Shown piece after piece: positions 1 through 64,000 of a stretch of DNA of 64,000 nt (its first letter is position 1; every line of letters starts with the position of its first letter). The notes below the pieces were generated by a model. The model was given only the letters and a program-made list of their open reading frames with translations, did no database searches and had not been told where the DNA came from. The translations under genes and the position numbers were made by a program. This DNA comes from Saprospiraceae bacterium (GTDB lineage: Bacteria > Bacteroidota > Bacteroidia > Chitinophagales > Saprospiraceae). The stretch spans positions 1-64,000 of the forward strand of contig JARGNR010000014.1 of NCBI GenBank assembly GCA_029212405.1. The letters run 5' to 3'.

Positions 1-13
1 TTTTTAAATAACC

Positions 14-3000
14 CTAAAAATCCATCCCTACACTAAAATGCAATTTAGCATCTTGTGCAACTCTCGTTTCAACTCCCGTAGCATAATCAAATCGTAAAAA
101 ATAACCCAGTAACTTCATTCTTAGTCCGGCACCATAGCCCATCACTAATGGATCTCTAAAGTATCTTACCGTCAAGTCAAGAACAGGAGGGCTTTCAATA
201 GTTACGGTATTCAATGGATTTTTATCACTGTAAGGAGACGAACCATGCCACGCAGTTCCAATGTCATAAAAGAGAACGATTTGCAGATTTCTCAAGAAGG
301 AGCTTCCACCATAATTTCCCATAAAATATCTAAATACAGGCAAACGAGCTTCACTATTTATCAGCGCATAACTCGTTCCGTTTCTTACATTGGTATCAAA
401 TCCTCTCAAATGGAAGATGTTGGTTTTATAGGCAAAATCTCCAGCTGGAATCGAAATATTATCGTTGAAAGGATTTGAAAATGCATTATTGACTCCGCCT
501 AAATAGTACAGATTTCTTTTGCTTCCTAAAGAAGTTGCGCCCGCAGCTCTTAAGGCAATTACCGAGTGTTTTAAAAATGGGATATAATGTCTGGCATCAA
601 AACCAATGATATTGGTAAAGCCGTTGGAGGCATCAATATCTATTCCATCCACCAAATCAAAGTCAAACTCATTGATGGCTTCTAGAAAAATCTTATATCG
701 AGTACCATGTTTAATATTGAGCGCAATATCAATCGTATTATCGTAAATATATTCTAGTCGTAGGCTGATTCTCTTTTCATTGGAAACAGGTTGACCAAAC
801 GTTTCTTCATTGACACTTTGGGAATAAAACCGATCAAATCTCAAAATAGAGGTGGCTCGAATGCTTCTGTAAATAGTTAATGGGTATTTCAGTTGGTACA
901 TACCCAACGTAGATACCTTTTTAGCTTTCCAGGTAGGAAATGAATTTTCATCAACAACCTCAGTTTGGGACCTTCTATAAAGTGCATATTTTCTGTCAAT
1001 GAGTTTTTTTCGATTTTCAAAAGTCAAAAAGTATTCTGAGCCATTGAAAGAAAGCGGATATCGTGCTCCAGCAACTAAACTGTAGTCTTCAAAAATATCT
1101 TTAATGTTTGCTTTCAATAAAAGACCTATTGGTTGGATAAGCAATTCATCACTATTACCGGTGTAGCTTTCCAATCCTTCGAATAAGACTTCATTATCCA
1201 TTTTGGTCGTAAAATTGTCCAACCTGAACTTTAGTCGAGAGGCAGTGGCCCTAGAATAGATAAAAGGTTCTACTTTTTGATCCGTTTTACTTTCTTCGTC
1301 AATTACAATAGCCTTTATTGATAGCGCGTTGTTGGCTCTTGCTTCCACACTAGAGGTGATATTTTCTAGACTTTCAGGATCTTCAAATCTGGATTGAAAG
1401 AGATACTCATCCTTCATTTCTTCCTCCATATTCTCTGGGGCAAATGGAATAAATACATCCGTATCAGACTTCGTGTTATCTCCTATATATTCTCTATTAT
1501 TATATCTGGTATTTGCTGTAATGACTGGCTTGTTCCAATCGACATCTTCTAAATAGATATTGTACGCGCCATCTTTATAGTAGGTATAGATATGTTTATT
1601 ACTACCCGATACAGCGTGGTGGCGGATCATATTTCGATCCTTATTAGAAACGGCATAATAACTGGATGGAGATACCGTAGACACCACGTATCTATTCATA
1701 ATTCCATTTTCTGGACTTAAATATGTGATTTTATTTTTGCTGATCTGGTAAGGATATCGTTCGTTTACATCATTCGTCTTTGTAATTCTTTTGAGACTCT
1801 TATCATCGGCTTCCAAGTCATAAAAGAAAACATCAAAATATCCTGTTGGTAAAATGGTATCGTATTCTAATGGAAAAATGTGATCTCGTTTTCTATTTGA
1901 ACTGAATAAAATCCCTTCTTTCCCATCTAATACCACTACCTCTGCGTCTAAATCGTCATAGAAATCATCAGTGATACGGTTATAATTTCTATTTTTTGAA
2001 TTGTAATGAAATAGGTCAGAATACCCATTACTTGTAGCCGAAAAGATATACTTAAGATCGTCATAGTAGCTCATGGAATAAATACGTTGCAAATCGGTAG
2101 GTATGATTTGTTCCATAAACTCATCTTGATCCAAGTTGTATTTTCTTAACTTGATAACATCCTTGTGTTCATATAGAATCGATAACTCTCTTCCATTTGG
2201 GTGCCAAGCTAGAATAGGATATTCGTAATCTGTAGCTTGAATCGCGTTTTTATGTCCGTATTTAAAAATGGTTTTCTCTTTACCCGTACTTAAATCTTTG
2301 ATCCGTACCCGATATTTTCCAATCTCGTTATATACGTAAGCCAGTGTTTGCTCATCTCTCGTCAACTTCATAGAGCTGACTGGGACATGCATTTTGTTCT
2401 TTAAGTCTAAAAGAAATTCTTGGTCTTCATTTTCAAATATGCCTATTTCTTTGTCAAAATGTTGTTGATAATAATTGGACCATTCCCCATAGATTTCTTC
2501 CATTTCATTGTTCAATACATACAACACTGCGTTGTCTAGATTCCGAGTAATTCTAGTAAGGTATAGTAAATTTGAAATGCTTGATTTACCATAATTTTGA
2601 TCGAGGTAAAACCACATAGAATGTCCAGCAATTCTTGGGTAGTCTTCTGCTAGCTTATTGAAATCCTTATATTTTTCATTTTGAAAGAAGATGTCTCTTA
2701 ATTCGTCATCCAATAAATAGTCCCAATATCGACCACAATAAGATATGATGCCCTGCTTGTACCACTCTGGAAGATCTAGTAAAACAGCATTTTGAACGAT
2801 CTCCTGAAAATTATCACCAAATAACATGGCACTCAAATAGACGGAAGCGATTCCTTCGCGGATTTGAACACGCAAATTATTATGGTTGCCGTCAAAATAG
2901 ACAAACATTTTATTACCGACAATTTTGGTTTCTCCAGCTTTAGAAGTAAATGTTTCTTCTAATCCAATGTTGCTTTGTTTTAAATCAGTGATGTCAGTGT

Positions 3001-3277
3001 AGACGATGATTTCCAATTTGTCATTGGTACGATGCTCCATAATATTTTGGATTTCATCGTGATCTAGTTCAGCCATTTGAATGACAGGTTCTGCAATATT
3101 TCGTCCTTTACCATACCAATAGGTAATGAAATTTTCCGTTTCGTACCTATTCCAATTATTAAAGTCATCGTGGTGTTGAACTCGATTTTTACCGAATTCG
3201 GTATTTATACTTTGACCTGACATTGTGCCTATACATGCCAAGGAAATAAAAATTGCAAGTAAAAAATACCTAATCAT
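14..3277 (-). CDS. Degenerate peptidase-MA domain, TolB-like propeller and Omp85-like barrel in one protein
   Basis: A secreted 1087-residue protein with a signal peptide (residues 1-21, ending SGQ). Residues about 25-290 resemble the peptidase-MA (gluzincin-like) domain, but the place where HExxH should be reads IREGIA (about 139-144) and the following LPEWYKQGI has Gln where active relatives have Glu, so it is probably not catalytic. Residues about 300-620 hold PD40/TolB-type blades (for example ILFSSNRKRD). The last 400 residues look like an Omp85/BamA-type outer-membrane barrel, with an LRGF motif near residue 955 and a terminal Phe. It is likely anchored in the outer membrane with the propeller in the periplasm. 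It has no same-strand partner here. Domain order is inferred by eye; the propeller and barrel are the firmer parts. Confidence 0.7.
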   Translation of the reverse strand: MIRYFLLAIFISLACIGTMSGQSINTEFGKNRVQHHDDFNNWNRYETENFITYWYGKGRNIAEPVIQMAELDHDEIQNIMEHRTNDKLEIIVYTDITDLKQSNIGLEETFTSKAGETKIVGNKMFVYFDGNHNNLRVQIREGIASVYLSAMLFGDNFQEIVQNAVLLDLPEWYKQGIISYCGRYWDYLLDDELRDIFFQNEKYKDFNKLAEDYPRIAGHSMWFYLDQNYGKSSISNLLYLTRITRNLDNAVLYVLNNEMEEIYGEWSNYYQQHFDKEIGIFENEDQEFLLDLKNKMHVPVSSMKLTRDEQTLAYVYNEIGKYRVRIKDLSTGKEKTIFKYGHKNAIQATDYEYPILAWHPNGRELSILYEHKDVIKLRKYNLDQDEFMEQIIPTDLQRIYSMSYYDDLKYIFSATSNGYSDLFHYNSKNRNYNRITDDFYDDLDAEVVVLDGKEGILFSSNRKRDHIFPLEYDTILPTGYFDVFFYDLEADDKSLKRITKTNDVNERYPYQISKNKITYLSPENGIMNRYVVSTVSPSSYYAVSNKDRNMIRHHAVSGSNKHIYTYYKDGAYNIYLEDVDWNKPVITANTRYNNREYIGDNTKSDTDVFIPFAPENMEEEMKDEYLFQSRFEDPESLENITSSVEARANNALSIKAIVIDEESKTDQKVEPFIYSRATASRLKFRLDNFTTKMDNEVLFEGLESYTGNSDELLIQPIGLLLKANIKDIFEDYSLVAGARYPLSFNGSEYFLTFENRKKLIDRKYALYRRSQTEVVDENSFPTWKAKKVSTLGMYQLKYPLTIYRSIRATSILRFDRFYSQSVNEETFGQPVSNEKRISLRLEYIYDNTIDIALNIKHGTRYKIFLEAINEFDFDLVDGIDIDASNGFTNIIGFDARHYIPFLKHSVIALRAAGATSLGSKRNLYYLGGVNNAFSNPFNDNISIPAGDFAYKTNIFHLRGFDTNVRNGTSYALINSEARLPVFRYFMGNYGGSSFLRNLQIVLFYDIGTAWHGSSPYSDKNPLNTVTIESPPVLDLTVRYFRDPLVMGYGAGLRMKLLGYFLRFDYATGVETRVAQDAKLHFSVGMDF

Positions 3278-3618
3278 ATGAAGTAGTTAATTTGCAAATC
3301 GAGTAAAAAAGAATGTACAAAATAGAAAAAAGACACTTTCAAACACACATCCAACAGTTTTTTTAGTAGAAAAGGTCATTTCAATTCACAAATTATTTGA
3401 ATAAATGCATGAGATCTTATTATTCAGACATCTATACTTTAAAATCAATGGCTGCAGATATTCATTTAAACTGCAAAAATCATGGAATGAATGTAAACTT
3501 TTAATGAATCTATTTGTACTAGTTCTATAATTGTATCTTGGCAGTTTAAATTGTTTTTTCACTCCAAAATTTTTCATTTTGGCAAAGAAAACATTAAGCT
3601 ATTGAACAAAGACATACT
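3278..3618. other. Intergenic region between divergent genes
   Basis: This AT-rich gap separates the propeller/barrel gene (minus) from the polyprenyl synthase gene (plus). A possible Bacteroidota promoter for the plus gene is listed separately. A 63-codon minus-strand reading frame lies inside (3386-3577), but its composition (Asn, Tyr, Cys and Lys rich, no domain) looks like translated intergenic DNA, so I do not call it. Confidence 0.6.
3513..3541 (+). promoter_or_regulatory. Possible promoter for the polyprenyl synthase gene
   Basis: TTTG at 3513-3516 and TATCTTGG at 3534-3541 are separated by 17 bases. The second box differs from the Bacteroidota -7 consensus TAnnTTTG at one position. 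The start codon lies about 78 bases downstream. The match is weak. Confidence 0.35.
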
Positions 3619-4593
3619 ATGTCATCTACACTTGCTAAAATAAAAGCACCGATTAGTGCAGAGCTCAAGGATTTTGAAAAACATTTCAAAAATTCGATGA
3701 AGAGTAATGTAGCGCTAATTGATAAAATCACCTATTATATCGTTCAGCGGAAAGGCAAGCAAATGCGTCCGATGTTTGTTTTTTTGAGTGCGAAAATGTG
3801 TGGTGAAGTGGGACAAAGTACGTACTTAGCTGCGTCTTTAATAGAAATACTGCATACAGGAACATTAGTGCACGATGATGTAGTGGATGATTCCATGGAA
3901 CGGAGAGGTTTTTTCTCTATTAATGCACTTTGGAAAAATAAAATTGCCGTTTTAGTGGGTGATTTCCTCTTCTCCAGGGGCTTTTTAATGGCTATCGAAA
4001 ATAAAGAATATAGGGCATTGCATATTCTGTCCGATTCCATCAGACGCATGAGTGAAGGAGAATTGCTTCAAATGGAAAAAGCAAGAAAACTAGATATTAA
4101 TGAGGATTTATACTACACGATTATTCGAGATAAAACAGCGAGCCTACTTGCATCTGCCTGTTCATCTGGCGTTGCATCTGTCACTACGGATGAAGAACTG
4201 ATTGAAAAAGGGAGACTGCTAGGTGAAAAGATAGGAATGGCTTTTCAAATCAAAGATGATTTATTTGACTATGGTAATGGAGATATTGGAAAACCCAAAG
4301 GGATAGATATCAAAGAGAAAAAAATGACTCTTCCATTAATTTATGCATTACAAAACGCCGATAAAAAGGAAAAAAGATACATTCTAAATATTATAAAAAA
4401 AGAGAGTAAAAAGCCTAAAAAAGTAGCTGAGGTAATTGAATTTGTAAAGCAAAAAGGAGGCTTACAATACGCTGAAAAAGTAATGAATGAATTTCAGAAA
4501 GAGGCCTTCGATATCTTAGATGAATTCCCTGAAAATGATTCTAGAGAATCTATTCGATCGTTAATCAAATATGTTTCTGAACGGAAAAAATAG
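3619..4593 (+). CDS. Long-chain polyprenyl diphosphate synthase
   Basis: A cytosolic isoprenoid chain-elongating enzyme that condenses isopentenyl diphosphate onto an allylic diphosphate, most likely to make the side chain of menaquinone. Both aspartate-rich motifs are present: DDVVDD at residues 86-91 (first) and DDLFD at 213-217 (second, in QIKDDLFDY). At 324 residues it has the usual length for the IspB/octaprenyl synthase family. The residues just upstream of the first motif are small (G81, T82), which in this family fits long-chain products, though the exact length cannot be read from sequence. The ATG start gives a family-like N-terminus. The gene stands alone, followed 117 bases later by a small membrane protein. 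Confidence 0.9.
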   Translation: MSSTLAKIKAPISAELKDFEKHFKNSMKSNVALIDKITYYIVQRKGKQMRPMFVFLSAKMCGEVGQSTYLAASLIEILHTGTLVHDDVVDDSMERRGFFSINALWKNKIAVLVGDFLFSRGFLMAIENKEYRALHILSDSIRRMSEGELLQMEKARKLDINEDLYYTIIRDKTASLLASACSSGVASVTTDEELIEKGRLLGEKIGMAFQIKDDLFDYGNGDIGKPKGIDIKEKKMTLPLIYALQNADKKEKRYILNIIKKESKKPKKVAEVIEFVKQKGGLQYAEKVMNEFQKEAFDILDEFPENDSRESIRSLIKYVSERKK

Positions 4594-4710
4594 ATAATTA
4601 ATCAATTACACACCAATCTTTTAGTAAATTGAATCTGATAATATGAAAAGAGATGGATTGTCTTCTTTTCCGATATGAAACATATTGTAAATTATTAAAC
4701 TACACGAATT

Positions 4711-5031
4711 ATGGCATTTTTCAGTTTTGGCGGACGAGTAAAACCCAAAAAATTCGACTATATTCCGATGCATTATGATGCTGCCAAAGAAGAATTGGAA
4801 GCTAGGTTAGGGAAATATGGAGAGACTGAAATTTCTGATTCAGAATTGGCCAAAGCAAGAATCAAAAGTGGCATTCGAATGAAAGCAAGAGGCAATCAAG
4901 AAGTCTTGAGAACAGGCAAAAAAGAAGCCAACATTCGGTTGTTTATCATCATGCTTATGTTATTTTGCGCTTCCATTTATTTCCTCCAATCCGAAGCGTT
5001 TAATGTATTTATTGAGAGTATTTTGAATTAA
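4711..5031 (+). CDS. Small single-pass membrane protein, function unknown
   Basis: This is a 106-residue protein. The first 75 residues are charged and hydrophilic, beginning with a short aromatic/basic stretch (KPKKFDYIPMHYD). One transmembrane helix lies at about residues 76-95 (LFIIMLMLFCASIYFLQ). Similar small proteins opening with a KKFDY-P-Y motif are widespread in Bacteroidota, where they are often mislabelled riboflavin synthase subunit beta; nothing here suggests such an enzyme. It is likely an inner-membrane protein with a cytoplasmic N-terminus. It sits on the same strand as the polyprenyl synthase but is 117 bases away, so co-transcription is uncertain. Confidence 0.6.
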   Translation: MAFFSFGGRVKPKKFDYIPMHYDAAKEELEARLGKYGETEISDSELAKARIKSGIRMKARGNQEVLRTGKKEANIRLFIIMLMLFCASIYFLQSEAFNVFIESILN

Positions 5032-5079
5032 AAATGCTTCCAGAATTGTATTTATTTACAACACAGTCACATTCAATTT

Positions 5080-5445
5080 TTACTGTTTCTCTCCCGTAAA
5101 TCTGCAAGGAAGAGCCCCAAAGCTATCTCCACTTTTTGAATACGTAAGGGTAGTGCCAGATACACTTAACTCTGCACTTTTCTTATTACCAAAGGATCCA
5201 ACATCATAACTGAACTCACAGCCATCTTGCTCAAACTCATCCGTTAGAAGGCCTACTGGTGGATCGATATTGATGGTATAATCTCCATCTGTACCCGATA
5301 TAGTTACCGTTACTGTTTTTGAAGAAGCGATGCTACAGGAATGGGTTCCTACATATGTTCCCACAATTTCTTGCTCACAGGAATCGTCAACAATAGTGCA
5401 ACTGGATATACATAAGAGGGCGAATAAATACATTAATTTTTTCAT
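5080..5445 (-). CDS. Small lipoprotein
   Basis: A 121-residue predicted lipoprotein. Starting at the ATG at 5443-5445 gives MKKLMYLFALLCISSC, a clean signal with lipobox ISSC and lipidated Cys16. A longer in-frame start at 5571 would bury this signal and overlap the neighbouring gene, so I reject it. The mature part holds four further Cys residues and Thr/Ser/Gly-rich strands, so it is probably a small beta-sandwich held by disulfides. No function is recognised. It lies 73 bases downstream of another lipoprotein gene on the same strand and may be co-transcribed with it. Confidence 0.65.
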   Translation of the reverse strand: MKKLMYLFALLCISSCTIVDDSCEQEIVGTYVGTHSCSIASSKTVTVTISGTDGDYTINIDPPVGLLTDEFEQDGCEFSYDVGSFGNKKSAELSVSGTTLTYSKSGDSFGALPCRFTGEKQ

Positions 5446-5518
5446 GCTAGAATTGTTTTTTATGTAAATGATATGATTAAAATTGAATTGTAACAAACGT
5501 GGCAATGGAAGTGCTTTT

Positions 5519-6361
5519 TTATAAAGAGTACTTTTCAGAAATGGAGGAATCACCTTCTGTGTAGTACGCAAAAGACTTTCCTTCTTTAGAAAAATAAACC
5601 GCTGCTAGTTGGCCACTTTTGGTTTCCATTAAGGCGATAGCACCAATCGAAGCGAAGGGGGTGTCATACTCATCTGGGGGACAACCTGCACCTGAAAAAT
5701 TTGTTAGCGATTCAATGTTACTTGGTGGGCTATTTACTAATCCATCCACTTTATATCGAATCAACTGGTTGCCTTCCTTGTTTACCAATAAAAATTCCTC
5801 TAGAGCAACTGAAATTCCATTTAAGCAACCCACATAATTGTTTTTTATGCATGCGCCAATGGTCCCAATTGGGTAGGTGCCGTCGGTTCCCCATTGATCT
5901 TCTACATCTCTGATCTCACTAAAGTCATCAAAATAGAAATTTGGATTCTCCCAATTATTGTTATCGTCTACATTGCCATTCACTCTGCACGCCATGTATT
6001 TTCTACCCTCTTCGACAACTAAATAGAGGTAGTTTGGATCCTTATAGGGCTGCAAGATCATGCCTGTTTCTAGGTGATTTATAGTGGTAGGTAGATTTTT
6101 AAAAGGACCTTCGCTATTGCTTAGTTCCCATTCTGAAGTAACTTGATTTCCCTCAAACCAGGCGTATTTATCACCGTCTGTACTAATCAATATATGTGAT
6201 TCATAGGAGAGAGAGATAATTCCTCCTATTCCTTCCCCACTGAATACGGTGGCAAAATCTCTAAAGTCTTCGGGAAGATTATTTGCAACCTCTTGCGGAT
6301 CTTTGGAACAGCTTGAAAATAGAAAAAGTAGTATTGCTATGAATAAATATGATGACTTCAT
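5519..6361 (-). CDS. Lipoprotein of unknown function
   Basis: A 280-residue protein with a lipoprotein signal ending FLFSSC (lipidated Cys18). The mature part is rich in aromatic residues and in short strand-like repeats (for example TDGDKYAWFEGNQ, KEGKSFAYYTEGD), which suggests a beta-rich fold, perhaps a propeller-like or sandwich domain, but I recognise no family. Several Cys residues in the middle may form disulfides. It is the first gene of a probable two-gene lipoprotein pair with the gene that ends at 5080. Confidence 0.6.
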   Translation of the reverse strand: MKSSYLFIAILLFLFSSCSKDPQEVANNLPEDFRDFATVFSGEGIGGIISLSYESHILISTDGDKYAWFEGNQVTSEWELSNSEGPFKNLPTTINHLETGMILQPYKDPNYLYLVVEEGRKYMACRVNGNVDDNNNWENPNFYFDDFSEIRDVEDQWGTDGTYPIGTIGACIKNNYVGCLNGISVALEEFLLVNKEGNQLIRYKVDGLVNSPPSNIESLTNFSGAGCPPDEYDTPFASIGAIALMETKSGQLAAVYFSKEGKSFAYYTEGDSSISEKYSL

Positions 6362-6551
6362 AATGATTGTATTGAGTGGTTAATAACACAGCTCAAAAAT
6401 CAAGTTTAGAGTCGAAATTCTCTTATTTTGATGGTGGACAAAAGGTAGACATTTCATCTATTATGATGAAAATCAGCAATGTAAGTCTTTTGATATCACA
6501 TTTTTGGTTTATAAATGGAGGTTTATAAAAAATGAATAGAAAAAGAGAAGA

Positions 6552-7802
6552 TTATAAATTATCTGGCAAGTTGTCAATCGTTACTCTACCCAGATATTCT
6601 ATTTTTCCAGAGACCTTACCTTTTGATTGAACCTCAATTCCACCCCAAGATTCACCGCAATCATTATGAATTTTACATCCATTCAATATTAAGGTGGCAC
6701 CTGGTTGTACAATGATTTTTCCTCCTTTCGGCATATGCACTCGACAAGATAATCTTAGGCTAGCATTGGCTTCAATAATAATATCTCCTTTCATATCAAT
6801 GGCTCGATCAAGTTGAAGGTCTTCTGAAATGATTAAGCTTTTATTTGCATCGTATTCGCACCAATCTTTAACCAATAACTTTCTTGCTTTTCCAGATTCC
6901 CGATGCATTGATTTTTTTACCATACCTATTTGACAGGGAGTGATGGCTATTTGTTGGTTGTTGTAGTCCATCATGTTATTGGAAGTTACACCAGCACATG
7001 GACCTTCTTTTTTAGAACCCCAACAATTTGGATTTGGTGGAGTGTCGTCACAACCATCATTTTTATACCAAGAATGCCTCAATCCATAAACGTGACCAAT
7101 TTCATGATTCATTAATGCCGAAAATCTCCAAGCTCCATTTACACCATATTTTCGAATCCCTGCAATTTTCAGAGAGTTGCCCAATGCAATTCCAGCTCTT
7201 CCACTGCTAAATCCTTTACGGCCTATAGAATCTGGAGGATAAGCCATGGCAAATATGTTTAAAATAGTATCATCATTTCTAGCAAATTTTTTAATCACCG
7301 TTCTACTGTAATTGTTTTTGTTTTTCCCTTTTTTGATGAAATACCAATTTTCGTCATCTATGTCTTCATACACCGCATAACCCGTTGTGGTGGTAGGATC
7401 TTTTTGAAGTAAGTAACGATATCCAGCATCATATACTGGGGTGTCATTTCCTTCTGGTAAATTCATTTTCTTATTCTTCTTCAGCTTATTGTTCCCACTT
7501 TGCAAAAGACCTTTAGAATATATTACGGCTTCCTCTCTTACAAAGTTGTAGCTGGAATCAGATGCATTTGGATAATGAAAATTGACTCGAATGTATTTTA
7601 TATCATCAAATTGTGGAAACCGAGCATCTGGAATATAATTATTTGGGTCAAGGCAATCACATCTCTCTTTTTTATCGGACCTCACCATTGCTATTTCATC
7701 AATTTTTTCAGAAGCATTGTAGGTTAATGTTTTCAATTTCTTATTGCATGACAACAGAAACCCAAAACTTATAAAAAGGATGAAATAACGAGAGCGAGCC
7801 AT
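6552..7802 (-). CDS. Metzincin-like zinc metalloprotease lipoprotein with beta-helical tail
   Basis: A 416-residue lipoprotein (lipobox LLSC, Cys19). Residues 233-243 read HEIGHVYGLRH, the extended HExxHxxGxxH zinc site of metzincins, with E234 as catalytic base. Residues 274-280 (TSNNMMDY) supply a plausible Met-turn. Cys-rich loops around the site (CDDTPPNPNC) recall pappalysin-like enzymes. After about residue 320 the chain becomes a series of short hydrophobic strands (DIIIEANASLRLSC, KIIVQPGATLILNG) typical of the beta-helical repeats found in large Bacteroidota secreted proteins. It ends without a T9SS signal, in line with lipid anchoring. Substrate unknown. It lies 50 bases downstream of fabG on the same strand. 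Confidence 0.75.
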   Translation of the reverse strand: MARSRYFILFISFGFLLSCNKKLKTLTYNASEKIDEIAMVRSDKKERCDCLDPNNYIPDARFPQFDDIKYIRVNFHYPNASDSSYNFVREEAVIYSKGLLQSGNNKLKKNKKMNLPEGNDTPVYDAGYRYLLQKDPTTTTGYAVYEDIDDENWYFIKKGKNKNNYSRTVIKKFARNDDTILNIFAMAYPPDSIGRKGFSSGRAGIALGNSLKIAGIRKYGVNGAWRFSALMNHEIGHVYGLRHSWYKNDGCDDTPPNPNCWGSKKEGPCAGVTSNNMMDYNNQQIAITPCQIGMVKKSMHRESGKARKLLVKDWCEYDANKSLIISEDLQLDRAIDMKGDIIIEANASLRLSCRVHMPKGGKIIVQPGATLILNGCKIHNDCGESWGGIEVQSKGKVSGKIEYLGRVTIDNLPDNL

Positions 7803-7852
7803 AGTTTGAATTCAATAGTTAGAAAACGATTCTCAAATAACAACGATACAAA

Positions 7853-8599
7853 TTATGTATTTAGTCCTCCGCAGACACTAATGACCTGACCAGTCACGTA
7901 GGTACTCATGTCAGAGCCTAAGTAAATACAAGTATCAGCGATATCTTTTCCTGTCCCTAATCTTTTCAAAGGAATATTTGCGATATATGCTTTTTGTTGT
8001 TCTTCAGAAAGACTGTGTGTCATATCTGTTTCGATAAAACCAGGAGCAACAGCATTACAACGAATTCCTCTAGAGCCTACTTCTTTTGCAATAGATTTAC
8101 TGAATCCGATTATTCCTGCCTTAGAAGCAGCATAATTTGCTTGACCCGCATTACCAAATACACCAACGACACTACTCATATTGATAATAGAGCCCGCTCT
8201 TTGTTTTAACATAGGCCTTAGTGCATGTTTGGTCAAATTAAAAACGGATTTTAAGTTGACTTCCATGACCTTATCCCACTGTTCTTCTCCCATTCTGAGC
8301 ATCAGTGTATCTTTGGTGATTCCAGCATTATTTATAAGGACATCTATTCGTCCAAATTCACTCATTACAGTCTTAACTAATTCTTCAGCTTGAGCATAAT
8401 CCGCGGCATCAGATTTATATGCCATCACTTTTTGTTGGCCTTGTGCAGCTTCAGAAGCTACTCGGTTAGCACTTTCTTCAGAAGAGTGGTATGTAAATGC
8501 AATATCAGCACCTTCTGCTGCCATCGCTTTTACCAATGCTTCTCCAATTCCTCTAGATCCACCAGTGATCAAAGCTACTTTTCCTGATAATAAACCCAT
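7853..8599 (-). CDS. fabG: 3-oxoacyl-[acyl-carrier-protein] reductase
   Basis: A short-chain dehydrogenase that reduces 3-oxoacyl-ACP to 3-hydroxyacyl-ACP with NADPH in fatty-acid elongation. The cofactor motif TGGSRGIG is at residues 12-19, NNAG at 90-93, the structural Asn at 115, and the catalytic Ser143, Tyr156 and Lys160 (YAASK). PGFIETDM near 186-193 is typical of FabG. At 248 residues the length is standard. It lies 31 bases downstream of the large cytochrome/DUF1080 gene on the same strand, so it may be transcribed from there, although the two functions are unrelated. Confidence 0.93.
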   Translation of the reverse strand: MGLLSGKVALITGGSRGIGEALVKAMAAEGADIAFTYHSSEESANRVASEAAQGQQKVMAYKSDAADYAQAEELVKTVMSEFGRIDVLINNAGITKDTLMLRMGEEQWDKVMEVNLKSVFNLTKHALRPMLKQRAGSIINMSSVVGVFGNAGQANYAASKAGIIGFSKSIAKEVGSRGIRCNAVAPGFIETDMTHSLSEEQQKAYIANIPLKRLGTGKDIADTCIYLGSDMSTYVTGQVISVCGGLNT

Positions 8600-8630
8600 A
8601 CTTTATTTTTTACGTTTTCTAAATCCTTTT

Positions 8631-11600
8631 TTATAATTCTCTTATTTTAATATTTCTAAACCATACTTTGTCCCCATGGTCTTGTAATGCAATATGACCT
8701 TTTTTAGCTAAACCAAAATCTGGCATTTCATGAAACTTACTGTTTTTAATCATGTCTAGCCATTTTTCATTGTGCATTTGAAAGTTGACTACTTCATATC
8801 CATTTTGATAAAATTGGACATGTCCATCTTTGGAGACAATTCTGATTTTATTCCATTCACCAGCTGGATTTACAGTGATGTACTTTGTCGTAATCATATC
8901 GTATAAATCTCCAGCCCTGTGAGTTTCAAATCGAGTATCTGGATGACAGGTATTATCTAAAATCTGCATTTCAGGTCCTGTCTGCCAAACATGATCATAT
9001 TTATCTTCTTCCACAGCATTAAATATGATTCCACTATTTCCGCAGTTACTAATTTTCCATTCTAATTTAAAATCAAAATTTTCATAGACTTTGTCTGTCA
9101 TAATATCTCCACCATCTACAACTTGCCATCCACCATTTGGATCTTTTTGGGCATTCAAATGAATGGATTCATCTTCTATAACCCAAGCGGAACCCACCGT
9201 CTGTTTTTTGAAATTTCTGAATTCGGTAATTTGTTTACCGTCAAAAAGCAACTTCCATCCTTGTTCTTTCTCAATAGGAGTCAGTGTATTATTTGCAATT
9301 GTGAATGGAGCAGATTTAACGACGCCATTATTATTTTTTGGAATTTTGTTCATGGTATACCAACATTCTGGAGACCAAAGCGAATTTCCAGTACTGCTGA
9401 TAAATTTGTCTTTTAATCGAATATAGACCACATGATTCTCTTTGATTCCATCTATTTCAAGGAATACTTTTTTTCGATCCTCAGATACGGTAGCAGACTT
9501 CACATTTAATTCTCTATTGTCCATTTTTGGTCCTCCATACTCAATGGTTGGTTTATAATACCATTGCATAACTTCATAAGAATCCGATTGCCATCCATCT
9601 CCAGGTTCAAGTGCTTCTGTAAATTCTATTTCCATTCCATTGGATTTCGCCCTAACGGCCAACATTTCGAATGCCACTTTTTCATTGTAGGACAATCTTT
9701 GTAAGCCGTACCATAGTTTTCCGCCATGACCCCAGTTTCCCGTAGACCCTATACCTCCAACATACAAATCTCCATCTGGAGACCATCGTATTCTATTGAC
9801 TCCTGCTTCTAAGCCTTGGATAAATCGGAATAATGCTCCTTGTCGTTGTCCTTCTATCTCTTCTACAAATACTCGTTTTACCCCACCGTGTGTAACTTCA
9901 CCGTGAATCATTTGGTTTTTGTAAGGACCTATATTTATTGATAATGGGGTACTTGGTGAATTTCCTATTTCATCTTGTGGTAGCCATACCAAAGGAGGAG
10001 TCTCGGTCAACCCTTCTGTCCCTTCAAAATCAACAGATCTAGATCCAAACCATGCCCCTTCTTGTACATGCACGATTTTTGACGCTGGTAACCAGTCTCC
10101 TTGATTATCGGCTACGTAGATGTCTCCTCCATATCCCATTCCTACTCCATTTGGAGTACGAAGGCCATGTGCGACAAATGTTCTTTCTCCAGTATTGATA
10201 TTTACTTTTAATACCTTTCCTCTATCTTCAATTTGTGGATTCGAACTCGCTCCTCCAGGTTCAATGGCAGTGGCAAGAGTAGCATACAAATACCCGTCTT
10301 TTTCCTCTAACCCAAAACCAAACTCATGAAAATTGGCAGATACCTTCCAATCATCACACAATGTTTTGTATTCATCCGCAACATTATCTCCGTCGGTATC
10401 TACCAACTCCGTCATTTCTTGTTTTTGCATGATGAAAATACGATCATCTACGACTTTAAGTCCTAATGGTTCTGCTAATCCTTGGGCATAAAGGGTATGT
10501 TTGATCTCATCTGGGTTTTCACTTTTATGATTCTCAACAATATACACGGAGCCCGCTGCATCCCATGTGCTCACCACCATGCGGCCATCACTGAGAAAAT
10601 CAATTCCTCCAACCTTTGGTGTAAAGTTTTCTGATCTCGCCTGATGTAGAGTAAAAGAAGGATGAACATCAACAAGTGGAGATCTATCACCAGGTATTTT
10701 GGTAATATTAGCCATTGGCAAAATCTTATCTCCAATGATCTTTTGTTGATCTTTGGAGTGGAGTAAGACAGACATAGGTACAACTGCCCAAGCGTCATAA
10801 TCTTCAGGTTTCCAATTCATGGAAAGGAATTTTCCGCCACCTCCTTGCATAAATTCTAGACGCAGTTTGTATAATCCCTCTTCTAGAAAGACCATGTTTT
10901 CTTTATACTCTACGCCATGCATTCCATCATTGTCAATGATTTTTTTGTCATTAAGGTATAAAACTGAACCATCATCACTCCATGTACGGAAGGCATAATT
11001 TTGAGATTTGTCTATATCCAAATAACCTTCACCAACCAGTACAAAATTATCTTTAAGGCCTTTAAATCCATCATCCCTTACGTTGTCAAAATTGGGCATT
11101 ACACCAGCATAAATTGGAGTTTTCCCAGAAACATTTGGAATCTTATTACCTAGATTATTCCATTTATAAACAGTGGTGACAATGCCTGGGATTAAGTCAG
11201 ATTCTTTGACATCCGCCAATGGGCTATAGTTTTTTACCTGGTCTTTTACTTCTGGTGCTACACCGGCTCTCGCTTCTTCTTCAGCATCCAAAGACAAGAT
11301 GTATTCGACCATTGTCTTTATGTGGTTTTCAGATAAGTCTGGGTGAGCATTCATTATTTGATTTCCCCATACTCCTGTACCACCAAGTCGTACTTTATTA
11401 GAAAGCATGGCAACAGCTTCTTCACTCGTTTTATATCTTCTAGCTACAGATATATAGGCAGGGCCAATCGTTTTTACATTTTTGTTGTGACAGGTTTTAC
11501 AGTCATTTTTTGCAATCAATCGAGCTCCAGGATGCAATTGTACAGACTCGTCTTCTTCTTCCGTACCCATATTGAGCGGGTTGATAATCACAGGAGAAGA

Positions 11601-12320
11601 TAAGAAGGTAGTATTTAAAAAGGTTTCTGCATTAGAATTAAGTGCAAGGGTTCCTTCTATTTCAAGAATTACTCTTTTATCAATTTCCTGTTCTTTCTTT
11701 TCATTAATAGTCAATGTACCATTTGTTTTAATGTTGCTTTCAACGACAATACTATTTGTATTAAAGGTAAAATTGATCGTATATCCCTCAGGTACATTTT
11801 CTGTTGTAAAAGTTCTTTCGAAAATAGGTTGGTTAGAATCAGAAATTGATGCTTCAGGTTGTTCTGTAATCGATATTGGTGTTTCAAGACCTGGAGCATT
11901 CATCTCGAGCATAATCGCAGCTCCGTCATTGATTAATTTATGGCCTTGATAAGAAACGGTGGCATTTAAATCTGTCCCGTTGCCATCTTTTAGTACCCAA
12001 ATTTTCTCTACGTCATTTTCCATGTATGCATTTCCAATGGTAGTGGGTTGAGGTCCATGATGTGTATTATACACAGTACCTTCAAAATTGACATTGCCGT
12101 TCCAGGCTTTGTATAGACCGCAATCATTTGTACTGTAGGCCGCCCATATTTCATCACTGAGTGCAAATGTGATCATTCTTGGATTTTTATCCAATACAGA
12201 TCTGAAAACAAATGGAGAGTGAGGCCTTTCTTTTCCAGTTTGTGATGTAGTAGAATCTTCTCCACAAGAGAGAATTAGGAATACAAATGATAGTAGGAAT
12301 GATTTTCTTAGTAGTTGCAT
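8631..12320 (-). CDS. Cytochrome c / PA14 / sugar-dehydrogenase-like propeller / DUF1080 fusion lipoprotein
   Basis: A 1229-residue envelope protein. The ATG at 12318-12320 gives MQLLRKSFLLSFVFLILSC, a lipoprotein signal (Cys19); a longer start at 12428 would hide it. After an N-terminal beta-rich part comes a c-type cytochrome domain with CKTCH (about 274-278) and a candidate axial Met near 323. Residues about 415-520 form a PA14-like domain (RTWSDDGSVLYLNDKK). About 565-880 form a propeller of the soluble glucose dehydrogenase / DUF7133 kind. The last 200 residues match the 3-keto-disaccharide hydrolase fold (DUF1080: LLFDGK, WQTGPEMQILD, GEWNKIRIV). It likely oxidises or processes sugars or glycosides at the cell surface. 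The substrate cannot be read from the sequence. Confidence 0.82.
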   Translation of the reverse strand: MQLLRKSFLLSFVFLILSCGEDSTTSQTGKERPHSPFVFRSVLDKNPRMITFALSDEIWAAYSTNDCGLYKAWNGNVNFEGTVYNTHHGPQPTTIGNAYMENDVEKIWVLKDGNGTDLNATVSYQGHKLINDGAAIMLEMNAPGLETPISITEQPEASISDSNQPIFERTFTTENVPEGYTINFTFNTNSIVVESNIKTNGTLTINEKKEQEIDKRVILEIEGTLALNSNAETFLNTTFLSSPVIINPLNMGTEEEDESVQLHPGARLIAKNDCKTCHNKNVKTIGPAYISVARRYKTSEEAVAMLSNKVRLGGTGVWGNQIMNAHPDLSENHIKTMVEYILSLDAEEEARAGVAPEVKDQVKNYSPLADVKESDLIPGIVTTVYKWNNLGNKIPNVSGKTPIYAGVMPNFDNVRDDGFKGLKDNFVLVGEGYLDIDKSQNYAFRTWSDDGSVLYLNDKKIIDNDGMHGVEYKENMVFLEEGLYKLRLEFMQGGGGKFLSMNWKPEDYDAWAVVPMSVLLHSKDQQKIIGDKILPMANITKIPGDRSPLVDVHPSFTLHQARSENFTPKVGGIDFLSDGRMVVSTWDAAGSVYIVENHKSENPDEIKHTLYAQGLAEPLGLKVVDDRIFIMQKQEMTELVDTDGDNVADEYKTLCDDWKVSANFHEFGFGLEEKDGYLYATLATAIEPGGASSNPQIEDRGKVLKVNINTGERTFVAHGLRTPNGVGMGYGGDIYVADNQGDWLPASKIVHVQEGAWFGSRSVDFEGTEGLTETPPLVWLPQDEIGNSPSTPLSINIGPYKNQMIHGEVTHGGVKRVFVEEIEGQRQGALFRFIQGLEAGVNRIRWSPDGDLYVGGIGSTGNWGHGGKLWYGLQRLSYNEKVAFEMLAVRAKSNGMEIEFTEALEPGDGWQSDSYEVMQWYYKPTIEYGGPKMDNRELNVKSATVSEDRKKVFLEIDGIKENHVVYIRLKDKFISSTGNSLWSPECWYTMNKIPKNNNGVVKSAPFTIANNTLTPIEKEQGWKLLFDGKQITEFRNFKKQTVGSAWVIEDESIHLNAQKDPNGGWQVVDGGDIMTDKVYENFDFKLEWKISNCGNSGIIFNAVEEDKYDHVWQTGPEMQILDNTCHPDTRFETHRAGDLYDMITTKYITVNPAGEWNKIRIVSKDGHVQFYQNGYEVVNFQMHNEKWLDMIKNSKFHEMPDFGLAKKGHIALQDHGDKVWFRNIKIREL

Positions 12321-12404
12321 GAAGATATTTTTTTCAAAGTGGTCAAAAATACATTGAATTTTGGAATAGGAGGCCCGACATGGCTTAATTATTCGAAAGA
12401 GTTT

Positions 12405-12412
12405 TAAATTTG
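12405..12412 (+). promoter_or_regulatory. Possible -7 promoter box for the DUF6089 gene
   Basis: TAAATTTG fits the Bacteroidota -7 consensus TAnnTTTG and lies about 100 bases before the chosen ATG. I see no convincing -33 TTTG at the right distance, so this is tentative. Confidence 0.3.
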
Positions 12413-12513
12413 CGGCTTCTTTTAACAAATCAGATTATTTCATTTGATTTTCAATGCTCTGGAAAACAAAAAGAGCAGTGTTTCCGTTAAGAGACGAGTT
12501 AAGTAAATATATT

Positions 12514-13323
12514 ATGTACAGACGATTAGCTGTTGTTTTCATTTTTCTTTTTTCAGTCACATTTTCTTTTGCACAAAAAGGATGGGAAGTAGGAGGTTGG
12601 TTAGGTACGAGTTTGTACTATGGTGACCTCAACAACAAAGTCAACATTAATTCTCCTGGTCTTGCTGGGGGCGTGTTGGGAAAATGGAACTTTAATAGTC
12701 GAGTTGCATTGAGAGGAAGTCTAAATTTTGGTCATATATCTGCAAATGATGCAGACTCAGACAATAATTTCAACCGCAATAGAAATTTGAGTTTCAGTTC
12801 AAATATTTATGATCTCACTGCAGGATTTGAATTCAATTTCTTAGAGCATATTCGGGGAAGTAAGTTTGAAACGTACAGTCCTTTTGTATTTGTTGGGCTT
12901 TCTGCTTTTAAGTACAATCCAACAGCAGAATTGAATGGGCAAAAATACGCTTTGCAAAAATTAGGTACAGAAGGACAAGACATTAGCCAAGAGTACTTTT
13001 TGTTTAGTGGGGGTATTACCTTAGGAGCAGGATTTAAATATGACATTAGTGAAGATCTGACTTTTGCTGCGGAATTTACAACCCGACGACTTTTTACTGA
13101 TTACATTGATGATGTCAGTACGACGTACCCAGACTTTGCCAGACTACAAGCTGTTCGTGGTCCAGAAGCTGTTGCACTTTCTAATCGTGCATTGGTGGAC
13201 GGAATAGGAGTGCCAGGCCGTCAACGAGGGAATAGCAGCGACAATGACCGCTATACTTTTTTAAGTTTGAGTATTACTAAATATTTTGGAAGACTGGAGT
13301 GTCCAAAGATTTCTAAAATATAG
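12514..13323 (+). CDS. DUF6089-family outer-membrane beta-barrel protein
   Basis: A secreted 269-residue protein. The ATG at 12514 gives a good signal peptide (MYRRLAVVFIFLFSVTFSFAQ); an upstream start at 12454 would add 20 charged residues before it. The mature protein begins WEVGGWLGTSLYYGDLN, the hallmark opening of DUF6089 proteins, and continues with alternating strands (LRGSLNFGHI, LTAGFEFNFLE, FSGGITLGAGFKY, YTFLSLSITKYFG) that end in a barrel-closing strand. It probably sits in the outer membrane; the family has no established function. It converges with scoB, with only six bases between the stops. Confidence 0.8.
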   Translation: MYRRLAVVFIFLFSVTFSFAQKGWEVGGWLGTSLYYGDLNNKVNINSPGLAGGVLGKWNFNSRVALRGSLNFGHISANDADSDNNFNRNRNLSFSSNIYDLTAGFEFNFLEHIRGSKFETYSPFVFVGLSAFKYNPTAELNGQKYALQKLGTEGQDISQEYFLFSGGITLGAGFKYDISEDLTFAAEFTTRRLFTDYIDDVSTTYPDFARLQAVRGPEAVALSNRALVDGIGVPGRQRGNSSDNDRYTFLSLSITKYFGRLECPKISKI

Positions 13324-13329
13324 AAATTA

Positions 13330-13983
13330 TTACAACTGCATTTCAGGTATTTCACCTTCTACCACTAATCTTCCTTCAGTAGCGTTTTTAATATCTTCAA
13401 CAGAAACTCCTGGAGCTCTTTCCAACAGTTTGAACCCATCAGGTGTAATATCCATTACTGCCATATTGGTCACCACTTTTTTAACGCACTTTACTCCAGT
13501 TAGGGGCAATGTACATTGTCTGAGTAATTTGGATTGTCCACGCTTATTGGTGTGTGCCATAGCCACAATGATGTTATCAGCAGAGGCTACTAAATCCATT
13601 GCTCCTCCCATTCCTTTTACCATTTTACCTGGAATTTTCCAATTGGCGATGTCACCATTATCTGCCACTTCCATGGCCCCCAATACAGTCAACTGAACAT
13701 GTTTGCCCCGTATCATTGCAAAGCTGAGAGATGAATCGAAAATACTACCTCCAGGCAACATGGTTACGGTCTGTTTACCTGCATTGATCAAATCGGCATC
13801 TTCTTCTCCATCAAATGGGAATGGTCCCATACCTAGCAGGCCATTTTCTGATTGAAATTCTACAGAGATTCCTTTTGGAATATAATTGGCGACTAATGTA
13901 GGTATTCCTATTCCTAGGTTTACATACCATCCATCTTGAAGCTCTTGTGCTATCCTCTGAGCGATTCCGTTTCTATCTAACAT
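13330..13983 (-). CDS. scoB: 3-oxoacid CoA-transferase subunit B
   Basis: The catalytic small subunit of a succinyl-CoA:3-ketoacid CoA-transferase, which moves CoA between succinyl-CoA and acetoacetate (or a similar acid) for ketone-body or short-chain acid use. The active-site Glu lies in QSENGLLGMGP (about residues 43-53), and GGAMDLV near residue 108 is also diagnostic. At 217 residues it is the usual length. Its start lies 44 bases after the end of scoA, and the pair is almost certainly one transcript. Confidence 0.92.
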   Translation of the reverse strand: MLDRNGIAQRIAQELQDGWYVNLGIGIPTLVANYIPKGISVEFQSENGLLGMGPFPFDGEEDADLINAGKQTVTMLPGGSIFDSSLSFAMIRGKHVQLTVLGAMEVADNGDIANWKIPGKMVKGMGGAMDLVASADNIIVAMAHTNKRGQSKLLRQCTLPLTGVKCVKKVVTNMAVMDITPDGFKLLERAPGVSVEDIKNATEGRLVVEGEIPEMQL

Positions 13984-14027
13984 TTCTTTTAATTTTTATC
14001 TATACTTCAAATAGGTGAAGATGGTGG

Positions 14028-14726
14028 TTATTCTACTGGACGGACAGTTCTTTGTTCGATCCTTTTCTCATAGTTTTTACCCTCAAATATTCGTTGGACA
14101 AATACTCCAGGAAGATGAATTGTATTGGGATCCAGTTCATCAGGTTCTACTAGATGTTCCACTTCAACGACTGTAATTTTACCTGCCATTGCCATTACAG
14201 GATTAAAGTTCCGTGCTGTTCCTTTAAAAATTAGGTTGCCAAATCGATCTCCTTTCCAAGCCTTAACCAATGCAAAATCTGCATGTAAGGCAGATTCTAG
14301 GATATGAGGTTTGCCGTCAAAATATCGAACTTCTTTCCCAAAAGCTACTTCGGTACCATATCCAGCAGGTGTAAAAAAAGCAGGGATTCCTGCACCACCT
14401 GCTCTACATCTTTCGGCCAGGGAGCCTTGTGGAATAAGATCTACTTCTAATTCTCCACTAAGCATTTGTCGTTCAAACTCATCATTTTCTCCTACATAGG
14501 AGGAGATCATTTTTTTTATCTGTTTTTGCTGTAATAGTAGTCCTAGACCAAAATCATCAACACCGGCATTGTTGGATATACAAGTAAGGTTATTTGCACC
14601 CAAGTCGACTAGAGCAGAAATACAATTTTCAGGAATTCCGCAAAGTCCAAAACCTCCCACCATCAATGTCATACCACTTGTGATTCCTTCAATGGCTTCT
14701 TTAGCGTCTTTTACAACTTTATTCAT
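14028..14726 (-). CDS. scoA: 3-oxoacid CoA-transferase subunit A
   Basis: The partner subunit of the CoA-transferase encoded just downstream. The ATG at 14724-14726 gives [15 protein letters not shown], the usual start for this 232-residue subunit; a reading frame continuing upstream to 14873 would add 49 unrelated residues that cover a strong hairpin, so I reject it. The glycine-rich [11 protein letters not shown] (about 23-33) is the conserved CoA-transferase family I loop. [17 protein letters not shown] near 120-136 is also conserved. Both subunits are needed for activity. Confidence 0.92.
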
Positions 14727-14829
14727 CCGTTTATTTAAATTTAATGTAGAGTACCAAAGATAGGAAAGCAATTCATCATTTCCACTTCTTAGAATTGAAT
14801 TCATGGAGATTAATAGGAAAAAGAAATTA

Positions 14830-14869
14830 AAAATCCCATAACCCAATGGTTCATTGAGTATGGGATTTT
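14830..14869 (-). terminator. Hairpin in the scoA upstream region (attenuator or terminator)
   Basis: Arms AAAATCCCATA (14830-14840) and TATGGGATTTT (14859-14869) are perfectly complementary over 11 bases, and the loop contains a second perfect stem, CAATG/CATTG (14844-14848 and 14852-14856). Read on the minus strand, the right arm runs into a T-rich stretch, as in an intrinsic terminator. It lies 104 bases before the scoA start, so it could be a leader attenuator of scoAB. Confidence 0.55.
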
Positions 14870-15000
14870 CCAAAACAGGATGACCTGCATTTCACAGTCT
14901 AGCGTGATAGGAATATGTACAGTGATACGTCCTTAATGGCAGGTACTGAAATCTTTACATCTTCATCTTTTCTTTTGGGGAAAGATTTTGAACTTCTATC

Positions 15001-15106
15001 AAATTTATATACTTTATTTTCTCATATTAAGTAAAATGAGTGAGTGACGGATTTTTAAGGACGAAACTATACTTTGGATTATTAAGTGAGTTAGAAGTCA
15101 AATAGA
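15001..15106 (+). repeat. Promoter-region repeat, copy 1 (before the LytS-type kinase)
   Basis: This block can be aligned with 18208-18311. Shared stretches include AAATTTATATAC at the start, AAGTGAGTTA (15084-15093), an AAGGA-n2-AAA piece, and TTATTAA-TGA ending in TCAAATA. The similarity is imperfect but runs the whole length in the same orientation and at a similar distance to the downstream gene. Confidence 0.45.
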
Positions 15107-15183
15107 TAACCCTTTTTTTTATGTACAAATCAATTTATTTAATCAGTTGTATCATTTTTTCTAAAGTTAAATAACAGATTATT

Positions 15184-18024
15184 GTGGGCTTTACCCGATT
15201 ATATTTATTCTATTTTTTATTGTTTTATTCCTTACTAGCTAGTGCACAAGACATAGGATTTGAGCAATTCAGTGATCGGGATGGTCTGCCAAGTATGAAG
15301 ACCTACAATGTTTTTCAGGATAGTTCAGGGTTGATGTGGATTGGAACTGAAAATGGTTTGGTTTCTTTTGATGGAGATGAATTCGAAAGATATACGCATC
15401 CTGATTTATTGGACAATGATATTGTTCGAGCTGGTATTAATAGAAAAGGGAAGATCTATTTTCAAAATTTAAGTGGACAATTAGGAATTATTGAGAATGG
15501 AAAGATGGAGTTAATTGAACTCCCAGATATTCCTAAAGGCTTTGCAGATTTTGCATTAAGGAAAGACAAGGATTACCTCTTAGGGATGCCTAATCGTGAT
15601 GCAGGAATTGATAAAGTTTGGGAGTTGGATGGAAAAAAAGTTAAACTCGTAAGTAATTCAAGATTATACTTTGATTCGGGAAATGAAAATATATATGAGA
15701 TTCTTGGAAAGAATAAGTACTTGTGTCTAACAGATTCTAGTGTATATAATTGGGATGAAAATATTATTGAAGGTAAACGAAAGGCATTTGTTCGCAGTCA
15801 ACAATTAAGTTACCATAGAGTCCTTTTAGTAGATCAAAAGTTGAAAGATAGATTGAAGGATAATTTTTACCAAAGACTGCTTGAACACAAAGGGGATAAT
15901 TTTATAATTAAAGGAAGTGGAATAATCTATTACAATAGTAAAAATGGAGAATTTCTACCTTTTTTTGATAATATAAGTGTTAATACCATTTTTTTTGATG
16001 TGGAGGGAAATGCCTGGATAACTACTAGAAGCAGAGGGCTATTGCGCGTGTCTAATTTACTATTCAAACTGAATCAGCGGAGATTTACAATAGGAAAAGG
16101 GATTAACGCTATACACAAAAGCAAGCTAGGTAATATCTATTTAGGTACTATATTCAGTGAAATCATAATTAATCCTTTTGAGGAGAAAAAATCGATCCAA
16201 CTCACTGATCGAAAAAGACAGGTTAGCTTCGTTGAGAGCAATGGGATTGTAATAGGGTATGAAGAAATGGGAATTTCGATCATCAATGATATGACATTGA
16301 AATATTCTACCTTCCACGATAGAAGATATTCAAACAAAGCACTTTTACTCAATGATTCAACCGTCTATGCTTTTACTAGAAGTGGGATATCCATCTATGA
16401 TAAAAATGGTTTTATCCAAGAGCCAGATAGACATAATACTTTTCTAATCAATGTGCGGATGTTGAGTGCTTATAAACAATCTTCATTGAGTAAATATTAT
16501 GCTGGAAGTACCCAGGGTCTATTTCGAGCAGATTTTGACTCGTTGAAATTTGTAAAAGTAGATGCACTTAAGTCGTATAGCATAACATCCATTACTGGTG
16601 GCAGAGATACATCTCTATGGATTGGTACGCGTACAAAAGGGGTGTTCAAGTTGAAAAATGATTCAATAGTTGACCATATAGATGTAGCATTAGGACTAAT
16701 TTCAAATAATGTCAATAAGGTTTTTCGATATGAAAATGAGTTGCAAATTTCTACGAATTCAGGATTATGCATTTTTAATATAGACAATCGGACATTCAAA
16801 ATTATTAATAGTTATAATTTTTTACCTTCGGATGAAGTGTTGGTATGTAAGATTATTAACGACGAATATTGGGTGGGTACGATCGAAGGATTAACGATTT
16901 TAACTCAGCAGAATGTGAATGAATTATCGGTCAAAGGGCCATTACTTTCTTTAAAAGAGGTGATAGTGAACGGTGTCAGCAAAGAGTACTTGGAGGGTAT
17001 GAGACTAAATTATACCGAAAATAATGTCCAAATAAATTTTCAAAATATTTCTTTCAGCTCTGGAAAGGATAAAAAAATTAAATATAGGATTACAAATATT
17101 GATACTTCCTGGATTTCTACATCGGATGCATATATTCGAATGCCTACATTAAAACCAGGAAAATATGCATTGGAAGCCATTGGTATTAATTCTATAGGAT
17201 TGGAAAGTGAGCCCATATTTTTGAATTTTGAAATTGATTTACCTTGGTGGAATACAATCTGGGCAATGACTCTTGGAGCTCTGATGTTGATTGGAATTGT
17301 ATATTTAATAGTGATGTACAGGTCAAGGAGAGTCAGAAAGGAGGAAAAAACAAAACGAGAGTATCTTACCCAAATCAATAAGATAAAGGATCAAGCATTA
17401 CAGTTGCAAATGAATCCTCACTTTATCTTCAATTCTTTGAATGCCATACAGGGTTTTATTGGTACAGATGAAGAGGAAAAGGCCATGAACTACCTAGCCA
17501 GATTTGCACGGCTCATTCGAATGATATTTGAGTATTCCAAGGGCAGATCAATTACATTAGAAGAAGAGTTGGATTTTTTAACTCTATATCTAGATCTAGA
17601 AAAATTGCGATTCAAAGAAAAGGTGGACATTTCTGTGCAGATCGATGATGAGTTGGACCAGAATCGAGATATGGTTAGGATTCCACCATTATTAATTCAA
17701 CCGATTGTTGAAAATGCTTTCAAGCATGGGTTATTTCACAAAAAAGGAAAAGGACATTTAAAAATCAGTTTTAAATCGGAAGACAACCTATTAAAAATCA
17801 TTATTGAAGATGATGGGATTGGAAGAGAACAAGCGAAGCGCATAGGTAAAAATAAGGATGACAAACATATCTCTTCAGGTATAAAAACTACAAAGGAAAG
17901 AATCAATTTGTTGAATTTTGCTCAGAAAAATAAGTCCAATAAAATTTGGGTGGAGGATTTAATGAGTGATGATGACCAACCCAATGGAACTCGAGTTACG
18001 ATTGCTTTGGAGATATTGAATTAA
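15184..18024 (+). CDS. LytS-type sensor histidine kinase with periplasmic two-component propeller
   Basis: A 946-residue inner-membrane sensor kinase. It has a signal peptide ending ASAQ, then about 600 residues of two-component-regulator propeller blades (for example GLMWIGTENGLVSFDGDEFERY, shortened: WIGTENGL near residue 55), then a Y_Y_Y-type beta-sandwich, a single transmembrane helix at about 692-714, and a cytoplasmic His_kinase/LytS domain with the phosphorylated His746 in NPHFIFNSLNAIQ. The ATPase part has IQPIVENAFKHG and a G-box DDGIGR. The start codon is GTG; a stop lies five codons upstream in frame and no ATG would keep the signal peptide. It probably phosphorylates the LytTR regulator encoded 329 bases downstream. 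Ligand unknown. Confidence 0.88.
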   Translation: MGFTRLYLFYFLLFYSLLASAQDIGFEQFSDRDGLPSMKTYNVFQDSSGLMWIGTENGLVSFDGDEFERYTHPDLLDNDIVRAGINRKGKIYFQNLSGQLGIIENGKMELIELPDIPKGFADFALRKDKDYLLGMPNRDAGIDKVWELDGKKVKLVSNSRLYFDSGNENIYEILGKNKYLCLTDSSVYNWDENIIEGKRKAFVRSQQLSYHRVLLVDQKLKDRLKDNFYQRLLEHKGDNFIIKGSGIIYYNSKNGEFLPFFDNISVNTIFFDVEGNAWITTRSRGLLRVSNLLFKLNQRRFTIGKGINAIHKSKLGNIYLGTIFSEIIINPFEEKKSIQLTDRKRQVSFVESNGIVIGYEEMGISIINDMTLKYSTFHDRRYSNKALLLNDSTVYAFTRSGISIYDKNGFIQEPDRHNTFLINVRMLSAYKQSSLSKYYAGSTQGLFRADFDSLKFVKVDALKSYSITSITGGRDTSLWIGTRTKGVFKLKNDSIVDHIDVALGLISNNVNKVFRYENELQISTNSGLCIFNIDNRTFKIINSYNFLPSDEVLVCKIINDEYWVGTIEGLTILTQQNVNELSVKGPLLSLKEVIVNGVSKEYLEGMRLNYTENNVQINFQNISFSSGKDKKIKYRITNIDTSWISTSDAYIRMPTLKPGKYALEAIGINSIGLESEPIFLNFEIDLPWWNTIWAMTLGALMLIGIVYLIVMYRSRRVRKEEKTKREYLTQINKIKDQALQLQMNPHFIFNSLNAIQGFIGTDEEEKAMNYLARFARLIRMIFEYSKGRSITLEEELDFLTLYLDLEKLRFKEKVDISVQIDDELDQNRDMVRIPPLLIQPIVENAFKHGLFHKKGKGHLKISFKSEDNLLKIIIEDDGIGREQAKRIGKNKDDKHISSGIKTTKERINLLNFAQKNKSNKIWVEDLMSDDDQPNGTRVTIALEILN

Positions 18025-18047
18025 AAAAGGAATAAAACTTCAATGGA

Positions 18048-18105
18048 CCAACTATAAATGAATAAAACCCACAACGAATGTCATGGGTTTCAGGTTTAAG
18101 TTGGT
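18048..18105 (+). terminator. Nested stem-loop after the kinase gene
   Basis: The outer arms ACCAACT (18048-18054) and AGTTGGT (18099-18105) enclose inner arms AAACCCA (18065-18071) and TGGGTTT (18084-18090). A competing partner for the left arm exists further on: ATGGACCAA (18043-18051) with TTGGTCCAT (18151-18159). No T-run follows, so it may be a processing or attenuation structure more than a simple terminator. Confidence 0.4.
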
Positions 18106-18207
18106 GCTTTAGATTGGATTATCGTGATAAGATTAGTAATTCTCTACCCATTGGTCCATCGTACAGTACCTGTAAAAATTTAGATAGTTAAATTTTAATC
18201 TTAGGCT

Positions 18208-18311
18208 AAATTTATATACATTATTCATCGAAAGTGAGTTAAATTATTGAGTAGTGGTTAATGAAGGATAAAAGCATATTTTGACTTATTAAATGAAATT
18301 GAATCAAATAT
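18208..18311 (+). repeat. Promoter-region repeat, copy 2 (before the LytTR regulator)
   Basis: The counterpart of 15001-15106, with AAATTTATATAC at 18208-18219, AAGTGAGTTA at 18232-18241, and a closing TTATTAAATGA...TCAAATA. It ends 42 bases before the regulator start. Shared elements could be binding sites for the LytTR protein itself. Confidence 0.45.
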
Positions 18312-18353
18312 TTTTTCTAACAAATAATTGATGTGTTAAGATCTTTTTAGTGA

Positions 18354-19109
18354 ATGAAGACAAAAATTTTAAAAGCATACATCGTAGAAGATGAACAAGC
18401 CAGTCTTGAAAATCTTACAAAGATTATTAAGAAGTACTGCAAAAACTTATTGTTGATAGGGAATGCAGGAACCGTTGCAGATGCAGTAAGTGAAATTCCG
18501 CATCTCGACCCTGATATTGTCTTTCTAGATATCGAATTGCCCAATGAAAATGGATTTAAACTTTTTGATTACCTTCCCAATCATGAGTTTGAAGTAATAT
18601 TTACTACAGCATATTCCGAATTTGCAATAAAGGCGTTTAACTATTCTGCCATTCATTACATTTTGAAACCTATTGATATTGACGAATTGCAAACTGCGAT
18701 AAAAAAGGTGGTAGAAATGAAAAGTGAACAGAATAAACGAGATCAAGTCCAAATTTGGAATAGCGTAAATAATCAAAACTTTTCTAAAATCGTTTTGCCT
18801 ACACAAGATGGATTGCATTTCATTGAAACAGATGACATTGTTTGGTGCGAAGCAAAATCAAATTATACCTTATTTCATATCTTAGGTAGAGAAAATATTC
18901 TTGTTTCAAAAAGTTTAAAAACATACGAAGATTCATTGAATAACAAATCCTTTTTCCGCTGCAGTAGGTCTAGTTTGATTAATCTTAATCACATCGTTCA
19001 TTGTAGTAAACATCTAAGAATGGAAATCACTATGATCGATGGTTCGGTCATTGTATTAGGTGAACGAAGAAAAGCGGTGTTCAAAGAAATTTTTGAGACG
19101 AAGAAATAA
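18354..19109 (+). CDS. LytTR-family response regulator
   Basis: A 251-residue regulator with a receiver domain (residues about 1-125) and a LytTR DNA-binding domain (about 145-251). Acidic residues E12, D13 and E14 and the phospho-acceptor D59 (VFLDIELPNENG) are present, as is the conserved Lys in YILKPIDI near 107. The C-terminal part has the LytTR pattern (CEAKSNYTLFHI, FRCSRSSLINLNHI). It is most likely the partner of the kinase encoded upstream on the same strand, but with its own promoter region. It converges with the HTCS gene, leaving 11 bases between stops. Confidence 0.92.
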   Translation: MKTKILKAYIVEDEQASLENLTKIIKKYCKNLLLIGNAGTVADAVSEIPHLDPDIVFLDIELPNENGFKLFDYLPNHEFEVIFTTAYSEFAIKAFNYSAIHYILKPIDIDELQTAIKKVVEMKSEQNKRDQVQIWNSVNNQNFSKIVLPTQDGLHFIETDDIVWCEAKSNYTLFHILGRENILVSKSLKTYEDSLNNKSFFRCSRSSLINLNHIVHCSKHLRMEITMIDGSVIVLGERRKAVFKEIFETKK

Positions 19110-19120
19110 ACAACTGCCTA

Positions 19121-22114
19121 TCACACCATGCTTGGTTTGATTCCAAATCGATCTTGAAATATTTTGCTAAAATGTGAAGCGTTATCAAAACCTACTGCAT
19201 ATCTCACCTCTGCTATAGTAGCAAATTGGCGACTTTCTAATAATTGTCTTGCTTTTTGTAAACGTATTTCACGTATCAGTCCACCAGGAGTCAATCCAGT
19301 ACGTTTCTTTATGATCCTTTCCAGTTGTCTTCGGCTATAGTTCATCTGGCTGGCCAAGTCGTCCACTTTAAATTGTCCGTTGCCTATATTTTCGAATACA
19401 ATAGTTTCTGCCTTTTTAAGTTGTTGTTGTTCAAAGGTCAAAGAAACTGAGGGCTCAGAATCTAAGGAAGGCTGTTGGGCAACTTCATCTCTAATTGCTT
19501 TATTCTGAATGAGATTTTTTGTTCTGGCGATCAATTCTGGAACACTAAATGGCTTTGTCAAGTAATCATCTACACCCAACCGAAGAGCGTTTAATTTGTC
19601 TTCTTCCATTGCTCGAGCAGTAAGAAGAATAACAGGTATATGTTTTTGCTTTTCTAGTTGTTTTAGTTCCTTCAATAACTCAAATCCATCCATATTGGGC
19701 ATCATTACATCAGAAATAATGAGATTAAAGTTGCCTTTTTTGATTTTTTCTAGGGCGATTTGACCATCCATAGCAGTATCACATTCATATTGATCAGCTA
19801 ATATTTTGGTTAAAAAATCACTCATCTCAGGGTTGTCTTCTACAATGAGGATTTTACTTTTTTGATCGGTATCTATCCGGTAAACATAGTCCTGCGTTGG
19901 TGGTATAGTGTGTTCGAATACTTCATTTTTGTCTTCTACGATTGATTCAATCTTTACTTTTTTCAATGGGAGGTAGAAAATGAAGTTGGACCCTTTGCCC
20001 AGTTCGCTTTCAACAAATAAATCGCCTCCCATAAAACGCGAGGTTTCTTTAGCATAGGACAATCCAATGCCTGTACCCCCTTGTAACGGCTGGGAAGAAT
20101 CATCAATTTGATAAAATCGATCAAAAATCTTTGCTATTTCTTGATTTGGAATTCCTTTACCTGTATCCTGTACTTCTATTTTTATCATTTTTTTGGGCGT
20201 CACTACAGGCAGCATTGAAGGATTTTTAGAATTGAGATGGCTGTTTGAATAGGAGACAGATGATACACGTAATGTGATCACTCCTCCAGGATTACTGTGT
20301 TTGAAGGCATTGGACAATAGATTATTTAGAACTTTTTCAATCTTTTCAACATCAAGTAATACCCCGAGCTCTTGAGGGAGGTGATAACTAAAAGCCAAAA
20401 TAAAATTCCTCATTTGGGCAAAAGAATGATAACTGTATAATATCCGCCGAAGCAGTTGCTCTAAAGCAACTGGAGTTTCCTTCAACTTCATTTTGCCTCC
20501 TTCTATTTTTGATAGATCTAAAATTTCATTAATGAGGTCGGCTAATTTTTTACCGTTAGAATGTGCTAATTGTAACTCCTCTTTAATCGATGGGTTTTCT
20601 ATTTTTTTTAAGGACTCTGAAAGAGGAGCCAGGATCAATGTGAGTGGAGTTCTTAGTTCATGAGATATATTAGTAAAAAACCTTGACTTAGCTGTATCCA
20701 ATTCCAATAGGCGTTTGTTTACTTGTTTTCTATACCTTACATTTTTCCAGAAAACAAAGACTAGAGCCAACAATGAAATAAGCAATAATCCAAAAATCCA
20801 CATGATCGTTTTCTGTTGGTCAAGTTTTGATTTTTGAAGCGCTAAAGCAGCATCTTTTTCTTTGGTGAAATATTGAGCTTCTAGCTCCTCCACTTTGGCT
20901 AAGTTTTCCGATGTGATCAATGAGTCTTTTAGAATATTCAGTTCTTGTTGGACAATATATGCTTCTTGGTAATTTTCATTTGTAGCGTGCACTTGTTCTA
21001 TAGTTTTCAACAAACTCATTTTATCGGTAGTAGTAATGTTCAAACTTTTTTCGATCTGATAGAACGAGTCCAATGCCTGAGTCGAAAGTAATTGCCGACC
21101 ACGTTCAGCTTGAATGACTGCTTTTTCAGCCCAACAAAATAAAAGTTGTTCTGGAATATTTAATTTCTGAAATAGAGCAATTGATTCATTGATTTCTACC
21201 AACGCAATATCATAATTCTTGGATTTACGGTTTAGGGTAGATAAATTTCTAAGGATGCTCGCTTCTTGAACAGTATTATTGAGTTTTCTCCAGATCGTGA
21301 GTGCAGTTTCTCCATAAGATTTTGCTTGTTCAGAAAATTGCAATTCTGAATTCGCAACCATGAGAATGACATTACAATGCCCCATTAGAAATGCATTGTT
21401 TTGGTCTTGCAACACGTCAAGCGCCTTTTCGCCGAAATCTTTTACTTTATTATATTGCTCAAGATCTACATGCTTAATGGCAAGATTTAAATACGCAATC
21501 GATATTCCATCAACATCATCTATTTTTTCATAATATTCGATGGCGGTTAATAATGAAGAAGTATACAGATCAAATTTGCCTATGATTCCATAAAACTGAG
21601 AAATATCGCTATAGTAAATCCCTAATTCTTTATCTGTAAATTTATTCGATTCAATCAATTGATTGGCATCAGTAATTGCTTTTTCACTTGCTTCAACATT
21701 TTCCATCACTCCATTTGCAATACTTTTCCATTTGTACAAAGTAAGTAACTCAAGTGGACGATTAGAGTGCGTTTTTTCAAGACGTATACCTATTTGGATG
21801 ATCGAATCTGCTTTTTCGTGCTGGTTGGCATAAGACATGAGATAATCAGAATAATCAACAATGACCTCTACTTGAATGTCGGTGTTTTTCTGAGCAGCAT
21901 GTTGTATGGCAAGCTTGAAATAATGATTGGCAGAATCAGCATTTATCTGTCTTTCCAACAGTGCAATTTCATGGCAAATTTGTATTGAAGAGACGTTGAT
22001 AGGTTGGTTGTAAAATAGCTGCTTAAGTGAATCCAAGGATTTATTTTGACTGTATACATCTATGGGAGACGATATCAGTGAAATAAAGCAAAAAAGGATT
22101 AGAATGTTTTTCAT
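19121..22114 (-). CDS. Hybrid two-component system regulator (HTCS) with TPR sensor
   Basis: A 997-residue single-chain signalling protein. In order: signal peptide (to about residue 23), a periplasmic region of TPR-like helical repeats (about 30-400), a coiled segment and one transmembrane helix near 430-450, a histidine kinase domain with ISHELRTPL (His485) and a G2 box GGTGIGLSYAKE, a receiver domain with D802 (SDVMMPNMDG), and a C-terminal AraC-type HTH (about 895-997; ASHFSKIFQDRFG). Sensing, phosphotransfer and DNA binding are thus in one polypeptide. The upstream region carries 21-bp-spaced direct repeats that are probably its own binding sites. The neighbouring divergent gene encodes a surface protein, the likely target. 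Confidence 0.92.
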   Translation of the reverse strand: MKNILILFCFISLISSPIDVYSQNKSLDSLKQLFYNQPINVSSIQICHEIALLERQINADSANHYFKLAIQHAAQKNTDIQVEVIVDYSDYLMSYANQHEKADSIIQIGIRLEKTHSNRPLELLTLYKWKSIANGVMENVEASEKAITDANQLIESNKFTDKELGIYYSDISQFYGIIGKFDLYTSSLLTAIEYYEKIDDVDGISIAYLNLAIKHVDLEQYNKVKDFGEKALDVLQDQNNAFLMGHCNVILMVANSELQFSEQAKSYGETALTIWRKLNNTVQEASILRNLSTLNRKSKNYDIALVEINESIALFQKLNIPEQLLFCWAEKAVIQAERGRQLLSTQALDSFYQIEKSLNITTTDKMSLLKTIEQVHATNENYQEAYIVQQELNILKDSLITSENLAKVEELEAQYFTKEKDAALALQKSKLDQQKTIMWIFGLLLISLLALVFVFWKNVRYRKQVNKRLLELDTAKSRFFTNISHELRTPLTLILAPLSESLKKIENPSIKEELQLAHSNGKKLADLINEILDLSKIEGGKMKLKETPVALEQLLRRILYSYHSFAQMRNFILAFSYHLPQELGVLLDVEKIEKVLNNLLSNAFKHSNPGGVITLRVSSVSYSNSHLNSKNPSMLPVVTPKKMIKIEVQDTGKGIPNQEIAKIFDRFYQIDDSSQPLQGGTGIGLSYAKETSRFMGGDLFVESELGKGSNFIFYLPLKKVKIESIVEDKNEVFEHTIPPTQDYVYRIDTDQKSKILIVEDNPEMSDFLTKILADQYECDTAMDGQIALEKIKKGNFNLIISDVMMPNMDGFELLKELKQLEKQKHIPVILLTARAMEEDKLNALRLGVDDYLTKPFSVPELIARTKNLIQNKAIRDEVAQQPSLDSEPSVSLTFEQQQLKKAETIVFENIGNGQFKVDDLASQMNYSRRQLERIIKKRTGLTPGGLIREIRLQKARQLLESRQFATIAEVRYAVGFDNASHFSKIFQDRFGIKPSMV

Positions 22115-22172
22115 TTCTAGGGGTATAGCTTTTTATCCAATCTAAGCAAAAAAAAGAGATAGTACCAAAGGG

Positions 22173-22203
22173 ATGTCGTATTAATGGTATATCATGTCGT
22201 ATT
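22173..22203. promoter_or_regulatory. Direct-repeat operator, probably for the HTCS
   Basis: ATGTCGTATT occurs at 22173-22182 and again, identical, at 22194-22203. The copies start 21 bases apart, two helical turns, as expected for an AraC-type dimer binding one DNA face. The site is 59-89 bases upstream of the HTCS start. Confidence 0.65.
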
Positions 22204-22279
22204 TCCATTGGAGTTTATATGAGCTCTGTCTTTTCTTAGATGCCACATATTTTTAGGATTGTCGCAAATCTGCTTCTGA

Positions 22280-22289
22280 ATGACGTATT
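22280..22289. promoter_or_regulatory. Third copy of the HTCS-type repeat
   Basis: ATGACGTATT matches the two upstream copies at nine of ten bases and shares the following TTC with the second. It lies 60 bases before the surface-protein start codon at 22349, so one regulator could act on both divergent genes. Confidence 0.5.
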
Positions 22290-22348
22290 TCAGCTACCGT
22301 AAGCATTGATTTTTGTAAGACTTTTGATTTTAAATAGTAAAGATCGAA

Positions 22349-23902
22349 ATGAAAATTAATTGTATGAAAAAGTTTATAATTTTTGGAATCGCATGTTTCT
22401 ACCAGCTGAGTATATTTTGTCAATCTGGAAATGTGGGCGTAGGAACTTCAACTCCTCAAGCAAAATTGCATATTTCGGGAGATGCAAGGATTGATGATAA
22501 ATTAGAGATTAAAAATGAAAATGGGGAAACGGTCTTTGTTTTAAATCCTTCAACGTATACCTTAGATATATTAGATTCTGATGGCAATGTCTTTTATAGT
22601 GTTGGAGAGGTACAGGACACAAGTTCGAATTTGATTAAAGGTACAAGTAGCCAAAATAGAAGTATGCCATCACCTCCAAGAATTCACGTGAGTAAAGATG
22701 CCAACGGAGTCACCAAGACAACTACACGCAGGGCAGATGGGACTATAGAATCTGTGGTTGAATCAACTGGCGCTGGAAAGTTTGAAACGCTATTTCACGA
22801 AGATGGTACAACACCTAGTCAGACTCAAGCTTACTTTCCAGGGTTTGGATTTGTCGCCAACAAATTTTTCAACACTGCTGGAGATTTGACCCATGAAGAA
22901 GAAATTGGGATGAACGGTTCTTATGTAGAAATATATTATCACCCAGATGGTCAGACAATAAAGGAGAAACTTGAATATGACGATAGTAATTCAGATAAAG
23001 TGACAAAAGAGAATTTTGATGAAAATGGTAATAGGACTTACAAAGAGGTATTTGAAAATGGAATGACTAGTTTTTTTAATAACGATAATGAGGTTATAGC
23101 CACCATGGAAACAGCAAATTTGTATACCTACAAAATGATAAGCCCTCTTACTGGTACAATCATGGAATACAATGCTTTGGAATGCACATTTGATAATCCG
23201 TTAGAAAACAAAATGACTAAACTGGAAGCAGGGAATGTACATGTAGAAGAAGCCAATAAATTTTTGGATGTAAAGAATATGGGATTTGAGGCCCATGATC
23301 CCAATGTAGACCTTGATTTTTTTGTAGATGCTTTTGGAATCTCAAAATTTGAAGGCCCTTCTTTTATCGGATTGGATTTTAATGCGACTAGTGAAAGTGC
23401 AGACGTTTTTGGGGATTTCAATGTGTTTGGAATGATAAGTAAATCGGGAGGTTCATTTAAGATTGATCACCCATTGGATCCTCAAAATAAGTACCTGTAT
23501 CACTCTTTTGTTGAATCCCCAGATATGATGAATATTTACAATGGAAACATCATCACGGACAAGGAGGGAGAAGCAATCGTTGATTTGCCAAATTATTTTA
23601 ATGCTCTAAATATTGATTATAGATATCAGTTGACGGTGATCGGTAGTTTTGCTCAAGCTATAATTTGGAAAAAGGTAGAGAACAATCAATTTGTGATTAA
23701 AACGGATCAACCTAATGTAGAGGTGAGTTGGCAAGTTACTGGAATTAGAAATGATACTTTTGCTAAAGACAATAGAATTCAAAATGAAGTGAATAAACAA
23801 GGGAAAGACAAAGGAAGGTTAATGTATGATCCCAATAGGAACAAACCCTATTCTGAGCATATGAATGCAAAATGGACGCACAAACGTATTTCTAAAAAAT
23901 AG
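22349..23902 (+). CDS. S74-type surface/tail-fibre-like protein lacking the S74 chaperone
   Basis: A secreted 517-residue protein. The start may be 22349 or the ATG five codons later (MKKFIIFGIACF); both give a signal peptide ending near FCQ. The mature protein opens with the GNVGVGTSTPQAKLHISGDA module common to Bacteroidota surface fibres. The middle (about 110-250) has short repeating strands (YYHPDGQTIKEKLEY, NFDENGNRTYKEVF) resembling MORN-like repeats. Residues about 385-490 contain the conserved tail module with YRYQLTVIG, FAQAI and VSWQVTGIR that in relatives precedes a peptidase S74 autochaperone; here the chain ends soon after, without that domain. It probably forms cell-surface fibres. 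It is divergent from the HTCS. Confidence 0.72.
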   Translation: MKINCMKKFIIFGIACFYQLSIFCQSGNVGVGTSTPQAKLHISGDARIDDKLEIKNENGETVFVLNPSTYTLDILDSDGNVFYSVGEVQDTSSNLIKGTSSQNRSMPSPPRIHVSKDANGVTKTTTRRADGTIESVVESTGAGKFETLFHEDGTTPSQTQAYFPGFGFVANKFFNTAGDLTHEEEIGMNGSYVEIYYHPDGQTIKEKLEYDDSNSDKVTKENFDENGNRTYKEVFENGMTSFFNNDNEVIATMETANLYTYKMISPLTGTIMEYNALECTFDNPLENKMTKLEAGNVHVEEANKFLDVKNMGFEAHDPNVDLDFFVDAFGISKFEGPSFIGLDFNATSESADVFGDFNVFGMISKSGGSFKIDHPLDPQNKYLYHSFVESPDMMNIYNGNIITDKEGEAIVDLPNYFNALNIDYRYQLTVIGSFAQAIIWKKVENNQFVIKTDQPNVEVSWQVTGIRNDTFAKDNRIQNEVNKQGKDKGRLMYDPNRNKPYSEHMNAKWTHKRISKK

Positions 23903-23924
23903 CTAGTATTATTTTGAAAAGGTA

Positions 23925-23959
23925 AGTTTAAAACACGCAGAATGACGTGTACTTAAACT
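23925..23959 (+). terminator. Hairpin after the surface-protein gene
   Basis: Arms AGTTTAAAACACG (23925-23937) and CGTGTACTTAAACT (23946-23959) pair with one small bulge. It starts 23 bases after the stop codon. No clear T-run follows. It probably ends transcription or stabilises the 3' end. Confidence 0.5.
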
Positions 23960-23978
23960 ACTCTAATTTATGAAATTG

Positions 23979-24020
23979 CAACATTGCCAATTGTAGGAAA
24001 TCCAATGATTGGTAATGTTG
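23979..24020. terminator. Second hairpin between convergent genes
   Basis: CAACATTGCCAAT (23979-23991) and ATTGGTAATGTTG (24008-24020) pair over 13 bases with a single G-T wobble, around a 16-base loop. It lies 33 bases past the stop of the tolC-like gene on the other strand, so it may serve that operon. Confidence 0.5.
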
Positions 24021-24053
24021 ATCTTGACTTAGAATAAAACATTAATTTGAACC

Positions 24054-25376
24054 TTATTCTCCAAAAATACCTACAAGGAAATCTATTTCACTTTTTGTAA
24101 CCAATAAACTATAAATAGCACCTACTTTTCCAAAAGCAGCATTTAAGTATTGGTTTTGAACATTTCTATAATCCAAAGATGTCAGGACACCAGATTTAAA
24201 TCGCTCTTCCGTTATTTCAAGATTGGAATTAGCCAATTGAACTTGACGATCTGCAATATCTAGCAATGCCAACTGATTCTGATAATTTCCAATTAATATA
24301 TCGAGTTGGTTGTTGAGTTCTGCTTTTGCTTCGACAATACTCAACTGATCTATCTGTTCTTGCAATTCTGCATTTTGAATATCGGTCTTCCGGACTCCAC
24401 CATCAAAGAGATTATAACTGACAACTGCATTTATGTTACCAGTAATCCTGTTCCCAAAAACGAAGGGGAATGGATCTCCAGAATTTGGGTCATCTGCGAA
24501 AAATTTAAATCCATTTTCAGTAAAACCTACTCCTCCGTTGATACTAACTACAGGTTTTGTGGCAGCCTTTGCAATTCCTGTATTGAGTCGGTTGATAGCA
24601 GCAATCATTTCCAAACTTTTGATGGTATAGTTTTCTTCACTCATCAATGACTTTAATTTTTCAGCATCTATTGGTTCCTGTGTAATGCTCAAGCGTTCTT
24701 CAAAAATATAATCTTCATATCCAGCAATATCCAGCGTGTTGTACAATGTTCTTTTGGCAACGTCTACATTTTGTTTTTGAGTGATGATGGAATTAGTATC
24801 AGCCAAAACAGAAGTTTCAAATTGAATCAAATTGTAGGCATTGGACGAGCCAAAAGCACGTTTGGTTTCTTCATATGCCAATCTATCTTGCGAAAGAGCC
24901 AATAGTTGATTCAATACTTCGAGTTGTTCCTGTTGAAAGACAACCTCATAGTATTGTTGGTAGATGGTCCTGAACAGTTGATTGATATCTGTAGCCTTAT
25001 TTAATCGTTGCTGATCTACCGACCGTTCGAGCTGATCTTTATTAAGTCTGATTCTACCCCCATTGTACACTACCCAATTGGCATCTACATTTGCGCCCAA
25101 TCCTCCACTATAATAGACTCCTTGAAGGAAACTGGCTGGATTGTTTTCATTGACAAGATTATTTGAAAATGACCCGCTTAGATCTATTGTTGGATATTTA
25201 CCAGCTCGGGCCCAGGAATTATTGTTTTCTGCAATTTGAATGGACATATCTGCAATTTTGATTCCATAGTTGTTTTCCAGACCTATGGATAATGCTTTTT
25301 CCAATGTCATGGATTCCTGACCTATAGAAAGGAAAGGTGCAGTTAGAAGTAGAATAATTATATATAGATGTTTCAT
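24054..25376 (-). CDS. TolC-family outer-membrane efflux protein
   Basis: A 440-residue protein with a signal peptide ending SIGQ and two long repeats of coiled helices plus short strands, the TolC duplication. Conserved pieces are ALSIGLENNYGI near the start and its counterpart ITEERFKSGVLTSLDYRNVQNQYLNA near the end (given here in part: ERFKSGVLTSLDY). It forms the outer-membrane duct of the tripartite pump encoded just upstream. Its start is 39 bases after the stop of the RND gene, and it is the last gene of the marR-adaptor-RND-tolC operon. Confidence 0.9.
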   Translation of the reverse strand: MKHLYIIILLLTAPFLSIGQESMTLEKALSIGLENNYGIKIADMSIQIAENNNSWARAGKYPTIDLSGSFSNNLVNENNPASFLQGVYYSGGLGANVDANWVVYNGGRIRLNKDQLERSVDQQRLNKATDINQLFRTIYQQYYEVVFQQEQLEVLNQLLALSQDRLAYEETKRAFGSSNAYNLIQFETSVLADTNSIITQKQNVDVAKRTLYNTLDIAGYEDYIFEERLSITQEPIDAEKLKSLMSEENYTIKSLEMIAAINRLNTGIAKAATKPVVSINGGVGFTENGFKFFADDPNSGDPFPFVFGNRITGNINAVVSYNLFDGGVRKTDIQNAELQEQIDQLSIVEAKAELNNQLDILIGNYQNQLALLDIADRQVQLANSNLEITEERFKSGVLTSLDYRNVQNQYLNAAFGKVGAIYSLLVTKSEIDFLVGIFGE

Positions 25377-25415
25377 TGTTTCTTTTGTGTAATGTGAATA
25401 GCTATCTTAATTATT

Positions 25416-28400
25416 TTAGGACATCATCACTTTGAGTACTAAGTAGATCAGAACCATAATGGACAAATACAGCCAGAAGTAGCCTTGTTTTTCTGGATGT
25501 GCAGGTTCAACTAGTTCTGGTGCAACGGATTCTCCAGTATATATTTTTACCAATCCAGTTTTAGATTTATTGGAGATGACTAATAATGCTGGGATCAGTA
25601 CCAATAGAATAAAAGTACCAACCAATAATCCATAGGCTACAGATATTGCCATTGGGATTAAGAATTGTGCTTGAAAACTTTTTTCAACGATCAAAGGTGC
25701 TAGACCTGCAATCGTAGTAATTGAGGTAAGAAGGATAGGTCTAAATCGCGCTTTCCCTGTCTCAATTACGGCTACTTTTACATCGTATCCTGCTTTTATC
25801 CGTTCATTAAATGTGGTAATGAATACGAGGGCATCGTTTACAAATATACCGATCAAGGCAATCACACCAAGAATAGAAAATAAACTTATAGGCAGTCCAT
25901 GCACCCAATGACCAAATCCTACACCCACAAATCCAAACGGAAGCAATGCGAGTACAATTAAAGCTTGACTTACAGATTTGAATGTCAAAGTAATCACAAA
26001 GAACATCATCATGAAAATCAATGGCATAACCAGAGCGAGTGATTTTTGTGTTTTACCTTGTTCTCGATCTTGGCCCTCAAAAGAGGCACGCACACTTGGA
26101 AAATCTTTGAGTGTTTCTGGCAGAATAACCGATTTCACATCGTTGGTAATATCACTTATACTCACCCCATCGCTGGAGACGTCTGCCTCAATTCTTACTT
26201 CTCGTTCTCCATCAATACGATTAATATTGATCACTCCTCTTTCGGTGGTAAAAGTGGCCAATTCTGATAAAGGCACTGACCTTCCATCGGTGGACCGTAT
26301 ACGCATATCTGCCAGGTCAGAAATATCTGATCGATCTGATAAATCGTATCGCACCCAAACTCGAATTTCATCTTCTCCTCTTTGAATTCTTTGGGCTTCT
26401 GCACCAAAAAATCCCTGTCTCACTTGACTGATTATTTCTTGTAAGGTAAATCCTAAATTATAGGCCTGAGGAGTCAATGCAAGTGAAATCTCCTTAAGCC
26501 CTTGTTGATTGTTATCTACAATATCTTTAAGATCTGATATCTTGGATAGATTGTCTTTGACTGCTTTTATTGCTCTTTCTAATTCTTCGGGTTCCGAACC
26601 CAATAATGAAACAGAAAGTGGTTTTCCAAACGGAGATCCTGAGGAGAAGGTCAATGTTTCTGCTTCATCCACTGCACCCAATTTCTCTCGCACCTTAGCG
26701 ATAATCATACGCGCGGTTATATCGCCTCTCGTTTCTCCATCCAAAAGAGATACTTGAATATTTCCCTGATAGGTGGCAGGTCCAATGTTCTTTTGAATTT
26801 TAGTAATGGGAAAAACACCTTCTTCAAGAAATTCGTCGGCCAACTCTCGGTTCACTTCTTCTGTTACTTTTTCTATTCGACCCAATACATCTATCGTAAT
26901 GTCTTCTCTGGTACCTGCAGGCAATTTTAGATCTACCGTATAATTATCTCTTGGTATCACTGGAAAAAAGGTACTTTTTATAAATCCACCCTGTAAGGCA
27001 CCAAAAGTGATCATCAAAGACGCGATACAAATGGCAAGAGTAGGGTAGTTGAATCGAACCGCCCAATTCAAAACGGGCGCATAAATCATATCTCTTAAAA
27101 ATGCCATCATATTGTCGAGACCAGTCATCAAGGCATTCGGTTTTTCTCCTCGTTTTAATGCTTTGGAATGGGCAATATGGGCAGGGAGGATAAGTGCTCC
27201 TTCTACCAATGAAAATACGAGTGAAAAAATAACCACAATAGCCATTTCTCTGAAGAAATCTCCTAATCGGCCATCAATAAAGAAGAAAGCTGAAAAAGCG
27301 ATGACGGTCGTTATAATGGCTGAGAATACAGCTGGAAGTACTTCCATTGTACCATCTATTGCGGCTTGAAAAGGCTTCGCTCCACGTTCGTAGTGTTGAT
27401 AAATATTTTCTGCAATGACAATTCCATCATCCACCAGAATCCCGATCACTACAATCATTCCAAAGAGGGATATTACGTTTAACGTAACTCCTAGTATCGA
27501 TGCCAAAAGAAACATACCTGCAAACGATATTGGAATAGCTAATGCTACCCAAAATGCCAATCGGTAATGTAAAAACATCGCCAAAAGCAATAAGACAATG
27601 AAAAATCCAATGATACCATTGTTGGTCAATAATTCGATCCGCTGGTTCAATGTAATAGAAGAATCTTCGACGATTAGCGCCTTGACTTCTTCGTTTTCAA
27701 TATTGAATTTTTCAATGTATTTTTTCACATTGTCAGCAATAGTAATCATGTCTTCTTCCAAAGTGTTTTGGACTTGAATGACTACCCCAGGTTCACCTCC
27801 GATATAGGTTCGTTGTGGTTTGTCCTCCCATTTATCTGCAATATCTGCGACTTCATACAATTTGACAATACCTCCATTAGGACTTGATTTTATAACGATA
27901 TCCTGAAACTCTTTGGCAGTGTATTCCTTATTATTAGCACGAATTAGGAGTTCTTCTTTATCCGTTTTAATGGTTCCTCCTGTCGACTCTAGATTGGTCT
28001 GTCTAATTCTTCTTGCCGCTTCATCGAATGTAATATTGTAGGATCGTAAGTCTTTCTCTCTAAAGGTAACTTCAATTTCTTCTTCTGGAAATCCTGTCAA
28101 TGTCAATTTGGACAAACCATCATAGGCCATTAAATCATCTTCAACTCGACGACTCACTTTTTTAAGGGTTCTCAAGGGGACATCTCCATAAATTGCAAAA
28201 CTCAGTACACGACCTAGGTTTTCTAATTTGTAGATCGTTACAGGTTCCATGGATACAGGAAAAGAATTGATGCCGTCTACTGCGTTCTTAACATCTTGCA
28301 AGATGACATCGGTGTCGTACCCTTTTAACACTTCAACTGTAACACTGGCCGAGTTTTCTGAAGATATGGAGGTCACTCGTTCAATACCGGTCAACCCTTT

Positions 28401-28616
28401 GAGGTTCTCTTCAATTTTTGAAACAATACCTTCTTCTATTTCTTCAGGTGAAGATCCAGGATAGATGGCTCGTATTGAAATAACTCTACTCTCCACCTCA
28501 GGGAAAAAAGTTGTCTTCATTTGCGAGAGCCCTACCAGACCAACGATAAAGAGTAGGATCATCAAGATATTTCCTGCGATCTCATTATTGATAAAATATT
28601 TTACAATGCTTCTCAT
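25416..28616 (-). CDS. RND (AcrB/HAE1-like) efflux permease
   Basis: The inner-membrane, proton-driven pump of a tripartite efflux complex. At 1066 residues it has the family length, with a first transmembrane helix (residues about 12-30), a large periplasmic porter region, and two blocks of transmembrane helices after about 335 and 860. TM4 carries VDDGIVIAENI, with the paired Asp residues used for proton relay. Family landmarks such as FPEVESRVISI, YPGSSPEEIEE and LTSITTIAGLAPL are present. Substrates cannot be predicted. It is co-transcribed with the adaptor 70 bases upstream and tolC 39 bases downstream. Confidence 0.93.
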   Translation of the reverse strand: MRSIVKYFINNEIAGNILMILLFIVGLVGLSQMKTTFFPEVESRVISIRAIYPGSSPEEIEEGIVSKIEENLKGLTGIERVTSISSENSASVTVEVLKGYDTDVILQDVKNAVDGINSFPVSMEPVTIYKLENLGRVLSFAIYGDVPLRTLKKVSRRVEDDLMAYDGLSKLTLTGFPEEEIEVTFREKDLRSYNITFDEAARRIRQTNLESTGGTIKTDKEELLIRANNKEYTAKEFQDIVIKSSPNGGIVKLYEVADIADKWEDKPQRTYIGGEPGVVIQVQNTLEEDMITIADNVKKYIEKFNIENEEVKALIVEDSSITLNQRIELLTNNGIIGFFIVLLLLAMFLHYRLAFWVALAIPISFAGMFLLASILGVTLNVISLFGMIVVIGILVDDGIVIAENIYQHYERGAKPFQAAIDGTMEVLPAVFSAIITTVIAFSAFFFIDGRLGDFFREMAIVVIFSLVFSLVEGALILPAHIAHSKALKRGEKPNALMTGLDNMMAFLRDMIYAPVLNWAVRFNYPTLAICIASLMITFGALQGGFIKSTFFPVIPRDNYTVDLKLPAGTREDITIDVLGRIEKVTEEVNRELADEFLEEGVFPITKIQKNIGPATYQGNIQVSLLDGETRGDITARMIIAKVREKLGAVDEAETLTFSSGSPFGKPLSVSLLGSEPEELERAIKAVKDNLSKISDLKDIVDNNQQGLKEISLALTPQAYNLGFTLQEIISQVRQGFFGAEAQRIQRGEDEIRVWVRYDLSDRSDISDLADMRIRSTDGRSVPLSELATFTTERGVININRIDGEREVRIEADVSSDGVSISDITNDVKSVILPETLKDFPSVRASFEGQDREQGKTQKSLALVMPLIFMMMFFVITLTFKSVSQALIVLALLPFGFVGVGFGHWVHGLPISLFSILGVIALIGIFVNDALVFITTFNERIKAGYDVKVAVIETGKARFRPILLTSITTIAGLAPLIVEKSFQAQFLIPMAISVAYGLLVGTFILLVLIPALLVISNKSKTGLVKIYTGESVAPELVEPAHPEKQGYFWLYLSIMVLIYLVLKVMMS

Positions 28617-28686
28617 TCGATATTTCTTTTGTAATTAATTGAGTGGTTTCTGCTGGGCCTAAACTCAGAGAACTTCAATATTTTAT

Positions 28687-29808
28687 CTAATAATTGACTT
28701 TTTGACCTTCGAATAACCCAGCTAACGATCCAGTAACTACTTTATCGGCAGGCGAAATACCTTTCACTAAAACGTGATTGGCCATTCTTTTTACTGGAGA
28801 GATGGATTTGGCAACAAGTGTAGAATCTTCAATGATATAAACTTGTTCTGCACTTAAGAAAATATCTTTTGGTAGCTTTACAACGTCTTCTAATTGTTTT
28901 CCTTGTAATTTACCTTTCAAATACATTCCATCTTTTAAACCTTTACCATAGACTCGAATGAAGATGGGTATGTTTTGAGTGGCCGCATCGATTTGGGTAC
29001 CGATTCTGTTTACTTTTCCATTCCATGAACTGGATAGATCTGTAGAACTCAGTTCAACTGATTGACCAACTTTTACATATTTGAGATCGCTCAGAGGGAT
29101 GGGAGATGAAATCTCATATTGCTCGGTGTTGATCATAGTAGCCAATGTTTGACCTGGGCTGATCAGTGTTCCAGGGAACACATTAATCACGGTAATAACA
29201 CCAGAAAATGGAGCATATATATTGTACTCTTTTAAACGTGTCTCCTGACTTTTTATCGTATAATATTGATTAAGAATGTTTTTCCCAGTAACGTAGTATT
29301 TCTCCTGATCTGATTTTGGTTCAGGCATGGGTTGAATCGGTTTATTGACATCAAAAGCATTCAAATAGTTTAACCAATTTTCAAAAGATTGTGGATGATC
29401 AAATTTTAGATCAGGCATCATTTGAGTAATCGCTGTCATTAAAGAACTTTTTTGAGCCTTAAGAGTAAAAACAGCTTCTTGTTTGTCTATTGAAAATAAG
29501 AGATCTCCTTTCTTAAAGTATTTTCCTTCTTTAATAGTGGTTCCTGTTTTTTGCATTACCCCTTGGACTCGAGAAGTGAGGTTGACTCGTTCATGGGCCT
29601 CAACTCTTCCATCAACATCAATTCCATTTGATTCGATGCCAGATGAAAACGTAGATGTTTGTACAGTCCTTCTCTCTTTTTTAACTACCACTTCAGAAAC
29701 CGTAGATTTTTTTTGAGCGGCCATTTTTATATAGATAAGTACTCCACATATCAGAATGAGCACAGTTATGGCTGCAGATACAATATTTTTTCTCGTCGAT
29801 TTATTCAT
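28687..29808 (-). CDS. RND efflux periplasmic adaptor (membrane-fusion protein)
   Basis: A 373-residue adaptor with an N-terminal membrane anchor (about residues 9-29), a biotinyl-lipoyl-like segment (VDGRVEAHERVNLTSRVQG, then FKKGDLLFSID), a helical hairpin insertion around 110-185 and the returning half (YNIYAPFSGVITVINVFPG). The C-terminal strands GVPLSD-like and GLFEGQKVNY follow the usual HlyD/AcrA pattern. It links the RND pump to the TolC duct. Its start is 54 bases after the marR stop. Confidence 0.9.
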   Translation of the reverse strand: MNKSTRKNIVSAAITVLILICGVLIYIKMAAQKKSTVSEVVVKKERRTVQTSTFSSGIESNGIDVDGRVEAHERVNLTSRVQGVMQKTGTTIKEGKYFKKGDLLFSIDKQEAVFTLKAQKSSLMTAITQMMPDLKFDHPQSFENWLNYLNAFDVNKPIQPMPEPKSDQEKYYVTGKNILNQYYTIKSQETRLKEYNIYAPFSGVITVINVFPGTLISPGQTLATMINTEQYEISSPIPLSDLKYVKVGQSVELSSTDLSSSWNGKVNRIGTQIDAATQNIPIFIRVYGKGLKDGMYLKGKLQGKQLEDVVKLPKDIFLSAEQVYIIEDSTLVAKSISPVKRMANHVLVKGISPADKVVTGSLAGLFEGQKVNY

Positions 29809-29862
29809 TAGTTTAGTTTTGAATAGTTTGCTTAGTTGTTGGGTATGTTTTTAATAGGATAT

Positions 29863-30327
29863 TTAAGGTTGTTGGCCGTTGACCGTTGAATACAGTTTTT
29901 TATACATTTTGGTAAGCACTTCTTTTGCTATTTTCACTTCTTGCTCAGAGCAATCACTTAATAACATAGCTTCCATTTCACGACCTTTTTCTTCAATGGT
30001 ATATTGCATTTCTTTCCCTTTTGAAGTAAGAAATATCAACTTTCCTCTTCCATCATTGGGATCATTTTTTTTTACGATAAGGCCCTCCTCTTCTAATGCG
30101 GTCAACATTTTATTGATGCTACTCTTAGTTTTTACCAATGATATGCCTAAATCTTTTTGATTAACACCATCTTTAGACCATAAATCTGCCAAAATTCCAA
30201 CACAAGAAACGGGAAAATGATGCCCGTCTTTTTCCATCGAAGGTTCCACAGATTTTATGATTAGTCTTGCAACTCGGTTGGTTAGAAACCCGAAATGATT
30301 ATATGGGTTGAATGTTGATTTAGACAT
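29863..30327 (-). CDS. MarR-family transcriptional regulator
   Basis: A 154-residue winged-helix regulator. The recognition region reads KDLGISLVKTKSSINKMLTALEEEGLI (about residues 57-83, central part TKSSINKMLTALE), followed by the wing DPNDGRGKLIFLTSKGKE. Such proteins usually bind palindromes at their own promoter and release them on binding small aromatic ligands. It is the first gene of the efflux operon and probably its repressor. Two inverted repeats lie immediately upstream. Confidence 0.9.
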   Translation of the reverse strand: MSKSTFNPYNHFGFLTNRVARLIIKSVEPSMEKDGHHFPVSCVGILADLWSKDGVNQKDLGISLVKTKSSINKMLTALEEEGLIVKKNDPNDGRGKLIFLTSKGKEMQYTIEEKGREMEAMLLSDCSEQEVKIAKEVLTKMYKKLYSTVNGQQP

Positions 30328-30349
30328 TTAGTTCATTTATGCACTAAAT
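30326..30349. promoter_or_regulatory. Inverted repeat over the marR start, possible operator
   Basis: ATTTAGT (30326-30332) and ACTAAAT (30343-30349) are perfect inverted arms around 10 bases. The left arm overlaps the marR start codon. It could be a second repressor site or a translational element. Confidence 0.45.
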
Positions 30350-30374
30350 AGACAACGGAATGTTAAAAAAGTTT

Positions 30375-30388
30375 ACAAGTGAACTTGT
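30375..30388. promoter_or_regulatory. Perfect palindrome upstream of marR, probable operator
   Basis: ACAAGT-GA-ACTTGT is a perfect 6-base inverted repeat with a two-base centre. On the minus strand it comes directly after TATCTTTA (30399-30392), a near match to the -7 box TAnnTTTG, so it would cover the transcription start of the efflux operon, an ideal repressor position. Confidence 0.6.
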
Positions 30389-30437
30389 TTTTAAAGATAT
30401 ATGTCATATTGGCTTGGAGATAATAGTCCATTGCTAT

Positions 30438-30470
30438 TTTGATGATGTTTTGGAGAAGAACGTATCTTTG
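30438..30470 (+). promoter_or_regulatory. Promoter of the threonylcarbamoyl-AMP synthase gene
   Basis: TTTG (30438-30441) and TATCTTTG (30463-30470) are 21 bases apart, matching the Bacteroidota housekeeping promoter. The start codon follows 28 bases later. Confidence 0.65.
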
Positions 30471-30498
30471 CATCAAATATTAAAATTGAATACTAGAA

Positions 30499-31461
30499 AT
30501 GACAATCATTTCAAAAAATATTGATCAAGCAGTTGAAATTCTTAATGGCGAGAATTTAGTTGCTATTCCTACAGAAACGGTCTACGGTTTGGCTGGAAAC
30601 ATTTTTAGTGAAGTAGCTATTCAGAAGATTTATAAATTAAAACAAAGACCACTTTTTAACCCATTGATTGTCCATACCTACTCCATAGATAAAGTGAAAG
30701 AATATGTGGATGATTTTCCAGAAAAAGCCAGATTATTAGCAGCGCATTTTTGGCCAGGTTCTTTAACTATGGTGCTAAAGAAAAAGTCTATTATTCCAGA
30801 TTGGATCACTTCTGGTAAAGATACTGTAGCGGTAAGAATTCCAGATCACCCGATCGTTTCAGGTTTATTGAAAGCACTTGATTTTCCGCTTGCCGCACCG
30901 AGTGCCAATCCTTTTGGATGCATAAGTCCTACAAGCCCTAAACATGTGAAAGATTACTTTGACGGGAGCTTAAAAATGGTTTTAGATGGAGGAATATGTA
31001 AAAATGGAATTGAATCAACCATCATTGGTTTTGAAAACGGAGAGCCTGTATTGTATAGATTGGGATCTATATCGATCGAGGAAATAGAAGATGTTGTTGG
31101 GGAGGTTATTGTAAGAAATAAAAAAGAAGTTGCTCCTGACGCTCCAGGCATGCTTGCCCGTCATTATGCTCCCAATACGCGAACGTTTTTAGTAGAAAAC
31201 ATTCAAGATTTCATTCACCAGTTTGAGAATAAAAGAATTGGTGTGTTAAGTTTCAAAAAAGAAATCAAGGCACCACAAATAGTACATACCGAAGTTTTAT
31301 CCTCATCTGGGGATTTGAAAGAAGCCGCATCTAGTTTGTATGCAGCACTACATAGTTTGGACAAATTAAATCTTGATATGATCGTAGCGGAACAAATGCC
31401 ATTAATTGGCTTGGGTTTATCTATCAACGACAGATTAGAAAGAGCCACCAAACAAAAATAG
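30499..31461 (+). CDS. tsaC: L-threonylcarbamoyladenylate synthase (Sua5 type)
   Basis: Makes threonylcarbamoyl-AMP from threonine, bicarbonate and ATP for the t6A modification of tRNA position 37. Residues about 5-185 form the YrdC domain (VAIPTETVYGLAGN near 22-35, KxR-type RPLFNPLIVH, and SAANPFG-like SANPFGCISPT). A linker with PGMLARHYAPNT leads to the C-terminal Sua5 domain (about 230-320), so this is the long, two-domain form and not the short TsaC. It stands alone and converges with glpD. Confidence 0.93.
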   Translation: MTIISKNIDQAVEILNGENLVAIPTETVYGLAGNIFSEVAIQKIYKLKQRPLFNPLIVHTYSIDKVKEYVDDFPEKARLLAAHFWPGSLTMVLKKKSIIPDWITSGKDTVAVRIPDHPIVSGLLKALDFPLAAPSANPFGCISPTSPKHVKDYFDGSLKMVLDGGICKNGIESTIIGFENGEPVLYRLGSISIEEIEDVVGEVIVRNKKEVAPDAPGMLARHYAPNTRTFLVENIQDFIHQFENKRIGVLSFKKEIKAPQIVHTEVLSSSGDLKEAASSLYAALHSLDKLNLDMIVAEQMPLIGLGLSINDRLERATKQK

Positions 31462-31495
31462 GGTTGAAATGCTCATGTTGAAGTATTAACATAAC

Positions 31496-32989
31496 CTAAT
31501 ATGCATCTGCAACTTCTAGAAACCTCTCTCGTTCGTTAGCTTGCCAAGCAGTATCGTAGCCGTGATGAGTAGCAATTAATTCGATAGCTTGATCCAGAAT
31601 TTCTAACGTAGCTTCTTTATGTAAGAGGATACAACGACTTCTTCTGCAAAGTAGGTCTTCTGCGTGTTCTACCCATTCGTTTTGAATATAGTGCTTGAGC
31701 TCTTCCCAGGAGTAAGGTAAAGCCTCATGAATTGGAGTGCCATTTTCGATAGTTGACCCATTGTAAATATCCATATATTCAGAATGAGATTTGCTTTTGG
31801 ATAATTTACCCGCATCTATGATGGCATCAATAGTATCTTCCCCCATTTTTCTGAATGTTGTCCATTTGCCTCCTAAAATGCTGAATAGGTCTGCTTTGGA
31901 TTGTACAACTTTATGACTTCTGGATATTTCTTTTGATTTTCTACCTTCTTTTTTGGGAGCAGCCAATGGTCTTAATCCTGCAAAAGTGGATAAAATATCT
32001 TTTCTGGTAGGCACCTTTTCTAAGTATTGAGATGCATTTTTTAATATGAAATCAATTTCTTCATCGGTCGCTTTGGGTTCCATGGTCAATGTTTTGGAAA
32101 CTACATCGGTGGTCCCCATGATGACCACATTTTTCCAAGGTACTAGAAATAGTACTCGGCCATCACTGGTTTTTGGAATCATAATCGCTTCATCAGACTG
32201 CAGAAAAGAGCGATCAATGACTACATGTGATCCTCTTGCAGGAACGATTTTAATATCTGTATCTTCTGATTCGATAGCCATGGTTTGTTCTGCAAAAACG
32301 CCAGTGGCATTGACAATGCACTTTGCTTTCACTTCAAAAGATTCCCCCGATTGGTGGTCTGTGGCAATTGCACCCACAATCTTATCATTGGACCCATAGA
32401 TGAAGTTGTCGACACTACAATAATTGATGACCAAACTTCCACTATTGTTAAGTGTTGAAACAAGATCTATACACAATCTGGTATCGTCAAATTGTCCATC
32501 TGTATAAACAATGCCTCCTTTTAAGCCCTTCTTTTTCAGATTGGGAAGGAGTTGAAGTGTTTCTTCTTTTGAAATTTTTGAAGTGCGTCCCAGACTTCTA
32601 TTGGCAGATAATAAATCATATGTTTTTAGGCCTGCCCAATAATACCATCCTTCCCAATGGCTGTAATGTGGGATTACAAATTTTTGTATTCTAGATAAAT
32701 GAGAGGCTTTGGTCAAGACAAATTCTCTTTCTCTCAATGCTTCTATTACTAAACCGACATCGCCATTTTGTAAATACCGAACACCACCATGTAATAATTT
32801 GGTTGCTTTACTGGAGGTGCCTTTACCAAAATCTACTTTCTCTAAAACGGCCACTTTAAATCCTCTGGACATCCCATCGAGGGCAACGCCCAGCCCAGAA
32901 GCACCTCCTCCTATTACGAGTATGTCAATGTCACTTGCAGACTTTAATTCAGAAAGTATTTGTGTCCTATTCATGGAATTGATTTGCAT
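31496..32989 (-). CDS. glpD: FAD-dependent glycerol-3-phosphate dehydrogenase
   Basis: Oxidises sn-glycerol-3-phosphate to dihydroxyacetone phosphate and passes electrons to the quinone pool at the inner membrane. The FAD-binding GGGASGLG motif is at about residues 27-34. GTSSKATKLLHGGVRYL and GDVGLVIEALREREF, here cited in part (KLLHGGVRYLQNGD), are GlpD signatures. At 497 residues it is slightly shorter than E. coli GlpD. The start may be 32989 or the ATG at 32974 (MNRTQIL). No glpF or glpK lies nearby. Confidence 0.9.
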   Translation of the reverse strand: MQINSMNRTQILSELKSASDIDILVIGGGASGLGVALDGMSRGFKVAVLEKVDFGKGTSSKATKLLHGGVRYLQNGDVGLVIEALREREFVLTKASHLSRIQKFVIPHYSHWEGWYYWAGLKTYDLLSANRSLGRTSKISKEETLQLLPNLKKKGLKGGIVYTDGQFDDTRLCIDLVSTLNNSGSLVINYCSVDNFIYGSNDKIVGAIATDHQSGESFEVKAKCIVNATGVFAEQTMAIESEDTDIKIVPARGSHVVIDRSFLQSDEAIMIPKTSDGRVLFLVPWKNVVIMGTTDVVSKTLTMEPKATDEEIDFILKNASQYLEKVPTRKDILSTFAGLRPLAAPKKEGRKSKEISRSHKVVQSKADLFSILGGKWTTFRKMGEDTIDAIIDAGKLSKSKSHSEYMDIYNGSTIENGTPIHEALPYSWEELKHYIQNEWVEHAEDLLCRRSRCILLHKEATLEILDQAIELIATHHGYDTAWQANERERFLEVADAY

Positions 32990-33168
32990 TGCGGGTGTTC
33001 AGTGTCTAATCTATGTGCAAAGATGGGCATTCCTTTACTGAGTTCTGTTACAGAATTCCATTTTTTTTAAGTTAACGGATGAGAAGAATAAAATGTATCA
33101 GTGCCTTAATTCTAATTCAATATGAAGTGTCTTACTTTATTAAATAATGGATATTTCTAGACCAAAAC

Positions 33169-33198
33169 TTGAGGAGTAGGTTTGATCCAGTATATTTG
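33169..33198 (+). promoter_or_regulatory. Promoter of the aminotransferase-led gene group
   Basis: TTG (33169-33171) and TATATTTG (33191-33198) are separated by 19 bases, a good match to the Bacteroidota promoter. The aminotransferase start lies 47 bases downstream. Confidence 0.6.
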
Positions 33199-33244
33199 TG
33201 TTTTTGAATCACTTCATTTTTAATAAAGTCCTTAACCAACTGAA

Positions 33245-34342
33245 ATGCCCATAAAATTTAAATCATTTTTAAAACAAAAATCAAGTTATAAAGGCGGTAA
33301 ATCGCTTTCGGAAATTGATGCTACCGATAAAAAAATCTATAAACTTTCTTCTAATGAAAATCAATTGGGATCATCGCCTAAAGCAGTAGCGGCAATCAAA
33401 AAACACATTGATTCATTATACAATTATCCTGACCGTACCGATGACCGTTTGCGTCAAGCCCTAGAGAAGTATTATAATGGTGAATTAAAAGCAGATCAAT
33501 TTTTGACCACAAATAGTGGAGTGGCGAATATCGACCTCATTATTCGAGCATTTATGGATGAAGGAGATGAGTGCATCTTCTCCAACCCTGCTTTTGGTCC
33601 CTACCACGAATTTCCTAAAAAGATTGGTGGTAAATCAATTGATATTCCTCTAATAGGAGATGATTTTTTATTGGATGTAGAAGGTATTTTAAAAGCCATC
33701 AATGAACGAACGCGATTGATTTTTATTACCAGCCCAAACAATCCTACAGGTACACACATCCCAAAATCTCAAATTGATGCAATAATTGCAGGTATGCCTG
33801 ACCACGTCGTGCTGGTTTTTGATGAAGTATATTTTCAATTTGCAGATGCTGAAGATTATGTAAGGCCATTGCCTTATGTACTAGAAGGCAAAAATGTAAT
33901 AGGTATCAATAGCTTATCTAAAGCATACGGGCTTGCTGGATTGAGATTGGGATATTCTTATTCCACACTTGAAATCGCGAGTTATCTGCAGCAACTACGA
34001 ATACCCTTTATGATCAATTCATTGAGTATGGAAGGAGGAATTGCAGCATTAGAAGACGATGCGTTTATAAACGAAACGGTGGAATTTGTCCATAGAGAAA
34101 AAAAGTATCTGTACAAAGAATTTGATGCTTTGGGGATTAAATATTGGAAGACCCAAGCTAATTTTATCCTCACAGAGCCATCAATGGATCCGTTGATTTT
34201 CGAAGAAGAAATGATAAAGGAAGGAGTAATGGTGCGTCCAGTGGCAGGATTTGGAGCACCAACGTGTGTACGGATCACAATAGGGACTAGAGCAGGAAAT
34301 GAAACACTGGTAAACGCATGGAAAAAATTGCTTACTTCTTAA
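33245..34342 (+). CDS. HisC-like PLP-dependent aminotransferase
   Basis: A 365-residue fold-type I aminotransferase close to histidinol-phosphate aminotransferase. The substrate entrance KLSSNENQLGSSPKA (about 35-50), YNYPDRTDDRLR, SPNNPTGT (about 158-165) and DEVYFQF are present, and the PLP lysine is K226 in NSLSKAYGLAGLR. No other histidine genes lie here. Instead it opens a plus-strand group with a carboxymuconolactone-decarboxylase-like protein 36 bases later and a methyltransferase. The true amino acid substrate may therefore not be histidinol phosphate; aromatic or other amino acids are alternatives. Confidence 0.8.
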   Translation: MPIKFKSFLKQKSSYKGGKSLSEIDATDKKIYKLSSNENQLGSSPKAVAAIKKHIDSLYNYPDRTDDRLRQALEKYYNGELKADQFLTTNSGVANIDLIIRAFMDEGDECIFSNPAFGPYHEFPKKIGGKSIDIPLIGDDFLLDVEGILKAINERTRLIFITSPNNPTGTHIPKSQIDAIIAGMPDHVVLVFDEVYFQFADAEDYVRPLPYVLEGKNVIGINSLSKAYGLAGLRLGYSYSTLEIASYLQQLRIPFMINSLSMEGGIAALEDDAFINETVEFVHREKKYLYKEFDALGIKYWKTQANFILTEPSMDPLIFEEEMIKEGVMVRPVAGFGAPTCVRITIGTRAGNETLVNAWKKLLTS

Positions 34343-34378
34343 GAAGCCAATCAATACATTAAAATTTAAAATAAAAAG

Positions 34379-34978
34379 ATGAAAAGACCATTAGTATATC
34401 CATTAGATAGAAATGCCACAAAAGAAGCATCGGATATGGCAGACTTTTATGATGAAACGTTGGGTTTTACACCCAATAGTTTATTTACCATGATGCACCG
34501 TCCTAGAATTGCCAATGCTTTCAAAGAAATGAATATGGCAGTGATGGAAAATAAAGGCAGAGTCACCAGTGCATTAAAAAGGCAATTGGCTTATTTGTCA
34601 AGTATGACAACGGGGTGTAGATACTGTGAAGCACATGCGATAAGAGCGGCAGAACGGTATGGATCAGAGCAAGATAAACTCAATAATATTTGGGAGTATA
34701 AAACATATCCAGCTTTTTCTGATGCGGAGAGAGCAGTGTTTGATTTAGCCATTGCAGCATCTTCGGTACCGAATGCGGTGAATGATGAAATTTCTGAGAA
34801 TATGAGAAAACATTGGGATGATGGAGAAATTGTAGAAATATTAGGAGTAATTGCACTTTTTGGGTATTTGAATCGTTGGAATGATAGCATGGGAACCCAA
34901 TTAGAGGAACCTGCTGCTGAAGACGGTGTTAAGTATTTACAGAAAAAAGGTTGGTCACGCGGTAAACATAAGTATTAA
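34379..34978 (+). CDS. AhpD/carboxymuconolactone-decarboxylase-like protein
   Basis: A 199-residue all-helical protein of the CMD/AhpD superfamily. The redox-type motif CRYCEAHAIRAAERYG (about 80-95) has the CxxC plus His of AhpD-like peroxidase partners. Members range from alkylhydroperoxidase reductants to decarboxylases, so the reaction is open. The spacing of 36 bases from the aminotransferase suggests one transcript. Upstream helices (FTMMHRPRIANAFKEMN-like, LFTMMHRPRIA) match the substrate-side helices of the family. Confidence 0.82.
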   Translation: MKRPLVYPLDRNATKEASDMADFYDETLGFTPNSLFTMMHRPRIANAFKEMNMAVMENKGRVTSALKRQLAYLSSMTTGCRYCEAHAIRAAERYGSEQDKLNNIWEYKTYPAFSDAERAVFDLAIAASSVPNAVNDEISENMRKHWDDGEIVEILGVIALFGYLNRWNDSMGTQLEEPAAEDGVKYLQKKGWSRGKHKY

Positions 34979-35105
34979 GAAAGGCAAAGAAATACTTGTT
35001 CAGTAATTTGCTCTACTTTTTATTTTTTTAAGCTCAATGGTTTTTGTGCAATATGTAATCGCGGGGTTACATGCCTATTTGTACCCATAATTTAAGACAA
35101 TCAAT

Positions 35106-36725
35106 ATGTTGACAAAAGAACAAAAGAGAGCGTTTAGATCGGATTTATTTAGACATTTAGATGGTTTGGTAACTGCTCCAACAGCTTACGCATTGTTGGA
35201 AAAAGGTGTGTTGAATGAGATTTTAAAGCAAGGAAGAGTAGAGTTATCTGTGCTCACAGAATTATTTCAAGCAAATGAAGGCTATTTGAATGTTGCATTG
35301 AGAGTTCTATGTTCTCAAGGATGGTTGGATTACGAATTGAATAAAGAGACCCATCAGGTATTCTATTCTTTAAATTCAAAAAGTGCCGTAGCTTTTGAGT
35401 TGTCTGCGTTATACAAAGATGTCATCGTATTGATGAAGAAATCTGCGAATTATCATCCAAGGATATTTAATAAAGAGATCTACCAAGATCTGGAGATCTT
35501 ATTTCAGAAGTTTCAGGATGATTATGGTATTGATTTTTCAGAAAATGAAGAGGTGAATGCGATTCAGAAGCAAGTGTTTAAGCATTTAGAGGGCATTATT
35601 ATAGCACCTTCTATTGTAGCATTAGGAATGAATGGTATGTTTCATAAGTATTTTATGGAAGCTTCTTTTAAGCCAGAAGAGTTTCATAAAGAAGGAAATA
35701 GTTTTGCTTCCTTACTTAATTTTTTCTCTTTTTTAGGATGGTTCAATAAAAGGAATGGGACGTATTCTTTTACGGATAAAGGCCTGTTTTTTGCAAGAAG
35801 AGCGAGTGCTTATGGTGTCACAGTTTCGTATCAGAATACATTTAGGCATCTAGATGAATTAATTTTTGGAAATCCTGAAATTCTTTGGAATGTTCCAAAG
35901 GGGCATTCTGAGATCCATGTAGATCGTAAAATGAATGTCTGGGGCAGTGGTGGAGCCCATAAAGCCTATTTCAAAAAGATTGATGAGATAATCATAGACC
36001 TTTTTAATAAACCGATACATCAGCAACCGAAAGGAATTGTTGATATGGGCTGTGGAAATGGAGCATATTTGGAACATTTGTTTGAGGTTATTGAACAAAG
36101 AACATTGCGAGGTTCAATGTTGGAAGACTATCCATTATTTTTGGTAGGTGCAGATTACAATGAAGATGCCTTGAAAGTAACTCGGGCAAATCTTATCAAC
36201 GCGGATATATGGGCGAAAGTCATTTGGGGAGATATTGGAAGACCAGATATATTAGCAAAAGACTTAAAGGACGATTACAATATAGACTTAAAGGATTTAT
36301 TGAATGTACGTACTTTTTTAGACCACAATCGAATTTGGGAACCACCAAAGCAGGATGCGAGTGGAAGAATCAGTGAATGCAATGGCTCATATGCATATAG
36401 GGGACAGCGCATTACTAATAATGAGGTAGAACAAAACCTGCTAGAACACTTACAAAAGTGGGGACCTTATGTTGAAAAATTTGGTCTTTTAGTTATAGAA
36501 TTGCACACGATACCTCCAGAATTGACTGCTGCAAATCTAGGAAGGACGGCAGCAACTGCCTATGATGCAACCCATGGTTTTTCAGATCAATATATCATAG
36601 AAGTAGAGCAATTCAATAAGATAGCTGCTGAGGCAGGCTTATATCCAGATGAGAATCACTTCAGCAAGTTTCCCAATTCAAATTTGGCGACAGTAAGTAT
36701 TAATTTGTTGAGAGGGAAATCGTAA
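35106..36725 (+). CDS. Class I SAM-dependent methyltransferase with duplicated N-terminal helical domain
   Basis: A 539-residue protein. The SAM-binding motif I is VDMGCGNGAYLE near residues 312-323, with a following acidic loop (GADYNEDALKVTRAN). The first 300 residues carry two similar units: FRHLDGLVTAPTAYALLEKGV (about 16-36) and FKHLEGIIIAPSIVALGMNGM (about 157-177), here quoted in part, each followed by a winged-helix-like segment. The large N-terminal part and the FLDHNRIW and LELHT-type motifs recall the methyltransferase domains of AprA-type polyketide systems, but this is a free-standing protein. It lies 127 bases after the AhpD-like gene. Acceptor unknown; a secondary-metabolite role is possible. 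Confidence 0.7.
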   Translation: MLTKEQKRAFRSDLFRHLDGLVTAPTAYALLEKGVLNEILKQGRVELSVLTELFQANEGYLNVALRVLCSQGWLDYELNKETHQVFYSLNSKSAVAFELSALYKDVIVLMKKSANYHPRIFNKEIYQDLEILFQKFQDDYGIDFSENEEVNAIQKQVFKHLEGIIIAPSIVALGMNGMFHKYFMEASFKPEEFHKEGNSFASLLNFFSFLGWFNKRNGTYSFTDKGLFFARRASAYGVTVSYQNTFRHLDELIFGNPEILWNVPKGHSEIHVDRKMNVWGSGGAHKAYFKKIDEIIIDLFNKPIHQQPKGIVDMGCGNGAYLEHLFEVIEQRTLRGSMLEDYPLFLVGADYNEDALKVTRANLINADIWAKVIWGDIGRPDILAKDLKDDYNIDLKDLLNVRTFLDHNRIWEPPKQDASGRISECNGSYAYRGQRITNNEVEQNLLEHLQKWGPYVEKFGLLVIELHTIPPELTAANLGRTAATAYDATHGFSDQYIIEVEQFNKIAAEAGLYPDENHFSKFPNSNLATVSINLLRGKS

Positions 36726-36821
36726 TATCATCACAGCGTGTCCTACCTTTTCTTTGGCCATGTTATCAAATATAGATGGTATTGAATATGCCCTCAATCA
36801 TACTCTATTCTTTTATTCCAT

Positions 36822-37892
36822 TCAATCTTCAAGACTTGGAATAATATAGTTACTGACCATTTCATCTGTGTAATTATGTGCATTTCTATTATTGTAATTT
36901 GTTGTTGTGATGACTAGGCTGATGTCTAGAGATGGAATAACCAATACTTTATTCCCTCCATTTCCTGACATGTAATAAGATGGATAAAGCACATCTTGTC
37001 CAAATTTCTTTAACCAGAGAAAATAGCCGTAATCGACTCCTTCATAAGCATTGACCTTTGGGGAGGTTGCTTTTTTAATCCAAGCTGAAGAAATAATTTG
37101 AGTGTTTTCCCATTTCCCATTATTTGCAAAAAGTTGAATTAGTTTTAGGAAGTCTCTACTTTTATATTCACTACCACCAGCAGTATTCAGAATATTTTGT
37201 GGAGTCTTATGGATGGTATAATCTGTAATATTTAGTGGTTTGAAGAGATGGTCTTCCATGAATTGCACAAGGTCACTTTTAATAGCATTTTGCAAAATGT
37301 CGGCAACAGCAGCAGCTTTTGCAAAAGCATAGGCAAAAACTCTTCCATAGGGTGCATTTTCTGGTCTGGGCCCAAAAGGATAAGATCGAACTGGAAGATC
37401 CAATAAAAACTTTGTCCAATCTTCAATAAAATACATTCGTTCTTCATGCCCCCTGGAGTGCCAATTACTATCGTCACATTCGAGGACCGATGACATTGTC
37501 AAAAGATCTTCAATTGTAATATCCTCTTTTCGCTTATCTGGATTAAGTATCGGTAATTTATGCTGTAAATACTTAAATATTTTGTCCTTTTCTGATTGTA
37601 CATACCCTTGATCAATGGCTATTCCTGTCAAAAAAGTAGCCATGGTTTTAGTAACAGACCTAGTATTATGTTTGGAATTAATATCATGTCCATTATAGTA
37701 TTTTTCGAACAGTAGACGGCCATTTTTTGCTACTAAAATACTTGTAATATTCTCGTATTTTCCAGATAAGACAAGACTATCAAGTAAATCTAAACGTGGA
37801 AATTTAGTTTGGTTGACGGTTGAAATATCAATTTGGGCAATCATACTTATTGATGTACACAATATAATTAACAAGGAAACAATCAATTTCAT
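36822..37892 (-). CDS. Secreted serine hydrolase of the beta-lactamase (class C/EstB) family
   Basis: A 356-residue protein with a signal peptide ending MIAQ. The nucleophile motif SxxK is S79-VT-K82 (RSVTKTMATF). The second element, usually YxN, is not clear: the region reads FAYAFAKAAA. The third, usually HxG or KTG, is GNGGNKVLVIP near residue 310, as in related esterases. ILVAKNGRLLFEKYY is a typical strand pair of the family. It probably acts in the periplasm as an esterase, peptidase or amidase on an unknown substrate. The AraC regulator gene lies 147 bases upstream on the same strand. Confidence 0.82.
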   Translation of the reverse strand: MKLIVSLLIILCTSISMIAQIDISTVNQTKFPRLDLLDSLVLSGKYENITSILVAKNGRLLFEKYYNGHDINSKHNTRSVTKTMATFLTGIAIDQGYVQSEKDKIFKYLQHKLPILNPDKRKEDITIEDLLTMSSVLECDDSNWHSRGHEERMYFIEDWTKFLLDLPVRSYPFGPRPENAPYGRVFAYAFAKAAAVADILQNAIKSDLVQFMEDHLFKPLNITDYTIHKTPQNILNTAGGSEYKSRDFLKLIQLFANNGKWENTQIISSAWIKKATSPKVNAYEGVDYGYFLWLKKFGQDVLYPSYYMSGNGGNKVLVIPSLDISLVITTTNYNNRNAHNYTDEMVSNYIIPSLED

Positions 37893-38039
37893 AGGAAGTG
37901 AGTTTAGTGTTTGTAAAAGCCAAAACTAAAGGTTTAGACAATCAAAAAATAGAATGAATTTAACATCTATGAAAAATTAAGTGAACTAGAAATAATAATT
38001 ACAAACTATATGGTATTGAATGTATTGTAGAACTAAAAA

Positions 38040-38843
38040 TTACTTGATTCGATTCCTATATTGTTTTGGGGTCATTCCTAGAAACAATTTAAAGGTTCGT
38101 GTAAAATGACTTTGATCTGAAAATCCGCACTCATAGGTAATATCTTGAAGGGATTGTTTAGGATTATGAATTAAGTTAATTGCTTTCTTAATTTTTTGCT
38201 GGCGAATATAGTTGCCTAGAGTAACAGAAAAATATTTTGGGATTGCCCTTGAGATGTGGCCCGGATGAACGCCTAATTGGTCAGATAGATATTGCAAACT
38301 TAAACGTTCATCCTCTTCTTTAATTAGCTCTTTTAAAGGCGCTATCCACAACGGTACTTTTTCATTTTTTAAAGAATGAGAGCCATCTAGGTGTTCGCAT
38401 ATTTCATAAAGTAATACCTCTATTGAAACTTCAGATAAATGATCTTGAAATTTGAATTCAGCATACAGTTTGGCTAAAAGGTGATGAATTTTAGGGTTTT
38501 CTATGATTTGTGTGCCTTCCCATAAATCTATATTTAGCTTTTTGTCTACAAACCATTTCCTTTCAAATTCAATATGAAAACCTCGGGTCTCTATCGATTC
38601 CTTAGTATTGTAATGTGCTTCTTGCCAATTGTGGAATAGTAAGGTGCCAGAAGGGCACTGTCTTTTTTGTTGGGTATTAAAATCTCCTACGTTTCCTTCT
38701 AAAACATACATGAAATATGGATTTTCGTGGTAGTGCCAATCTGTAGCCGGCATACAATAATCATACTCAGAAAGAAATATAGAGCCATAGTTTTCTTCCT
38801 TTTTCATAGAACCATAGTATTCTCCTTTTGCAGATATTTTCAT
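38040..38843 (-). CDS. AraC-family transcriptional regulator
   Basis: A 267-residue regulator. The N-terminal half is a cupin-like sensing domain (HYHENPYFMYVLEGN near residues 37-51). The C-terminal 100 residues are a double helix-turn-helix: LSDQLGVHPGHISRAIPKYF and, near the end, the diagnostic ITYECGFSDQSHFTRTFKLF, quoted in part (YECGFSDQSHFTRTF), then GMTPKQYRN. Similar proteins control stress or nutrient genes. The nearest same-strand gene downstream is the secreted serine hydrolase, a possible target. Confidence 0.9.
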   Translation of the reverse strand: MKISAKGEYYGSMKKEENYGSIFLSEYDYCMPATDWHYHENPYFMYVLEGNVGDFNTQQKRQCPSGTLLFHNWQEAHYNTKESIETRGFHIEFERKWFVDKKLNIDLWEGTQIIENPKIHHLLAKLYAEFKFQDHLSEVSIEVLLYEICEHLDGSHSLKNEKVPLWIAPLKELIKEEDERLSLQYLSDQLGVHPGHISRAIPKYFSVTLGNYIRQQKIKKAINLIHNPKQSLQDITYECGFSDQSHFTRTFKLFLGMTPKQYRNRIK

Positions 38844-39317
38844 AGGGTGTTATATTTGTTTATTGCGATCAAACGAAAATTCTCTCAATTTATAAAAATT
38901 AAGAAAAAAGTAGACAAGACCTCAATTCAAGGCTTGTGTTTTAAGTCTTGACTTTGACGTCCAGTAGTAGAAAGAGAGCAAGTTTATTGATAAAGTTGTT
39001 CAGCCGATAATAAATCACCCAATGAATGGAGATCGATTTTTGTTGGAATAAGTGTTATTGTGTTTTTTGCAATCGGAGCGTTTTATAAAAACATATACAT
39101 CTTGAATTTATGTGTGCATTTTTTCTTTTCATTCATTCTTTAGCCATCATCCTCCAAACATGTTTTTTTTTAATCTTTTAATTTTAAAAGCTCAATTGAC
39201 TTTCCTTTATATAGTTTCAATTTTCAACTTGTTTTTTGTTTAACCTTCTATTTGTACCTTTAATTGTTAAATGACATAGTGAATTCAATTAATTGTCTAC
39301 ATGAATTGAAATGAAAA
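38844..39317. other. Long AT-rich divergent intergenic region
   Basis: This region lies between the AraC gene (minus) and the AlkB-like gene (plus). It contains several T-tracts, for example around 39161-39170, and a dyad CTTTTAA-TT-TTAAAAG at 39175-39190. Near its right end TTG (39229-39231) and TACCTTTA (39255-39262) could be a weak plus-strand promoter. No reading frame is convincing. The length and the T-tracts suggest regulatory DNA, but the evidence is thin. Confidence 0.5.
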
Positions 39318-39830
39318 ATGGAAGGAATTACCTACATAGAAAATTTTATAAACCATCATACTGAACTGTTTGATCGATTAAAAAATACAGTGAATTGGGA
39401 CACCAGAATGGCCTCTCGTAAAACAGCCAGTTATGGAAAAGCATATGATTATTCACAAATTAGCTACCCGTTTAAGGAGTTCAATGAAGATTTAGCACAA
39501 CTGGTTGAAGCAATTGGGAAAACCTTGGATTTTACTCCTAATAATTGTTTGATAAACTACTACTTGGATGGAAAATCTAAAATGGGCTATCATTCAGATC
39601 AAACGGATATTTTATTTGAAGGAACAGGGGTTGCTATTATTTCTATCGGTGAAACTAGGACGTTACGATTTCGTAATATATTGGATAAAGAGATAAAAGT
39701 AGACTATCCGTTACCATCAGGGTCACTGATCTATATGACCAATGCTGTTCAAGAAAAATGGCAACATGCTATACCTAGGTCGGTTACAGAAAATGGCAGG
39801 ATGAGTTTGACCTTTAGAAAAATGAAATAG
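39318..39830 (+). CDS. AlkB-like 2-oxoglutarate/Fe(II)-dependent dioxygenase
   Basis: A 170-residue, single-domain protein of the AlkB family, which oxidatively removes alkyl groups from DNA or RNA bases. The metal ligands are H92 and D94 (MGYHSDQTD) and H150 (KWQHAIPR). The 2-oxoglutarate-binding arginines are R161 and R167 (GRMSLTFRKM). The substrate lid NCLINYYLDG (about 76-85) is typical. It is smaller than E. coli AlkB, but comparable short forms exist. It lies 24 bases before the DUF1028 gene, so the two may share a transcript despite having unrelated roles. Confidence 0.9.
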   Translation: MEGITYIENFINHHTELFDRLKNTVNWDTRMASRKTASYGKAYDYSQISYPFKEFNEDLAQLVEAIGKTLDFTPNNCLINYYLDGKSKMGYHSDQTDILFEGTGVAIISIGETRTLRFRNILDKEIKVDYPLPSGSLIYMTNAVQEKWQHAIPRSVTENGRMSLTFRKMK

Positions 39831-39854
39831 AAAGGAATAAAAATTTTATTACAA

Positions 39855-40862
39855 ATGAATCAGATAGTAAGAGTAACTTTTACAATTGGAATTTTCTTGA
39901 TGTATACTTTAACTGTGGGAGCTCAGGACACATTCTCTATAGTAGCAATGGATCCAGAAACAGGTGAAGTTGGCAGTGCAGGAGCCTCTTGTGTGGATTT
40001 ATCAAGTTTCCCAGGTTTGGCGGATCATTTTTTAGGAGAACTTTTTCCTGGACTTGGGGCTATTAATACTCAAGCTTGGTACAACCCAACAAATCAAATA
40101 AATGCAAGAAATCGTATGAATGCTGGAGATTCTCCAGATGAAATTATTAATTGGTTGATCGATAATGATATCAGCGGGCAACCAGATTTGCGACAATATG
40201 GAATCGTAGCCAACGTAAATGGAATGGTAGAGTCTGCAGCGCATACTGGAAGTTCAACCGATAATTATAAAAATCATATTACTGGGTCAAATTATTCTAT
40301 CCAAGGAAATATACTTTTAGGGCAACAAGTACTTGACTCCATGGAATCAAGATTTTTGAATGCTGATGGAGATTTAGCTTGTAAATTAATGGCGGCTTTG
40401 CAAGGTGCCAATATGGTTGGAGCGGATTCTAGATGTACTTCGAATGCGACGTCATCTTTATTTGCTTTTATTAAAGTTGCTCAATCTGAAGATACATTTG
40501 GTGATCCTTCATTTGTTCAATCCGTGAGGACGTCTGATGGAGATGGTATAGAGCCAATCGATTCGTTACAAACATTATTTAATGCAGTAAAAGATTGTAA
40601 TCCATTCACTCAAGTAATTGAAATCAAAGAGACAAACCCAATTTTAGTCTATCCAAATCCCTCATTAAATTTTCTACAAGTTGAATGTAATAGTCAGGAT
40701 GTTTTCACTATCGAAATTGTCAATACAGCAGGGATATCAATTTATAAAAGTCAATTGGATAAAGCGCATGAGATCGATACTTCCCATTTTGCAAAAGGAG
40801 TGTATTTGATTCGAATTTATAATGCCGAAAAGAGTTACGTTGAAAGAATAATCAAGAGTTAA
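39855..40862 (+). CDS. DUF1028 protein with T9SS C-terminal sorting domain
   Basis: A 335-residue secreted protein. A signal peptide ends VGAQ. Residues about 25-255 are the DUF1028 domain, an Ntn-hydrolase-like fold whose catalytic residue is normally exposed after processing; DTFSIVAMDPETGEVGSAGAS, quoted in part (FSIVAMDPETGEVGSA), is its opening, and PDLRQYGIV is conserved. The last 75 residues form a type A T9SS signal (YPNPSLNFLQVE ... GVYLIRI), so the protein is exported to the cell surface or medium. DUF1028 has no settled function; an amidohydrolase-type reaction is suggested by the fold. Confidence 0.85.
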   Translation: MNQIVRVTFTIGIFLMYTLTVGAQDTFSIVAMDPETGEVGSAGASCVDLSSFPGLADHFLGELFPGLGAINTQAWYNPTNQINARNRMNAGDSPDEIINWLIDNDISGQPDLRQYGIVANVNGMVESAAHTGSSTDNYKNHITGSNYSIQGNILLGQQVLDSMESRFLNADGDLACKLMAALQGANMVGADSRCTSNATSSLFAFIKVAQSEDTFGDPSFVQSVRTSDGDGIEPIDSLQTLFNAVKDCNPFTQVIEIKETNPILVYPNPSLNFLQVECNSQDVFTIEIVNTAGISIYKSQLDKAHEIDTSHFAKGVYLIRIYNAEKSYVERIIKS

Positions 40863-41001
40863 GATCTAATATTGGAGGGGCTGATCGTTTGCAAAGTAAT
40901 AAACTTGTGCATGCAGATAGTATCTATATCCCAATGGCATTACGAATGGAGTAGGTTTTACTATTTTTAACCGTAGAGTTTAGTTTTTAAAAATAGCAAC
41001 T

Positions 41002-41538
41002 ATGAAAAAGATAGTTTATTATGTAGCATCGTCCATCGATGGGTTTATTTCTGGAGAAAAAGACGATATCAGTGGATTTGTAGCACAAGGCAATGGAGTT
41101 GAAAAATACTTAGAAGACTTAAAGTCTTATGAAACTGTGATCATGGGACGAAACACCTATGAATTTGGATATAGGTATGGATTAGTCGCAGGAAAACTGG
41201 CTTATCCTCACATGGAGCATTTTATTTTTTCAAAAACTATTTCATTTGAACAGAAGGATGAGAATTTGCATGTAGTCAGAGACTTTCATTTGAGTGAAAT
41301 AAAAAAGATAAAAGCCAAAGCTACAACAGATATCTATTTGTGTGGAGGAGGGGCATTTGCCGGGTGGTTACTGGATAATGAGCTGATTGATGAATTGAAA
41401 CTTAAGGTCAATCCATTCATTCAAGGAAAGGGAGTCAAACTCTTTGGAGACTCAACTAAAGTTTATCAATTAAACCTCATATCCACGAAAGAATACGACG
41501 AAGGATTATTGATAAACTCCTATAAAATAATCTATTAA
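41002..41538 (+). CDS. RibD C-terminal / dihydrofolate-reductase-family protein
   Basis: A 178-residue cytosolic protein with the DHFR-like fold of the RibD C-terminal domain. The start IVYYVASSIDGFISG (about 4-18), GRNTYEFG (about 50-57) and DIYLCGGGAFAGWLL with its glycine-rich nucleotide loop are typical. Free-standing members are NADPH-dependent reductases of unknown substrate and are not usually part of riboflavin synthesis. No riboflavin gene is nearby. Confidence 0.87.
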   Translation: MKKIVYYVASSIDGFISGEKDDISGFVAQGNGVEKYLEDLKSYETVIMGRNTYEFGYRYGLVAGKLAYPHMEHFIFSKTISFEQKDENLHVVRDFHLSEIKKIKAKATTDIYLCGGGAFAGWLLDNELIDELKLKVNPFIQGKGVKLFGDSTKVYQLNLISTKEYDEGLLINSYKIIY

Positions 41539-41836
41539 AAAAGATCTTCATAGCAAACATATTGCTGGTTATAGAATATGAATGTAGATAAAGCAAACAT
41601 ATACATTGGACTATAATCATGAAGATACTCACCCTCCACATAAATGGGATGAAGGTCATTAGGAAGGATGAAAATTTGGTCGCTCATTTATATATTTTAA
41701 GATTCATAGTAAACAAGTCGCAATTAGAAATATAGACTTAAAATACTTTTTTATAAAAAAGATCCTAGAGGGTGTCACATTTCTTTCATTCATTCAATAG
41801 TATACATATAACGCGTTTTGTTTTTGTAATTCTAAA

Positions 41837-42889
41837 ATGAAAAAAATGATAAAAAATAATTGGAAATATATATACCTCTGTTTCTTGGGACTTTGTCTAG
41901 TAGCGCTTTCATGTTCAGATGAAGATTCAGATAATACAGAGATGGAAATTATGTACGATTGCCCTGACTTAGAGTTGGATTATGGAGATACATGTGAAAT
42001 TGATTCATCTTTTGGGATCGTGAATCAAGACTGTGAATGTATCATTAACGCACCCGTTTTTGATTGTCCAAACCTACAAGCAAATGTCGGGGATTCATGT
42101 ATGTTGGGATCTGGTGTTGGGATTATTGATACCAATTGTGTATGTAATACTGGAAATCAGGTATGGGATTGCATAAATTTGCAGCAAAATATTGGAGATT
42201 CGTGTACCACAGCTGCAGGTTTCGGAATACTAGATGAAAATTGTGAGTGTGATGTGACAGGGAACATTTGGGACTGCCCAGACCTACAATTGAATTTTGG
42301 CTATGATTGTATTTTACCCGATTCTACGGTTGGATTTGTGAATATGGAATGCGAATGTGAATCGTATTCAAATAATTATGATTGTCCTGATTTGATGGTC
42401 AACTTTGGTGACAATTGTCAGACGGCTACAGGTCCAGGAACAATTAACCAAGACTGTGAATGTGAGCCATCAACCTCAATATGGGATTGTCCAGATATTT
42501 TTCAAAATTATGGAGATTCCTGTGTGACCAGTGTGGGATATGGTTTCATCGATGACAACTGTGAATGTGATGTAACTGCATTTTTTTGGGATTGTCCAGA
42601 CTTGCAACAAAATATTGGGGATAATTGTCAGACGGCTACTGGTCCTGGAGTAATCAATCAAGATTGTGAATGTGAATCTACCATGTGGGACTGCCCAGAT
42701 TTACAATTGAATTTTGATAATGATTGTATTTTGCCAGATTCTACCTATGGATTTGTGAATTTGAACTGTGTTTGTACACCCTATGGTAGTATATTTGACT
42801 GTCCAGATTTACAATTGAATATTTCGGATACGTGTGTAATTAATAATGTATTTGGAATTGTCAATGATGATTGTGAATGTGAAGATTAA
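41837..42889 (+). CDS. Lipoprotein with nine cysteine-rich repeats
   Basis: A 350-residue lipoprotein; LVALSC gives a lipidated Cys near residue 26. The rest is nine tandem units of about 33-36 residues following the pattern DCPDLQ-N-GD-C...G-(I/F)-(V/I)-N-(x)-CEC, each with four cysteines. Tryptophan, tyrosine or phenylalanine precedes the first Cys of every unit. Such units occur in large adhesin-like proteins of Bacteroidota, probably as small disulfide-knotted modules. The repeats differ enough from one another to exclude very recent duplication, although units 5 and 7, and 4 and 8, are close. It lies directly before the ECF sigma gene, separated by a hairpin. Confidence 0.78.
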   Translation: MKKMIKNNWKYIYLCFLGLCLVALSCSDEDSDNTEMEIMYDCPDLELDYGDTCEIDSSFGIVNQDCECIINAPVFDCPNLQANVGDSCMLGSGVGIIDTNCVCNTGNQVWDCINLQQNIGDSCTTAAGFGILDENCECDVTGNIWDCPDLQLNFGYDCILPDSTVGFVNMECECESYSNNYDCPDLMVNFGDNCQTATGPGTINQDCECEPSTSIWDCPDIFQNYGDSCVTSVGYGFIDDNCECDVTAFFWDCPDLQQNIGDNCQTATGPGVINQDCECESTMWDCPDLQLNFDNDCILPDSTYGFVNLNCVCTPYGSIFDCPDLQLNISDTCVINNVFGIVNDDCECED

Positions 42890-42897
42890 ATAAATGG

Positions 42898-42926
42898 GCA
42901 GGTGCATGAATCATAAATGCACCTGC
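42898..42926 (+). terminator. Perfect 10-bp hairpin before the ECF sigma gene
   Basis: GCAGGTGCAT (42898-42907) and ATGCACCTGC (42917-42926) are perfectly complementary around a 9-base loop and are followed by CTTTT or so. The structure begins 9 bases after the lipoprotein stop and ends 8 bases before the sigma ATG at 42935. It is probably a (partial) terminator of the lipoprotein transcript. Confidence 0.7.
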
Positions 42927-42934
42927 TAACTTTT

Positions 42935-43474
42935 ATGCAAGTACGTAAAGATATCATACAAAAGTGCAAGGCGTTTGATCCAAAAGCGCAAAAAGAAATG
43001 TACGACACCTTGCTGCCCTACCTCAATAGTGTATGTAGGAGATATCTATATAATTCGAGTAATCGAAGCGATGCCCTTCAAGAGTCTTTTATCAAAATTT
43101 TTACAAAAATTGATCAATTTGATATAAATAAAGGATCGTTTAAATCATGGTCTACAAAGATTACTATTAATAGTTGCTTGCAATATGGTCAGAAAGCATC
43201 TTCTCGAAATGAAATAGAATTAAGTGTGGCTGAATATCAGATTCCAATAAGCCCAGAGATTATTGCAAGACTATCGAATGAAGAAGTCCTTTTTGTGTTG
43301 TCCAAAATGCCAACAGATTATCTTCAAGTGTTCAATTTATATATTATTGATGGGTTTTCACATACTGAAATTGCTGAGATGCTGAACATCAAATCTTCAT
43401 TGAGTAGAAAGCGTCTAGCAAGAGCTAGAGATTGGATTTCGCATAAAACTGAACTAAAAACAATGATCGGCTAA
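42935..43474 (+). CDS. ECF-type RNA polymerase sigma factor
   Basis: A 179-residue extracytoplasmic-function sigma factor. Region 2 includes CRRYLYNSSNRSDALQESFIKIF (quoted in part: SDALQESFIKIF) and region 4 has FNLYIIDGFSHTEIAEMLNI with the DNA-recognition helix SSLSRKRLARARDW. I choose the ATG at 42935 (MQVRKDIIQK), because the in-frame ATG at 42917 is part of the right arm of a hairpin. It is 31 bases before the next gene, which encodes a membrane protein with a cytoplasmic head, the usual place for an anti-sigma factor. Confidence 0.88.
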   Translation: MQVRKDIIQKCKAFDPKAQKEMYDTLLPYLNSVCRRYLYNSSNRSDALQESFIKIFTKIDQFDINKGSFKSWSTKITINSCLQYGQKASSRNEIELSVAEYQIPISPEIIARLSNEEVLFVLSKMPTDYLQVFNLYIIDGFSHTEIAEMLNIKSSLSRKRLARARDWISHKTELKTMIG

Positions 43475-43505
43475 AAATTAATAAATGAGGTAAATTTTAC
43501 AACGG

Positions 43506-45014
43506 ATGGAATGGTTTGAAAAAGAATATAAAAGGCGGTTTGAAAATGAATCTACCCACGAAGGGATAGAATCCAATCTTCTTTGGGATAAGATAGCAGA
43601 ATCCATCCCTCAAAAGAGCCCAAAGAAAAGAATTCAATCCTGGAAGGGGTTGTTGTTTTTCGGCTTATTTTTCATGGGAGCAACAATTCTATTTTTAAAT
43701 TCACCTTTTCCAAGTTCAACTTCAAACCCGAAACAACAAGCTAATGCTGAACATCAAACACCGGAAAATTTAACTAGCTTTAATAATGTAGCAAGTGATT
43801 CTCCAATGACCATTGCTGACAAAAAACAAGAAAATAATAGGGCTAATAATAGGAGTGAAGCAGCACAGGAAAGTAAGCAGGAAGAAAATAAACCAGATAA
43901 AAAAGAAATCTATTCGAAAGATAAAAGGGTAAGTCAGTCACCACAAGTAAAGCGCATTGAAAAAGAAGGGAATGTCCAGTCCAAGCGTAAATTGAAAGAA
44001 AGTGATGAACGGTTGCCGACAGAACACATAAATGATTCAAATGAGCAAAAGGGTAATACCAATTCTAACAGCTCTCTTTCATCATCATCTTCTACTACTA
44101 CTACTTCTTCTTTCAACAACAAAAGTATAATTACTAAGGGCACACAAAAGTCATTGAAAAAGGCGATAGAAAGTGATTTGGATGAAAAAAATGGCCTGGA
44201 AAAAACCATTGAATCAGAAGAAATTGATAGTCGAATAAGAGGACTCGTCGACGATATACCTATGCTTAATTTTATTCATACTAAAGAATTAACTCATCAA
44301 GAAGGGATTTCTATCTCACCGCAAACACCTCGTGTTGACATCATTCAACATTCATCAAATCCATGGACGGTCCAGTTGAATACAGGAGCAAATTTTTTGG
44401 ACTTAAGATATCAGAATGTTTCCAGTACGGAGCAATTTGCATCTGATGCCAATGCGGCTATCGGAGCATTACAAATTGGGAACACAACAGAATTGCTCTT
44501 AGACCATCAGCTTAATGATTCTTGGTCGATTGCATCTGGGGTATCATGGAATGCATATGAACATAAGCTCCATGCTGTTCTGACTTGGGATTCGACAGCA
44601 TTAGATGAATTTGAAAAGTTGAGAAATGCAAAATATACCAGAACAGTTATTCATCATAACAAATTAAATACACTAACCATTCCTCTTCAAATCACCTACT
44701 CGACATACCTATCGAGAAAATGGGCAATGGGTACCTCTTTTGGAGGAACATATTCTTTAGTTCGGTCACAACGGGGAAAGATTTTGGGCAGTACGAATGG
44801 ATTTTTGTTGTATTCTGACTCAGAAAACAGGCAATTTACAGATTTCATAAGTTTGAGGATCCAGCCTATGCTTAGATACATAATGAATGATCATTTTGCA
44901 CTTCAATTGAATGCTGGAGTTTCATTTCAGAAACATGGATTAGCAAACATTCAAAATCTAAATCAATCTTCTAAAATATATTCCATAGGTCTGGGTTTGA
45001 GATATACGCTTTAA
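43506..45014 (+). CDS. Protein with cytoplasmic head, inner-membrane helix, long linker and beta-barrel tail
   Basis: A 502-residue protein without a cleavable signal. Residues 1-45 are charged and cytoplasmic-like, a single transmembrane helix spans about 48-66, and residues 70-250 are a disordered Lys/Glu/Asn/Ser-rich linker with a run of Ser and Thr near 195-205. From about 285 the chain becomes amphipathic strands (WTVQLNTGANFLDL, WAMGTSFGGTYSLV, IYSIGLGLRYTL) like an outer-membrane barrel. This would connect cytoplasm and outer membrane in one chain. Its place 31 bases after an ECF sigma gene makes it a candidate sigma regulator. Function is inference only. Confidence 0.65.
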   Translation: MEWFEKEYKRRFENESTHEGIESNLLWDKIAESIPQKSPKKRIQSWKGLLFFGLFFMGATILFLNSPFPSSTSNPKQQANAEHQTPENLTSFNNVASDSPMTIADKKQENNRANNRSEAAQESKQEENKPDKKEIYSKDKRVSQSPQVKRIEKEGNVQSKRKLKESDERLPTEHINDSNEQKGNTNSNSSLSSSSSTTTTSSFNNKSIITKGTQKSLKKAIESDLDEKNGLEKTIESEEIDSRIRGLVDDIPMLNFIHTKELTHQEGISISPQTPRVDIIQHSSNPWTVQLNTGANFLDLRYQNVSSTEQFASDANAAIGALQIGNTTELLLDHQLNDSWSIASGVSWNAYEHKLHAVLTWDSTALDEFEKLRNAKYTRTVIHHNKLNTLTIPLQITYSTYLSRKWAMGTSFGGTYSLVRSQRGKILGSTNGFLLYSDSENRQFTDFISLRIQPMLRYIMNDHFALQLNAGVSFQKHGLANIQNLNQSSKIYSIGLGLRYTL

Positions 45015-45029
45015 AAATTTAGTAAAACT

Positions 45030-45842
45030 TTATTTTTTGAGGGCAGCCTTACTGAAAATGTAGGGAGGGATATCAGGATCAAATTGAATATCGATCAACA
45101 CAAAATCAGTTCCTTTTCCTGACTTGAGCATGTCTTTGAAGTTAATTTTTTTGGGATACCATCGACCTTGAATTTGGATGATATCAGACATAGTTGTTTT
45201 TTTGAGGAGTTGACCACTTTTAGCAAATAATTCTTCTTTTAGCGGAACAAATCGTTCTTGGTCAATCCACATTTTTCGTTGATGATATGTGACATCATCC
45301 ACTTTTGCTACCAAGTCTAAAATCCAAGTGTTTCTATCATTGATCATTTCTGTACCCAATATTTTTGCATCGTACATATCCAGCAGCTCTCGATCTTCCA
45401 TCATATCTTCATAGGATAAGTCTGAGCCCATTACGGATTGTTTGAGCATATGCCCTGAGAGTTGTATGATACGATCTGTGTCAGGGGAATAGATCCACAA
45501 CTTGTCCTTCAGTTTAAGCATTTTTGTACCCTTCTCTTTAGCCGGTGAAAGATATTCAGAAAACGACTCTTTATCTCCACGGGCATACCCTTTTGATCGG
45601 ACTGTCCTATTTTTTCGTTTGCCATAAATCATCATATCCATGGTAGATATGCGGGTGTCAGATGTCATATTTTTATCTACCTTTTCAATAATGGTTTTTG
45701 GACTAATCTGATCTTGCTGGATGGAGGGGTTCTGATTCGAATTGGAGTTGATTTCTATATTCTTGAATGAATAAGTGGAAACAAACAACAGTGCAGCCAA
45801 AAGGATGTAGGTTACGTATTTCATTTTTATATTTTGGTTCAT
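45030..45842 (-). CDS. LolA-like outer-membrane lipoprotein-sorting protein
   Basis: A 270-residue periplasmic protein; the signal peptide probably begins at MKYVTYILL (residue 7). The mature part is the LolA-like half-barrel (PF17131-type) with KGYARGDKESFSEYLSP, LWIYSPDTDRIIQLSG and the characteristic VMGSDLSYEDM (about 131-141). Such proteins carry lipids or lipoproteins through the periplasm. Its start codon overlaps the stop of the upstream ABC permease gene by four bases, so translation is coupled. It is the last gene of the seven-gene operon. Confidence 0.85.
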   Translation of the reverse strand: MNQNIKMKYVTYILLAALLFVSTYSFKNIEINSNSNQNPSIQQDQISPKTIIEKVDKNMTSDTRISTMDMMIYGKRKNRTVRSKGYARGDKESFSEYLSPAKEKGTKMLKLKDKLWIYSPDTDRIIQLSGHMLKQSVMGSDLSYEDMMEDRELLDMYDAKILGTEMINDRNTWILDLVAKVDDVTYHQRKMWIDQERFVPLKEELFAKSGQLLKKTTMSDIIQIQGRWYPKKINFKDMLKSGKGTDFVLIDIQFDPDIPPYIFSKAALKK

Positions 45843-47113
45843 ACTTCTAATTCTTTAAAAAGACGAGCAGTCTCTCTTTTATAAATACCAATTCCAGAGA
45901 GCATAGTTCCAATTACAGTTGCAATTAACCCAGGAATAAATCCTATGAAAAACATATACGGAAGTACTTTTGCCCTCAATACGGATGGCATTAACATGGA
46001 AGAATTTTCTAAATATTCACTTGCATCAATGCCTACAATTTGTAAATAATATGCTCCTGCTAAACCAATGCATGTGCCAACAATAGAACCAATTAGGCCA
46101 ATCAATATTGCTTCAAAAATAAGGGCTCTATAAATGTGCCCTTTGGATTCTCCCAAAGCCAATCGTATTCCAAATTCTTGATATCTTCTCAATCCTCCTA
46201 ATAGTCCTGTGTTCCATAGTACAATGGACATGGCAAATACAAATATGAAAATAAATATGCCTGACATAAAATTGGAATAGTCCAACATCTCTCCCAGATT
46301 ATTCTGCGCTCTCAAGGGCATCATAATGGGAGAAAATTCGTCTTGGTCATCCATAAATCGGGCGTTAAATTCTGCAGCCATGATTTGTGTTTCTTGGTCA
46401 TCATATACATTGAGCTTTGAAAACCCCACGATTTCCCCCGTTCCATCTTCCATATCCAACATTTCCTGGGCATCCTTGATGTCAATGATTAATATCCCCC
46501 GATCCATGGCTCCAGCTCCAAAACGTATAGTTCCACATACTTGATAATTTTTAAATGTCATACTCCCTTCCATGGTTGTTCCAAAAAAGGTAAATACATC
46601 TCCAATTTTCAGATCCAGTTTTTCATAGAAATCATGTCCAATAATAGCTTCTCCTGATTTTTTGGGCATCTTCCCTTGGACTAAAGAGGTCTCGATATTC
46701 ATTCGTTGGGCCTCTTTGCTGTTTTCATCCAGCAGATTGATGGCAATTCCTGCTGCAGGACCTTGGCCTTTTGATATGCCTTCTTCGTCAGGTACATCGA
46801 TCAATCCACCAAATTTGATTCGACTTTCCCATTCCATTTGTGGATATTCTGTATCCAATGTATTCTTCAAGGCCTCTACACCCAATAGGGCTAAATCATT
46901 AGGAAGTTGATCTTTATTTTCGGCATAGGATCGGGACATGATTTTTACGTGCCCAGTTTCAAAACGCGCATTTTGATCAATCATATCCCCAAATGCTCCT
47001 TTCATGTAGGCACTTAATACCACGGTCAGGGCAACACCTATGGCTACCACAGCAATGGGTAATATGCTTCGACTCTTGTCTCTTAATATGCCTTTTAATA
47101 AAAATCGAATCAT
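45839..47113 (-). CDS. ABC transporter permease, FtsX/LolE-like (second)
   Basis: A 424-residue MacB/LolCE-type permease. It has one transmembrane helix near the N-terminus (about 18-38), a periplasmic domain of about 230 residues, and three further helices (about 290-420), with the conserved coupling segment RRYQEFGIRLALGESKGHI, cited in part (EFGIRLALGESKGHI). Four-base overlaps link it both to the upstream permease and to the downstream LolA-like gene. Together with the paralogous permease it would form the transmembrane part of a heterodimeric exporter that acts on substrates at the outer face of the inner membrane. Confidence 0.88.
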   Translation of the reverse strand: MIRFLLKGILRDKSRSILPIAVVAIGVALTVVLSAYMKGAFGDMIDQNARFETGHVKIMSRSYAENKDQLPNDLALLGVEALKNTLDTEYPQMEWESRIKFGGLIDVPDEEGISKGQGPAAGIAINLLDENSKEAQRMNIETSLVQGKMPKKSGEAIIGHDFYEKLDLKIGDVFTFFGTTMEGSMTFKNYQVCGTIRFGAGAMDRGILIIDIKDAQEMLDMEDGTGEIVGFSKLNVYDDQETQIMAAEFNARFMDDQDEFSPIMMPLRAQNNLGEMLDYSNFMSGIFIFIFVFAMSIVLWNTGLLGGLRRYQEFGIRLALGESKGHIYRALIFEAILIGLIGSIVGTCIGLAGAYYLQIVGIDASEYLENSSMLMPSVLRAKVLPYMFFIGFIPGLIATVIGTMLSGIGIYKRETARLFKELEV

Positions 47114-48267
47114 TGCATTTTTCCTTTTAAAGCAAGCACTGGATTCATTTTAGCAATTTTCCGCGCTGGTAAATAACTCACCACAGCAGCAGAAACAACC
47201 ACTAAAAGAATTGTAGTCAATATCAATTGTATGCCAAATGAAGGGAATAGTCTAGTTGGAAATGATACGCCCATATCCTGGTAAAAATCTGGAAACGAAA
47301 TACCCGAAGTATGTAAGTACCAAAACAAAGGCAGTCCAAAGATACATCCAACAATCATTGCAAATAGACTGTACATGGTTCCTTCTACCGTAAATAAGCC
47401 AACCACCTGAGATCTAGTCATCCCCAAGGCAATGTAGGTACCGATTTCTTTCTGTCGTCGAAATACAGAAAGCACTTGGGTATCAAAAATGGCAAGCAGG
47501 GCAATGGCAAGGAGCAATAAATACATAAATGATGTACTGATTTTCTCCATTTCCATAAGTTTATAAAAATCACTGAGAAGGTCATCTTTAGTTTTGTAGT
47601 TCCAACCTTCAAGAGAGGATGGTGTATAATTCTCATTAGCAACATAGTAGCTTGCATGATTTTCCAACCCTGTCATTTCCCACAGTTTTTGAATTGGAAT
47701 CCAGACTTGTCCTTTATCTACAGTGATTACATTCGTGCTGAAGATTTTTACGATAGTAACATTTGCTGCATCAAACGTGCCTCCTTTATCTCTCCAGCGT
47801 AATAAGATTTCATCCCCTTCTTTTATGTCGATAGAGGTAGCCATGTTTTTACCTATTATTGCTGGGATTTTCGTGTTTGAAGATGTAAAACTCGCTGTGG
47901 GAAGCTCCAATAAATTTTGCTGTCCATCAATGCCTTTCAACGCAACAGATAGCATTCTTCCTTCTGGATACAAGGAGGCTTGTCGCACCAAAACAGGAAA
48001 AAGATCGACTTGTTGTTCCTGAGTTAATCTTCCATGACCATCAAGAATAGAGAAAGGATCATATGGATCATACCCATTGTGAACCAAATGACCCGCACCC
48101 AGCTCCCATTCTATATTATCTCGTATTGCTTGGTGATTCCATCCTTCCAAAAAACCACGGAAAAAGATGATAATAATAAATGAAAGTGCCAATACACCGA
48201 CGTTGAGCCAAGTCCTCAAACCAGCACCAATTAAATTTTTATATGCGAGTTGAAAAGCTAGTTTCAT
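47110..48267 (-). CDS. ABC transporter permease, FtsX/LolC-like (first)
   Basis: A 385-residue permease with the same plan as its downstream neighbour: an N-terminal helix (about 20-40), a periplasmic domain and three C-terminal helices starting near 245. The coupling motif is FRRQKEIGTYIALGMTRSQV, cited in part (QKEIGTYIALGMTRSQ), followed by YLPARKIAKMNPVLALKGK at the end, the standard FtsX-family tail. The start overlaps the ATPase stop by four bases. The two permeases probably pair with the ATPase in a LolCDE- or MacB-like complex. Confidence 0.88.
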   Translation of the reverse strand: MKLAFQLAYKNLIGAGLRTWLNVGVLALSFIIIIFFRGFLEGWNHQAIRDNIEWELGAGHLVHNGYDPYDPFSILDGHGRLTQEQQVDLFPVLVRQASLYPEGRMLSVALKGIDGQQNLLELPTASFTSSNTKIPAIIGKNMATSIDIKEGDEILLRWRDKGGTFDAANVTIVKIFSTNVITVDKGQVWIPIQKLWEMTGLENHASYYVANENYTPSSLEGWNYKTKDDLLSDFYKLMEMEKISTSFMYLLLLAIALLAIFDTQVLSVFRRQKEIGTYIALGMTRSQVVGLFTVEGTMYSLFAMIVGCIFGLPLFWYLHTSGISFPDFYQDMGVSFPTRLFPSFGIQLILTTILLVVVSAAVVSYLPARKIAKMNPVLALKGKMQ

Positions 48268-48974
48268 GGTGCGTGGTTGACATTAATAATTTCATCTTCT
48301 TCAACCATTCCGTCCCTGAGATGAATAATTCGATCCAAGTAACCCATTACTTTTTCATCATGTGTCGAAAATATAAATGTAGTACCCAGTTCTTTATTCA
48401 TTTGTTTCATCGTTTTCAGAATAGCGTGAGCGTTGGCCGCATCTAGATTAGCTGAGGGTTCATCTGCAATAATAATTTCAGGATTTTTCACCATTGCTCT
48501 TGCGATAGCTACACGCTGTCCTTCTCCTCCTGAAAGTTTGTCTGGTTTTTTATTGGCCATCGAAGATAAACCCACCCATTCCAAAGCGTCATTGACCATT
48601 TTTTTACGTTTTTCAGAGGGAATATTTTGGAGTAAAAGCGCAAATTCTACATTTTCAAATACAGTATATACGGGAAGCAAATTGTATACTTGAAATATGA
48701 AACCAATGTGTTTATTTCTTAACAAGGCGGATTCTTTATGAGATAATTTCGATATTTGTTTTCCCAGAACAATAGCTTCTCCTTCTGTTGGTGAATCCAA
48801 TGATCCAATAATGTTAAGTAGGGTTGTTTTGCCAGAACCACTAGGACCAACTAAGCCAGAAAATTCTCCCTTAAAAAATTCAAGATTTATATTTTTAAGC
48901 GCAGTAAACTCTCCTTCTCCAACGGGGAATCGTTTGGTTAGATTATTGATTTTTATAATAGTTTCTTGGTTCAT
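48264..48974 (-). CDS. ABC transporter ATPase, LolD/MacB-like
   Basis: A 236-residue ATPase. Walker A GPSGSGKT is at 43-50, the signature LSGGE at 147-151, Walker B ends IIADEP with catalytic E172, and the switch His lies in FSTHDEKV. The sequence around [16 protein letters not shown] is typical of the LolD/MacB/FtsE group that drives FtsX-type permeases. It starts 12 bases after the outer-membrane barrel gene and overlaps the next permease by four bases. Confidence 0.92.
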
Positions 48975-48986
48975 ATTTTCATAGTA

Positions 48987-50141
48987 TTAATGATTATAGA
49001 CCAACATAAATCTGATTCCAGGACCAGTAAATTGATTGACCAAATCATTTTGTTGAAAACCTACAGCCGTTGCAGGGTTGTAATATCCCATAATATAGCT
49101 TGAAAAAGTGTCAAATTCATGCGTGTAGATCATGTTTAATATAAAATCTTTTGAATCCCAATTGTACAATACGACCGCATTCAATGCATCAAATAGACCT
49201 AGTGGGTAGGAAGTTGTTGTACCCGTCAAATGCGTTGTGTTTTCAAAACCCAATACAGATTGATCAGTTGCGATCATAAGATGTTCAAGGATAAGATTCA
49301 AACCATTACCAACTGCAAAGGTATAATCGGCCCCCAAATTCACCATGGTTTGATTGGTAAGAAGATTAAGATCTTTTCTTTTGTGTACCAATACTGTTTC
49401 AAACCACAGTCCTATAGTTAGGTCCCATTTACCGTCTAAAGCCAATCGATGTTCAGGAATCTTTTCAAATTGAGGAACGAAATCCAAATGAGTGGAATTG
49501 GCAGTACGATAATGGTAAGATAATGCAATTTCTCCCTTTGCTGTAGGATGCTGATAGCGACCTCCGAATTCGGGAACTTTTGAATTAGTTTCAATGGCAT
49601 CAAACCCTCTAGTCTTGGAGTTTCCGATTAATCCCCAAACCCAAATATTGGCATTATTAAGAAAATAATATCGGCCGAGGGCTCCATATACACCATTGGT
49701 CAATTGAAGTGGATCTCGAGGATCAATTTGATTAAACCACTGCAAAGGACGAAGCAACCGGGCTGCACCAAAATCTATTTTTTGAAGACCTATGCGGAGT
49801 TCAAATTGCCGTGTAGAATATCTAGTCCAAAATCTATATGGCTGAATCGATGCGTCTGACACTTCATTATTAAAAGGAGAAAAAAGTGTATTCGCCCAAA
49901 CATTAAGTGCTGCTTCAAAATCTATTTTGGATGCCTTTGCAGAATCTCTTGCAATGTCAACACTAAATTTAGGAATATACCGAGTGCCCAAAAATCCTTC
50001 TAAATCAGAATCAGGGGAATAACTACCGATTAAAGAAAGCTGACCATCAAATTCAGTATTTGTCTGTGCACAAATGAAAAAAGGAAGAATAAATAAGCCT
50101 ATGAAGAACATTCCTCTACATATGTACAATTGACATTTCAT
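48987..50141 (-). CDS. Outer-membrane beta-barrel (porin-like) protein of the ABC operon
   Basis: A 384-residue protein with a signal peptide ending FICAQ. The mature chain consists of alternating amphipathic strands joined by short turns (FWTRYSTRQFELRIGLQKI, cited in part: STRQFELRIGLQKI; GEIALSYHYRT; KWDLTIGLWFETVLVH) and ends RFMLVYNH, a reasonable barrel closing strand. It is a likely outer-membrane partner of the LolA-like protein and the ABC complex encoded next to it. It lies 9 bases after the second ppk2 gene and 12 before the ATPase, so it is clearly in the operon. No closer family assignment is possible by eye. Confidence 0.75.
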   Translation of the reverse strand: MKCQLYICRGMFFIGLFILPFFICAQTNTEFDGQLSLIGSYSPDSDLEGFLGTRYIPKFSVDIARDSAKASKIDFEAALNVWANTLFSPFNNEVSDASIQPYRFWTRYSTRQFELRIGLQKIDFGAARLLRPLQWFNQIDPRDPLQLTNGVYGALGRYYFLNNANIWVWGLIGNSKTRGFDAIETNSKVPEFGGRYQHPTAKGEIALSYHYRTANSTHLDFVPQFEKIPEHRLALDGKWDLTIGLWFETVLVHKRKDLNLLTNQTMVNLGADYTFAVGNGLNLILEHLMIATDQSVLGFENTTHLTGTTTSYPLGLFDALNAVVLYNWDSKDFILNMIYTHEFDTFSSYIMGYYNPATAVGFQQNDLVNQFTGPGIRFMLVYNH

Positions 50142-50150
50142 TGAATCTGT

Positions 50151-50924
50151 TTATTCATAAGGAACTTTGTCTAACACAAGTTTAATAGCTTCCATTCGAG
50201 CATTAGATTTCTTATTGGCATCAATTATATACCAAGGGGCATATGCTGTATTTGTGGATTCAAACATTTTTTGCTTGTAGTCGCTGTAGTCATCCCAAAG
50301 ATCTTGTGCTTTTTCATCAATTTTGGTCATTTTCCAACGTTTTAATGGTGTACTCATTATGTCCTTAAAACGTTTGGCTTGTTCTTCCTTGGTAATAGAA
50401 AAGTAGAGTTTCAAAAGGTGGGTATCTGATTGAATCAACATTTTTTCAAATTCATTTACCTGTTTCATAAAGATCTCATATTCTTTGGGAGTACAAAACC
50501 CATTTACCGGTTCTACTACAGCTCTATTGTACCAACTTCTATCAAAGAAAACAATTTCTCCTGGTTTTGGCAACTCATTGATATACCTTTGGAAAAACCA
50601 CTGTTTTCGTTCATCATGAGTAGGTACATTCAATGCCACTATTCTAAAATGTCGAGGGTTAATATACTCAGTAATTCTTCTGATTGCACCAGTTTTACCA
50701 GCGGCATCTCTTCCTTCAAATAAGACGACTACCTTTTTTTCTTTCTGAATCACCCAATTTTGCAACTTGATTAGTTTTTCTTGCTGCTTCTTTAGTTCGA
50801 CGATATACTTAGTATCTTCTAATACCTTGTCTAAATTGAACTTTTTATTTTTTAAAGCGGTATGCAATCCTATTTTAGAATTCAATAAATCCACTTCTTC
50901 TTTAGTTAATTTTCTATGGCTCAT
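50151..50924 (-). CDS. ppk2: Polyphosphate kinase 2 family protein (copy b)
   Basis: A 257-residue P-loop kinase of the PPK2 family, which transfers phosphate between polyphosphate and nucleoside (di/mono)phosphates. Walker A is GRDAAGKTG at 71-79, the lid/catalytic segment is FFDRSWYNRAVVEPVNGF, and SITKEEQAKRF and PLKRWKMT are conserved, typical of the one-domain class I form. It is shorter at the N-terminus than its neighbour. Starting 9 bases after the other ppk2 gene and ending 9 bases before the barrel gene, it lies within the operon. The two copies have clearly diverged, so they may differ in substrate. Confidence 0.92.
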   Translation of the reverse strand: MSHRKLTKEEVDLLNSKIGLHTALKNKKFNLDKVLEDTKYIVELKKQQEKLIKLQNWVIQKEKKVVVLFEGRDAAGKTGAIRRITEYINPRHFRIVALNVPTHDERKQWFFQRYINELPKPGEIVFFDRSWYNRAVVEPVNGFCTPKEYEIFMKQVNEFEKMLIQSDTHLLKLYFSITKEEQAKRFKDIMSTPLKRWKMTKIDEKAQDLWDDYSDYKQKMFESTNTAYAPWYIIDANKKSNARMEAIKLVLDKVPYE

Positions 50925-50933
50925 GTTCTTTTT

Positions 50934-51806
50934 TTAAATGTCGATTTGAATAGCACTTCTATGGTATCTCATTATGATATTAGGGTCGGGCAGCAGAGAG
51001 ACCCCTGAAGCACCTTTACCTTCATATTCAAATTGCGATAGTACATAACGCATACTTTCCATTCTTGCCTTTTTCTTATCGTTGGTTTTAACAATGATCC
51101 AAGGGCTAAAATTGGTATGCGTCTTACTAAACATTTGTTCTTTAAAATGGGTATATCGATCCCACATTTCTTGACCTTTCATATCGACTGGACTAAATTT
51201 CCATCGTTTTAAGGGGTTTCTTAATCGAGCATCAAATCTCTTTTTTTGTTCTTCTTTGGAGATAGAAAACCAGAACTTGATAATCTTCATATTGTCTTCG
51301 TATAAGAGGTGCTCGTACTCAGGAACTTGGACCATGAATTTTTCGTATTGCTGTTTTGAACAGAAGCCCATAACAGGTTCAACGACCGCTCTATTGTACC
51401 AGCTTCGGTCAAAAAATACAATCTCCCCCGCATTGGGCAATACTTTGATGTATCTTCTGAAGTACCATTGACCCATTTCTACTTCAGTAGGTTTAGTCAA
51501 GGCAACAACCCGTGATGTTCTTGGATTCAAATGTTCCTTAAATCGTTTGATGGATCCTCCTTTTCCTGCAGCATCTCGACCTTCAAAGATGACCGCTACT
51601 CGCATTTTATTTTCAGCGATCCACTTTTGAAGATTTACAAATTCCGATTGGAGTTTTTGAAGTTCGGCTTCATAACTAAGTTTATACAAAGTTTTAGAAA
51701 CATTAATTTTATTTTTTTTTGCAATTTCAAGCAAATCATCTCTAGTTTTTGCGCTGGTGAAGTGCTCAGATTTGAAATGCGAATGCTTACCTTTATTTTC
51801 AGACAT
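50934..51806 (-). CDS. ppk2: Polyphosphate kinase 2 family protein (copy a)
   Basis: A 290-residue PPK2-family kinase with Walker A GRDAAGKGG (76-84), FFDRSWYNRAVVEPVMGF in the catalytic region, and PLKRWKFSPVDMKG near 215. The C-terminal extension GKGASGVSLLPDP ending RYHRSAIQIDI is not present in copy b. It is the first gene of the seven-gene operon, with no same-strand gene within the next several kilobases upstream. Reaction direction (polyphosphate synthesis or nucleotide phosphorylation) cannot be told from sequence. Confidence 0.93.
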   Translation of the reverse strand: MSENKGKHSHFKSEHFTSAKTRDDLLEIAKKNKINVSKTLYKLSYEAELQKLQSEFVNLQKWIAENKMRVAVIFEGRDAAGKGGSIKRFKEHLNPRTSRVVALTKPTEVEMGQWYFRRYIKVLPNAGEIVFFDRSWYNRAVVEPVMGFCSKQQYEKFMVQVPEYEHLLYEDNMKIIKFWFSISKEEQKKRFDARLRNPLKRWKFSPVDMKGQEMWDRYTHFKEQMFSKTHTNFSPWIIVKTNDKKKARMESMRYVLSQFEYEGKGASGVSLLPDPNIIMRYHRSAIQIDI

Positions 51807-51963
51807 TTGAATTTAAACTTGAATTTTTTACAATAATTTTAGAGATTCAAGTTAAGAATTTAATGGAGCAATATGCTTCCGTAAGTAACTGATTTATATC
51901 ATTCTTGTAGATGATATTGATTGGCATAAAAGAAATGAAAATGTGGTAATAACAATAAGTACT

Positions 51964-52419
51964 ATGAATTTTACCTATTCAAGGTTTACGAGGGGATACT
52001 TTTCTACTTATCTAAAGTGGTTTGAAAATGAGTTAGTCAAAAATGCATTGTATGGTATTGACGAAGAATGGTTGGAGTATGTATTAAATGATGAAACAGG
52101 AATAGAATATGCCGTATTTTCCGAGCAGGAGATGCTTGCTGTTCTAGGAGTAAAATACCCTGATGCGGATAATCCTACATATGTCATTACAAATATTGTA
52201 GTCAATCCGAGTGTATTTGGGCAAGGCATTGGCTCATTAGTTTTGGAGGATTTGAACCAATTGTTTGTTTTAGAAAAGGGGGAACGTTGGGTCGCATTTG
52301 TAGAACCTAAAAATAAAATAGCGCAAATGTTTTTTGCTAAGAATGGATGGGAACTGTGGAATGGAACGAGTAAGGTGGATCAAATGTTGGAGTTTAGAAA
52401 AGAGGGAAATTTTAAATGA
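51964..52419 (+). CDS. GNAT-family acetyltransferase
   Basis: A 151-residue protein starting at the ATG at 51964 (MNFTYSRF); a GTG seven codons earlier is also in frame but less likely. ITNIVVNPSVFGQGIGSLVLEDLNQL, cited in part (VVNPSVFGQGIGSLVLEDL), contains the acetyl-CoA-binding Q/R-x-x-G-x-G/A loop, and FFAKNGWELW near the end is the typical final strand. The acceptor is unknown. It may be a protein, peptide or small-molecule amine. It stands alone on the plus strand opposite the ppk2 operon. Confidence 0.85.
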   Translation: MNFTYSRFTRGYFSTYLKWFENELVKNALYGIDEEWLEYVLNDETGIEYAVFSEQEMLAVLGVKYPDADNPTYVITNIVVNPSVFGQGIGSLVLEDLNQLFVLEKGERWVAFVEPKNKIAQMFFAKNGWELWNGTSKVDQMLEFRKEGNFK

Positions 52420-52528
52420 ATAATGAATAATGCAGAGCTGACTTCCTTGAAATAGTAGACAATAAGATTCGAGGAAAAGGAACATAGAAATGGAGTGATA
52501 AATTAGTTTAATTCTTTAATAATTGGAG

Positions 52529-53005
52529 ATGAATACAGAATTTCAGGAAGAGCAAAAATTTGATCAATGGTGGTTGCAGATATTTTTAGCAGCTGTGGGG
52601 GCATTGATGATCTACACGATTTATAAACAACTCATTTTAGGTTTGCCCGTTGGGGATAATCCAATTTCTGATTCTGGGTTGATTGTCATTGCTATCTTGG
52701 TGTTTCTTTTTATTGGGGGTGTGTATATAATGCGTTTGAACACCAAAATCTCAAAAAGTCAAATCGAGTTTTCTTTCTACCCCTTTGGTAAAAAGGTGGT
52801 AAAATGGGAAGAGGTCCAATCTGCAGAAGTCATTACCTATGGTTTTGTTGGGGGTTGGGGTATCCGATTAGGAACCAAGTATGGGGTAGTGTACAATGTA
52901 AAGGGCAATAAAGGACTTGCATTAACATTAGTGTCAGGAAAAAAGTATTTGATAGGTACACAAAAGTCAGAAGAGTTGGCAGCGTATTTAAATAGAATGA
53001 AGTAA
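52529..53005 (+). CDS. Two-helix membrane protein with PH-like tail
   Basis: A 158-residue protein starting at the ATG at 52529 (MNTEFQEEQ). Two transmembrane helices (about 14-36 and 49-71) are followed by a soluble domain of strands and one C-terminal helix (ISKSQIEFSFYPFGKKVVKW, EELAAYLNRM), a layout like bacterial PH-domain membrane proteins. No closer function can be given. It lies 35 bases before the sirtuin gene and on the same strand, so the two may be co-transcribed. Confidence 0.65.
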   Translation: MNTEFQEEQKFDQWWLQIFLAAVGALMIYTIYKQLILGLPVGDNPISDSGLIVIAILVFLFIGGVYIMRLNTKISKSQIEFSFYPFGKKVVKWEEVQSAEVITYGFVGGWGIRLGTKYGVVYNVKGNKGLALTLVSGKKYLIGTQKSEELAAYLNRMK

Positions 53006-53040
53006 AATAGTAAGAATACTGTATTGAAAACCACGAAATA

Positions 53041-53874
53041 ATGATAAACCAACAGATTGTAGATCAGCTTAGATTTTGTTTAGAAAAAGGAAAGAAGATA
53101 TCCTTTTTAGTAGGTGCTGGAATTTCTGCAGAAAGCGGAATTCCTACATTTAGAGGCAAAGATGGATACTGGATATCTGGATCAAAGAATTATAAAGCAG
53201 AGGAAATTGGCACTTATAAAATGTTTTCCACAGCATCCAGAGAGGTGTGGAAGTGGTTTTTATATAGAAAGTGCACGACCGAAAGAGCAAAACCAAACCA
53301 AAGTCATAGTATTCTAAAGGAATTGGAAGAGGTACTTGGAGATCAATTTGCGTTGATTTCGCAAAATGTGGATGGTTTGCATCGAAAGGCAGGCAGTTCA
53401 GACGAACGGACGTATCTCATTCATGGGGATTTTGATTTTGTTCGGTGTGGAGATGAATGCAGTAAAGAGTTGTACCCTTTTCCTAAAGAAATAAGTCTTA
53501 CCAATCGAAATAAGAATGTCATAACGGAACAAGAGTGGGCAGCACTTAGGTGTCCCAAATGTGGCGAAGATCTAAGACCCCATGTATTGTGGTTTGATGA
53601 ATATTACAATGAACGCTATTTCAAGTTGGACTCTGTATTAAAAATATCAAAACATACAGGCATTTTGTTTATAATTGGCACTTCGGGGGCGACCAATCTC
53701 CCACGTCAAGTGGCTCAGAATGTATTGGCCAAAGGGGGCATGGTTGTAGAAGTGAACATCAATGATAGTTATTTCAGTGATTTATTGGAACACAAAAAAA
53801 AGGGCGTTGTCATTCGTTCTAAGAGCAGCGTTTTTCTTACGGAATTGAAGGGGGTCGTATTGGCTTTGGTATAA
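53041..53874 (+). CDS. Sir2-family NAD-dependent protein deacylase
   Basis: A 277-residue sirtuin. The NAD-binding motif GAGISAESGIPTFRG is at 25-39, QNVDGLH near 103-109, the catalytic His in LIHGDFDF near 126, and the zinc site is formed by Cys pairs CGDEC (about 133-137) and CPKCG near 172-176. FIIGTSGATNLPR is the second NAD-binding loop; most sirtuins have a different triad here (GTS-x-x-V). The likely role is removal of acetyl or other acyl groups from lysines using NAD. Some bacterial sirtuins instead act in defence, but no partner gene is present. Confidence 0.92.
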   Translation: MINQQIVDQLRFCLEKGKKISFLVGAGISAESGIPTFRGKDGYWISGSKNYKAEEIGTYKMFSTASREVWKWFLYRKCTTERAKPNQSHSILKELEEVLGDQFALISQNVDGLHRKAGSSDERTYLIHGDFDFVRCGDECSKELYPFPKEISLTNRNKNVITEQEWAALRCPKCGEDLRPHVLWFDEYYNERYFKLDSVLKISKHTGILFIIGTSGATNLPRQVAQNVLAKGGMVVEVNINDSYFSDLLEHKKKGVVIRSKSSVFLTELKGVVLALV

Positions 53875-54223
53875 TTCCACCCTAGATTTTAGTTTTTGGA
53901 CTTAAAATAAACCGATTTCTATGTTCATCTTTGGGCGATATGAATCGGGCAAAAAAGCAATACAAAATGGCCTTGCGAATTAATCCTGATTTTCAAGTAG
54001 CTAAAGATAAGTTGGTAACCTCAGGAAAATGGGATAGATGAGCAGAGAAGGACCTTTATATTATTTTAGGGTCTTATCAATTTTTTATAATGCAAATGTT
54101 ATTTGTGGACGATTAAAGTTATAATTTTGATGCGGCTCATAGAATTAAAAGATTTGTTAAAATTTCTGTTACTTGAAATTATCTTTTTTTCAGAGCGTCA
54201 ATCAAAAAACACCACTATAAAAA
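53875..54223. other. Intergenic region with a TPR gene remnant
   Basis: The region between the sirtuin and the transglutaminase-like gene. It contains a 33-codon TPR fragment (listed separately) and otherwise AT-rich sequence with no clear gene. Confidence 0.55.
53940..54041 (+). pseudogene. Remnant of a tetratricopeptide-repeat gene
   Basis: Thirty-three codons from the ATG at 53940 to a TGA encode a chain containing AKKQYKMALRINPDF, a textbook TPR B-helix with its ALxxNP ending. In the same frame upstream, LGD completes the A-helix start. A single half-unit with no signal and no further repeats is not a viable protein, so it looks like the leftover of a deleted gene. Confidence 0.55.
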
Positions 54224-55690
54224 ATGAAACAATCAACGCCTCCTTTCAAGAATGTACTCATTCTATTTTTTTTATTTCTATTCCTATCTATTTCATCTTC
54301 AATGAATGCCCAAACGCTGAATGGCATATATGGCGACGGTTCTGTAAGCCTTCATTTGGAAGAAGTAGAAGGTCAGGTAAATGGCCTGTTCGTCGATTCG
54401 GATGGCAGTTTTTATGAAGCAGTTTTTGTGTCAGATGAATCTGGTTTGATCGGTCTTTTGGGGGATTATTATGCAGTTATTCCTTGGGACAATGAAGCTA
54501 TGATCTTATACATTATGCCCAAAGATGTGAACGAAGACCCAATCTGGGATGAGGCTATGGAGTTTGAATTGCAGTTTCTTTCAGCATTGGAAAATCAAGA
54601 AGCCCCTGCAGATTACTCACAAGCTACCTGGGCCCCGATAAAACGATTTGGGTCTGATTTTTATCCATCGTACGTGCTGGCTACCTCTACATGGTCCCAA
54701 AATCTTACTAGTGAATCAGAAGAAAATGCTTACAATTATTATGGCGATGGCAACGGATATTTTGGCATACAGATTACAAAGTTTCCTATTGGTACTATCG
54801 TACGAGTAGAAATAGAGGGTGAGCCATTAGCTAGAAAGAGTAGTTACACCATTACTGTTGCCAAAGAAGGAATAACAGAGATTTTTCCACAAATGGAATA
54901 CGATTATGATGCGTTAAAAAACGTGAATCAAGCTAAACCTGTAAATTTTAAATATTCGATCTATGTAAATGATCAATTATTTGGAGAGCACATGGAGGTT
55001 CTATGGACTAGAAGTGTCAATGATGCTGTATACTGGGGTGAGGACCACCATGGAAATTCCTATGCGTTGGATTTTATTTTTGCGGCATATGTCAATGAAA
55101 ATGAACCTCAATTGGATGCGGTATTAGGGGAGATGTTGGATCATAAAATTATCAATAGCTGGAATGGATATCAAGGAAGTGAAGAAGATGTGATGAAACA
55201 GGTGTTCACTATGTGGTATCACTTTCAAAAGAAAGGATTTAGGTACAGCAGTATCACTACACAAAGTGGATCAGATCAAAAAACACAGGGACAAGTTGTA
55301 CGATTTGTGAAAGATGCATTGAATTCTTCTCAAGCAAATTGTATTGATGGAACTGTACTCTTTGCTTCTTTTTTGTATAAAATTGGTATTGATGTATCCA
55401 TAGTATTGGTGCCCGGTCATGCCTACTTATCGTTTAGTTTTACTGAAGATGGAACGAAGAGAGCTGCATTAGAAACGACCATGATGGGAAATCTGGACAT
55501 AGAAAATGCCAGCACAACTGACCAACTTTCAGATAAAGATAAATCATGGAATTCCTTTTTGGGTGCATTGCGCTATGGTACGGATGAGTATATGCAAAAA
55601 GCCATACCGGGAATTCAAAATAATGAACCGTATTATATGGAAATCAATATTAAGGAGGCAAGGCAGCGAAAGGTTAGGCCAATAAAATAA
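54224..55690 (+). CDS. Secreted transglutaminase-like cysteine protein
   Basis: A 488-residue secreted protein with a signal peptide ending NAQ. The N-terminal 300 residues form beta-rich domains. Residues about 340-430 resemble the transglutaminase-like core: Cys373 in QANCIDGTVLFASFLYKIG, cited in part (NCIDGTVLFASFL), and His399 in LVPGHAYLSF, followed by an acidic residue in LETTMMG. It could be a protease, amidase or cross-linking enzyme acting outside the cell. Substrate unknown. The neighbourhood is an accessory one with decaying genes. Confidence 0.65.
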   Translation: MKQSTPPFKNVLILFFLFLFLSISSSMNAQTLNGIYGDGSVSLHLEEVEGQVNGLFVDSDGSFYEAVFVSDESGLIGLLGDYYAVIPWDNEAMILYIMPKDVNEDPIWDEAMEFELQFLSALENQEAPADYSQATWAPIKRFGSDFYPSYVLATSTWSQNLTSESEENAYNYYGDGNGYFGIQITKFPIGTIVRVEIEGEPLARKSSYTITVAKEGITEIFPQMEYDYDALKNVNQAKPVNFKYSIYVNDQLFGEHMEVLWTRSVNDAVYWGEDHHGNSYALDFIFAAYVNENEPQLDAVLGEMLDHKIINSWNGYQGSEEDVMKQVFTMWYHFQKKGFRYSSITTQSGSDQKTQGQVVRFVKDALNSSQANCIDGTVLFASFLYKIGIDVSIVLVPGHAYLSFSFTEDGTKRAALETTMMGNLDIENASTTDQLSDKDKSWNSFLGALRYGTDEYMQKAIPGIQNNEPYYMEINIKEARQRKVRPIK

Positions 55691-55841
55691 AGATTGAAGT
55701 TTTGGTCAGTTGACGAAATGACATGTGTGTAAATTATAATTTTACGCACGATCTTTTAAGATTATACCGTTGAAGTTCTTATTTTGAGTCATTCAGAAAA
55801 GCAGAAGTCGTATTGTTTCTGTACCAATTACCTTAGATCTT

Positions 55842-57077
55842 ATGAGGATAAATAACCCATTCCTTCTATTTGCTTGCTTCATGATAGCAGGTACACTGAA
55901 AGGATAAATAGACATTGCTCCGTTTGAATATCATGAACTGATGTCAATAGATACATTGGAGTATAAAATTGAAAGTCAAACGATACGGGAGTCAAGAATT
56001 GCCAGAAATTATACGTTTTTGGGTGAATATATCAAATCAGATTCTCTTGCCCCCTTTGTTTTTCCAGATAGATTTGATCGTCTGAGTAAGACAGACTTGG
56101 CCTATCTTGATCAATTTAATCAAGTCAGTCCATTTGCAATTATTGATTCTTTATCAAAGATTCATTCTGTCATTTTGATAAATGAAAACCATGCTGTTCC
56201 GAGGCATCGAATTTTCTTCCATAATCTCCTGGATGATTTAGCAAAAAATGGATATTCATTGATTGGTATGGAAGCACTAACCACCAATTATAAGCATATT
56301 TCAGGTAGAGATTCAGTTCCCTATAATTTGAATGATACGATATTGAATGTCAGAGGATATCCCCTCTACTCGGGATTTACGGGTACCTATATCAAAGAAC
56401 CCCAGATGGCTAATAGTATTCGTCGAGGAGCAGCATTAGGGTATTCATTTTTTGGATATGAAAAATTAAAGGGCGACCGTGAGTGGAACCAAGCCCAAAA
56501 TATTGCGAAAATGAGAAGACAGTATCCCGACCAGAAAATTGTTGTTTTATGTGGATTTATGCACGTGGCGGAGGATCGGGTTGAAGATATAGACGTCAAA
56601 CTCATGGGGCATTATCTGAAAGAAGCATTGGGTGAAGACATTCTCACCATTGAACAAACTCGCCTAAGTTACAATCCCATTCAAAATTCTGAATTGTTTG
56701 ACCATGTAAATCCAACTGAAATCTGTGTTTTGCAAAATCGGAGGACTAAGAAAATATTCAATGTACTTCCTGGGATGAATCCATCGTATGATATTTCTAT
56801 TTTTCATCCATCGCACAATATTTATAAGGGCCGACCTGCCTGGTTGATGGACAGGGAAAATACTAAAGAATGGAATTACACCATTGATGATGATTTGATT
56901 TATCCAGTTACGATCACGGCTACGCCAAAAGGACAATTGTGGTCCACGCCCATGGATATTGTAGTGGCTCACAATAATCAAAATTGGCCTCCGTTATTTT
57001 TAAATGGAGGTGAATATGTGCTTTGTTTTTCAGATAATTATGGGAATCGGAAAGAGGAGGCGGTGGTTGTAGAATAG
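55842..57077 (+). pseudogene. EreA/ChaN/TraB-like secreted protein gene broken by an in-frame stop
   Basis: The ATG at 55842 encodes a good signal peptide (MRINNPFLLFACFMIAGTLKG), but the next codon is TAA (55905-55907). The frame then stays open for 389 codons until TAG at 57075. The mature part contains NENHAVPRHR near the start of the domain and VVLCGFMHV later, which match the spaced Glu/His motifs of the erythromycin-esterase/ChaN/TraB superfamily. A CAA-to-TAA change would explain the stop, as GQ is a usual signal-peptide end. A cytoplasmic product from the ATG at 55941 is possible. The C-terminal 65 residues are a separate beta-rich domain. Confidence 0.6.
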
Positions 57078-57911
57078 AATGTTGGAGATGAATATGTAGG
57101 ATCAATTTCAGCAAGCCTTACTGAAGAATTATTGTACAATAATAGAAATGTCAAATTAAATTATAAAGAACCACTTCCACAATATGCAGAAGTGGATTCT
57201 TTATCTGGAAATATAAGAATGGTTAATAATCCACAAGCAAAATCCACCTTTAGAGGTGGATATAAAATTGAAGGGTGTTTAGATACAACTTGTGCAAAAA
57301 AGAAAATGGCAGATCATCTATTGCGATAGTATAATCTAATTAGACAAGATTCATTTTTCATCAATGATATATTCACCTATTCGTTCATTTCGGATTCTAT
57401 TCATCTCCTTGAGTCACATGAAGATTTACATATTATTATAGGGCTTACGAAATCTCGAGGAAATTATGAATGCTTGGGTTGTACTTTTGCAGCATTTATC
57501 TCAGGTGTTCTTAGTGAGCGTGGATACAAGTTTGAAGGAATAAAAAGATATGAATTGAATCCTGATCAAACTTTTAATGATTTAGATTTTCTAACAAAAG
57601 AAAAATTTGATTTTACCTATTATTTCGAAGTGTATAAAGATGTAGAGATTAGTGAAGTTGCCTCTACATTAAGTGAAGAATTTGGTATTTTATTGATTCA
57701 TGAACGGACGGATACGGTTAGAATGGGGTATTATTTTGTTGGTGAACAGCTAATAACAGTGGTACCATTTACGATATCTACTACTCCAAAAATGGAATCA
57801 TGGTCTAAATTAATGGATATATTGGTGGCGTACAATAGACAGAATTAACCTCCATTTTTTCATCTGGCAGGTGTGATTAACGTCCCACAATACACCAATT
57901 ATAAACTGTAA
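57078..57911 (+). pseudogene. Second decaying unit in the same frame, sharing the C-terminal domain
   Basis: The frame of the preceding pseudogene continues past TAG 57075 and is interrupted by TAG at 57327 and TAA at 57846 before its end at TAA 57909. The first part (to 57326) ends in IEGCLDTTCAKKKMADHLLR, which resembles the start of a Bacteroidota TonB C-terminal domain. The last part ends TISTTPKMESWSKLMDILVA-YNRQN (split here), clearly related to TITATPKGQLWSTPMDIVVA in the preceding unit, and the DNA similarity goes on beyond the 57846 stop. It is probably an inactivated tandem relative. Confidence 0.55.
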
Positions 57912-57955
57912 TATTGGCACTTTCTAATCTAGAATTTATAACTATTGATGGGCGA

Positions 57956-58699
57956 TTAGCTGTTACTTTTAATTGACTTGATAAACTCGGACTTTCGCAT
58001 TCTTGAAATGGGGACTTTACTGCCATCGACAAGCTCTACTTGTCCTCCATCCATTTTATCTATTCTCAATAGTTTTTGAGTATTGATCAGATGTGATTGG
58101 TGAATTCTATAAAACCGATCATCGAGCAAATCTTCAATCATTCTAAGCGATTTACTAAGTAACAATGGTTTTCTTGATTGAAAATAGATGGTGCAATAAT
58201 TTGAATCCGCTTCGCAACGTATGATTTCAGATTGATCAATAAATTCGAAACCAGTAGAAACAGGCAGAGCAATTAGACCTGTATTTGATTTAGTCTTTAT
58301 GAATGCTTCTAAGGCATTGGAAAGCTCGATTCCATTAGTATTAGGAATTGAATAAATTTTTTTAAGAGTTAGATGGAGATCATTTTTATCCACAGGTTTT
58401 AAAAGATAGTTGATTGCAAAATAATTGAATGCTTTTAGTGCAAATTGATCGTAGGCCGTTACAAATACAAGGTGGAAATTCAATTGATCTAGACTATCCA
58501 ACAATTCGAAGCCAGAAAGCCACGGCATTTCGATATCTAGAAATACGATGTCTGGTTTTAATTGATCGATCAATCCTTTTCCTTTTCGAGGGTCATTACA
58601 TTTTTGGACTACTTGTATATCAAATGCAGACCTGTCTAACTCGAATTCAAGTGTTTCATTGCAATAATGTTCATCGTCTATCAGAATAGCTGTTTTCAT
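57956..58699 (-). CDS. LytTR-family response regulator (second)
   Basis: A 247-residue response regulator. The receiver domain has D8, D9 and the phospho-acceptor D55 (VFLDIEMPWLSG), with YLLKPVDK containing the conserved Lys. The LytTR DNA-binding domain covers the last 100 residues (RCEADSNYCTIYF, YRIHQSHLINTQKL). It overlaps the 3' end of the kinase gene by four bases, so the two are translationally coupled. It shares its plan with the regulator at 18354, so the two systems are paralogous. Confidence 0.93.
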   Translation of the reverse strand: MKTAILIDDEHYCNETLEFELDRSAFDIQVVQKCNDPRKGKGLIDQLKPDIVFLDIEMPWLSGFELLDSLDQLNFHLVFVTAYDQFALKAFNYFAINYLLKPVDKNDLHLTLKKIYSIPNTNGIELSNALEAFIKTKSNTGLIALPVSTGFEFIDQSEIIRCEADSNYCTIYFQSRKPLLLSKSLRMIEDLLDDRFYRIHQSHLINTQKLLRIDKMDGGQVELVDGSKVPISRMRKSEFIKSIKSNS

Positions 58700-60855
58700 T
58701 GGGTTACATTGCGATTAATAAATTGAAAAAAGATGTTGACTTGCGTGCCAGATGGCGACATGTCATCGAATAAGTCAATGATCTGAATCGAATTTGCCAT
58801 TTGGTTTTTTTCATTGATGAGTTGCATCCGTTCTTGGGTGATCTTCATACCGAGTGACGATTTATGTGTACTGGTTTTTTTGAACTTATTAGATGCATCT
58901 CGTCCTATACCATTATCAATAATTTGAAAAACAATGCCTTCTCCTTTTCTAAGTACATTAATAGTCAATAGTCGATCAGAGGATTTGTGCATCAATCCGT
59001 GCCATATAGCATTTTCTACAAAGGGTTGAATAATCATTGGAGGGACCAAGAAATCTTGGGTAGCAATAGAATCATCTATGTAGAAATGGGTAGTAAAGTC
59101 CTCATGAAAACGCAGGCTTTCTATCTCGGTATAATTCTTTAACGTGGCGATTTCTTCCTTTAAGGGAATAAGTGTTTTTTTAGAATTTTCTAAAATTCTT
59201 CGTATCAAAATGGAGAATTTGCTTATAAAATCACTGGTTTCTTCAGGTGGTTTTTGAATAGAATAATACTTAATGCTATTGAGGGTATTAAATATAAAAT
59301 GAGGATTGATTTGACTTCGCAAAGCTTGATTTTCGAGTTGATTCAGTTTTTTTTCATAGGAGTTTCTTATTTGTTCTTTTTGAATATATTGCTTTTTGTT
59401 ATACCAATAGAGTGCATATAACACCATTAATAACGAACTTATAACACTGAATAAAAACCACATTGACTTATAAAAGGGTGTAATGATCTCAAAAATCATG
59501 GGTTGAGAATGAATTTCTTTTCCATTAGTAGTTTTTCCAGAAAGAATTAATTCATGTACACCTGGATTAAGATTATACAATTGAAGATTGTACGCCTGAT
59601 CAATGGGTGTTGCTTTTCCCCCATTAATTACGTATGTATACTCTAAAATATGATTTTCAATACCAGGAGTAGGATGAAAATGGATTTCTACATTGTTGTC
59701 TTCTTCACCTAATGAGAGGTACTGAAAAGAATCTGTTGCAGCCCATATTTTTTTACCATTTGCAAATATGTTGCTTGCATCAATATGGGCTGTATTGAGG
59801 CTATCGTTTGGATAAAACGAAACAGTAGATCTATATATTTCACCTCTTGTTGCGAACCAGATATAGCCATTTTTATCCTTCATTAAGTTGTAAAATCCAG
59901 CTTTAATTCTTGCATCAAAGTCTAACCATACATAAGAGTCTTGTTTAAGATCGTATATGCCAAGTCCTTTTTTCTCAGCATTGACTAAATATTGACCATT
60001 GCCAATATTTACTATTGACTTAAGTCTGAACGGTGGATTTGGTGCCTCCTTCGAGCGTGTTGGAATGAACTGTTCCTTTTGGATATCAAAAACTTGAATT
60101 CCTTTAATGTAATCTGGGATGACAAGGTATTGATTGAAAAGATCTGGAGTCAAAGGATGGTGATATACATTTTTATTTGATGAATATTCGAACGTATCTC
60201 TTGAAGATGTCTTTGAATTTATCCGAATTAGACCTATTCTTGATAAGATGAACAACTGATTTTTTTGCTCGAATTTAATCATTGACGTGCAATAGCTACT
60301 AGTGCCATACTCTTTGGCAATGGGTTTACTATTGGCGAGGTGATTTTTTATCGGTTCAAGGGTCTGGGCGTCTAATTCATAGGCACCGTCTCTAGTCGAT
60401 ATATAAATATGATGAGGAGAAAAGTCAATACTATTGACATATTCAGCATCCGATGATGGAGTATTGAGATATTCAATTTTGGTACATTTCATTGTTGTTT
60501 TATCAATAAAATAGAGCCCATTGGTTGTTCCAAACCATATTCTATTTTCTTTATCAATAGACAAGGCAGTAACCCATAGACTTCCAATGAGGTTGGATTG
60601 AGTATTGTTGATAGCCTGAGTTACATTCAATGCAGAATTTCCATTAAAACGGTAAAGTCCTTCTGTACTACCTATCCAAATTATTCCGTCTTCATCTTGT
60701 TCCATATGATAGATGTCTATAATGTTTCGAAGGCCTTCATCATAAGTCAAATCCACTTTATTAAATTCAATTTTCTGTGATAAGAAGACAGCATCTGACT
60801 GAGCCGTTGCATAATAGGAAAACAATAGAAATACTATGTAATTGAATAGTTTCAA
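58696..60855 (-). CDS. LytS-type sensor histidine kinase with propeller (second)
   Basis: A 719-residue inner-membrane kinase. A signal peptide ends ATAQ; the periplasmic region carries propeller blades (IIWIGSTEGLYRF, RIWFGTTNGLYFI) and a Y_Y_Y-like sandwich, then a transmembrane helix near 467-487. The kinase core has His519 in NPHFIFNTLNSIK and IQPFVENAIWHG in the ATPase domain. The start codon is TTG at 60853-60855; an in-frame TAA lies four codons upstream and no ATG preserves the signal peptide. It pairs with the response regulator that overlaps its 3' end. It is shorter than the kinase at 15184 by about 230 residues, mainly in the propeller. Confidence 0.9.
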   Translation of the reverse strand: MKLFNYIVFLLFSYYATAQSDAVFLSQKIEFNKVDLTYDEGLRNIIDIYHMEQDEDGIIWIGSTEGLYRFNGNSALNVTQAINNTQSNLIGSLWVTALSIDKENRIWFGTTNGLYFIDKTTMKCTKIEYLNTPSSDAEYVNSIDFSPHHIYISTRDGAYELDAQTLEPIKNHLANSKPIAKEYGTSSYCTSMIKFEQKNQLFILSRIGLIRINSKTSSRDTFEYSSNKNVYHHPLTPDLFNQYLVIPDYIKGIQVFDIQKEQFIPTRSKEAPNPPFRLKSIVNIGNGQYLVNAEKKGLGIYDLKQDSYVWLDFDARIKAGFYNLMKDKNGYIWFATRGEIYRSTVSFYPNDSLNTAHIDASNIFANGKKIWAATDSFQYLSLGEEDNNVEIHFHPTPGIENHILEYTYVINGGKATPIDQAYNLQLYNLNPGVHELILSGKTTNGKEIHSQPMIFEIITPFYKSMWFLFSVISSLLMVLYALYWYNKKQYIQKEQIRNSYEKKLNQLENQALRSQINPHFIFNTLNSIKYYSIQKPPEETSDFISKFSILIRRILENSKKTLIPLKEEIATLKNYTEIESLRFHEDFTTHFYIDDSIATQDFLVPPMIIQPFVENAIWHGLMHKSSDRLLTINVLRKGEGIVFQIIDNGIGRDASNKFKKTSTHKSSLGMKITQERMQLINEKNQMANSIQIIDLFDDMSPSGTQVNIFFQFINRNVTQ

Positions 60856-61150
60856 AAAGTTTAGTTTGTTTAGTTGGAGTTAAAGATGAGAATAGTTTTT
60901 TGATTATTTGGATTGAGTTTGTTATCTGTACAGTATAATGCGTAATCAGTAGGATAATAACCAATCTCAGAAATCTTAGTATGGACTAAATTGAATTATT
61001 TTAAAGCAAAATATGCAACTTGATTACAGAATTCGGTTTATTTGCTACCGAATACAGATTGGTAAGTGCTGAATAGCCATTAGCGAATATTTTGAGGGGA
61101 ATAAGGAATTAGTTTTATGCTATTGAATCAAATAATAATAGTATTAAAGT
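60856..61150. other. Divergent regulatory region of the second kinase and the S74 surface gene
   Basis: It contains a 9-base tandem repeat GTTTAGTTT-GTTTAGTTG (60859-60876) directly before the kinase start, the palindrome CTGTACAG (60926-60933), and a dyad ATTCGGT / ACCGAAT (61031-61037 and 61047-61053). The last is about 100 bases before the surface-protein start and could be an operator or RNA hairpin. Confidence 0.5.
61031..61053. promoter_or_regulatory. Perfect dyad upstream of the S74 surface gene
   Basis: ATTCGGT and ACCGAAT are perfect inverted arms separated by nine bases. It may be a regulator-binding site shared by the two divergent genes. The evidence is the symmetry alone. Confidence 0.4.
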
Positions 61151-63496
61151 ATGAAACAGGTTGTATTCATTTTCTCTATCTTAAGTCTATGTTTATATTT
61201 TCCTTATAGTATTCAAGCACAAAATGTGGGTATAAATACCACATTGCCTTCCGCTCGATTACATGTAAAAGGGAACACGTTTATACATGAAACATTAAAA
61301 CCAAAATTTGAAGAAGGTACATTTGCTCCAGGAACGAACACTGGAGATGTAGATTGGTACATTACAGAAACAGATGCTTTCTCAGGAACCAAATCTATAA
61401 AATGTCCTCTGCTATTGAATCAAGGGGATCAAGCTGTACTGGAGTTTAACTTTACGCAAGCACATCAGAAGAGCGTAACAATAGAGTTTTATTATAAGTA
61501 TATAGATGCTGGTACTGCATTATTTGGAATATCTACAAATGAAGGAGATTATTTTCCTCCAGAGACACCCTCATCATGGAAATATTTTTCGACTACATAT
61601 ACCAGTAGTGGGACTGAAAATGTATTAAAAATTAAAGTTTCCGCTACACAAAATGAAGCGACACCACTGATCCTTGTGGATGACTTAAAAGTAATGTATG
61701 AAGATGGACAAGCTTTAAAGATTGAGGATGGAAATCAAGGCGAAGGATATATACTTGAAAGTGACAATTTGGGACATGTGAAATGGGTCGATTTACGGTC
61801 GGAAATAGAGCAAAATATTGATCAAGCTATTTTGGATGAAGCTCAACAACTCCATTTCAGTGAAACCAATTCAGAATTGAGTATTTCAGAAGGGAATACT
61901 GTATGAATTGCGGCTCTTCAAAATAGTTCGGGACGTACATTTAAGTTGGATGGTTTCACACTGACTGGAGATCCTGGGTTGTCCATTGATATTCCTAATA
62001 TAAATTCTTCTACATCTCGTTTTTATTACAATAGTACGAATGGTCAATTTATTAGAGGAAGATATTTGGCTACTCCTACATTTGGTAATTTTGCAACGAG
62101 TTGGGGGTGGTATAGTTTTCCGACAGGAGATCGATCGACGGCATTTGGAGAAAATACACAAGCATCAGGTTTAAGGTCGACAGCATGGGGTGATAACAAC
62201 TTGGCCTCTGGCGAAAATAGTACTTCTTGGGGATTTGAGAATACTTCAAGTGGTTTTGGTTCTACTACCTGGGGAACATTAAATGTGGCAAATACATCCT
62301 ATACCACTGCTTTTGGAAATAATAATACGGTATCGGCTTTATTAGCTACTGGTTTTGGACAGTCCAATACTGTAGCTGGGCAATTTGGAATGGTCTGGGG
62401 GCAAAATAACGCTGTAGATGTTGAGAGTTCATTTTCAACGGTCTGGGGAAATGAAAATACAGTAGAAGGGGGAGTTCATTCGACGGTCTGGGGAAGCAAT
62501 AATGAATCCAACGGGAGTTACAATACTATTAGTGGAGAGAATAATGTAGCTAACTCTAATTTTAGTAGTCTTCTAGGTAATAATCTTGTGACATCTACGG
62601 ATAATGAAATAGCGTTAGGTACATATAATCAATCAGCCGCTTATTATGGTAGGCTTTTTTCGGTTGGGAATGGGTATAGTGAAGAAACAAGAAGTAATGC
62701 ATTCACGATATTGGCACAAGGCGAAGTTGGGATAGGGACCGATTTGCCGGAAACAAATTTGCATATTTATGATGACAGTGCATATTCTACGGAGTTGCGG
62801 GTTGAATCTGCAAATAATGAAGCACGGATGATGATATTGGGAGAAACAGATGCATCAATATTACTCAATAGTTCAAATGAATCACATATCAATTTAAATG
62901 GAGGTGAAGAAAGCGGAATTTTCTTTGGGACGATACAGTCGACTAATAGCCAAGGAATCGTATATGACGATGAAAGTAATTTAACATCAATTTTTAATAG
63001 AATTTTTATAAAAAATGGGAACGTAGGGATAGAGAATGATAACCCATCTTATGATTTAGATATGCAGTATAACGATGCTGCACAGCCTGGATCTTCCTCT
63101 TGGAAGGTATCGTCGGATCGAAGATTGAAGAAAGACATTATTCCATTTACGGATGGTTTAAGTATTGTTAATGCGATTGATCCCGTATGGTTTACATATA
63201 ATGGGCTCGCAGGGCTTCCACAAGAAACATACGTAGGCACAATTGCTCAAGAATTAGCGAAAGTATCTCCATATATGGTGGGTACGTATGAGTACATTGA
63301 AGAAGATGGATCGATTACAGAATACCATGATGTAGACTATGGCGCAATCGACTTTGTTTTGATTAATGCGATCAAAGAACAACAAACATTGATCACTACA
63401 CAGCAGGAGAAAATTGATGATTTGGAAGCACAACTTGCAAGTCAGCAGGCACAATTAGATGCGATTTTTAGTCAGTTGGATGCGGGAAAGAAGTAG
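61151..63496 (+). pseudogene. Surface fibre protein with YadA-like head and peptidase S74 chaperone, one in-frame TGA
   Basis: The frame from ATG 61151 to TAG 63496 would encode about 781 residues, interrupted only by TGA at 61904-61906 (codon 252). The N-terminus has a signal peptide ending QAQ and the NVGINTTLPSARLHVKG fibre module. After the stop come about ten YadA-like head repeats of the type STAFGENTQASG, then the S74 autochaperone (SDRRLKKDIIPF, VGTIAQELAKVSP) and a terminal coiled coil. A CGA-to-TGA change would create the stop. It probably encoded a trimeric adhesin. Stop readthrough or a sequencing error are alternatives to a true pseudogene. Confidence 0.65.
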
Positions 63497-63746
63497 AGAT
63501 TTTGAAAGTCGCCCACCAGCTATCCCATTAGGCGGAGAGATTCCTCCATATGCAAATTTGGATGATGTGAATGCATTAAATTCATTGATTACCAAATATG
63601 TTGGACCAGATCTTATCGTACATATATCTTGGATTTTGGATAATTTTGGTGATTTTGATAAAATCAAATCCTTTTTAGATCAATCATTAATCAAAAGGAA
63701 AAAACAAGAATGTGTCCTCAAATTATATATGGCGATTTTATTCTAA
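63459..63746 (+). CDS. Possible small protein overlapping the S74 gene end
   Basis: A 95-residue frame (or 88 from the ATG at 63480) that overlaps the last 38 bases of the S74 gene in another frame. It has no signal or membrane segment. The sequence after residue 20 (RPPAIPLGGEIPPYANLD, then ITKYVGPDLIVHISW) has a protein-like composition with alternating helix-like segments, so it may be a real gene or the remnant of one. No family is recognised. Confidence 0.3.
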   Translation: MRFLVSWMRERSRDFESRPPAIPLGGEIPPYANLDDVNALNSLITKYVGPDLIVHISWILDNFGDFDKIKSFLDQSLIKRKKQECVLKLYMAILF

Positions 63747-64000
63747 AAAATGTAAGAATAAACAACTGAAGCAGTGAAAATATCACCCAAATCTTGTGTA
63801 TTAAGAGTACTATCATACTCGCCACTTACTTGGGCTCCAACGACTATACCCAATCTGGATTCAACCCAATCTAAGTGATCTGGAAGATTAATTAAAAGAC
63901 CAATTTGGAATTGAGCTCCTATGCCCGAACCTTCATACACATCTTCTACAGTAGTGCTGAGATATTGAAATTCATCCTTCCTGATCTGTTCCCAGAAAAA
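63743..64000 (-). CDS. Partial outer-membrane beta-barrel protein, 5' end outside the window
   Basis: The last 85 codons of a minus-strand gene; the frame is open to the window edge, so its start lies beyond. The visible part has amphipathic strands (GIGAQFQIGLLINLP, RLGIVVGAQVSGEY, IFTASVVYSYIF) and ends in Phe, as in outer-membrane barrels of the OmpW/DUF-porin kind. The GTG at 63938-63940 is in frame but would cut the barrel, so it is probably not the start. Confidence 0.6.
   Translation of the reverse strand, partial: FFWEQIRKDEFQYLSTTVEDVYEGSGIGAQFQIGLLINLPDHLDWVESRLGIVVGAQVSGEYDSTLNTQDLGDIFTASVVYSYIF

Follow-up and report, generated by a model that had tools for sequence, protein, structure and literature searches.

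Seven open reading frames on the minus strand of the window (the whole 64,000-nucleotide stretch analysed, positions 1 to 64,000 of contig JARGNR010000014.1 of a Saprospiraceae bacterium, assembly GCA_029212405.1) raise the question of whether two polyphosphate kinases and the parts of a trans-envelope exporter make up one system. The first-pass annotation, made from the sequence alone, had proposed such a joint kinase-exporter operon. Its description of the layout was accurate: the ORF list gives seven minus-strand genes at 45030-51806 in the order of Table 1, with gaps of 9 (ppk2a-ppk2b), 9 (ppk2b-barrel), and 12 bases (barrel-ATPase), followed by 4-base overlaps between ATPase and permA, permA and permB, and permB and lolA, the third of which depends on the start codon chosen. 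Most aligned carriers start at the equivalent of a later lolA ATG (MKY...), use of which leaves a permB-lolA gap of 14 bases instead of an overlap; in relatives, counting from the first start, the spacing of these two genes ranges between about 4 and 460 bases. The identities assigned to the kinases, the ATPase, the permeases, and the LolA-like carrier were all confirmed by Pfam and NCBIfam.

Table 1. Genes of the seven-gene run, in the direction of reading.
Gene	Coordinates	Strand	Description
ppk2a	50934..51806	-	Class I-type polyphosphate kinase 2, first of conserved tandem; PF03976, TIGR03707
ppk2b	50151..50924	-	Second PPK2 of the pair; PF03976, TIGR03707
barrel	48987..50141	-	Probable outer-membrane beta-barrel, 384 residues; starts 9 bases after ppk2b
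ATPase	48264..48974	-	LolD-like ABC ATPase; PF00005
permA	47110..48267	-	FtsX-type permease A; PF02687 E 7.2e-19
permB	45839..47113	-	FtsX-type permease B, MacB-like periplasmic domain; PF02687 E 6e-15, PF12704 E 8.7e-07
lolA	45030..45842	-	LolA-like periplasmic carrier, LolA3-type, PF17131 E 2.3e-59; true start may be 45824

Both kinases match PF03976 above its cut-off (E 1.2e-91 for ppk2a and 2.3e-86 for ppk2b) and pass the TIGR03707 cut-off of 301.8 bits, with 341.8 and 316.9 bits, respectively. The Walker A motif GRDAAGK and the motif DRSWYNR can be read intact in both translations. The solved structures nearest to ppk2a are 4yeg, 5ll0, 6dzg, and 3czq, and for both kinases the nearest PDB entries are class I PPK2 enzymes. 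The window kinases thus share family cut-offs and motifs with polyphosphate kinase 2 of the class I type, and differ in being a tandem of two diverged copies, ca. 49% identical to each other. An orthologue of ppk2a (E <= 1e-95) was found in 71 of 398 genomes of the same family, including that of the window, the others being up to 86% identical, and at 21 of 22 other loci the gene immediately after ppk2a was a second PPK2, the lone exception being a contig that ends 312 bases on. One same-genus genome (G150) carries the kinase pair (83% and 70% identity), and the barrel gene was not found there. We conclude that the tandem of two PPK2 genes is a conserved module separate from the five genes behind it.

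To follow these five genes (45030-50141), a collection of 84,980 genomes was scanned with an alignment of the carrier. At least 503 relatives were obtained, of which the best 80 were analysed; nearly all are assigned to Bacteroidota groups, with one locus assigned to Desulfobacula (L154) and one to Marinimicrobia (L161). Cultured strains that carry the cassette include Flexithrix dorotheae DSM 6795 (L100) and Mariniflexile fucanivorans DSM 18792 (L093). The order barrel-ATPase-permA(-permA)-permB-lolA was observed in 58 of these 80 loci, and eight of the 80 have a second permA copy. Out of the remaining 22, 18 start 300 bases or less from a contig end. Three loci of the 80 (L133, L136, and L172) have a carrier without adjoining cassette genes, and at L157 there are 437 bases before the ATPase gene and no barrel match. 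A carrier search of 150 genomes of the same family revealed close orthologues in 10 others (55-72% identity; the next matches were at ca. 31% and below). Up to the limits of their contigs, the close loci contain the cassette genes and no kinases, except that in G057 the barrel gene lies elsewhere on the chromosome, distant from the carrier. Across the phylum (345 genomes searched), all five genes were present in each of the nine loci fetched from 10 other genomes with a barrel match. The five genes are a conserved transport cassette, a module of its own found in many Bacteroidota, and the combination of FtsX-type ABC transporter, LolA-like carrier, and barrel that had been singled out as a trans-envelope set stands as a recurring one across this phylum. 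No description of the cassette or of a PPK2-exporter operon was found among the literature matches listed, a search whose coverage leaves out most subscription journals.

Linkage between the two modules was examined from both sides. Five PPK2 queries (E 1e-3) were run on 109 fetched loci containing all or part of the cassette, 101 of them distinct, and no PPK2 match was obtained at any of the 101. Conversely, when 11 ppk2 loci were read outwards, the cassette was seen in none. The barrel and ppk2a were also searched for in the same 398 family genomes: among the matches listed, 27 genomes have the barrel, 71 have the ppk2a orthologue, and 10 have both (the window genome G000, G001, G020, G045, G307, G540, G558, G566, G605, and G681). 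The window genome is the only one of the 10 in which both lie on the same contig. In the other nine they are on different contigs; the surroundings of the barrel, fetched for eight of the nine, contain no ppk2, while G020 was judged by contig numbers. Two of the nine, G605 and G558, carry the cassettes most like that of the window, and their ppk2a orthologues are 85% and 83% identical to its own. The joint kinase-exporter system is therefore not borne out, and a conserved PPK2-cassette linkage was rejected. The first-pass annotation had itself held that a linkage confined to this strain would speak against its proposal, and within our sample the linkage occurs in the window only. Since kinases stand beside the cassette in no other genome examined, the seven-gene arrangement looks like a local rearrangement.

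Probably, then, the run consists of two independent modules placed end to end, a conserved LolCDE-LolA-like cassette, headed in most other genomes by a TetR-type gene, and a PPK2 tandem, and their joining would be derived rather than ancestral. Some observations count against this reading. The barrel and ppk2a co-occur in the family more often than expected (10 genomes observed versus 4.8 expected, hypergeometric 0.011, ignoring relatedness), an excess of which genome size and shared ancestry may be the source. The cassette can also be broken elsewhere, as in the three loci with a lone carrier and in the genome where the barrel lies apart. The site itself was inspected for traces of the joining. 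An empty site was sought in three same-genus genomes by means of the flanking sirtuin and outer-membrane genes, and no site with both flanks was obtained. The interval 44600-52200 holds only short imperfect repeats, two of which (D8 and I6) reach the lolA end, their partner copies lying inside other genes; an insertion scar was accordingly rejected.

The gene that most often heads the cassette elsewhere codes for a TetR-type regulator. Among the best 80 of at least 503 carrier relatives, 58 loci contain the barrel, and the sequence upstream of it extends for at least 1 kb in 46 of them and for at least 4 kb in 40; of the 46, 32 have a TetR-type gene immediately before the barrel and in its orientation; TetR_N of Pfam was matched by all 29 regulators scanned. 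In G605 and G558, a TetR gene precedes the barrel. The best reading of this gene order is that the cassette would normally be TetR-controlled. Since the regulator is missing from 14 of the 46 loci too, its absence in the window genome is in itself no mark of rearrangement. A profile of the cassette regulators, which gives 158-271 bits with the 11 regulators listed, revealed no high-scoring copy in the window genome. The best match there (69.6 bits) stands before an efflux-type set of genes, and the idea that the dedicated TetR had moved to another place in this genome was rejected. Judged by the starts of their sequences, the three genes behind this match resemble an outer-membrane factor, an adaptor, and a large RND-type pump. 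TetR is the sole family represented by more than five of the genes nearest to the cassette, two per side, and ten neighbours analysed with Pfam belong to mixed families, so neighbouring genes were rejected as a clue to the cargo.

The transporter components resemble those of LolCDE-LolA. The best NCBIfam match of the ATPase is LolD (TIGR02211), at 235.6 bits and thus below the cut-off of 307.75, and permA and permB score 61.8 and 37.1 bits with LolC/E (TIGR02212), below its cut-off of 362.45. permB, whose relatives were aligned (A3), is narrowly above the MacB_PCD (PF12704) cut-off (29.9 versus 27 bits); neither an adaptor (membrane fusion) protein nor a TolC-type exit duct, as in MacAB-TolC, was found among the seven genes and the three neighbours scanned. 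The carrier is a full-length PF17131 protein (200.6 bits, profile positions 1-184 of 184). Its model (pLDDT 85) matched 3buu, 9tp6 (P. gingivalis LolA3), 3bk5, and 4z48 in Foldseek, with TM-scores of 0.68-0.82 for 3buu and 9tp6, NE2245 and a DUF1329 protein being among the fold matches. Of these, 9tp6 (26% identity, E 3.5e-20) ranks second to 3buu and is the top match from Bacteroidota. The cassette thus shares with LolCDE-LolA an FtsX-type permease pair, a LolD-like ATPase, and a LolA-fold carrier, but scores under the LolD and LolCE equivalog cut-offs and has a PF17131-type carrier, its own barrel, and, usually, its own TetR.

The third protein of the run, which the first-pass annotation had called a barrel, is probably the outer-membrane beta-barrel of the cassette. 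A porin-like model and weak Porin_4 matches agree with the call, together with a hydrophobic N-terminus recognised by eye; on the other side, the protein itself has no match in Pfam or NCBIfam, and the model is of low confidence (mean pLDDT 57.5). The model has 18 strands, and the OmpF/OmpC porins come closest to it, with low TM-scores of about 0.4-0.5. A sequence search against solved structures gave nothing at E up to 1. An alignment of relatives (A5) has 46 members and 53 invariant columns. At E <= 0.1, these 46 matched Porin_4 (three, weakly), Legionella_OMP (one), and DUF6810 (one) in Pfam, and none matched an Omp85 family. Barrel genes are patchily distributed, being present in 27 of 398 same-family genomes and 11 of 345 phylum genomes, with the window genome counted in both.

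What the joining means for expression in this strain was judged from the junction. TAnnTTTG is the Bacteroidota-type -7 promoter motif; from the barrel start to position 51942 the minus strand has no copy of it, and hence there is none before ppk2a either. A σ70 scan gave one minus-strand match inside ppk2a (51631-51604), the number of sites being 22 versus 35 in shuffled sequence. The 9-base gaps and the lack of a consensus promoter match between ppk2b and the barrel fit a single transcript, so coupling of the two modules in this strain is possible: a promoter upstream of the kinase genes may drive the cassette as well, by read-through of ppk2b. In favour of an assembly artefact at the ppk2b-barrel junction, the genome is a draft of 222 contigs and the linkage was seen nowhere else; but ppk2b and the barrel are both intact and 9 bases apart inside an 89.8 kb contig, and the interval searched for repeats has only the short imperfect ones, which makes an artefact extremely improbable. 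Barely better placed is a genuine system of all seven genes, with the kinases feeding nucleotide to the ATPase or coupling export to the phosphate state. The shared strand, the short gaps, the missing promoter match, and the mild excess of co-occurrence speak for it. Against it stand the 101 cassette loci and the nine other family genomes with both modules, all without the linkage, and the 11 ppk2 loci read outwards. In addition, PPK2 products would be freely diffusing cytoplasmic nucleotides, so that no local need for the kinases is evident. We regard this system as very improbable.

For the two-module arrangement, the following course of events can be proposed. A lipid-like or lipidated cargo would be extracted from the inner membrane by the LolD-like ATPase together with both FtsX permeases and would cross the periplasm shielded by the LolA3-type carrier; the cassette's own barrel would then take it up or let it through the outer membrane. 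By its family, the PPK2 tandem would transfer phosphate between polyphosphate and cytoplasmic nucleotides; in the window genome, the cassette, directly behind ppk2b, may be read from a promoter ahead of the kinases. We infer the direction of transport and the role of the barrel, and the cargo is probably lipid-like or fatty, passing from the inner membrane to the outer one. Readings of the cargo share the same cassette and differ only in what is carried. As a tentative proposal, the cassette could be a separate, regulated envelope route of Bacteroidota for a specific lipid-like molecule, with its own channel, which in the window has escaped its repressor and come under a polyphosphate-kinase promoter. 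Equally speculative is a role in efflux, with the cassette as a regulated pump against harmful hydrophobic compounds (e.g., tetrapyrroles or fatty acids) and an ABC counterpart of TetR/MMPL/LolA-like operons. Such a role would suit the TetR gene directly before the barrel on the same strand, but the cassette has no MMPL gene, and we know of no resistance phenotype for it. The P. gingivalis W83 genes PG1175-1181 rise 13- to 136-fold without iron (available text of PMC10434189), and a gene set of the same names tops the hemin-limitation list in another P. gingivalis strain (available text of PMC10470040).

A lipoprotein cargo, with the cassette as a paralogous Lol sorting route whose barrel inserts or flips the lipoprotein at the outer membrane, seems somewhat less plausible still. 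It would agree with LolD and LolCE being the best NCBIfam matches of the ATPase and permeases and with the LolA fold of the carrier, but all three ABC proteins are well under the Lol equivalog cut-offs, and the recurrence of TetR alone among the two nearest genes per side, which were not scanned for lipoprotein signals, also speaks against it. According to the portion of PMC11885536 available, deletion of lolA3 in F. johnsoniae, where the likeness is at the level of the carrier, left gliding and amylase secretion unaffected, and a surface lipoprotein reporter remained exposed in a mutant from which the five lolA and lolB genes had all been removed.

For the passage of lipids and surface lipoproteins to the outer leaflet in Bacteroidota, the cassette offers a concrete and deletable candidate route. 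One recurring operon combines an extractor in the inner membrane with a carrier and a dedicated barrel in the outer membrane. With the kinases dropped from the picture, later work need not pursue a link to phosphate that is absent from the other genomes examined. The cassette is the interesting part of this locus and the kinase link is not; the latter deserves little weight unless a second case is found, while the former merits experiment.

Several known systems can be set beside the cassette. P. gingivalis LolA3 (PGN0947, PDB 9tp6), whose fold the window carrier shares, binds LolB only very weakly, and its role is given as not known in the accessible part of PMC13103446; the likeness to it and to F. 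johnsoniae LolA3 is at the level of the carrier. LolA-like proteins are also mentioned in hydrocarbon users, with no closer match to the cassette in the portions of PMC6304351 and PMC12583861 available. The accessible text of PMC13078400 describes the Borrelia cluster BBJ23-BBJ29, which, like the cassette, combines a predicted outer-membrane barrel, a MacB/LolCDE-like ABC transporter, and a LolA-like carrier, with a non-polar ligand. It differs in having an Omp85-type barrel, one permease rather than two, and two TPR proteins, and this seven-gene cluster is reported there only in Borrelia; the 46 barrel proteins analysed here lack the Omp85-superfamily match that marks a BBJ25-type cluster. 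The P. gingivalis PG1175-1181 locus shares with the cassette a TetR regulator, an outer membrane lipoprotein-sorting (LolA-like) protein, and a hypothetical protein, but has an RND/MMPL transporter in place of the FtsX permeases (PMC10434189 and PMC10470040, in the text available). PG1180 is down 4.15-fold under added polyphosphate (PMC4236598, available portion), a response that we set aside because its authors read it as hemin limitation and the gene belongs to the MMPL-type locus. Both the Borrelia cluster and the P. gingivalis TetR/MMPL/LolA-like locus resemble the cassette, and neither is identical to it.

In the genome in which the cassette is split (G057), the barrel gene and the ABC/LolA genes lie approximately 2.6 Mb apart on the same 4.3 Mb contig, and the barrel is therefore separable from the rest of the cassette. 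The order is permuted in the cassette of another genome, G307, where the genes read lolA, tetR (the regulator gene usually found directly in front of the barrel), barrel, ATPase, permA, permB. The carrier and the regulator are thus able to stand first. Permease A is doubled in 8 of the best 80 cassettes out of at least 503 carrier relatives, which suggests a third permease or alternative pairing.

Coordinates of the features discussed.
Feature	Sequence	Position
Two diverged PPK2 genes, tandem	window	50151-51806
Cys-rich repeat protein, ECF-type sigma factor, 502-residue protein without Pfam family, grouped	window	41837-45014
Relatives of these three, likewise grouped	G151 (same genus), L211	3161-6282
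Barrel, split cassette	G057	C1:595184
lolA, split cassette	G057 (L044)	C1:3190758
Permuted cassette	G307, L193	6162-11995
Two permease A genes	L093, L094, L102, L106, L109, L114, L138, L149	

Many genomes of the same family have conserved the tandem arrangement of the PPK2 genes, which was present in 21 of 22 other loci checked (L055-L058, L213-L229).

Carriers with about 25-31% identity make up a second, distant LolA-like group, which is more widespread in the family than the close type: the carrier search gave some match in 81 of 150 same-family genomes, 11 of them with the close type. ATPase and permease matches were observed in all eight loci of the distant group examined (L045-L052).
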